A stretch of DNA of 36,604 bases from contig JANYFM010000076.1 in the NCBI GenBank assembly GCA_025362655.1, positions 1 through 36,604 of the forward strand, given 5' to 3'. Every line of letters begins with the position of its first letter. The stretch's first letter is position 1. The notes beneath the pieces were generated by a model. It did no database searches and was not told the DNA's origin. It saw only the letters and a list, made by a program, of their open reading frames with translations. The translations under genes were made by a program, and so were the position numbers. The stretch is from Hyphomicrobiales bacterium. GTDB lineage: Bacteria; Pseudomonadota; Alphaproteobacteria; Rhizobiales; Beijerinckiaceae. Of this stretch, positions 1 to 36,604 are shown in pieces.

Positions 1-1
1 C

Positions 2-124
2 GACGACGCCGACCGCTACGGACCGGCAATCGAACTCGTCAAAATTCTGCACCGGCGCATTGAGGAGGCTGACATCGCCGCGCGCGCCGCGGGGCTGGCG
101 GGGACGAATGAAACCGTGGCGTGA
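2..124 (+). CDS. 3' end of an unidentified CDS (truncated by window edge)
   Basis: Open frame from base 2 (DDADRYGPAIELVKILHRRIEEADIAARAAGLAGTNETVA*) ending at TGA 122-124; too short for a family call. Confidence 0.5.
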   Translation, partial: DDADRYGPAIELVKILHRRIEEADIAARAAGLAGTNETVA

Positions 125-310
125 GCGCCGCGCTCAGGCAAAGCCCGGCATCGCCCCGCGGGAAAACAGCCGCATGGACGCCGGCGATTGTTCGAGCCTG
201 TCCAGCCGGATCGGCCCGGCGTTTGCGCCCGCATGACAACCCGTCCTCCCGCGTGTATGCAGGCCGGGAACGGGCCGCGCGGCGGCCTTCACCGCAAAGG
301 GAGGCTTTCA

Positions 311-952
311 ATGGAAGGCGAGAACCGCGTCCAGAAGGGCGGCGCCGCCGGCGCCATCGGGCACAATTCGGAAAATCTGACCCGCGACGAGAAAGTCGCC
401 AATCTCTATCATTCCAAGAAGGACCGCGTCTTCGTGCGCGGCATTCAAGGCGAGTATAATGTGCAGGCCGAGCTCAACCGCCTGCGCGCCGTGCCGCGCG
501 TGAAGAAGGCGAAGGAGACCGCCTTTATCGACGGTCCCCAATGCTTCAGCCGCCACTACGTGGAGCCCAAGGACGGGATCACCCAGACGTTTCATCTGCA
601 TCTGGAGGAATATGCGCCGGGCGCCTCTTCGCAGAAGCACGGCCACGTCAATGAAGCCGCTTTTTATATTCTCGACGGCGACGGCTACGAGGTTCACGAC
701 GGCATCCGCTATGACTGGCACGCGGGCGATGTCGCCATCGTCCATAACAATTGCGTGCATCAGCATTTTAACGCCAGCACGACGAAGCCGGCGCGCGCCA
801 TCGTTATCAAGACGAAGCCGATGTACCTCTTCCTCAACATGCTCTTTCAAAAGACCGTCAAGGACCGCCCGGTGGACATGACGCCGGAATGCGAAGGGTT
901 TGACGCGCGCGAGGCCGAGGAAGACCTTAATCATCCCAAGGGGGGCTACTGA
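311..952 (+). CDS. cupin domain protein (first of tandem pair)
   Basis: ATG 311 preceded by AAAGGGAGG; cupin motif 1 KHGHVNEAAFYILDGDGYE and motif 2 GDVAIVHNNCVHQHFN. Confidence 0.85.
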   Translation: MEGENRVQKGGAAGAIGHNSENLTRDEKVANLYHSKKDRVFVRGIQGEYNVQAELNRLRAVPRVKKAKETAFIDGPQCFSRHYVEPKDGITQTFHLHLEEYAPGASSQKHGHVNEAAFYILDGDGYEVHDGIRYDWHAGDVAIVHNNCVHQHFNASTTKPARAIVIKTKPMYLFLNMLFQKTVKDRPVDMTPECEGFDAREAEEDLNHPKGGY

Positions 953-953
953 T

Positions 954-1559
954 ATGGCGTGGGGCGAAACCACCTCCTGGCTCGAGGGCAATGCCAATGA
1001 ACGGCTCTACCAGCGCCTGCTTGACGACGCGCAGGACGCGCCCTCGCGCAACAGCCGCCGCAAAAAAATTGTGCGGCCTGCGGATATGCCATGGGAAATG
1101 TCGCGGCAGGGCTTGCTGAAACATCTTATCAACGAGAACATGAACACCCGCATGGAGACGGTCGACGCCTACATGCAGATCATTCCGCCGGGCTCGCGCT
1201 CGGGCCGGCACCGGCACCTCGCCGAGGAATGTGTCTATGTGATTGAGGGCAAGGGCTACGATCTGCACGAGGATTGCGACGTGGAAATCACCGATGTCTT
1301 CGAGTGGAAGCCGGTGGGGAAACTCCAGCGCTTCGAATGGGAGGCGGGCGATGTCATCTACATTCCGCCCAACACCATTCATCAGCATTTCAACGCCGAC
1401 CCGAAAAACCCGGCGCGGCTGATCTCCTCGACGAACCGCATCTTCAAACAGATAGGCCTCAACACGCTCGATCAGATGGAGGACGCCCCGGAATATGACG
1501 CAAAGGTCGTGCTGACGGCGGAGATCGTGCGCGGGTTTTTGCGGGGCGGGCGGAAGTAG
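954..1559 (+). CDS. cupin domain protein (second of tandem pair)
   Basis: ATG 954, 1 nt after the previous stop; GRHRHLAEECVYVIEGKGYD and GDVIYIPPNTIHQHFN cupin motifs. Confidence 0.87.
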   Translation: MAWGETTSWLEGNANERLYQRLLDDAQDAPSRNSRRKKIVRPADMPWEMSRQGLLKHLINENMNTRMETVDAYMQIIPPGSRSGRHRHLAEECVYVIEGKGYDLHEDCDVEITDVFEWKPVGKLQRFEWEAGDVIYIPPNTIHQHFNADPKNPARLISSTNRIFKQIGLNTLDQMEDAPEYDAKVVLTAEIVRGFLRGGRK

Positions 1560-1616
1560 GGCGGCGCGCCGACAGGAGCGGATGAGGGCGGCGCGGGAGA
1601 AGAACATCCCCGCCGC

Positions 1617-3707
1617 TCACCCCGCCTTCCTCCGGCCCTCCCACAGCCAGCCCATCAGCACGCTGCCGAGCAGGGCGATCAGGCCGATAAAGCCTATCGC
1701 CAGCGGCGCGATGCCGATGCCGGTGACAACGCTCGCCCCGGTGCGGCGGATGCCGACATAATCGGAGCCGCCATAGAGCGGGCTCTCGCGCATGGCGGTG
1801 AAGCGGGGCAGGGTGACCGCGTCCGTGCCCGCCGCGCCGATGCGCCGCACGGTTCCCCCTGTCGCCTCCGCCAGCGGCTTGAGCTTGTCCAGCGTTGAGA
1901 CGACCTCCTGAAATTCGCGCGGATTTTCCGGGCCGACATTGACCAGCGTTGTCAGTTCGCCATCGGTCAGTTTGTAGAGGCCGAATTCCCCGACTGTGAC
2001 GTTTGCCCCCGCGAGGCCCGGCCCGCCCGGTGTCAGTGTCAGCTGGCTCGCGCCGCCGGAGGGCGCGGTTATTGTGACCGGCGTTATTTCGCTCTTGAGG
2101 CTTTGGCGGGTGACGCTGATTTCGCGCCCCCGCGCGCTGGCGCGCAAAGCCTCCTCCTCAAGCTCGGGCTCTTTCATCAGCCAGTGCGCGGTTTTGCGCA
2201 GCAGATCGATATGCGGCCCGCCGCCCTGAAAACCGCGCGCCCACAGCCACATTTGGTCCGAGGTCAGCAGCGCCACGCGGCCCTTGCCCTCGCGCGAAAG
2301 CAGCAGCAGCGGCTGGCGGTCGGCGCCCGACATAACAGATACGCCGCGCAGCTTTTCCGTCGGAACCTGGCGGTAGAATTCGCTCCACGCCGGCGGCGAG
2401 GATTGCGAGCCCGGGAGATCGCGGGTGACCGGATGCTTTGCGCCGTCGTCCGTGATGCCGGCGCGAAAAGCCTTCTCGATCAGGCGCCCGTCCGGCCGCG
2501 CCGGCGCGATTTTCCCCAGCGGCGAATAGAACAAGCCGTCACGCCCCGAATAATCAGGGCCGACCGCCAGCAGCAGCGCGCCGCCGTCGCGCACATATTT
2601 CACGATGTTGTCGAAATAGACCGAAGGCAGCACGGTCTGATTCGAATAGCGGTCGAAGATGATCAGATCGAACTCGGTGATCTTGCGGCCGAACAGGTCC
2701 GCCGTCGGAAACGCGATCAGCGACAATTCGCTGGTGGGCACGCTGGCGTCCGCTTTGTCCGGCGGGCGCAGGATGGTGAAATGCACAAGCTCAACATTGG
2801 CGTCGGATTTCAACAAATTGCGCCAGGTGCGCTCGCCCGCGTGGGGCTCGCCGGACACCAGCAGCACTTTCAGCTTGTCGCGCACGCCCTCCACCGTCAC
2901 CACGGCCTTATTGTTGACGGCGGTCAGCTCGCCCGGGAGAACCGCCACATCCAGTTCGAACACGTTGGGGCCGCCGTGCTCGATGCGCACATTGGCGCGC
3001 ACCAGCTGGCCGACGGCGGCGCGCAGGCTCGCCACCTCAATGCCGTCGCGGCGGATAGCGATGGTGACGGGCTCGCCCTTGTCGGCGCTGTCGAGCACGC
3101 GCGCGGTGATGATCTGGTCCTTCCCGACAATGCCGAAACGCGGGGCTTCGACGAGTTCGATGCGCCGGTCCCGCTCGCCCGCGTGGCCGGTGATGAAGGC
3201 GTGCAGCGGCGCGTTGAATCCCAGCGCGGCGGCGGCGGCGGGAATATCGTGCACCACGCCGTCGGTGACGAGGATCGCGCCGCCGACGCGCTCGGGCGGC
3301 ACATCCGACAGCGCGAGGCTGAGCGCCGAGAACAGGCGGGTGCCGTCATTGCCCGAATCCGCGCCGCCGGCGTCAACGAAGCGTGTTTCAATATTGCCGA
3401 GGGCGGCGAGCGATTTTTCGATCTCCGCGCGGGCTTTTTCGGTCTGCGCTTTGCGCTCGCCGATATTCTGGCTGGCGCTTTTGTCGAGCACGACGGCCAC
3501 CACGTCTTTCAGCGGGTTGCGGTCCTCGCGCACCAGCGAGGGATCGGCGAGCGCCGCCAGCACCAGCGCCAGCCCCAGGGCGCGCAGCCACGCGCCGCGC
3601 CGCCGCGCGTAAAAGCCGAGCGCCACAGCGGCAAGGCCGAGCACGCCGAGCGCGGCCAGCACCCAGAGCGGGACGAGCGGCGCGAAGGCGAGGTTGAAGG
3701 AGGTCAA
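1617..3707 (-). CDS. membrane protein with glutamine-amidotransferase-like / VWA-like region, last gene of MoxR-DUF58 operon
   Basis: 696 aa; N- and C-terminal TM segments; VVAVVLDKSASQ (MIDAS-like DxSxS region); 4-bp overlap with upstream gene; operon context. Confidence 0.8.
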   Translation of the reverse strand: MTSFNLAFAPLVPLWVLAALGVLGLAAVALGFYARRRGAWLRALGLALVLAALADPSLVREDRNPLKDVVAVVLDKSASQNIGERKAQTEKARAEIEKSLAALGNIETRFVDAGGADSGNDGTRLFSALSLALSDVPPERVGGAILVTDGVVHDIPAAAAALGFNAPLHAFITGHAGERDRRIELVEAPRFGIVGKDQIITARVLDSADKGEPVTIAIRRDGIEVASLRAAVGQLVRANVRIEHGGPNVFELDVAVLPGELTAVNNKAVVTVEGVRDKLKVLLVSGEPHAGERTWRNLLKSDANVELVHFTILRPPDKADASVPTSELSLIAFPTADLFGRKITEFDLIIFDRYSNQTVLPSVYFDNIVKYVRDGGALLLAVGPDYSGRDGLFYSPLGKIAPARPDGRLIEKAFRAGITDDGAKHPVTRDLPGSQSSPPAWSEFYRQVPTEKLRGVSVMSGADRQPLLLLSREGKGRVALLTSDQMWLWARGFQGGGPHIDLLRKTAHWLMKEPELEEEALRASARGREISVTRQSLKSEITPVTITAPSGGASQLTLTPGGPGLAGANVTVGEFGLYKLTDGELTTLVNVGPENPREFQEVVSTLDKLKPLAEATGGTVRRIGAAGTDAVTLPRFTAMRESPLYGGSDYVGIRRTGASVVTGIGIAPLAIGFIGLIALLGSVLMGWLWEGRRKAG

Positions 3708-6544
3708 TGCCCCAGCCTCTCCAGGAGATCGCGCACATGCACCTGATCGGCTTTATAATTGCCGGTCAGCGTGTACATGACGAGATTGACGCCGCCGCGC
3801 AGCGCCATCTCGCGCTGGCGCGGCGTGCCGGGCACCAGCGGAAACAGCGGTTCTCCGTTGCGCGAGACCGCCCAGGCCGCCGCCAAATCGTTGGACGTGA
3901 TGATCAGCGGCGAGACGCTGTCGCCGGCCCGCGCCGGCCGGTTGGCGCCATCGCCGGCGTCGGGCGGCAGCGCCTCGATCCACGTCTGGCCGATGGAGGT
4001 GCGGCCGATAAAACCATCGAGCAGATAGAAGGTTTTGGTGACCACGTGATCGCGCGGCACGACTTCAAGCTCGGGCACATCGACGTTATCCAGCACCTTG
4101 CGCAGCCATAACTGCTCGGGCGTCGGAGGTCCGCCGGCGCGCGCGGTCAGCGCGTCCCGCGTGTCAAAAACAATCATGCCGCCGTTTTTCATGTAGGCCG
4201 AAATCTGCGTCACCGCGACAGCCGTCGGCAGCGGACGGTCGGGGACGACAGGCCAGTAAATGAACGGATAGAAAGCCAATTCATCGCGGGCGGGATCCAG
4301 CCCGATGGGCTCGCCCGGGCTAAGCGAGGTGCGCGCCGCCAGCGCCAGCGACAGGGCGGCAAGGCCAAGCTGGCTGGCCTCATCGACCCGCGCATTGCCG
4401 GTGACGATATAAGCGAGCCGCGTCTTCAGCACGGACTCAAGCTCCTTCGGGCTCGGCGGCAGCGGCGCGGCGATTCCCGGGCGCGGCTGGAAAGGCCGGT
4501 CTGTTTGCGCAACAGCGGGCGGCGCATGGGCGATCATGGCAAAGGCAACCGCCACAGCCAGCGCGGCCGCGGCGGGACGACGGCGCAACCCGGCAAGCCC
4601 GCCCGCCAGCCAGATCGACACAATCGCGTCCAGCGTCAGCAGCAGGAAGGCGATCGATACGATGGATGGACGCAGATCGACGGGTTCGGCGTTGCGCAGG
4701 GGTTCCATCACGAGCGTCAGTCCCTCAAGGTTGGCGGGCTCCAGCCTATCACCGGGCGCCAGCGCATTGACAGCGGTCAAAGCGTCGCCTGGGCCATAAA
4801 ATCCGGGCGGATGCTCCGCCGTTGCCAAGCCCTGATAGTTCTGCGGAATGGGCTTGGCGCTTAGCGGCGGCGGGCCCAGCGCGCCAAATCCATCGAGAGT
4901 GCGGGATGGAGCGATGGTCTCGGCCGACAGCGGCGGCGGGCTCGCGGGGTCCGTCGCGGCGGCGGCGCCGGGGTCGGCGGCCATCGATAGAACCCGCCGG
5001 AGAATATCGACGAACAAGCCCGACAAAGGCAGGTTCGACCAGGTGGTGTCCGCCGTCACATGCACCAGCACGATCAGCCCTTTGCCGCGGCGCGCGGCTG
5101 TTATCAGCGGCGTGCCATCCGCCAGCGCCGCCCAGGTTTTGCCGGGCAGGCCGGCTTCAGGCTCCGCCAGCACTTGCCTTGTGACGGTGACTTCCCCGAC
5201 GGCGTTGAGGCCGAACAGCGGGCTTTCGCGCTCGAAGGGCGCGAGTTTCTTCGGCGTGTCCCAGGACAGGGAGCCGCCAAGCACACGCCCGCCCCGGCGC
5301 AGCCGCACGGGCGCCAGATCATCCGTTGAGCCGGCGAGCCGCGTGCCGGCGAAACGCAGCAGCAGGCCGCCGTCGTCAACAAAACGCGCGAGCTGGTCAT
5401 GGGCGGGGCCGGCGACAACGCCGACATCCGCCAGCACCATCACGGAAACGCGGTCCTCCAGCAGGCTGCTGACGGGATCGCCGCGCCCGGCGCGCGGCTC
5501 GCGAACGTCGGCGAAAGGCGTCAGCGCTTTGACGAGATAATAGGAGGGCGAAAGCAGCGGCTGCGCGGTGTCCGCGCTGGCGCCCGAGACGACGCCGACG
5601 CGGCGGCGTTTCCAGCGCTCGTCGAGCAGGGTCACCGCGCCGGCGGAGCGCTCGCCGGCGATTTCGATGCGGGCAATCTCATTGCGCAGCTCAATCGGCA
5701 GTTCGAACCGGGCTTTCGTCTCCAGCGCGGAGCCGAAATCAAACGGCGCCTCGCCGATTGTCAGTCCGCGCATATCGAGGGCGCGCAGGGTTCCGCTGGA
5801 GCGGCCTGTCGCAGCGGCGCGCACAGTTTTCACGTCAAGCGCGCCCGCGCCGTTCTCGGCGCCGGCAATGGCGAGCGCCGGGCGGCCTTCTGTGAGAACC
5901 CGCAAGCCGGCGCGGCCTTCCAGCGCGGCGGCCATGCCCTGCGCGAATGCGCGCGAATTGCCGGAGGCGAGACCATCGAAAATCCAGACAGCGTCAGCGT
6001 TTTTGTTGGCGGCGAGGAAACGCTGCGCGGCGGGCAGCGCCGCCATCCGGTCGGGCACGTGGGGCTGGGGCTTCAGCGCCCGCAGGCGCTCAAGGGTTTT
6101 CGCGGCATCGGAGACCGCCACATCGCGGCCGCCTTCGGAGACCGCCAGCAGCGCGGTGGCGCGGCCATCGCGCGCCGCGCTGTTGAGGCGCTCGCCGGCG
6201 GCCAGCACGCGCCGCTCCCAGGCGGGCGCCGCCGGCCAGCCGTCGTCGAGCACAACCAGCAGCGGTCCTTTGCCGGACTCCCCCGGCGGCAGCGGGTTCC
6301 AAACGGGTCCCGCCATCGCCAGAATGATCAGCGCGGCGAGACCGAGGCGCAACGCCAGCAGCCACCACGGCGTTCGCGCCGGCGTCTCCTCCTTCGGCTT
6401 GAGGTCGAGGATGAGTTTCAGCGGCGGAAAGGCGATTCGGCGAGGGCGCGGCGGCGTGATGCGCATCAGATACCAGAGCAGCGGCAGAGCCGCCAAAACG
6501 GTCAATACGAGAGGCGCCGCGAAAGCGAGGGGCAGGCCCAGCAT
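3704..6544 (-). CDS. BatA N-terminal / DUF4159 domain protein
   Basis: 946 aa; N-terminal double TM LPLLWYLMRITPPRPRRIAFPPL typical of BatA-like proteins; C-terminal DUF4159-like region (FYPFIYWPVVPDRPLP...MIVFDTRDA). Confidence 0.85.
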   Translation of the reverse strand: MLGLPLAFAAPLVLTVLAALPLLWYLMRITPPRPRRIAFPPLKLILDLKPKEETPARTPWWLLALRLGLAALIILAMAGPVWNPLPPGESGKGPLLVVLDDGWPAAPAWERRVLAAGERLNSAARDGRATALLAVSEGGRDVAVSDAAKTLERLRALKPQPHVPDRMAALPAAQRFLAANKNADAVWIFDGLASGNSRAFAQGMAAALEGRAGLRVLTEGRPALAIAGAENGAGALDVKTVRAAATGRSSGTLRALDMRGLTIGEAPFDFGSALETKARFELPIELRNEIARIEIAGERSAGAVTLLDERWKRRRVGVVSGASADTAQPLLSPSYYLVKALTPFADVREPRAGRGDPVSSLLEDRVSVMVLADVGVVAGPAHDQLARFVDDGGLLLRFAGTRLAGSTDDLAPVRLRRGGRVLGGSLSWDTPKKLAPFERESPLFGLNAVGEVTVTRQVLAEPEAGLPGKTWAALADGTPLITAARRGKGLIVLVHVTADTTWSNLPLSGLFVDILRRVLSMAADPGAAAATDPASPPPLSAETIAPSRTLDGFGALGPPPLSAKPIPQNYQGLATAEHPPGFYGPGDALTAVNALAPGDRLEPANLEGLTLVMEPLRNAEPVDLRPSIVSIAFLLLTLDAIVSIWLAGGLAGLRRRPAAAALAVAVAFAMIAHAPPAVAQTDRPFQPRPGIAAPLPPSPKELESVLKTRLAYIVTGNARVDEASQLGLAALSLALAARTSLSPGEPIGLDPARDELAFYPFIYWPVVPDRPLPTAVAVTQISAYMKNGGMIVFDTRDALTARAGGPPTPEQLWLRKVLDNVDVPELEVVPRDHVVTKTFYLLDGFIGRTSIGQTWIEALPPDAGDGANRPARAGDSVSPLIITSNDLAAAWAVSRNGEPLFPLVPGTPRQREMALRGGVNLVMYTLTGNYKADQVHVRDLLERLGH

Positions 6545-7491
6545 CAGCTTGCCTCCGCTGCGCCGGGAGCCGCCGGACCCATGCCTGCTTCCAGCCGCAT
6601 GCGCAGCGCCAGCAGCGCTTCGCTGGCGGGCCTGTCGGTGCGGTGCAGGGCAAAGCTCCAGCCGCGCGACGCGCAGGCGGCGCGAACGCCCTCGCGGTGG
6701 GCGGCGAGGCGCAGGATGTAATCCTTCTTGAAACTTTCAGCCTCGCCGACGCGCAGCGTCGCGGTGGAATCAACGTCGAGAAATTCCGTGTGCCCGGTGA
6801 AGGGGAACGTCTCCTCGACCGGGTCGGCGATCATCACCACATGGCCCAGCGCGCCACGCGAGGCCATGCCATGAATGACACGGGTGATATCGTCCCGCGG
6901 AGACAAAAAATCACCGATGAGGACAGCCTGCGTGCGCGGCGCCAAGGCGGCCGCGGGAGGCAGTTCGGCGGCGCTGTCGCCGCCGCGCTTTTCCTCGTCG
7001 ATCATGGCTTCGGCGAAGCGCTCGACGATGCCGCGGGTTGCCAGCGCCCGCGTCAGGCCGGGAATGCCGACGCGCTCGCCGCCGCGCACCAGCAAATCCG
7101 CCAGCGCCAGGCCGAGCGTCAGCGCGCGGTCGACTTTCGGCTGCATGGCAAGGCTGGAGACGTAGTTCATGCCGGGCGAGCGGTCCATCCAAACCCACAC
7201 CGTGTGCGCCGCCTCCCATTCGCGTTCGCGCACGTAAATGCGGTCGTCGCGCGCCGAGCGGCGCCAGTCGATGCGGTTGGTGGATTCGCCCCAGACGAAA
7301 GGACGGAACTGCCAGAAGGTTTCGCCGGTTCCGGCGCGCCTGCGGCCGTGGACGCCATGCATGACGGTCGATGCGATCTCCTTGGCCAGCACCAGCAGGG
7401 CCGGCAGGCGGCGCGACAGATCGAGCGCGCCGCGCTGATGCTGCGCCCCGGTGCCGGTCTCGCTTTTCTCAAGGAGCCGTGCGTCCGCCAT
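6544..7491 (-). CDS. DUF58 domain-containing protein
   Basis: GRRRAGTGETFWQFRPFVWGESTNRIDWRRSARDDRIYVREREWE is the DUF58 signature region; adjacent to moxR. Confidence 0.92.
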   Translation of the reverse strand: MADARLLEKSETGTGAQHQRGALDLSRRLPALLVLAKEIASTVMHGVHGRRRAGTGETFWQFRPFVWGESTNRIDWRRSARDDRIYVREREWEAAHTVWVWMDRSPGMNYVSSLAMQPKVDRALTLGLALADLLVRGGERVGIPGLTRALATRGIVERFAEAMIDEEKRGGDSAAELPPAAALAPRTQAVLIGDFLSPRDDITRVIHGMASRGALGHVVMIADPVEETFPFTGHTEFLDVDSTATLRVGEAESFKKDYILRLAAHREGVRAACASRGWSFALHRTDRPASEALLALRMRLEAGMGPAAPGAAEAS

Positions 7492-7494
7492 GCG

Positions 7495-8505
7495 TCAGCC
7501 CAGCCGATCTGCAAGGCGCTGAATGATGCCGGTGACGGTTTCGCCTTCGGCGCGCGCCGCGAAGGTCAGGGCCATGCGGTGTTTCAGCACGGGCCCGGCG
7601 AGAGCGCGCAAATCGTCGAGCGAGGGCGCGAGGCGCCCGTCGACCAGCGCCCGCGCCCGGGAGGCCAGCATGAGGGATTGCGCCGCGCGCGGACCCGGGC
7701 CCCACGAGATATGTTTGGTGATGGCGGCATCCCCGTCGCCCGGGCGCGCCGCGCGCACGAGGTTGAGAATCGCATCAACGACGCTGTCGCCGACCGGCAG
7801 ACGGCGCACAAGACGCTGCGTCGCCATCAAATCGTCGGCGGTCATCGCGGCTTTCGCGGCCGCCTCGGTCTCGCCGGTGGTTTCGATGAGAATGCGCCTC
7901 TCGGCCTTGCGGTCGGGGTAGAGCACATCAATCTGCATTAAAAAGCGGTCGAGCTGGGCTTCGGGAAGCGGATAGGTGCCTTCCTGCTCAAGCGGATTTT
8001 GCGTGGCGAGCACGTGAAAGGGCTTGGGCAGATCATGGCGCTCGCCGGCGACGGTGACGTGATGCTCCTGCATCGATTGCAGCAGCGCCGACTGGGTGCG
8101 CGGGCTGGCGCGGTTGATTTCGTCGGCCATGAGAAGCTGCGCGAAAATGGGCCCGTGCACGAAGCGGAAGGCGCGCTTGCCGCCGTCGCTCTCCTCCATG
8201 ATTTCAGAACCCAGAATATCGGCGGGCATCAAATCGGGGGTGAACTGCACGCGGCGGGCATCAAGGCCCAGCACGGTCCCAAGCGTTTCCACGAGTTTCG
8301 TTTTGGCGAGGCCGGGAACGCCGACAAGCAGGCCATGGCCGCCGGCGATCAGCGTGACCAGCGCCTGTTCAACGACATGCTCCTGCCCAAAGATCACCGC
8401 GCCGATGGCGGCCCGCGCGGCGGCCACCCGTTCGAGCGCCAGTTCGGCGGCGCGCGCGATGCCCGCTTCCATGGAGAGGGCGTTGTTATCCTGACCGGCG
8501 CTCAT
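7495..8505 (-). CDS. MoxR family AAA ATPase
   Basis: VIFGQEHVVEQALVTLIAGGHGLLVGVPGLAKTKLVETL; LLMADEINRASPRTQSALLQSMQE (Walker B); typical MoxR. Confidence 0.95.
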   Translation of the reverse strand: MSAGQDNNALSMEAGIARAAELALERVAAARAAIGAVIFGQEHVVEQALVTLIAGGHGLLVGVPGLAKTKLVETLGTVLGLDARRVQFTPDLMPADILGSEIMEESDGGKRAFRFVHGPIFAQLLMADEINRASPRTQSALLQSMQEHHVTVAGERHDLPKPFHVLATQNPLEQEGTYPLPEAQLDRFLMQIDVLYPDRKAERRILIETTGETEAAAKAAMTADDLMATQRLVRRLPVGDSVVDAILNLVRAARPGDGDAAITKHISWGPGPRAAQSLMLASRARALVDGRLAPSLDDLRALAGPVLKHRMALTFAARAEGETVTGIIQRLADRLG

Positions 8506-8650
8506 CTCGTCTCCTGGCTTGCCGCGAATCCGGGCTGGATTGAAGCGGCTCTGATCTGCCAGTCTAAGCGACCGGCGGGCTTTGTCGATCCATGGGGTAT
8601 CACAATCTCTTGCCTTCCAAGCGGAATCTGGCCACAGCCATTATGGAGCA

Positions 8651-9277
8651 ATGCGCAGGATTATGGCGAACGATAAGCCAAACAAAGGCGATGCCGCCTC
8701 AGGGACTTCGGCGCTGGAGGGGCTGAGCGGCGCCGCTCTGCGCGCGTCCGCCGCCGGCCTGCCTCCTGTGCATCTGTGGAATCCGCCGTTTTGCGGGGAA
8801 ATCGGCATGCGGATTGCCCGCGACGGAACGTGGTTTTATCAGGGTTCGCCCATCAGCCGGCCGGCCATGGTGCGGCTGTTTTCAACGATCCTGCGCAAAG
8901 ACCCTGAGCGTTTCGTGCTGGTGACACCGGTTGAAATGGTCGCCATTGAGGTCGAGGACGCCCCGTTTCTGGCGGTGGAAATGATTGTGGACGGCGATGA
9001 TGCCGGGCCGGTTCTGCGGTTCCGCACCAATGTCGGGGATGTCGTGACCGCTGATGGAGCCCATCCCCTGCGATTCGAGCCGGGGCCGTCGGGCGGTCTC
9101 AAGCCCTATTTGTTGGTGCGGGGCGGCCTTGAGGCGCTGGTCAGCCGGCCTTTGTTTTATGATTTGGCGGCGCGCGGCGAGATGCGCGACATCGGCGGAT
9201 GCGCGATGTATGGAGTGGTTTCCGCCGGGGAATTTTTCGCCATGTGTCCGGCGGCGGAGCTAGAAGACTTTTCATGA
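8651..9277 (+). CDS. DUF1285 domain-containing protein
   Basis: PPVHLWNPPFCGEIGMRIARDGTWFYQGSPISRPAMVRLFSTILRKDPERFVLVTPVE; start 8651 or 8663; divergent from moxR. Confidence 0.9.
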   Translation: MRRIMANDKPNKGDAASGTSALEGLSGAALRASAAGLPPVHLWNPPFCGEIGMRIARDGTWFYQGSPISRPAMVRLFSTILRKDPERFVLVTPVEMVAIEVEDAPFLAVEMIVDGDDAGPVLRFRTNVGDVVTADGAHPLRFEPGPSGGLKPYLLVRGGLEALVSRPLFYDLAARGEMRDIGGCAMYGVVSAGEFFAMCPAAELEDFS

Positions 9278-9951
9278 GCCCTGAGGAGACTTTGAGACAC
9301 GCGGACCCTCCCTTTTCAGCGCAGGATGTGCGGACGCGCGCCCGCGCCCGGCTCAGCCTCGATCCCTCGCAACTCGGCCTGAAACCGGTCGATGCGGAGC
9401 GCTGGGGCGATCACGTGCTCAACCCCGGCGCTTTTCCGGTTGCGGAGCGGCAGGGCGGGCGGCCCGCCGCGGTGCTGGTGCCGGTTGTCGCGCGGCCTGG
9501 CGGCGCCACGGTCCTGCTCACCCAGCGCGCCTCAAAATTGCGCCAGCATTCGGGCCAGATCGCTTTCCCCGGCGGCAAGATTGATGCCGCCGACGCTTCG
9601 CCCGTGGCCGCGGCGTTGCGCGAGGCGCGCGAGGAGATCGGGCTCAGCGAGGGCCGCATCGAACCGCTCGGCTATCTCGATCCCTACATCACGGGCACGG
9701 ATTTTCGCGTCTTTCCCGTGCTGGCCATCGTGACGCCGCCGTTTGAGCTTGCCATCAACCCGGACGAGGTCGAGGACGCGTTCGAGGTTCCCTTAAGTTT
9801 TTTGATGCATCCGGCCAATCACCGGCTTGAATCGCGCGAGGTGTTTGGCGCGCAGCGGCAGTTTCACGCCATGCCCTGGGGGGAGCGATACATCTGGGGC
9901 GCGACAGCGGGCATGCTGCTCAACCTCTACAAGAGGCTCTGGCATCCATGA
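9274..9951 (+). CDS. NUDIX hydrolase, CoA pyrophosphatase-like
   Basis: Nudix box GGKIDAADASPVAAALREAREEIGL; ATGA overlap with upstream stop. Confidence 0.92.
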   Translation: MSPEETLRHADPPFSAQDVRTRARARLSLDPSQLGLKPVDAERWGDHVLNPGAFPVAERQGGRPAAVLVPVVARPGGATVLLTQRASKLRQHSGQIAFPGGKIDAADASPVAAALREAREEIGLSEGRIEPLGYLDPYITGTDFRVFPVLAIVTPPFELAINPDEVEDAFEVPLSFLMHPANHRLESREVFGAQRQFHAMPWGERYIWGATAGMLLNLYKRLWHP

Positions 9952-11249
9952 GCCGCGGCTATCCCCTGCCTGGACTTAAAGACGGCAGCCTCAAGGGCGC
10001 AGGCTTTCTGTCGGACAGAGGCGTTCGCCGGGTGTTTGCCGCGCTCGACGGCGGCGGCGAGGAAACGCGCGTCGTCGGCGGCGCGGTGCGCAATGCGCTG
10101 CTCGGCGAACCCGTGACCGAGGTGGATTTCGCCACAACCGCGACGCCGGATGTTATTGCGGCGCGCGCCGCCGCGGCGTCCTTGCGCGCTGTGCCGACGG
10201 GCCTTGAGCACGGCACGGTGACGCTGATCGTGGAGGGCGTTCCCTTCGAGGTGACAACCCTGCGCGAGGATGTCGAGACCGACGGCCGGCGCGCCAAAGT
10301 GCGGTTCGGACGCAGTTTTGAACGCGATGCGCAGCGGCGGGATTTCACCATCAACGCGATGTCGGCGTCCGCCGCCGGCGCGTTGTTCGACACCACGGGC
10401 GGGCTTGCCGATATCGCCGCGCGCCGCGTGCGCTTTATCGGCGAAGCCCGTCAGCGCATCCGCGAGGATTTTTTGCGCTCGCTGCGGTTTTTCCGTTTTC
10501 ACGCGGCTTACGGCGAAGGCGCGATGGACCCGGAGGCTTTTAACGCTGTCATTGCGGAAAGGGAGGGACTGCGGACCCTGTCACGCGAGCGCGTGCGCGC
10601 GGAACTCCTCAAGCTGCTTGGCGCCAGCGGGGCGGCGGCGGTTGCCGGGGATATGTCGGGCGCCGGCCTGTTGCAGCCGCTGCTGGCGGGCATCGTTCAG
10701 CCGGCGCGCCTCGCCCGCGTGATGGCCATTGAGGCGGCGCGGGACCGGCCCGGCGACGCGGCGCTGCGCCTTATAGCGTTTTGCGCGCTGGTTGAAGATG
10801 ATGCGGCGCGGCTGCGGGAGATGCTGCGGCTGTCCAATTCCGAGGCTTCCCGCGTCCAGCGCGCGGCAAAGGCGTTGGTTTCGTTGCAGGGCCGGGACGC
10901 TCCGCCCGCGCCGCGCGAGCTATATGCGCTGCTGTTCGAGCACGGCCAGGCCGCCGCCTGCGACGGGCTGACGCTGGCCCATGCCCAAAGCCCGGCGGCC
11001 GCCGAAGACGCGGGCTGGGCATCCGCCTTCGCCTTTCTGCGCGACACGCCGCCGCCGCGCCTGCCCTTCAGCGGCGCGGACCTGCTGGCGCGCGGCCTGC
11101 CCGGCGGCAGGGAAATCGGTGAAATCCTGAAAAAACTGCAAGCTTTGTGGATACGCGCCGGCTTTCCGAAGGACCCCGCGAGCGTGGCGCGACTGCTGGA
11201 CGAGGCGATGGGCGGGGTTGAAACGGGGTTGAAACGGGACTCCCGCTGA
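9948..11249 (+). CDS. CCA tRNA nucleotidyltransferase / poly(A) polymerase family
   Basis: VVGGAVRNALLGEPVTEVDFATTATPD; RRDFTINAMS; RFIGEARQRIREDFLRSLRFFRF; ATGA overlap. Confidence 0.95.
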   Translation: MSRGYPLPGLKDGSLKGAGFLSDRGVRRVFAALDGGGEETRVVGGAVRNALLGEPVTEVDFATTATPDVIAARAAAASLRAVPTGLEHGTVTLIVEGVPFEVTTLREDVETDGRRAKVRFGRSFERDAQRRDFTINAMSASAAGALFDTTGGLADIAARRVRFIGEARQRIREDFLRSLRFFRFHAAYGEGAMDPEAFNAVIAEREGLRTLSRERVRAELLKLLGASGAAAVAGDMSGAGLLQPLLAGIVQPARLARVMAIEAARDRPGDAALRLIAFCALVEDDAARLREMLRLSNSEASRVQRAAKALVSLQGRDAPPAPRELYALLFEHGQAAACDGLTLAHAQSPAAAEDAGWASAFAFLRDTPPPRLPFSGADLLARGLPGGREIGEILKKLQALWIRAGFPKDPASVARLLDEAMGGVETGLKRDSR

Positions 11250-11281
11250 TCCCGGCGCCGCGCTATAGTGATCGCGAGGTC

Positions 11282-11557
11282 ATGGAGCCGCGTATGGGTT
11301 TCGAGCGTAAAAGCCCCGCCGATGTCGCGCGCTCGCTGGGCGAGCGAAGCAAGAGTTTCTCGCGCGCCAAGCAGGCGCAGGCGGAATCGTGGCGGCGCGA
11401 GACTTTCACGCTGGAGCGGGAGCCGGCCCGCGAGAAAGCCCGCGAGTTCTACGCCCGCTTTCCCAAGGCAGCGTATATGACCGAGGTCGAGGCTTGGCGC
11501 GAGCTTGCCGACGGCCGCATCGAATTCACCATGCGCCGGCTGCCGACCGCGGATTGA
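11282..11557 (+). CDS. small hypothetical protein
   Basis: 91 aa ORF (MEPRMGFERKSPADVARSLGERSKSF...); charged, strand-consistent with upstream genes, ends 9 bp before the convergent SDR stop. Confidence 0.6.
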   Translation: MEPRMGFERKSPADVARSLGERSKSFSRAKQAQAESWRRETFTLEREPAREKAREFYARFPKAAYMTEVEAWRELADGRIEFTMRRLPTAD

Positions 11558-11566
11558 TGCCCGCCC

Positions 11567-12328
11567 TCATTCCACATCCGGCGTCCGCCACGCGAGATGC
11601 TGGCCGCCGTCCACCGCGATCATCTGGCCGGTGACACCGCGCGCGCCCGCCAGAAAAATCACCGCGTCGGCAATTTCAGCCGGCTCCACCGCGCGCGCCA
11701 GCGGCACGGCCGCAACCTCGCGCGCGAAACCCGCCGCGCCTTCGTTTGTGTTGGCGAGCGTCGGGCCGGGGCCGACGGCATTGACGCGGATGCGCGGCGC
11801 AAAAGCCTGCGCCATGGTCTGCGTGGCCGTCCACAAAGCCGACTTTGACAGTGTGTAGGAATAGTAGCGCGGGTTGAGCCTCCATACCCGCTGATCCGTG
11901 ATATTGATGATGCAGCCGTGCATGCCCGCCGGCAGCGCCGCCGAGAAGGCTGCGGACAGCAGCAGGGGCGCGCGCAGGTTGATGGCCATGTGCCGGTCAA
12001 AGCGCGCCGGGTCAAAAGTTTCCGCGCTGTCGGGCTCGAACACCGAAGCGTTATTGACGAGCAGCGTCAATGGCCCCATCCCGGCCGCGGCCATGGGCTG
12101 GAGCGAGGCGGCGGCGGCGGGGTCGGCGAGATCGGCGATGAAGACGCGCGCGCGGGCGCCCGCGGCCGTCAGGCTGGCTGCGAGGGCGCGGGCCTCATCC
12201 GCCGAGCGCTCGCTGGCGTGGAGCGCGACGCCATAGCCTTCCGCCGCTAGACGCTCCGCGATGGCGCGCCCGATGCGCCGGGCGGCGCCCGTCACCAGAG
12301 CCGTCCGCATTTGTTGTTGTGACGCCAT
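11567..12328 (-). CDS. SDR family oxidoreductase (pteridine reductase/FolM-like)
   Basis: TALVTGAARRIGRAIAERLA; LLVNNAS; YYSYTLSKSALWTATQTMA; IRVNAVGPGP. Confidence 0.9.
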   Translation of the reverse strand: MASQQQMRTALVTGAARRIGRAIAERLAAEGYGVALHASERSADEARALAASLTAAGARARVFIADLADPAAAASLQPMAAAGMGPLTLLVNNASVFEPDSAETFDPARFDRHMAINLRAPLLLSAAFSAALPAGMHGCIINITDQRVWRLNPRYYSYTLSKSALWTATQTMAQAFAPRIRVNAVGPGPTLANTNEGAAGFAREVAAVPLARAVEPAEIADAVIFLAGARGVTGQMIAVDGGQHLAWRTPDVE

Positions 12329-12493
12329 TGCCTCCGGTCCGCATCAGGGTTTCCCACGCCAATATACGCGCCGGCGGCGCCTTTGGACCAAAAAAGCGCT
12401 GGACACCGCGGATTTCCGCAAACGCCGCCTTCCTCCGGTCGCAAAACCGCCCTAAGAGACGCGTGTCCGCCAGGTTGGCGGCAAAAGGAGATT

Positions 12494-12943
12494 ATGATGG
12501 GACTTTTAAGCTTCGCCAAATCGGTTGGCGCCAAAATATTCGGCGCTTCGGAGGCCAAAGCGGCGACCGCCGATGAATTTAAAAAGGAAATTGAAAAGCA
12601 CGGGCTCGACGCTTCCGGCGTGAAAATCGAAGTCGAGGGCGACCATGTGAAAATTTCCGGAGGCGCCGCCACGACGGAGCAGGCCGAGAAAATCGCCATC
12701 GCCATCGGCAACACCATCGGTGTCGCCACGGTGCAGAATGACATCACCCCCGTCAAAGCGGAGGCGGAGTCGAAATTCTACACGGTGGTCAAAGGCGACA
12801 ATCTCTGGAAAATCGCCGAGAGCCAGTACGGCCACGGCAAGGGCGCGAAGAACGATGTGATTTTCAACGCCAACCGCCCGATGCTGAGCAGCCCGGACAA
12901 AATATATCCGGGCCAGGTGCTGCGCATTCCGCCGCTGGCTTGA
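12494..12943 (+). CDS. lysM: BON + LysM domain protein (Kbp/YgaU-like)
   Basis: BON-like VKIEVEGDHVKISGGAATTEQAEKI and LysM FYTVVKGDNLWKIAESQYG...IYPGQVLRIPPLA; AAAAGGAG upstream of ATG. Confidence 0.92.
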   Translation: MMGLLSFAKSVGAKIFGASEAKAATADEFKKEIEKHGLDASGVKIEVEGDHVKISGGAATTEQAEKIAIAIGNTIGVATVQNDITPVKAEAESKFYTVVKGDNLWKIAESQYGHGKGAKNDVIFNANRPMLSSPDKIYPGQVLRIPPLA

Positions 12944-12959
12944 AGCCTTCGGGCCAAAC

Positions 12960-13556
12960 TCACTCGGCCGCGCGCGTTGCCTCAAACGAGGGGACGCGCG
13001 CGGCAAATTCATCGAGCCACGCGACAAGGCGGGGATGCTCCGCCCGCCATGCGCCCGCGAGGCGCAGATCTAAAAAGCCCAGCGCGCAAGCGAGCGCGAT
13101 TGTGCCGGCGTCAATGCGCGGAGCGGGCGGCGCCGCTTCGAGGATCGCCAGCGCGCTTGCGATTTTGCCGCGCTGCATATCCAGCCAGCGGCCGGAATGC
13201 TCAAGCGAGTCCCGGTAGCGGCTTTCGTAAAGCACCAAAATCGAAGCGTCCATAATTCCGTCGGCCAGCGCCTGCGCCGTCAGCACGGCGAAGCGCGCTT
13301 TGGGCTCCGTTGGAATAATGACGCCGCCGCCCGCCAGATGATCGAAATATTCAAGGATGACGCGGCTGTCGTAGAGCGCGGCGCCGTCGTCCAGCAGCGC
13401 CGCAGGAATTTTGTTCAACGGATTGGCGGCGCGCAGCGCGAGGCCCGCGGGCTCGCGCGCATCGACGAAATCAACCCGCGGCTCCAGGCCCAGATGCGCG
13501 GCGGCGATCCTGCATTTGCGTGAATAGGGGGAGGCTGGGACGTGGCAGACTTTCAT
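12960..13556 (-). CDS. glutathione S-transferase family protein
   Basis: MKVCHVPASPYSRKCRIAAAHLGLE...NPLNKIPAALLDDGAALYDSRVILEYFD. Confidence 0.92.
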   Translation of the reverse strand: MKVCHVPASPYSRKCRIAAAHLGLEPRVDFVDAREPAGLALRAANPLNKIPAALLDDGAALYDSRVILEYFDHLAGGGVIIPTEPKARFAVLTAQALADGIMDASILVLYESRYRDSLEHSGRWLDMQRGKIASALAILEAAPPAPRIDAGTIALACALGFLDLRLAGAWRAEHPRLVAWLDEFAARVPSFEATRAAE

Positions 13557-13582
13557 GATGCGGGTTTCCTGACAGCGGTGAT

Positions 13583-14548
13583 TTATTGTTTAACCCAGCC
13601 CGAAGCGGAGACGAGCGGCCCCCAATAGGCCGCGTCAGCGCGGATTTCATCCGCCATCACCTCTGGCGATGAGGGCCTGGGATCGAAGGCCAGCACGTTC
13701 ATGCGTTCGATCACAACCGGCGCGGCAAGGGCTTTGGCCATTGAGGCGGTCAGCGCCGCGACAACCGCGTCGGGCGCGCGGGCGGGGGCGAACATGCCGA
13801 TCCATGCGTTGGTTTTCATCGGATAGCCCTGCTCGGCGGCGGTGCGCACATCCGGCAATTGGGGCGCGCGCGCCGCGCTGGTGATGGCGATGACGCGAAG
13901 CTGCGTGCCGTTCAGCGGCAGGAAATCGCCGAGCGCGGTGATGCCCGCCGGCAATTGCGCGCCGGCGAGATCCTGCACCAGCGGCGCCGAGCCGCGGTAG
14001 GGCACAGCGGTCAGCGTCACGTTTTTTTCTTTTGCGGATGCGATCAGCGCGAATTCGGGTTTGCTGCCGGGCGAGGGAATGCCGACGCTGCCGGATTTCG
14101 CGTCGGCGCGGGCTTGGCGGAAAAAACCGTCGAGATCGCGCGCCCCGCTGGACGCGGGAACCGCCATGGCGCTGGCGTATTCAGCGATGCGCCCGATGGC
14201 GGCGAAGTCGGTCAGCGGATCGAAACCCGGCTGCGCCATCGTGAGAGGGATGATCGTCATGGTGTGATCGGGCGCGACCATCAGCGTGCGCCCGTCCGGC
14301 GCGGCGCGTTTCAGCGCCTGGGCGGCGATCTGGCCGCCGGCGCCGGTAAGGTTCTCGACAATGAAACTGGCGCCGAGGTCCTGCCCCATTTGCTGGGCCA
14401 CAAGGCGCGCCACAACATCAATCGTGCCGCCGGCGGGAAAGCCGACGAGCACGCGCACCGTGCCGCCGGACAGGGCAGGTGTTTGCGCGGATGCGGGCGC
14501 GCCCGGCAGCAGCGAGACCGCAATCAGCGCGGCTTTGAGAAGTTTCAT
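13583..14548 (-). CDS. tripartite tricarboxylate transporter substrate-binding protein (Bug/TctC family)
   Basis: Signal peptide then VRVLVGFPAGGTIDVVARLVAQQMGQDLGASFIVENLTGAGGQIAAQ. Confidence 0.93.
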   Translation of the reverse strand: MKLLKAALIAVSLLPGAPASAQTPALSGGTVRVLVGFPAGGTIDVVARLVAQQMGQDLGASFIVENLTGAGGQIAAQALKRAAPDGRTLMVAPDHTMTIIPLTMAQPGFDPLTDFAAIGRIAEYASAMAVPASSGARDLDGFFRQARADAKSGSVGIPSPGSKPEFALIASAKEKNVTLTAVPYRGSAPLVQDLAGAQLPAGITALGDFLPLNGTQLRVIAITSAARAPQLPDVRTAAEQGYPMKTNAWIGMFAPARAPDAVVAALTASMAKALAAPVVIERMNVLAFDPRPSSPEVMADEIRADAAYWGPLVSASGWVKQ

Positions 14549-14567
14549 GACGGCGTCTCCGGCGGGA

Positions 14568-15320
14568 TCAGGTTGCGAGGATGATTTCGCGGCGGACGGC
14601 GCGCGCGTCGATTTCGATTTCGATGCCGCTCACGGGAGGGCGCACGAAGTGCCAATTAAGCCCGCCAGCCAGCGCGCCGCGGCTGCCGAACTCATCCGCC
14701 ATCGTATGCCAAAGATCGTGCGCGGTGTAGAGGCGCATGTCGAGCACGTCGGCCCACCACACGCCCATCGCTTTGAAACGCGATTCGAGATCGCCCAGCG
14801 CGTAGCGCAGCTTGTCGCGCAAAGCGTCCGGCGAAGTCTCGCCGGGGCGCACGATGTTTTCGCGGTAGTTCGGGCGATCGGGGCATTCGGCGGCGCCGGA
14901 TGTGATGAAACTGCGCGCAGCGGATTTTGACGGCACCGTGTAACTGAAAGCGTAAAAACCCGGTCCAGGCGGTTTTTGCGCGTCGGGGCAAAGATTGCAG
15001 CGGGCGACGGGATTGGCGGCGCCGCGCGCCAGTCCCCAGCGCTCCAGCGGCTGCACATAACTCCGGTTGAACGCGACAAACGCCTCCTCCTCCAGCGGCT
15101 CGGGCGAGCGAAGCTCGGCGGCGCAGAGCGCGGTTGCCGGCCGCCCGAGGGACGTCAAATGCGCTTCGATGCGCTGAAAACCTTCGGCCAGCGGAACCAG
15201 CTTTGGGAAGCGGGCGCGCTCAATCTCCCAGCCGGGCCGCGCAATGACGGCGGCCGAATATTGAAAGCCGCCGGGCAGATAATTGTATCCGCCGGGATCA
15301 AAAGCAACGAGATCGTTCAT
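14568..15320 (-). CDS. RidA-like protein, resembling 2-amino-5-chloromuconate deaminase CnbZ
   Basis: MNDLVAFDPGGYNYLPGGFQYSAAVIARPGW...; overall resemblance recalled, not searched; upstream of the Bug-type SBP on the same strand. Confidence 0.6.
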   Translation of the reverse strand: MNDLVAFDPGGYNYLPGGFQYSAAVIARPGWEIERARFPKLVPLAEGFQRIEAHLTSLGRPATALCAAELRSPEPLEEEAFVAFNRSYVQPLERWGLARGAANPVARCNLCPDAQKPPGPGFYAFSYTVPSKSAARSFITSGAAECPDRPNYRENIVRPGETSPDALRDKLRYALGDLESRFKAMGVWWADVLDMRLYTAHDLWHTMADEFGSRGALAGGLNWHFVRPPVSGIEIEIDARAVRREIILAT

Positions 15321-15349
15321 GGCATTTCCGTGAGACGCGCGCGCCGCCG

Positions 15350-15562
15350 TCACGCCCTTTTCAAATTGACGGCTTTGGGTCCCTTGCCCTTTTTGTCGGG
15401 CTCGACATCGAAGGTGACGCTTTCGCCTTCGGCAAGGTTCGTCAGCCCGGCCTGCTCCACAGCGGAAATGTGCAGAAAAATATCGCTGCCGCCGTCGGCG
15501 GGCTTGATGAAGCCGTAGCCTTTTTCGGCGTTGAAGAATTTGATCGATCCGGACTGCGGCAT
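15350..15562 (-). CDS. cold-shock protein
   Basis: 70 aa; RNP1 KGYGFI, RNP2 IFLHIS; start ATG at 15562. Confidence 0.96.
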   Translation of the reverse strand: MPQSGSIKFFNAEKGYGFIKPADGGSDIFLHISAVEQAGLTNLAEGESVTFDVEPDKKGKGPKAVNLKRA

Positions 15563-15654
15563 GGCGCGCGTCTCCTTCACGTCGCCGCCGCGCCCGCAAG
15601 GCGCGTTGCGGCTCCCTTCGCAAGGTTCCCTCAACCCGGCGCGGCTGGCAAGCT

Positions 15655-16500
15655 CTATTCGCGCGTCAGCCAGTCGAGCCTCCAGGCCGCGCCCCGGCCG
15701 CGCGCCAGCGCCGGTGTCAGAATGGCCAGCAGGGCGCGCGCCTCTTCCTCCAGCACATGCGGCGGGTTGATGATGATGAGGCCCGAGCCGGCCAGCGAAA
15801 CAGCGGCGGCGGGAGCCTCGACGTCCATCTCGAGGCATAGCACACGGCGCGCCGGCCCCTTTGCCAGCGCCGTCTTGAACGCGCCGACCGCGGCGAGGTC
15901 TTTGCGCGGATACCAGGCCATGAACACGCCGGTCGGCCATTTGGTCCAAGCGCTCTCCAGCGCGTTTGCCAGCCGGACAAATTCACCGGTTTCCTCGAAA
16001 GGCGGATCAATGAGCACGAGCCCGCGGCGCTCCACCGGCGGCACAAAGGCGTTGAGCGCCACGTAGCCGTCCATGTTCAAAATCTTGACGCGGCGGTCGC
16101 GTCCTATGGCGCGCCCCAGCAGTTTGGCATCCGCCGGGTGCAGTTCGCAGAGGGTCAGCTTATCCTGCGAGCGCAGCAGCCGCTGGGCCTGCACGGGCGA
16201 GCCCGGATAAAGCGTCAGCGCGTCTTCCCCCGCGAGGCCGGAGGCGCGAAGCCAGGGCGCGAGGAGTTCGCGCGCCGCGTCAGGCATTGGCGCGCCGCGC
16301 AGCTTTCCCGCGCCGCCGCTCCATTCGCCGGTGCGCAGCGCGTCGCCCGCGTTGATCGAATAGAGCCCGGCGCCCGCGTGGGTATCGAGATAGCGCAGCG
16401 GCGCATCCTTGCGCATGAGATAGGACAGCACCCGCGCCAGCAGCGCGTGTTTAAAAACGTCAGCGAAATTGCCGGCGTGGAAAACGTGGCGGTAGTTCAT
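15655..16500 (-). CDS. rlmJ: 23S rRNA (adenine(2030)-N(6))-methyltransferase RlmJ
   Basis: MNYRHVFHAGNFADVFKHALLARVL...YLDTHAGAGLY...LIDPPFEE. Confidence 0.96.
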   Translation of the reverse strand: MNYRHVFHAGNFADVFKHALLARVLSYLMRKDAPLRYLDTHAGAGLYSINAGDALRTGEWSGGAGKLRGAPMPDAARELLAPWLRASGLAGEDALTLYPGSPVQAQRLLRSQDKLTLCELHPADAKLLGRAIGRDRRVKILNMDGYVALNAFVPPVERRGLVLIDPPFEETGEFVRLANALESAWTKWPTGVFMAWYPRKDLAAVGAFKTALAKGPARRVLCLEMDVEAPAAAVSLAGSGLIIINPPHVLEEEARALLAILTPALARGRGAAWRLDWLTRE

Positions 16501-16516
16501 GGACTGGCGCGCCGTC

Positions 16517-17335
16517 TCAGCGGATCGGCGGCACGCTGATTTCGCGCGAGCGGCAGGAGCCGCGCGCGACCTCAGGGCAGGGCCGGTAATCGCGCAGGTC
16601 CTTGGTCATGCATATGCGCACCTCCTGGAGCACGCCGCGGGTGCAGCCCACCGCCATCATGCCGGGGCGCAGGCGCGGGTTGGCCTCCTGGAATGCGCGC
16701 ATAATATCGGCGCTGGCGACGCGCTCCTCCTGTTTGACGACGGTAAATTCCTTGGGGATTTGCACCTTGTCGCGGGCGAAGCGCACATCGGCGAAATAGT
16801 CGCCCGCGGCTTTGCCCGAGCAGGTCCCGTGTTTGCGCCATTCGTAGCGGGCGAGGCCCTCGTCGGGAAACAAGCCCTGCGCGGCGTCCAGCGCCGCGCG
16901 CGTCGGCGAGCGCGCCGAGGGGTCGCAATCGCTGGGAAAGCCGCGCTCATACTGCGGCCACAGCCCATGCACAACGAAGCCCAGATTGGAGCCGACAGCG
17001 CATTGGCTTTTCCCGCCGCCCCGGTCATTGGTGGCGCAAAAGCCTGACGACCACGACAGTGACAGCACGTAGAAATCAAACTGGCCCGTTGCCGCCGCGG
17101 GGCTGCGGCGCAACATCGACGGCCTCGGGCCTGCGGGCGCGTCGGCTGCGGGGGAATTGGCCGCAGGGGCATTGGGCGCGGCGGCGGGCGGGCTGAGCGG
17201 GCGCGCGTCGTCGCCGCAGCGGTCCAGCACGCAATCCGCGGGACGGCGGATTTGCGCCTGCGCGGACATCAGCCCGGCGAGGGATGCCAGGGTGAAAGCC
17301 AGCGCGGCGGCGCGGGGGAAAAACAACAAATCCAA
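16517..17335 (-). CDS. ribonuclease T2 family protein (secreted)
   Basis: FVVHGLWPQ and YEWRKHGTCSG catalytic motifs; TTG start at 17335 preceded by AGGAG gives a signal peptide (LDLLFFPRAAALAFTLASLAGLMSAQA); alternative ATG 17383 overlaps the upstream gene. Confidence 0.9.
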   Translation of the reverse strand: MDLLFFPRAAALAFTLASLAGLMSAQAQIRRPADCVLDRCGDDARPLSPPAAAPNAPAANSPAADAPAGPRPSMLRRSPAAATGQFDFYVLSLSWSSGFCATNDRGGGKSQCAVGSNLGFVVHGLWPQYERGFPSDCDPSARSPTRAALDAAQGLFPDEGLARYEWRKHGTCSGKAAGDYFADVRFARDKVQIPKEFTVVKQEERVASADIMRAFQEANPRLRPGMMAVGCTRGVLQEVRICMTKDLRDYRPCPEVARGSCRSREISVPPIR

Positions 17336-17351
17336 TACTCCTGTAATGAAA

Positions 17352-17870
17352 TCAGGGGCGCGCGGCCTTGCAGGCCTGGCCATAGGCGTAATTGCGGTCG
17401 AGGCCGACGACGCACCAGTCGACGCCCCATTTATGCTGCCAGCTCAAATTGAGATCGGGAAACAGGCCAAAGGTGAGGGTCTGCGTCAGGCCGCGATCCA
17501 GATCGCTGCCGGTCATGTTGAGGTCTTCGGCGACCGAATAATACACAGCGCGGACCCTGCCGTCATTCATCACGGCTTTGGCCTCGCAATAGCGGCGCGG
17601 AATGTAATCGAGGCCCGTCGTGCGAAAGCCGGTCTCGCGGATTGCGTCAAGGCGGGTGATTTCGAGGCCGGATTTCCAGTAATAGGACTCGCGCTGGTCA
17701 AAACGCGACTGAACCGTCGATACGACGCCGTCATAGGCGCAGGGCGGCAATTTTGCCTGCCAGCCGGCATAGCGGTTTTCCGCCGGGGTCAGGGGCCGGG
17801 CCAGCGCGCCGGACGCCAAGTTGAGGAAGGCGGCGAGCCCCGCCGCAACGCCAAAAAAACCCGTCCGCAT
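17352..17870 (-). CDS. secreted hypothetical protein
   Basis: Signal peptide MRTGFFGVAAGLAAFLNLASGALA; four Cys in mature part; no family recognised. Confidence 0.75.
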   Translation of the reverse strand: MRTGFFGVAAGLAAFLNLASGALARPLTPAENRYAGWQAKLPPCAYDGVVSTVQSRFDQRESYYWKSGLEITRLDAIRETGFRTTGLDYIPRRYCEAKAVMNDGRVRAVYYSVAEDLNMTGSDLDRGLTQTLTFGLFPDLNLSWQHKWGVDWCVVGLDRNYAYGQACKAARP

Positions 17871-17995
17871 CGCACACTCCGCCTGCCGCTTTAAGGGGAG
17901 CAAAATGCGTTGGCGCGCTGTCAGGGTCAAGGGCGGCAGGGGGCCTGATGGCCGGGGATCGGGGGTTTCGGGGCGAAATCCCATATTTTTGCAGG

Positions 17996-18934
17996 TTATC
18001 CGCTCACCCGCGCCCGCAGCCACGCGGGTTTCAGGATGGCGCGGGCGACGTTGCGCAGGCGATGCTGGGCTTCAAACAGCGCTGTCGTGCGGGTGACGGA
18101 GTAACGCGAGGCGATTTCGCCGCCGAACCCGGCCATAAATTGAAAGCGGGCGTCATTGGTGATGCCGTCGAAATCGAAGCTCAAGCCGAGTTTCTGGGCA
18201 TGTTCGATGCCCGCCCATATCAACAGGCTGACGGCGCCGATGTCGGCGGCTTTTTTGTCGCGGGTCGAGAGAAAATAATAGACGTATTTGTCGTCCCAAA
18301 CGAAGAACACCTTGGCATGGACCATGCCCGCGCCGTCGATGGCGGCGATGATCCGCGCCTGCCCGCGCGCGCGCGCCGCCTCGAACACCGGCTGGATCAG
18401 CCCCGTGTTGAAATAGGATGTATCGCCGTCGAGATTGGCATTGTAGAAGCTGGCGAAATAGCCGGCGTCGTCAATGTCTTTGACGATCAGCCGCTCGCGG
18501 GCGCGGCGCACGACATTGCGCGTCTTATCGCGCATGCCGCCCCACAGGGCTTCCGCCGGCTTGCCGCAATCGAGCAGAAACGTCTGGAGAAGGCTGACCT
18601 GGCAGCCGCGCTCCATAAACGGCGTCAGATCGCCGAAATCAGGGTCCAGCGTCATTTCAATATGTTCGCGTGAATCAATTTGTCCGATCAGTTCGGTCAG
18701 GACCGAATGATAGAAGCGCACGCGCGATTCGGTCTTGCCGCCCTGGGGCTCGACAACCGGGCCGAGAACCCGTGTCAGTTGCGGCATGAGGCAGGCGCCC
18801 ATCCCGCTGAAAGTCCGGTCCACAAAACGCAGATAGCCGACTTCCCTGCCGCCGCGCATGCAGGGCAATGACCGCCATTGGCCGGGGGCCACGGCATCCA
18901 GCCACCAGTCCTCGTGAAAAATCGTTTTGCGCAT
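17996..18934 (-). CDS. FemAB/GNAT-type (BioF2-like) acetyltransferase, EPS associated
   Basis: MRKTIFHEDWWLDAVAPGQW...RDKTRNVVRRARERLIV...YFLSTRDKKAADIGAVSLLIWAGIEHAQKLGLSFDFDG. Confidence 0.78.
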   Translation of the reverse strand: MRKTIFHEDWWLDAVAPGQWRSLPCMRGGREVGYLRFVDRTFSGMGACLMPQLTRVLGPVVEPQGGKTESRVRFYHSVLTELIGQIDSREHIEMTLDPDFGDLTPFMERGCQVSLLQTFLLDCGKPAEALWGGMRDKTRNVVRRARERLIVKDIDDAGYFASFYNANLDGDTSYFNTGLIQPVFEAARARGQARIIAAIDGAGMVHAKVFFVWDDKYVYYFLSTRDKKAADIGAVSLLIWAGIEHAQKLGLSFDFDGITNDARFQFMAGFGGEIASRYSVTRTTALFEAQHRLRNVARAILKPAWLRARVSG

Positions 18935-19056
18935 AAAAACCGCCCCGCATAAGGGCGTCCTAGGCTTGGGTAACCATGATGGTGCACGAAATTTCGTTAT
19001 CAACCCTTAAGGGGCGGAGCGGGCCCGGCTGCTGCGGGGAATGGCGCCGGCGCGCC

Positions 19057-20529
19057 CTAATTCGGCAAACCGCCAAATATATCAATGACTTCAAATCCAA
19101 AACCGGAGTTTAATGTGTGCGCGCCGCCGGCCCGCAAACCGGCGGGGGGAGGCAGGCGCGCGATTATTTTCTGCGCGAATACTTCCCTGTCGAGCCGGGT
19201 GACTTCGCCAATGGCAAGCCCCGCGCCATAGCCGCCGACGCAGTTTTGCGCCGGTCGCAGCAGCTTGGGGCCGCGCCGGACCATGAGGCCGGCGGGCCGG
19301 GCGCAGCGCGCGTCGATCACCACGGGGTTATCGGGGTGCGGATGCCACGGGCCGAGCAGATTGTCCGCCCAATAGAGCCCCAGCGCGTCCCATGAGGACC
19401 GGGGGCCTTCACCGATGGCGGCGAATATCCACAGGAGTCCGTCATGTTCGATCAGTGTCGCGTCGGAGGCGGCGACATTGTCGATCAGGACAGCCTCCTT
19501 CACCCAGCGGCCGGGGAACCGCTCGGCGCGCCACAATTCAATCGTGCGGTTGGCGCAGGTTTCGGGGATCATGAAGACCGCGCCGCCGCGCTCGAACATC
19601 ATGGGGTAGGAGAGGTGAAACGGGAGTTCCAGCACAGGCAGCGCCGGCCCCGCCGGGCCGTTTTCCCCGAGGGCAAGGACCGACAGAATGCCGCGCCCGG
19701 TGGCGTAGGGAACCTCCTCGCAAAACAGATGCGTCACGCCTTCATGGCGGAATAGGAAAGGATCGGCGAAATAGCGCTTCCCGTCGTCCTTCAAAATTGA
19801 GTAGCCGGCGGCCGGCCAGGCCAGCGTGTCGATCACCGCGTCACCGGCGGCGCGCCGCCAGCCGATGCGCCATTTTGGCCCCTCGACAGCGAGCCGTTTC
19901 AGCCGGGTGGAAACTTTGGCTGCGACACTGCCGATGGCGAAGCCGACGGGCGCCGGTGTTGGCAGGGATTTTGGCGCGATAAGCGGGGTCTCCAATCCCT
20001 CAGCGCGGCCGGCCGCAATCAGCCGGACCGCTTGCAGGATCAGATCGCCCATGCGCCCGCAGACGCGGTCAAAGGAGGCTTTGAAAATCTCCGGCTCCTC
20101 AAGGCCCGGGGAGCTTTCGGCGATGACGCGCCCGCCCCCGCGCCCAAACAGCGCCACCTGTAAAAGGGGCGCGCTTCGATTCAGCACGGCGTTTATCGCG
20201 CCTGTTTCATTGGCCTGTCCCTGCCACAGGGGAACCAGCCGCGCTGTGTCCGCGCCCGCCGCGCCGCCGGCGCAGTCGATAATAAGGCCGGGCCGGCCCG
20301 CGCTGGAATCGTCCCGCATGGCGCAGGCCTCGCCCGCGCCGCCGCCGGCGCCGGCATGGCCGTAAATCAGGCTCTCGAAACGCATCAGCAGATCGAGCCC
20401 GGCGGGCGCGCGAGCGGCCGCATCGGTGATCGTGACGCTGACAATATGGCCCCGCGCGCGCAGAGCCGCGCATAAATCCTGATGCCAGCGCCGCGCCGCG
20501 CCGCCCGCGAGCCGCAGCCCTATTTCCAT
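19057..20529 (-). CDS. protein with C-terminal GINT1 N-terminal-like beta-propeller domain, probable glycan biosynthesis
   Basis: FADPFLFRHEGVTHLFCEEVPYATGRGILSV...YPMMFERGGAVFMIPETCANRTIELWRAERFPGRW...DATLIEHDGLLWIFAA. Confidence 0.75.
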   Translation of the reverse strand: MEIGLRLAGGAARRWHQDLCAALRARGHIVSVTITDAAARAPAGLDLLMRFESLIYGHAGAGGGAGEACAMRDDSSAGRPGLIIDCAGGAAGADTARLVPLWQGQANETGAINAVLNRSAPLLQVALFGRGGGRVIAESSPGLEEPEIFKASFDRVCGRMGDLILQAVRLIAAGRAEGLETPLIAPKSLPTPAPVGFAIGSVAAKVSTRLKRLAVEGPKWRIGWRRAAGDAVIDTLAWPAAGYSILKDDGKRYFADPFLFRHEGVTHLFCEEVPYATGRGILSVLALGENGPAGPALPVLELPFHLSYPMMFERGGAVFMIPETCANRTIELWRAERFPGRWVKEAVLIDNVAASDATLIEHDGLLWIFAAIGEGPRSSWDALGLYWADNLLGPWHPHPDNPVVIDARCARPAGLMVRRGPKLLRPAQNCVGGYGAGLAIGEVTRLDREVFAQKIIARLPPPAGLRAGGAHTLNSGFGFEVIDIFGGLPN

Positions 20530-20621
20530 AATGAAAGCTCCCGCGCCGGCTAACCATGATTTTTATCAACCAGATGCTAACCGAAAGTGACGATACTGGC
20601 GGTTCCGATGAAAGGAGCGGC

Positions 20622-21755
20622 ATGCGCGCCAATCGCAAAATTCTGCTTTACACGCATGCGCTGACCGGCGGCGGCGCCGAGCGCGTGACAGCGCTGATCG
20701 CCAGCGGTCTCGCGCGCCGCGGCCATGATGTGCTGCTCGCCACTGATTTTGATGCGCCGCAGAACCGCGATTTCGTTGACGGCGCGGTGCGCCGCGTCAC
20801 GCTGGGGCGCAATCATTTTGCCGCCGTCGCGCGGCTGGCCGGCCTGATCCGCCGCGAAAAGCCGGATGTGACGATTTCCGCGCTCAGCGCGTCGAACCTT
20901 AAACATGCGCTGGCCGCGGGGTTGGCGGGACGGCTGTCGCGCGCTGCGGTCTCGTGGCACGGGTATGCCAGCAGCGAGCCCCGGTTGCTCAGCCGCATCG
21001 GCTTTTGCGCGGCGCGGGCGATGACGCGCGCCAGCGCGGCGACGGTTTGCGTGTCCGAGGGGATGCTGGATTATATGACCGCGCGCTGGGGCATCGACCC
21101 CGCCAAAACCCTGCGCATTTATAATCCGGTCGATGGCGGCCCGCTGGCGCCAGCGGCAAGCGCCGCCGAGCTTGAAGCGCGCGGCCCGGTGCTGCTCTCG
21201 GCGGGGCGTTTCGTTTCTTACAAGCAATTCCCGCTGCTCATCCGCGCCTTCGCTATGGCCGAGCCAAAGGACGCGCGGCTGATTATTCTCGGCGAGGGGC
21301 CGGAACGGCCCCTGATCGAGGCCGAAATCAAGAGACTGGGATTGCAGGACCGTGTCAGCCTGCCTGGCTATGCGGACGAGCCCTGGAACTATTACGCGGC
21401 GGCCTCGGTCTTCGCGCTGCCGTCGGGACAGGAGCCTTTCGGCCTCGTGATCGTCGAGGCGATGGCCAATGGCCTCGCCATTGTCGCCACCGATTGCGAC
21501 GGGCCGCGCGAGATTCTGGCGCAGGGCCGGTTTGGGGCGCTTGTTTCCAAAGGCGACGCTGCCGGCTTGGCGCGGGCGATCAGCGCCGCGCTGGCCGATC
21601 CCGGCGATCCCGCCCCGCGCGTCGAGCGCGCCAAGGCTTTCAGCGGAGACCGCGGGCTCGATGAATACGAGGCTCTGATCGAGCGCATTTCGGCGCAAGT
21701 CCCGGCGGGCGCGGCCGAACCCGGCGCCGCCGGCGCGCCCGTGCGATTGTTATAG
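20622..21755 (+). CDS. glycosyltransferase (GT4-like, group 1)
   Basis: LYTHALTGGGAERVTALIASGLARRGH; LLSAGRFVSYKQFPLLIRAFA; PSGQEPFGLVIVEAMANGLAIVATDCDGPREIL; AAAGGAG upstream of ATG 20622. Confidence 0.93.
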   Translation: MRANRKILLYTHALTGGGAERVTALIASGLARRGHDVLLATDFDAPQNRDFVDGAVRRVTLGRNHFAAVARLAGLIRREKPDVTISALSASNLKHALAAGLAGRLSRAAVSWHGYASSEPRLLSRIGFCAARAMTRASAATVCVSEGMLDYMTARWGIDPAKTLRIYNPVDGGPLAPAASAAELEARGPVLLSAGRFVSYKQFPLLIRAFAMAEPKDARLIILGEGPERPLIEAEIKRLGLQDRVSLPGYADEPWNYYAAASVFALPSGQEPFGLVIVEAMANGLAIVATDCDGPREILAQGRFGALVSKGDAAGLARAISAALADPGDPAPRVERAKAFSGDRGLDEYEALIERISAQVPAGAAEPGAAGAPVRLL

Positions 21756-21756
21756 C

Positions 21757-23022
21757 TCAGCCTCCCATCGCGGGCTCGCCCGCGCGCGCGGCGGCGCGGC
21801 TGTCTCCGGGTTTGGCGTCCTGAAGCGCGCGGTGGTGCGCGAAGAGGCGCGCCATCTGATTTTGGATCGAATAGGGCTCGACAAGCGCATGGACGCGCCC
21901 GGGGTCGACGCGCCCGGCGCTGATGTCCTCCCAGAGCGCCGCGAAAGCGTCTGTCATTTGCGCGATGCAGGCGTCAGCGGGCTCGCTGCGCTCCACCATG
22001 GCTCCGCTCACGCCGCTGACAATCAGCGGATCATATTGCGGCAAACGGATTGCGCCGAAGGGGCGGCCAGCCGAAAGCGTCTCCAGGAGATAGCAGGGCA
22101 TGCCCTCGAAGTACGAGGTGAGGATGCCGGCATGGCAGGAGGCGACGATTTCTGCGACCTCCTCCGCCGGCTGGAATCCGTAACGGACAGTGAAACCGCG
22201 GATGGCTTCGAACTCCGGGTAGCGGGCGGGATCGGTGGTTCCGATATAGTGAAACTCAAGCCTGCCATGAAGGCGCTTATGCAGCGCCGCCAGAATTGTG
22301 AACATCAGCGGCGGGTCTTTGAAGGCGTCGAGCCGGCCCGCGAAAACGATGCGGAAAATTCCATCGGCGCAGTTGAAGGGCTTGGGGGCGAAGCGCTTGG
22401 TATCGACGGAGACGGTCATCACCTCGGCCTTGCGCGCCGCGCTTGGCAGGATGCGCTTCAACCGCTCGATGATATTGGGATTGACGCAGAGAACGCGGTC
22501 CGCGAGGCGCAGCGCGATGCTCTCGTTGGCGCGGTGCAGGAACCACAGCTTCTTGATCAGACTGTCCATCTTCTGCTCTTTCGAGCCCTCGCCGTGAACC
22601 ATCTGAACGCTCTTCAGCCCCAGCAGTTTGGGCAGAAGGGCGAATTCGAAGCGCTGGAGGTCCGCCGACACCGGCGAACCCTTCACCGCCGAGCGGATTT
22701 TGAAAATGTGGCGCAGCGCGCCGAAGGCGAAACGGAAGGTCGTCGATTCCAGCAGGCTGCGGCCCGGCGAATTGATGGCGGCGGCGCCGATATGGGCCAC
22801 GGGAAGAAAATCGATGCCGCGCCCGCCGACGAAAACGCGGGTGATTTTGCCCTGCGGCAGGTCGCCGAACTCATCGACGCCGACGAACAGAATTGAGAAA
22901 TCCTGAGGGTGGCTGGTCTGGATCATGCGGACATGGGTCTCGATGCCGCCGAGCTTGGCGCCGCGCGGGTCCATCGGATGCATGAGAAGAATCCGGTATT
23001 GCGCCATGGTCTCAGGCTCCAT
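21757..23022 (-). CDS. glycosyltransferase (GT4-like)
   Basis: KLGGIETHVRMI; RIVFAGRLDAFKDPPLMFTILAALHKR; TSYFEGMPCYLLETLSAGRP; start 23022 or 23007. Confidence 0.9.
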   Translation of the reverse strand: MEPETMAQYRILLMHPMDPRGAKLGGIETHVRMIQTSHPQDFSILFVGVDEFGDLPQGKITRVFVGGRGIDFLPVAHIGAAAINSPGRSLLESTTFRFAFGALRHIFKIRSAVKGSPVSADLQRFEFALLPKLLGLKSVQMVHGEGSKEQKMDSLIKKLWFLHRANESIALRLADRVLCVNPNIIERLKRILPSAARKAEVMTVSVDTKRFAPKPFNCADGIFRIVFAGRLDAFKDPPLMFTILAALHKRLHGRLEFHYIGTTDPARYPEFEAIRGFTVRYGFQPAEEVAEIVASCHAGILTSYFEGMPCYLLETLSAGRPFGAIRLPQYDPLIVSGVSGAMVERSEPADACIAQMTDAFAALWEDISAGRVDPGRVHALVEPYSIQNQMARLFAHHRALQDAKPGDSRAAARAGEPAMGG

Positions 23023-23815
23023 TCGATTTGGCGGCCCCCGCCAGCATGCGGCGCGCCGGCGCCAGCAGGGCGAGATCGGCCAGCACCGCCGCGCAGCGGG
23101 CGTACCGCGCGGCGAGGCGCCCCGGGTCCTTGGCAAGGCGCCAAGCCCATTCGAGGCCGTTGTTTTGAAAAAACCGCGGCGCGCGGGACTGGTCGCCGGA
23201 AACAAAATCCAGCGCCGCGCCGATGCCCATGAAGCCGATGCCGGGATGCAGCCGCGCCATGCGGTCGCTGAAGAACTCCTGCTTGGGCGCGCCGAGCGCC
23301 ACGAAACACAGGCGCGCGCCGGATGCCGCGATGCGGGCGGCGGCGGCGAGCGCTTCGTCGGAGCGCGGATCAAAACCGTAAAGCGGCGCCTCGATATGGC
23401 TGACCTGAAGGGCGGGATGCCGGCTTTTCAACCGGCGCGCGGCGCGCTGCAAGGAGTCCTGGCTGGAGCCGAAGAACGCGATCTTAAGCCCGGCTTCGGC
23501 GGCGGCTTTGCACATGGGCTCCAGCAGATCGGCGCCGGTGGTGCGCTCAAGGCGGACGCCCTGACGGCGGGCCATCCAGACGAGGGGCGCTCCGTCCGCG
23601 GTGACGAAAGTGGCGCGCGAATAGGCCTCGCGGAACGCCGGATCGGTGCGGCGCTTGACGAGATGATCCATGTTGAGCGTGAAGAGGGTGAAGCCAAGGC
23701 CCCGCCGGCTGCGCTCGATGGTCTTTTCAAGGAGCTCGCCCATGCCGGCGATATGGATGGTCTGCCCGTCAATGGTCGCGAGAGCTTTAACTTGGGATGC
23801 AGCGGCGCTGGTCAT
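23012..23815 (-). CDS. wecG: WecG/TagA/CpsF family glycosyltransferase
   Basis: TLNMDHLVKRRTDPAFREAYSRATFVTADGAPLVW; FFGSSQDSLQ; GARLCFVALGAPKQEFF. Confidence 0.94.
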   Translation of the reverse strand: MTSAAASQVKALATIDGQTIHIAGMGELLEKTIERSRRGLGFTLFTLNMDHLVKRRTDPAFREAYSRATFVTADGAPLVWMARRQGVRLERTTGADLLEPMCKAAAEAGLKIAFFGSSQDSLQRAARRLKSRHPALQVSHIEAPLYGFDPRSDEALAAAARIAASGARLCFVALGAPKQEFFSDRMARLHPGIGFMGIGAALDFVSGDQSRAPRFFQNNGLEWAWRLAKDPGRLAARYARCAAVLADLALLAPARRMLAGAAKSNGA

Positions 23816-23816
23816 C

Positions 23817-23891
23817 TCGGGACACCTTGGAGCTTTTGGGCGGGTCTGGCAGAATCGACTGCAAGACCGCGACCAGCGGCTCCTGTCCCGA
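23817..23891 (-). promoter_or_regulatory. putative structured 5' leader of wecG (long imperfect hairpin abutting start codon)
   Basis: In RNA sense: UCGGGACA-GGAGC ... GGUCUUGCAG-UCGAUU-CUGCCAGACC ... GCUCC-AAGG-UGUCCCGA-G-AUG; paired arms read by eye. Confidence 0.5.
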
Positions 23892-23914
23892 AATGAAACA
23901 GGGGGTGTTGATTA

Positions 23915-24042
23915 ATACCAAAGGGCATGAGCTTCGGCTCATGACCTTTGGCAAGCGCGAAAGCGCGGGCTTTGAACAAGTATTGGCTGACGCGCGGAAC
24001 TCTATGGATTGACCAGAGGTCAATTCATAGAGCCCTTGGTAT
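23915..24042. repeat. multi-hairpin palindromic element with terminal inverted repeats (MITE/REP-like candidate)
   Basis: Terminal ATACCAAAGGG (23915-23925) vs CCCTTGGTAT (24033-24042); hairpin CCAAAGGGCATGAGC-TTCG-GCTCATGACCTTTGG (14/15 pairs); GCGC-GAAA-GCGC; CTCTATGGATTGACC-AGA-GGTCAATTCATAGAG (15 pairs incl. one G-T). Confidence 0.65.
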
Positions 24043-24054
24043 AAAGCGATGGTT

Positions 24055-25509
24055 TCAGGAAACCGCGGAGCGCATCGCGCTTAGCTTGGCGGCGCCGGCG
24101 CGAACCAGCTCCGGAAACAGCGCCGCCAGCGTCAGCAGATAGACCAAACCGCCGGCGGCGACTTCCAACGCGATGCGCAGCGGCAACGGTCCGGCGGCCC
24201 GCTCGAAGGGGATCAGCGCCAGCGCGGCCGCCATCCACATTGTCGCCAGCGTGATACGCGCCAGCATCGCCCAGGGCAGCGGCAGGCCAAAGCCGCGCGC
24301 CGCAACGACGCAGCCGAAAACGAGCCCCGCGACAGTGCCGGCCAGACAGCCCGCCGCCGCGCCCGGCAGGCCGCCGTAAATCAGCCCGAGGATGCAGCAG
24401 GCGACGGTCGCGATCACCTCGACAACATTGATCACGACATTCATGCGCGTGCGCTCAAACAGGATGATCACCTGGTCGACTGTGTGAACCCGCAGATTGC
24501 GCAGCGCGCCGGCGACGACAGCCAGCGGCAGCACCGCAAAGGTCACCGCCTGAAACGGCTGCGCTATCATCAATTCCACCAGGGGCCGCGAAATCATAAC
24601 AATGCCGGTGCTGGCGGGGGCCAGCAGCGCGAACAGAACGGCGCCGCTCATTGACACTTGTTTCAGCGCTTCCCCGCGGTTGCCGGCCTGGAGATATTTC
24701 ACCGCCAGCGGAAACGCCGCCGCCGTGACCAGCATGGCGATCACCGCCGCGAGGCGCTGTCCAAGCCCCCAGCCCACGGAAATCAAGCCGACAGCGGCGG
24801 GGCCGTCGTGCTGTTCGACGATGACGCGGATGCCGTTAAAGCTGATCCAGCCGATCACGCCGGCGAGCACCAGCGGCGCGCCAAAGCCCGCCGCGCGCCG
24901 GATGATATCGCGGTCCGGCCAGGCCATGCCCCGGCCAAGACGCAATTCCCGCCACAGCCACAGGAGGCCGGCAGCCTGGGCGATGGCAAAGCCGGCAAGA
25001 GCCGATCCGGCGTCGGCGGAGAACCGATTGACGGCGATCAGCGCCAGCGCAAAGCCCGCGACGGGACCGATCAACTGCGCGAGCGTATAAGTGAGAATGG
25101 CTCCCGCCGAGCGCGCCCGCTCGGTGAGATGCGCGGTGAGCGAGCGAGAAACGCAATACACAATGGCCGATACGATCATGACGGGTGTCGGCGCGGCGTG
25201 AAGAGTGAGCAGCGTTGCAACGCCCACACAGGCTTGGATGACCGCGCTGAGCGCGAGAATGGCGTTTTCCGCTTTTTGAAAGCGCATGCGCTCCGCCGGC
25301 CCGTCGAAGCCTCCGATATAGCGCAGCATGTATTGCGACCACCATGCGAGGCCGAGGAGATAAGCAAGCTCCTGCGCCGCCATGATGTAAGCGAGCACGC
25401 CGTATTCCCCAGGGGTCAGCCAGTGCGTCCACGCCACAGCGGCGATGAATTGCGCCAGCGGCCCGACGAGCTGGGCGGGAAGATAGAGAATCGTCTGCCG
25501 CATCAGCAT
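24055..25509 (-). CDS. oligosaccharide flippase / polysaccharide biosynthesis protein (Wzx-like)
   Basis: Multi-TM protein starting MLMRQTILYLPAQLVGPLAQFIAAVAWTHWLTPGEYGVLAYIMAAQELAYLLGLAWWSQYMLR. Confidence 0.87.
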   Translation of the reverse strand: MLMRQTILYLPAQLVGPLAQFIAAVAWTHWLTPGEYGVLAYIMAAQELAYLLGLAWWSQYMLRYIGGFDGPAERMRFQKAENAILALSAVIQACVGVATLLTLHAAPTPVMIVSAIVYCVSRSLTAHLTERARSAGAILTYTLAQLIGPVAGFALALIAVNRFSADAGSALAGFAIAQAAGLLWLWRELRLGRGMAWPDRDIIRRAAGFGAPLVLAGVIGWISFNGIRVIVEQHDGPAAVGLISVGWGLGQRLAAVIAMLVTAAAFPLAVKYLQAGNRGEALKQVSMSGAVLFALLAPASTGIVMISRPLVELMIAQPFQAVTFAVLPLAVVAGALRNLRVHTVDQVIILFERTRMNVVINVVEVIATVACCILGLIYGGLPGAAAGCLAGTVAGLVFGCVVAARGFGLPLPWAMLARITLATMWMAAALALIPFERAAGPLPLRIALEVAAGGLVYLLTLAALFPELVRAGAAKLSAMRSAVS

Positions 25510-26570
25510 AAGCGTGGGTCTCCGCCCGACTTTTGCGCCAGCCATTGCGCGAGCGCGGCGTGATCGCCCGCCGCCAGCCCCAGCCAGCGCTCAATATTGG
25601 CGGCGCCGAGCGCGGCATATTGCGCCCGCCAATCCGGCTGTTGAACCAGCGCGGCGATTTTCCGCGCGCTTGCGCCCGCGTCGGCGGGATCGAGGAACAC
25701 GCCTGACGATCCCAGCACCTCGCGAAACACCGGCTTCTCCGGCGCGATGACCGCCAGGCCCGCGTATTGAGCCTCCAGCAGCGGCAGTCCGAGGCCCTCG
25801 TCGTGGGAAGTGGAAATCAGCATATCCGCGCTTTCAGCGATTTCGCGCACGCGTTCGACGCTTTGATAGCCATGCATCACAACGCCCGGCGCGAGCGCCA
25901 GTTGTTCGGCATCCGCGCCCCAGCCGGTGCGCCCGACAATATCGAGCGTCGCATCGGGATAGCCCTCAGCGCGCAGGGCCGCGAGGATGGCGGCGGCCGC
26001 CATCAGGTTCTTGCGCGGCTCGATTGTGCCCAGCGCGACAAGCCGCAAAGCCCCCGGCGCGCCGGCCCGCTCCGCGCGCCCGGCAGCGCTCAGTCCAAAC
26101 ACATTGCGCACGCCCGGCCGGTAAAGCTCGATCCGCGCGTCGGCGCGGCAAAACCGCCGCATATCGTCACGGGTGGTCTGCGAATTGGCGAGAAAATTCG
26201 GCAGCCGTTTCAGCGCGAGACGGAACGCCGGCGCCATATAGAGTTTGGCGCGCGGGTTGAGGTCCCCGCGCCTGGTGATGAGGAAAGTGTCGTGGATATA
26301 GGGCAGCACGCGGGCGCCGAAAAGTGTGGCCAGCGGCGAGGGCGGAAAGCCCGGGCACAGAAGAATGGCGCGTTTATCGAGGGCGAGGCGCGCCGGCAGG
26401 ACGAGGCACTGGCGGTAAATCATGTCCGCGACGCCGGAGGAGCCGACCGGGGTCACGTCGAGCGGCGCCAGAGCCTCGCGCGAAAACAATTCGAGCGTGA
26501 TGCGCTCCAGCCCCGTCACATGGCGTCCGCAATGGGTGTGATCGATGTAAATGGGCGCCTGTCCGCTCAT
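25503..26570 (-). CDS. glycosyltransferase (GT4-like)
   Basis: IYIDHTHCGRHVTGLERITLEL; LVALGTIEPRKNLMAAAAILAAL; STSHDEGLGLPLLEAQYAGLAVIAPEKPVFREVLG. Confidence 0.93.
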   Translation of the reverse strand: MSGQAPIYIDHTHCGRHVTGLERITLELFSREALAPLDVTPVGSSGVADMIYRQCLVLPARLALDKRAILLCPGFPPSPLATLFGARVLPYIHDTFLITRRGDLNPRAKLYMAPAFRLALKRLPNFLANSQTTRDDMRRFCRADARIELYRPGVRNVFGLSAAGRAERAGAPGALRLVALGTIEPRKNLMAAAAILAALRAEGYPDATLDIVGRTGWGADAEQLALAPGVVMHGYQSVERVREIAESADMLISTSHDEGLGLPLLEAQYAGLAVIAPEKPVFREVLGSSGVFLDPADAGASARKIAALVQQPDWRAQYAALGAANIERWLGLAAGDHAALAQWLAQKSGGDPRLC

Positions 26571-27877
26571 GGATGCGCCCGCCGCATGCCAGGCGCGTCG
26601 CGGCGCATCAAGGTCAAAACCATCGCCGCGAACATGGCGAAATTGGTGGTCTTGGAGGACAGGCTGACCGCCGCGCTGGCGACGATAAAGTAAAATATCA
26701 GCAGCATGACCGCCGCGGGACGCGTGAGATCGACAAGTTGTTTGCAAAATATGCCCAGCGCGGCGAAGAAGAAGACCGACATCAGAATGCCATGGGTCAT
26801 CATGAATCCGATCCAGAAATTCTCGATGCCGAATTCGATTCCCTCCAGAGCCTGCACGCTGTTCAAATAGCTCTGATCCGGCCCGAACAGCAGATCATTC
26901 CATGACAGAATGTGGAAAAGGTTGAACATGATAATGCGCGCCTGGGCGCTGCCGCGGTCGTTGACGAAGCGCTCCAGGAACTGATCGAAAAAACCGGTTT
27001 GCGCGATTTGGAACACCAGCCCCGCGAGCAGCGGCCCGCAGGCGAACAGGCAGCCGGCGGTCAGCAGATCGAGCCTTGCGCCGCGCAGAACCGCAAGACC
27101 GCGCGCGGCGCCCGCCAGCGCCAGCAACAGCAGCGCGGCCACAAGCGAGGAGCGTCCGCCAAACGCCGTCATCGAGACGAGGCAGACCGCCATGGCCAGC
27201 GGGCGCAGCAGCCTCGGCAGATCGCGCCCGCCGCCGCAGGCCAGCGCGACCATATAAGAGCCGGTGAGCGCCGCATTCGCGAGGGGATGTCCGAGCAAAG
27301 CGGTGGAGCGCCAGTCGTTGGTCATTTCGACGGAGCCGATGAGGAACGGCGTCAGGCGCCATCCGCTGACGTATTCGTGGATGCCGAGCAGCGCGTTGAT
27401 GATGAGGATGGCGTGCAGAACAAGCGCCATTGCCCGCCGCCCGGAGGGCTGAAGCCAGCCAATGAGCACAACAACCGCCGCCGGCAGAAAAAATGTGTCG
27501 ATCAGCGGCGTGAACGGCGCCTTGCTGATCAGCACGACATAGGCGACGAGACACGCCCAGCACACCAAAAACAGGGTGACGCCGCGATAGGCGGTGAACA
27601 TGTCCGCGAGCCGCAGGGGATTGCCCCGCCCGATGCCGATGGCCAGCAGCGCCGCCAGCGCCAGCCAGGTGCCGGGATGCAGTTTCTCAAAGGCTGTGCC
27701 GCCGGTCTCGCCGTAATTGAAGCCGAACCAGGCCAGCGCCATATCGGATACAAGAAACAGCGAGATGACGCTGGTGAAAATAAGCAGCGTGACGAGCGCG
27801 GGACCGGCGCGCTCGAATAAAGCGATGGGCGCGGCCGGTGACGGCGCCGCCCGGCGCGCCGCGGCGAAGCTGGTCAT
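26567..27877 (-). CDS. VpsF-like polysaccharide biosynthesis / O-antigen polymerase-like membrane protein
   Basis: Multi-TM protein; HEYVSGWRLTPFLIGSVEMTNDWRSTALLGHPLANAALTG; ATGA overlap with downstream GT. Confidence 0.85.
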   Translation of the reverse strand: MTSFAAARRAAPSPAAPIALFERAGPALVTLLIFTSVISLFLVSDMALAWFGFNYGETGGTAFEKLHPGTWLALAALLAIGIGRGNPLRLADMFTAYRGVTLFLVCWACLVAYVVLISKAPFTPLIDTFFLPAAVVVLIGWLQPSGRRAMALVLHAILIINALLGIHEYVSGWRLTPFLIGSVEMTNDWRSTALLGHPLANAALTGSYMVALACGGGRDLPRLLRPLAMAVCLVSMTAFGGRSSLVAALLLLALAGAARGLAVLRGARLDLLTAGCLFACGPLLAGLVFQIAQTGFFDQFLERFVNDRGSAQARIIMFNLFHILSWNDLLFGPDQSYLNSVQALEGIEFGIENFWIGFMMTHGILMSVFFFAALGIFCKQLVDLTRPAAVMLLIFYFIVASAAVSLSSKTTNFAMFAAMVLTLMRRDAPGMRRAHP

Positions 27878-30183
27878 GCGGCCTTCCGGGGCGCTGCCAT
27901 CGATTCGACGCCGCCGGCAAGCTTGCCGCGCGTAACATCCAGCGTCTCCATGATGGCATCGGCGGAGGGAAGCGTTTCGCCGGGCGCGGCCACAAGCACG
28001 ATGTGATCGACGGCGCCGGCGAGGAAGCGCGCCTCATCGCCGAGGCCCATCGCGGGGCCGTCGATGACGACGAAATCGAAATTTCCCTCGATCCCTGAAA
28101 AGCGCGGCGTCGAGCGCTGGCGCGATAGGCGGGCGCAGAGGCGCTCTTCATCCGCCAGCAGGGGAACGAAGCGCAGTTCGCCGGGACCCGCGCCGCTGAC
28201 GCGGTAAAGCGGGCGCAGGACGCCGTCGAGCGCGATCAGCGCGGGTTCCGCGCCCGCCTCGATCAGCGGCAACAGGCCGCCCTCCGCGCCGGCATCAATA
28301 ATCAGCGCGCGGCGTCCCTGCAGGGCGGCTGCGCGCGCCAGATTGACAGCGATGGTTGTTTTTCCGCAGCGCTCCCGCATGGAGGTCACCAGCACCGCCG
28401 TCATGCGGGCCGCGCGCGCGCCCGCGCGCAAGCCAAGCGGCTCCAGCAGCAAGCGGATCGCCTGGCTGAACGGCGATTGCGGATGGTTGCAGGTCTCCGC
28501 CAGCAGACCCCCGGGGGACAAATCCGCGCGGCCCCGCTTCGCGTCCGTGCTGGAAATCCAGTGTTTGAGGCGGCTCATTCCGGCGGCGGCGCCCGCGCCG
28601 GCGCGCGGCACGCTGGCGAGGATATGCAGTCCCGCGGCGCGCCCAAACGAGGGCTCGCGCCGGGCCGGCCCGGGCTCACCGGCGGACGCGGAAGCACCGC
28701 CGCCGGAGCCGCCGAGATAGTCGCGCAGCAAAGCTGTTCCAATACCGAGCGACAGGCCCGACAGCAGCGAAATAAAGAGGATCGCGGCGGATTTTGGCGA
28801 GGACGGCGCGAGGGGGGGCACGGCGGGCGCGATGATGCGGGCCAGCAGGCCGTCGCCGGAATCATCGGCCATGGATTCGCGCGCTTTGAGGAATTTCTCA
28901 TAGGCGGTCCTATGCGCCTCCAGCTCGCGGTCAAGCTCGCGAAGCTCCACCATGTTGCCGTTCTTGGAATCGGTGGAAAGGCGCGCGGTCTCGGTCCGGA
29001 GCCCGGTCGCGGTCTCGGCGGCCCTGGCCTGTTGGTATTCATTGCCGGCGGAATCGGCGACGCGCTTTAATTCGGCGGCGATCAGCCGGCGCGAATCGCG
29101 CAATTGGCTCTGCACTTCGAGCATCGCCGGGTGGCGGTCGCCCAGCGTCGTGCGGTAATGCGCCTCCTGGCGGGCGATGTCGGCATATTGCGTGCGCAAT
29201 TTTTCCAGCACCGGGGATTTCAGCGCGTCGGTGGTGCCATCGGGCAGCCGGCCCGATGCGGCGAGCCGCTGCACCTGATCCAATTTGGCTTTCGCCTCGA
29301 TGGTTCGGGAGCGGGCGCGGCCCAGCTCATTGGTCAGGTCCGACAGTTCCTGTTCGCGGACGTTTTTGCCGACAGCGTCGGTGATGCGGTTTTTAACCCG
29401 GTATTCCTGAACCTTGTTTTCAGCTTCCTGGAGTTTCGCCTGAAGCTCAACCAGCCTTTGATTCAGCCATTTTGAATCCTGCCGCGATATCTGCGAGCGG
29501 GCGTCCCGCTGGTCGGCGATGTAGGCTTCGGCGACGAGATTGGCGAGCCGCGCCGCTTTGACCGGATTGGCCGAGGAAAGATCGACGTCCATCACATAGG
29601 TGCGCTCAGAGCGTTTGACCGTGAGGGCGCGCGACAGGGCGGCGGTGGCGCGCGACAGTTTGTCCTCGCCCCCGGCGGGCGCGGCGGAACCGACGCCCAG
29701 CAGGGAGAAAAGCCGCGTCCGCAGGCCCGGCTGGGAAGAGAGGAATTCGGGGTCTTCCGCCAGCCGCTCGCTTTGCGCCACCCGGCGCAGGACGGTGTCG
29801 GAGGCAATCAGCTTGACCTGGCTTTCGACCAGCGTCGCGTCGGGCGTCGCGGAAGCGCTCGGCTGCTGTTCGGTGCCAATTGGACCCCGCCCGCGCGCGT
29901 CGATGAGAATCGAGACAGTCGCCGTATAGGCGGTGCCGGCGACGATCAGCAGATAGGCCGCGGCAAGGCCCAGCGCCCCGGCGGCCATGCAGCCGATGAA
30001 AAAGCGGTGGCGGGCGAGAATGCCGAAAAACTCGCGCAGATCGGCGCCGGCGGGCTCCGCGCGCGCGCGGTCATCGCGCAAGGCGTGGGCCTGCCGCTCG
30101 CCGAAAGCATCATACCGGTCGCGACCGCCTGAAAGCACCTGCACCACTCCCGGCGGCGCGCGAAAGGCGCGTTGCCGTGACAT
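27874..30183 (-). CDS. Wzz/GNVR exopolysaccharide transport protein with C-terminal BY-kinase-like ATPase domain
   Basis: N-terminal Wzz TM region; coiled coil; GDRHPAMLEVQSQLRD; second TM; ATPase region SMRERCGKTTIAVNLARAAALQGRRALIIDAG and FDFVVIDGPA. Confidence 0.92.
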   Translation of the reverse strand: MSRQRAFRAPPGVVQVLSGGRDRYDAFGERQAHALRDDRARAEPAGADLREFFGILARHRFFIGCMAAGALGLAAAYLLIVAGTAYTATVSILIDARGRGPIGTEQQPSASATPDATLVESQVKLIASDTVLRRVAQSERLAEDPEFLSSQPGLRTRLFSLLGVGSAAPAGGEDKLSRATAALSRALTVKRSERTYVMDVDLSSANPVKAARLANLVAEAYIADQRDARSQISRQDSKWLNQRLVELQAKLQEAENKVQEYRVKNRITDAVGKNVREQELSDLTNELGRARSRTIEAKAKLDQVQRLAASGRLPDGTTDALKSPVLEKLRTQYADIARQEAHYRTTLGDRHPAMLEVQSQLRDSRRLIAAELKRVADSAGNEYQQARAAETATGLRTETARLSTDSKNGNMVELRELDRELEAHRTAYEKFLKARESMADDSGDGLLARIIAPAVPPLAPSSPKSAAILFISLLSGLSLGIGTALLRDYLGGSGGGASASAGEPGPARREPSFGRAAGLHILASVPRAGAGAAAGMSRLKHWISSTDAKRGRADLSPGGLLAETCNHPQSPFSQAIRLLLEPLGLRAGARAARMTAVLVTSMRERCGKTTIAVNLARAAALQGRRALIIDAGAEGGLLPLIEAGAEPALIALDGVLRPLYRVSGAGPGELRFVPLLADEERLCARLSRQRSTPRFSGIEGNFDFVVIDGPAMGLGDEARFLAGAVDHIVLVAAPGETLPSADAIMETLDVTRGKLAGGVESMAAPRKAA

Positions 30184-30247
30184 TTGCGGGGACGAACCCC
30201 GGGGTTACGAATTGTTAGCCGTAAATCCTTACCAAATGTTCACCATT

Positions 30248-31441
30248 TCACGGACCGTCGGCGGCCGTTCCCGCGGCGGAAGGCTTTGGCAGGGCAAGCC
30301 GGCGCACCCGCCGGCGCCACGGTGTTTCGAAGCGGTGATAGATAAAATAGGCGGCGATAAGGTTGGGGACGAGGGCGCAGAAGGCGCACCAGAGGACGAG
30401 GGGCGTGCCGGCCAAATGAAAAATCCGCACGCCAAGGAGGCTTATCAGCGCCATCCCCATCAGCGGATGGATCATATAAAGCGCATAAGAGAGGTCGCCG
30501 AGTCCGGCCATGGTTTTGCGGGTCAGCAATCCCTTCGCGCCGTCGCGTTCGGCGATGGCCGCCGCCGCGAGGCAGGCCAGCAGCAGCACGATGATCAGCC
30601 GGTCGTCCGCGCCAAGGGTCATTTCGAGGAACGCGGTCAGGAACAGCGCCCAGGCCGGCCCGAAACTGTGGATGCGCAATGGAATCGCCTCAATCGCGCA
30701 GGCCAGCGCGGCGCCCGCCAGGAAGGTCGGCAGCGCCCGCAGGGCCCCGAAATGATAGGTCAGCGTAGTCCAAGGCTCGATCCAGCCGAGATGCGCGGCG
30801 GCCTCCAAGCCCATGACAATGGCGAGGGCGGCGCAGACGGCCGCTTTGGCGCCGCCGAGGCGGGTCAGCCAAACCACCGCCGGGAATGACAGATAAGCGA
30901 ACCATTCGGCGCTGATCGACCACGAGGGGTAGTTGAACGCCGCGGTCTGTGTGGCGCCCCAGGCATGCATCATCGTCAGGTTGGGCAGGATCGCGGCGGG
31001 ATCGATGAAGGCGCGGTCGCTTTTGCCGCGCCACAGGGTCGCGGCCAGCAGCATAAACACCAGCAGTGTCGCCAGATGCAGCGGATAGACGCGCGCGATG
31101 CGGTTTTTGAGGAAATCGCAATAGGCCGAAATGCCGGTCAGCCGGCCGCCGTAGCTGTGAAAAATCACAAAGCCTGAAATGGCGAAGAAAAAATCGACGA
31201 ACAGGTAGTTTTTCGAAAACAACGATTCGAGGCCGGAATTTCCCGACAAGACCGCGTAGTGATAGACGACAACGCCCAGCGCGGCGAAAAAGCGCAATCC
31301 ATCGATGGCGGCGTAACGCTTGAATTCGGCAGGGGGCGCCGCCGGCGCGCGGACAGTCCAGGCCGCCGCGGTTTTGCGTTTGCCGAACGGGGCGCGCCGC
31401 GCCCGTCCGCCGCCCGCCGCAACCCGGTTCCTCGTGTGCAT
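30248..31441 (-). CDS. acyltransferase family 3 membrane protein
   Basis: IDGLRFFAALGVVVYHYAVLSG...NYLFVDFFFAISGFVIFHSYGGRL; multi-TM. Confidence 0.94.
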   Translation of the reverse strand: MHTRNRVAAGGGRARRAPFGKRKTAAAWTVRAPAAPPAEFKRYAAIDGLRFFAALGVVVYHYAVLSGNSGLESLFSKNYLFVDFFFAISGFVIFHSYGGRLTGISAYCDFLKNRIARVYPLHLATLLVFMLLAATLWRGKSDRAFIDPAAILPNLTMMHAWGATQTAAFNYPSWSISAEWFAYLSFPAVVWLTRLGGAKAAVCAALAIVMGLEAAAHLGWIEPWTTLTYHFGALRALPTFLAGAALACAIEAIPLRIHSFGPAWALFLTAFLEMTLGADDRLIIVLLLACLAAAAIAERDGAKGLLTRKTMAGLGDLSYALYMIHPLMGMALISLLGVRIFHLAGTPLVLWCAFCALVPNLIAAYFIYHRFETPWRRRVRRLALPKPSAAGTAADGP

Positions 31442-31569
31442 GGCGGTTCTCCGCTGGCGCGTTGAGCCGGCGGCGCTGTTCCGGAATGGCGCAGCGGGCG
31501 CGGGTCCGGCAAAGCCTAGCAATCGGCGCGCCATGGCATTGGCAATCGCGGGCGCCCGCAATTTTTGCC

Positions 31570-31584
31570 CGGCACACCCTTTGC
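31570..31584 (+). promoter_or_regulatory. candidate sigma-54 -24/-12 promoter upstream of sugar transferase
   Basis: CGGCACACCCTTTGC: GG-N10-GC spacing, close to TGGCACGNNNNTTGC. Confidence 0.35.
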
Positions 31585-31661
31585 CTCGTCTTGTCCAACC
31601 GGGCGCTCATGCCTCGAGATCGTCTCGCGGCAGACCGGATGCGTCCCGTTTTGGAACAATC

Positions 31662-33137
31662 ATGTTGTTCGAAAAGAACCTCGCCGCCGCAGTCCGTGTC
31701 CCCGCGGGCAGGCAGCCCCTGGCGAGGGCCCGCCGGGCTGGATTCCTTCCGGCGCGCAATCCCGCGATCCTGCGCAGCGCTTTCTTCGCGCTGGCGGCGC
31801 TGGCGGACGCTCTCGCCATTGTCGTCAGCGCCATCGCCTCGGGCATGGCGTGGCACTATATGTTCTATGAGGACGCGGGGATGCTCGACAATCATTTCCG
31901 CATCGGCTGCGTCATCGCGGCGCTGTTCGTCGTTCCAAACATCATGCGCGACGACTACGCCATGAGCCGTTATTTCAAATTCTCCGGCCATTTGGGGCGG
32001 ATATTTCTGCTGTGGAATCTGGCGTTTCTGAGCGCCCTCATAATCGCCTTTCTGACCAAAACGACCACCGACGTGTCGCGCGGCGCCATGGTCTACTTTT
32101 ATGTTTTCGGCTTTGTCTGCACGGGGGCGGTCCGCTCCCTGCTGGTGCAGGGGATCGAGAGCCGCGCCCGCGCCGGCGGGCTCAGCGCCCGGCGCGTTTT
32201 CCTCATCGGGCACGAGGCGGAGCTGCAAAGGTTTTCCGAACAGTATGAGCCGTGGAAACTGGGAATGCGGATCGTCGCCGCCGCCGTGCTGCGCAGCGAG
32301 GAGAGTCTGGAGGAGGACCTTGCGCTGGCCGCCGCGTCGGCCCGGATGCTGCGCCCCGATGACGTGTTCATCCTTGAGCCGTGGTCGCAAAAGGAAACGA
32401 TCGACGCCTGCGTCAACGCTTTCCTGCGCGTTCCCGCCTCGATCCATCTCGGCCCCGAGCGCATTCTCGACCGCTTCACCGGCGTCCAGATTGAGCGCAA
32501 CGGCCCGATTGCGAGCCTCAATCTGGTCCGCCGTCCGCTGAACACGTGTGAAATTGTCTTAAAGCGCTCGTTTGATATCGCCGCCGCGGCCGCCGCGCTG
32601 ATCGTGCTGTCGCCGCTGCTGGCCTTCGCCGCGCTGGCGATCCGGCTCGATTCTCCCGGCCCGGTGATATTCCGCCAGCGCCGCTATGGCTTCAACCAGC
32701 AGCCGTTCCGCATTTATAAATTCCGCTCGATGACAACGATGGATGACGGACGCGACATCGTTCAGGCGCGCGAGGGGGATGCGCGCATCACCCGGGTCGG
32801 ACGCATTCTGCGCCGGCTCAACATTGACGAGCTGCCGCAGCTCATCAATGTCCTGGCCGGGGAAATGTCGCTGGTTGGCCCGCGCCCCCACGCGCTCGCC
32901 CATGACCAGCATTTCGAGCGCAGCATCGCCCTCTATGCCCGCCGTCACAACGTCAAGCCAGGCATTACCGGCTGGGCGCAGGTCAACGGTCTTCGCGGCG
33001 ACACGTCCACCGATGACAAAATGCGCAAACGCGTGCAGTTCGACCTGTTTTACATCGACAATTGGTCGCTGGCTTTCGATCTTCGCATCATCGCGCTGAC
33101 GATTTTCTCGAAGAAATCCTACCTCAACGCTGTATAG
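31662..33137 (+). CDS. undecaprenyl-phosphate sugar phosphotransferase (bacterial sugar transferase, WcaJ/ExoY family)
   Basis: [57 protein letters not shown]...[27 protein letters not shown]...[15 protein letters not shown]. Confidence 0.96.
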
Positions 33138-33160
33138 TTCACATCAGGGGCGTGATTCGC

Positions 33161-34093
33161 ATGGCTGCTCAGACCATCTTTCCCGCATGGGACCCGACCC
33201 ACGCCGGCCTTTGGGGCGCGGTTCCACTGCCAATTGCCCATTCGCTGCACGAACATGAACTGTTCAGCGATGAGGCTTTGGCGGCGCTGCTGGAGACCTA
33301 TCCGCGCGAACACGCCAGCCTCGTCCAATGGGGCCGGCACGGCGAGGCTCAGGCCTGGCGCGAAGGCGAATGGAGCGGCCTCAGCGGCCGGGCCGCGCTG
33401 GAGGCCATCGCCAAAGCGCGCGTCTGGATCAATCTGCGCAACGCCGCGCGGGTCGATCCGCGCTACGGCGCGCTGCTGGAGCAGATCGCCCAGGAGACCG
33501 CGCGCCGCGTTCCCGGCCTTTGCGCCTACAATTGGACGATGGGCATTCTGATTTCCTCGCCGGGCTCGCGCACGCTGTATCACGCGGACCTGCCGGGACA
33601 ATCGCTGCTGCAAATCCGCGGCGTCAAAAAGATTTACGTTTATCCGCGCGCCGCGCCGTTCATCGAGGACGCGCATCTGGAAAAGATCGCGCTGTCCGGC
33701 GTCGAGGCCAGCCTGCCCTATCAGCCCTGGTATGATGACCATGCGCGCGTCTATGAGATGCATCCGGGAGACATGCTGCACTGGCCGCTCAACGCGCCGC
33801 ACCGGGTTGATAATGAGGACTGCCTCTGTGTCTCCGTTACCCTCGAATATTTCACCCCGGAAATCCGCCGCGGCCACATGGTCACCATGGGCAACGCCAT
33901 TCTGCGCTCGAAATTCGGCATCGCCCCCCGCAGCCGCGCCACACACGGCCCGGCATTCTGGGGCAAAGCCGTTCTCCAGCGCGCTCTGCGCGGCACGAAA
34001 TGGGTGAAGCGCCAGGACCGCGCGCGCCGTCCGCCGGAATTCCGCCTTGATCCGTCGCTGCCCGGCGGTGTCGCTGAAATCGCCGGGGCCTGA
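33161..34093 (+). CDS. JmjC/cupin-like domain protein (putative Fe(II)/2OG oxygenase)
   Basis: SSPGSRTLYHADLPGQSLLQIRGVKKIYVYP (HxD) and HPGDMLHWPLNAPHRVDN (distal His) in a cupin-like arrangement. Confidence 0.75.
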   Translation: MAAQTIFPAWDPTHAGLWGAVPLPIAHSLHEHELFSDEALAALLETYPREHASLVQWGRHGEAQAWREGEWSGLSGRAALEAIAKARVWINLRNAARVDPRYGALLEQIAQETARRVPGLCAYNWTMGILISSPGSRTLYHADLPGQSLLQIRGVKKIYVYPRAAPFIEDAHLEKIALSGVEASLPYQPWYDDHARVYEMHPGDMLHWPLNAPHRVDNEDCLCVSVTLEYFTPEIRRGHMVTMGNAILRSKFGIAPRSRATHGPAFWGKAVLQRALRGTKWVKRQDRARRPPEFRLDPSLPGGVAEIAGA

Positions 34094-34101
34094 CCCATTT
34101 C

Positions 34102-35274
34102 ATGACCGATGCCCTTTTGATGCCGCGGTTTCTCCCGGCGCTGCCACGGGATCGGCGGCGCTCGACGGATTTTCGCATCGATATCACCACCGATTATCCG
34201 GCGGTGGCCGAGCGCTGGCGGGCTCTGGCCGCCGGCGGCGCCGCGCTGGGGTTCCAGCGCGATGCCTGGCTCGCCTCCTGGTATGCGACCCTGGGCCGCA
34301 ATGCCGATACGCTGCCGCTTGCGGTCACCGTCATGGACGCGGCGGACGGGCGCGATCTTCTCGCCCTGCCGCTGGTGCGCCGGCGGGCCGGCCGGCTTGA
34401 TATTATCGAATTCGCCGATGCCGGCGTCACCGATTACAACGCTCCGATCCTCGGCCCCGGCGCGCCGCGCGACGGCGCCGGCGCCACCGACCTGTGGCGG
34501 GCGCTCTTGGCCAGCCTGCCCGCCGCCGATTTGCTTCAGTTCACGAAAATGCCGCTGGAAATCGCCGGCGCACCCAATCCGCTGGCCTTGCTAGAGCCGG
34601 CGCGCCCGTCCGGTTTGAGCGGCAATATCCTGCATGTTGAGGGGCAGTGGAACGACTGGCACTGGGGCTTGGAGCGCACGTTTCGCAAAGAGCTCGAGCG
34701 CAGCTGGCGGGTGTTCGAGAAAAATCCGGGCGCGCGGTTCGAGCGGGTGCGCGACCCCGCGGAGGCGGCGCGAATCTTTGCCGGGCTGAAGACCCTGCAA
34801 AGCGCGCGCATCCGCGAGCTGGGGCTGCCCTATGTGCTCGATGAGCGGGGCAACGCGGCTTTCTACGATGAGGTGCTGGCGCGCGGGCTCGCCGGCGGAA
34901 AGACGATCCTCACAACGCTGGTTTGCGGCGGCGAGATTGTCGGCGCGCTTCTGGGCATCGCCGCGGGACGGCATTACGCGATGGTGCGGCTCGCCGCTGC
35001 CGGCGGCGCGTGGAAAACCTGCTCTCCCGGGCGCCTGCTGATCGAGCAAACAATGAAGGCTTTGCACGCGGAGGGCTTCCGCGCCTTTGACTTCACCATC
35101 GGCGATTACGCCTACAAACGCCGGCTCGGCGCCGCCAGCGTGCCGCTGTGCGAAATTACGTCGGCGCTGAGCTGGCGCGGCGCCCCCTCCGCCGCGCGGG
35201 CGCGCGCCAAAGCCGCCGTCAAGAACAGCCCGCGCCTGATGCGGGCGGTCACGCGGATGAAAAGCCTGATCTGA
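34102..35274 (+). CDS. GNAT/FemAB-type (CelD/BcsL-like) acetyltransferase, EPS associated
   Basis: WHWGLERTFRKELERSWRVFEKNPGARFERV...FYDEVLARGLAGG...GRLLIEQTMKALHAEGFRAFDFTIGDYAYKRRLG. Confidence 0.88.
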   Translation: MTDALLMPRFLPALPRDRRRSTDFRIDITTDYPAVAERWRALAAGGAALGFQRDAWLASWYATLGRNADTLPLAVTVMDAADGRDLLALPLVRRRAGRLDIIEFADAGVTDYNAPILGPGAPRDGAGATDLWRALLASLPAADLLQFTKMPLEIAGAPNPLALLEPARPSGLSGNILHVEGQWNDWHWGLERTFRKELERSWRVFEKNPGARFERVRDPAEAARIFAGLKTLQSARIRELGLPYVLDERGNAAFYDEVLARGLAGGKTILTTLVCGGEIVGALLGIAAGRHYAMVRLAAAGGAWKTCSPGRLLIEQTMKALHAEGFRAFDFTIGDYAYKRRLGAASVPLCEITSALSWRGAPSAARARAKAAVKNSPRLMRAVTRMKSLI

Positions 35275-35275
35275 A

Positions 35276-36604
35276 TCAGCCCCGGTTGTAGACATCCTCG
35301 ATGCGCACGATGTCATCCTCGCCGAGATAAGAACCGGTCTGCACCTCGATCAGCTCAAGATCGATTTTGCCGGGATTGCCGAGCCGATGCACCGAGCCCA
35401 TCGGCAGGTAGATCGATTCATTTTCGTGGACGAGCTTCACCACCGCGTCGAGCGTGACCTCCGCGGTGCCCTTGACGACAATCCAATGCTCGGCCCGGTG
35501 GAAATGCTTTTGCAGCGACAGGCGCCCCAGCGGCTTGACGACGATGCGCTTGACCTGGTGGCGCGCGCCCTCGTCAACGCTGTGATAATAGCCCCACGGG
35601 CGGTAGATGCGTTTATGTTCAATGGCCTCGCGGTGGCCGCCGGCCTTCAGCGCGTCGACGAGGTTTTTCACCTTGCCGGCCTGCGCCGCATCGACCACGA
35701 GCACCGCGTCCGCCGTCGAGACAACAATGACATTGCTGACGCCGACGACCGTCGTCATCGGGCCGTCGGAGCGCACCAGCACATTGGCGGCGTCGAGCAC
35801 CATGCCCCGGCCGCGCACCGCGTTGCCATGGGCGTCGCGCTCTGAAAGATCGAGCACCGATGACCAGGTTCCGACATCCGACCAGCCGATATCGGCGGGA
35901 ATGACGGCGGCCAAAGCGGTGTGCTCCATGACCGCGTAGTCGATGGACTTCTTTGGCGCCGCCTCCAGCGCGGCCTTGTCGAGCACGCGGAACTGAAGAT
36001 CAATCTTCGAGCCCGCCACGGCTTTGCCGGCGGCCTCCGCGATGGCCGGCTCGAAATGCTTGATTTCGCCCAGCATCACGTCGGCGCGAAAAATGAAATT
36101 GCCGGAATTCCACAAATAACCTTCGGCGACATAGCCCGCGGCCGTCGCCTCATCCGGCTTTTCGACGAAGGCGCCGACGGCTGAAATATGCTGAAAGCCC
36201 TCAAGCGGCGCGGCGCGGCGGATATAGCCGTAGCCGGTCGCCGCATGGGTCGGCGTGATGCCGAGGGTGACGATTTTGCCGGCGGCCGCCGCCTTCGCCG
36301 CCATGGCGCAAATCTCGACGAACCGCGCCGGCGATTTGACGACGTGGTCCGCGGCGAGCACGGCAACAACGGTTCCCGGCGCGCGCAAAGCCGCCAGTTC
36401 GGAGGCGACAGCGACCGCGGCTGCCGAATCACGCCGCACGGGCTCCAGCACGATCTCCGCGTCCGTCTCGATTTGCGCCAACTGTTCGGCGACGAGAAAG
36501 CGGTAGTCCAAATTGGTGAGAATGACGGGCCGGTCGAAAACATCCCGGTCCGCAAGCTGCTTCAGCGTGTTTTGAAAAGTGGAATGGGCGCCGAACAGCG
36601 AAAT
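35276..36604 (-). CDS. mannose-1-phosphate guanylyltransferase / mannose-6-phosphate isomerase (5' end beyond window)
   Basis: Frame open to window edge (ISLFGAHSTFQNTLKQLADRDVFDRPVILTNLDYRFLV...); VAVLAADHVV; YLWNSGNFIF; IDYAVMEHT; WGYYHSVDEG; KPLGRLSLQKHFHRAEHWIVVKGTAEVT. Confidence 0.95.
   Translation of the reverse strand: MSLFGAHSTFQNTLKQLADRDVFDRPVILTNLDYRFLVAEQLAQIETDAEIVLEPVRRDSAAAVAVASELAALRAPGTVVAVLAADHVVKSPARFVEICAMAAKAAAAGKIVTLGITPTHAATGYGYIRRAAPLEGFQHISAVGAFVEKPDEATAAGYVAEGYLWNSGNFIFRADVMLGEIKHFEPAIAEAAGKAVAGSKIDLQFRVLDKAALEAAPKKSIDYAVMEHTALAAVIPADIGWSDVGTWSSVLDLSERDAHGNAVRGRGMVLDAANVLVRSDGPMTTVVGVSNVIVVSTADAVLVVDAAQAGKVKNLVDALKAGGHREAIEHKRIYRPWGYYHSVDEGARHQVKRIVVKPLGRLSLQKHFHRAEHWIVVKGTAEVTLDAVVKLVHENESIYLPMGSVHRLGNPGKIDLELIEVQTGSYLGEDDIVRIEDVYNRG

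Follow-up and report, generated by a model that had tools for sequence, protein, structure and literature searches.

A palindromic element between wzx-like and wecG-like genes is very probably a MITE of an IS630 group that duplicates 3-bp TNA sites

In a draft genome of a Hyphomicrobiales bacterium (Beijerinckiaceae; GCA_025362655.1), a palindromic stretch of DNA lies between a wzx-like and a wecG-like gene, both on the minus strand, after the stop of the former and before the start of the latter. The window analyzed here is the 36,604-nucleotide stretch at positions 1 to 36,604 of contig JANYFM010000076.1. What kind of element is this? A sequence-only reading had listed a MITE, a REP/BIME repeat, and a structured RNA as candidates. 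The scatter of its copies, their 3-bp TNA duplications, an empty site, and an insertion sequence (IS) with the same ends identify it as the first of these and speak against the other two. With a probability of roughly 0.92, we regard it as a MITE, that is, a non-autonomous transposon of about 97 to 128 bp that keeps both ends recognized by an IS630-family transposase.

The three hairpins and the terminal inverted repeats described in the sequence-only reading are present as it gave them. Hairpin 1 reads CCAAAGGGCATGAGC-TTCG-GCTCATGACCTTTGG with one G/A mismatch, its inner arm mirroring the terminal repeat, and hairpin 3 reads CTCTATGGATTGACC-AGA-GGTCAATTCATAGAG with one G-T wobble; the terminal repeats, TACCAAAGGG and CCCTTGGTA, pair near-perfectly, with a one-base bulge. 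The extent first proposed, 23915 to 24042, captured a real element whose exact limits lie one base further in at each side (Table 1). On the minus strand, the element folds at -60.2 kcal/mol, compared with -31.8 +/- 3.5 kcal/mol for 200 dinucleotide shuffles (z = -8.1), none of which reached its energy.

Table 1. Features of the element and its neighbors in the window
Feature	Coordinates	Strand	Basis
Very probable MITE, 126 bp, TACCAAAGGG...CCCTTGGTA	23916..24041	+	Boundaries set by aligning ~30 genomic copies
Target-site duplication, left TAA, 3 bp	23913..23915	.	Sequence and family-wide TNA duplication test
Target-site duplication, right TAA	24042..24044	.	Sequence and family-wide TNA test
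Left terminal inverted repeat, TACCAAAGGG, common to IS630-group ends	23916..23925	+	End comparison
Right terminal inverted repeat, TACCAAGGG on the minus strand	24033..24041	-	Sequence and copy alignment
Hairpin 1, 15-bp stem, TTCG loop	23918..23951	+	Sequence
Hairpin 2, GCGC-GAAA-GCGC, within the linker starting GGCAAGCGCGA	23955..23966	+	Sequence and copies
Hairpin 3, 15-bp stem, AGA loop	24000..24032	+	Sequence and folding
Positions +21 to +25 of the left end, GGCTC in the window copy	23936..23940	+	GANTC (CcrM site) lost here
GACC at +21 of the right end, offset as in 26/27 genomic copies and several IS630 right ends	24018..24021	-	Motif comparison
WecG/TagA/CpsF-family glycosyltransferase gene	23012..23815	-	PF03808 E=5e-50; TIGR00696; start ~100 bp from the element
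Wzx/HfsF-like polysaccharide flippase gene	24055..25545	-	PF01943/PF13440; weak NCBIfam HfsF match, sub-cut-off

A 146-bp query gave 50 matches in the 3.78-Mb draft genome. Among these, 27 are copies with both ends, and the rest include fragments; some are solo hairpins, solo hairpin 1 among them. Copies range from 97 to 128 bp, the long ones measuring 126 to 128 bp and the shorter ones, of about 113 and 97 bp, lacking parts of the middle. Even the largest, at 128 bp, is too short for a transposase, and the family is thus short, non-coding, and multi-copy, as a MITE should be. A deletion derivative of about 60 bp (L056, G000:C35:3212-3278) retains both tips, with TAA on each side, and is perhaps the smallest mobile form.

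Beyond this genome, matches occurred in 2 of the 18 same-genus genomes first searched (three in all), and many copies are present in G020, a genome from a different family of the order. The left-end pattern was found in 7 of 241 sampled alphaproteobacterial genomes, the reversed pattern in none; with its offset shifted by one base as a negative control, the pattern matched once in 386 genomes. It also occurs in 11 of 89 genomes of the Asticcacaulis family, with more than 100 occurrences in Asticcacaulis AC402. Plasmids of Asticcacaulis and Agrobacterium vitis carry related repeats; the plasmid search with the window element itself gave no match. A different MITE subfamily, of 123 bp and with TNA duplications, is present in the Asticcacaulis family (L288, L299, and L306 in G490; L287 in G536), and it has relatives on the A. 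vitis and Asticcacaulis plasmids.

That these copies arrived by transposition is indicated by their flanks. Among own-genome copies with TNA on both sides, 20 of 24 have identical flanks (9.8 expected by shuffling; p<1e-5), as do 32 of 36 such copies in other genomes (15.8 expected; p<1e-5). The N takes all four bases, and reverse-complement matches between flanks number only 2 in this genome and 1 elsewhere; the TNA is therefore a direct repeat and not an extended palindrome. The short target-site duplication proposed from the sequence thus exists, as a 3-bp TNA, here TAA, rather than as TA. One copy (L006) interrupts a decayed porin gene, for which an empty site is available: orthologues (in G005 and others) and an intact tandem paralogue of the Porin_2 family lack the element and have the three bases once, the paralogue reading CCCAATAATG.

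Several arrangements of copies were seen besides. Four tandem MITE units spaced 133 to 134 bp apart occupy 372 to 895 of L038 (G020:C272), and in other genomes two MITEs share one TNA, as at 4159 and 4322 of L116; such arrays suggest insertion into the duplication of an earlier copy. The copy at L025 (G000:C275, about 13790-13965) has near-identical flanks of 23 to 25 bp on both sides (AAGCGCGCGCCGCCGTTACCGCG), extending beyond the 3-bp duplication. L021 and L029 share their left flank but not their right one, which would fit breakage of a duplicated region at the element.

Which enzyme could move such copies? The MITE and a group of IS630-family elements have the tip TACCAA in common, and a search of relatives with the tip pattern revealed two inverted ends, separated by 1.16 kb, that enclose a gene with HTH and DDE_3 domains. 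We read both ends of 12 IS630-family copies from this genome, its genus, Caulobacteraceae, and named plasmids of Shinella, Rhizobium, Mesorhizobium, Aureimonas, Acetobacter, Komagataeibacter, and Novacetimonas. The copies sharing the MITE ends are 1.12 to 1.19 kb long. All 12 begin with TACCA and carry GACTC at +21 of the left end, 10 of them having been found without use of that motif. In the MITE, GACTC stands at +21 of the left end in 19 of the 27 own-genome copies and GACC at +21 of the right end in 26; in other genomes, the left end has GACTC in 29 of 32 and the right end GAC[C/G] in 30 of 32, the sample having been partly selected by the left motif. Identical TNA (TAA, TTA, TGA, or TCA) flanks 8 of the 12 IS copies, in the same genus, Caulobacteraceae, Shinella, Rhizobium, Aureimonas, Novacetimonas, and Komagataeibacter; three others have unequal flanks (those of this genome, Acetobacter aceti, and Mesorhizobium), and one runs off its contig. 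These insertion sequences (NF033545, PF13358) therefore resemble the MITE in their ends, +21 motifs, and TNA duplications and differ from it in carrying a transposase (orfA/orfB, with a frameshift) and in having no left-end hairpin. The full IS with ATACCAA ends whose existence had been suggested is found both in this genome and in relatives, and with it terminal inverted repeats, target-site duplications, and ends common to an autonomous element are all in evidence.

The IS630 copy of this genome is apparently intact, judging from a 352-aa transposase frame without stops across an A7C frameshift site (NF033545, E=1.9e-72), and 17 bases of its right end recur as the Asticcacaulis MITE end TACCAACCCGCGAAAAT. 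It lies end to end with a MITE copy (L188, G000:C321, 114-1411) with a shared TTA; its own flanks being unequal (TGA/TTA), recombination or nested insertion may have produced the pair. Since its ends are TACCAATCC/TACCAACCC and not TACCAAAGG, the exact partner of the window's MITE subfamily may be an IS that has been lost or is missing from the assembly; the closest to that subfamily's ends among those seen is L192 in G010. Mobilization of the MITE by IS630 is strongly supported by the compared sequences.

IS630-family members are usually said to duplicate the dinucleotide TA, and the group described here departs from this textbook rule, MITEs and eight complete IS630 copies alike having a 3-bp TNA duplication. 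This is unusual for the family, though seen directly here. TNA duplications are typical of the IS1031 group. One could therefore propose that another TNA-preferring IS, for example of the IS5-family IS1031 type, moved the MITE and that its likeness to IS630 is convergent. We consider this very unlikely, since the IS630 copies themselves display identical tips, +21 motifs, and 3-bp TNA duplications. Among the elements met in these comparisons, none was an IS5-type element with such ends.

A strong secondary structure might also mark a non-mobile regulatory RNA or terminator under selection at this locus, and besides the very stable fold, the compensatory changes in hairpin 1 favor this reading. 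Among 20 distinct sequences, in which 20 two-sided changes occur, 98.6% of cells preserve the seven outermost pairs of the left hairpin, and the covariation score is 0.417, compared with 0.106 when shuffled and at most 0.165 when slid. However, copies adjoin unrelated genes, no copy was found in 16 of the 18 same-genus genomes first searched, and one copy sits in a gene with an empty site in relatives; nothing in the window matched an Rfam family above its gathering score, and an Rfam structured RNA was rejected accordingly. An RNA fixed at this locus is hence very improbable, and RNA effects could instead be a secondary consequence of the MITE.

The left hairpin is present in nearly every MITE copy. 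Its stem is missing from IS left ends, which form no more than 5 pairs; in MITEs, the median is 7 and the maximum 16. The hairpin thus belongs to the MITE and is being kept there, candidate reasons being an effect on RNA, protection of DNA, and an added binding site. Independent birth of the hairpin in each lineage was also considered; the shared linker GGCAAGCGCGA speaks for common descent with compensatory change, but many of these lineages had been selected by GGCAAGCGCGA itself. The sequence-only reading had held that a single copy, no conservation in relatives, and no compensatory change in the stems would count against it, and copies, relatives, and covariation contradict all three.

Least likely of all is a REP/BIME-type palindrome that a Y1 (RAYT-like) transposase would spread by way of its single-stranded hairpins: REP/BIME repeats are likewise multi-hairpin and intergenic, solo copies of hairpin 1 exist, and the genome has one full Y1 transposase gene, but no element copy adjoins that gene or the one Y1 fragment, the ends, inner motifs, and duplications are those of DDE-type IS630 copies, and the 3-bp duplications and the empty site contradict it, as Y1 enzymes are not known to make 3-bp duplications.

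For the MITE, we propose the following mechanism. Each end begins with TACCA and has a further motif at precisely +21: on the left GACTC, on the right GAC[C/G]. IS630 copies would supply the transposase in trans, by way of a -1 frameshift at the A7C tract; both the mobilization in trans and the frameshift are predicted from sequence. The transposase would then excise the element and insert it at a TNA, of which 3 bp are duplicated. Copies would survive mainly where they are harmless, stop codons included, because a stop is re-created when its TAA or TGA is duplicated.

In 15 of the 27 own-genome copies, the duplicated TNA doubles as the in-frame stop of an ORF with 80 or more codons, compared with 16% of TNA sites; the window copy's own entry in this count, an ORF antisense to wecG, is probably spurious. 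For ORFs with 150 or more codons, the same holds in 9 of 27 copies elsewhere, compared with 3.3% of sites. Against TNA sites outside ORFs only, the excess becomes weak or varies with the ORF threshold chosen. Purifying selection therefore suffices to explain it, and preferential insertion at stop codons, though possible, is not required. Among other-genome copies with matched pairs, TAA and TGA duplications outnumber TTA and TCA by 25 to 7, and the left end therefore tends to face the upstream stop codon.

At the locus itself, the TGA stop of the flippase gene (24055-24057) is 10 bp from the right duplication. A search across the joined flanks of the window copy gave no match to an empty site within the genus. 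Because its GANTC is lost, this copy is probably a neutral passenger between the wzx-like and wecG-like genes, possibly one that alters read-through; if transcribed, its hairpins may affect RNA stability or read-through between the two genes.

Several known repeats resemble this family. GACTC, a GANTC sequence, is the site of CcrM, the cell-cycle DNA methyltransferase. The genome has a gene for a CcrM-like methyltransferase (RAMA domain, E=4.6e-19; N-terminal DNA methylase sequence judged by eye), of which GACTC is the expected target. CIR repeats, reportedly described by Chen and Shapiro in 2003, are the closest parallel. In PMC2229807, these CcrM-associated intergenic repeats are placed in Caulobacter, Brucella, and other alphaproteobacteria, their origin and mobility are left open, and it is asked whether the methyltransferase site was captured or evolved. 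As described there, CIRs are about 110 bp long and numerous, with two hairpin arms and a linker, an architecture that the window element shares, and they have TA termini and, in one arm, a GANTC within or close to the loop, to be set beside the GACTC at +21 in 19 of 27 copies here, lost in the window copy (PMC2229807). Reviews give them no terminal inverted repeat, a duplication that is unknown, a strictly intergenic location, and an unexplained mobility (PMC2229807). The MITE, by contrast, has terminal inverted repeats, a 3-bp TNA duplication, and an IS630 partner, and it is not strictly intergenic, one copy lying in the decayed porin gene. The GANTC of CIRs, which we compared by description only, would be the IS630 end motif.

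The RUP repeat of Streptococcus pneumoniae is similar in its length of about 107 bp, IS630-like terminal inverted repeats, many copies, and absence of an ORF, and it has been proposed to be mobilized by IS630-Spn1; it differs in inserting at TA, in belonging to another phylum, and in having no reported GANTC site (PMC2229807). The MITE differs from REP/BIME repeats with RAYT in having a target-site duplication and no association with Y1 genes.

In the IS630 left end, the GANTC precedes the transposase start by about 60 bp. Control by methylation has a precedent in the Dam sites of IS10 and IS50, described as Tn10 and Tn5 (PMC5390034). By analogy, the left-end GANTC at +21 might act as a CcrM switch in which hemimethylation behind the replication fork, in the IS630 end and in its MITEs, licenses transposase binding or expression, and CIRs might be IS630 MITEs with a methylation site in the transposon end; we hold this to be doubtful though possible, and methylation control of transposition is only a hypothesis.

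Our data point to a group of IS630 elements whose target-site duplication is a 3-bp TNA. They offer a testable answer on GANTC-bearing repeats, namely, that these may be MITEs of the IS630 group with a left-end GANTC at +21, and they raise the question of whether CcrM methylation gates transposition. Insertion at stop codons would be a simple route to a harmless transposon, the duplicated TAA or TGA restoring the stop.
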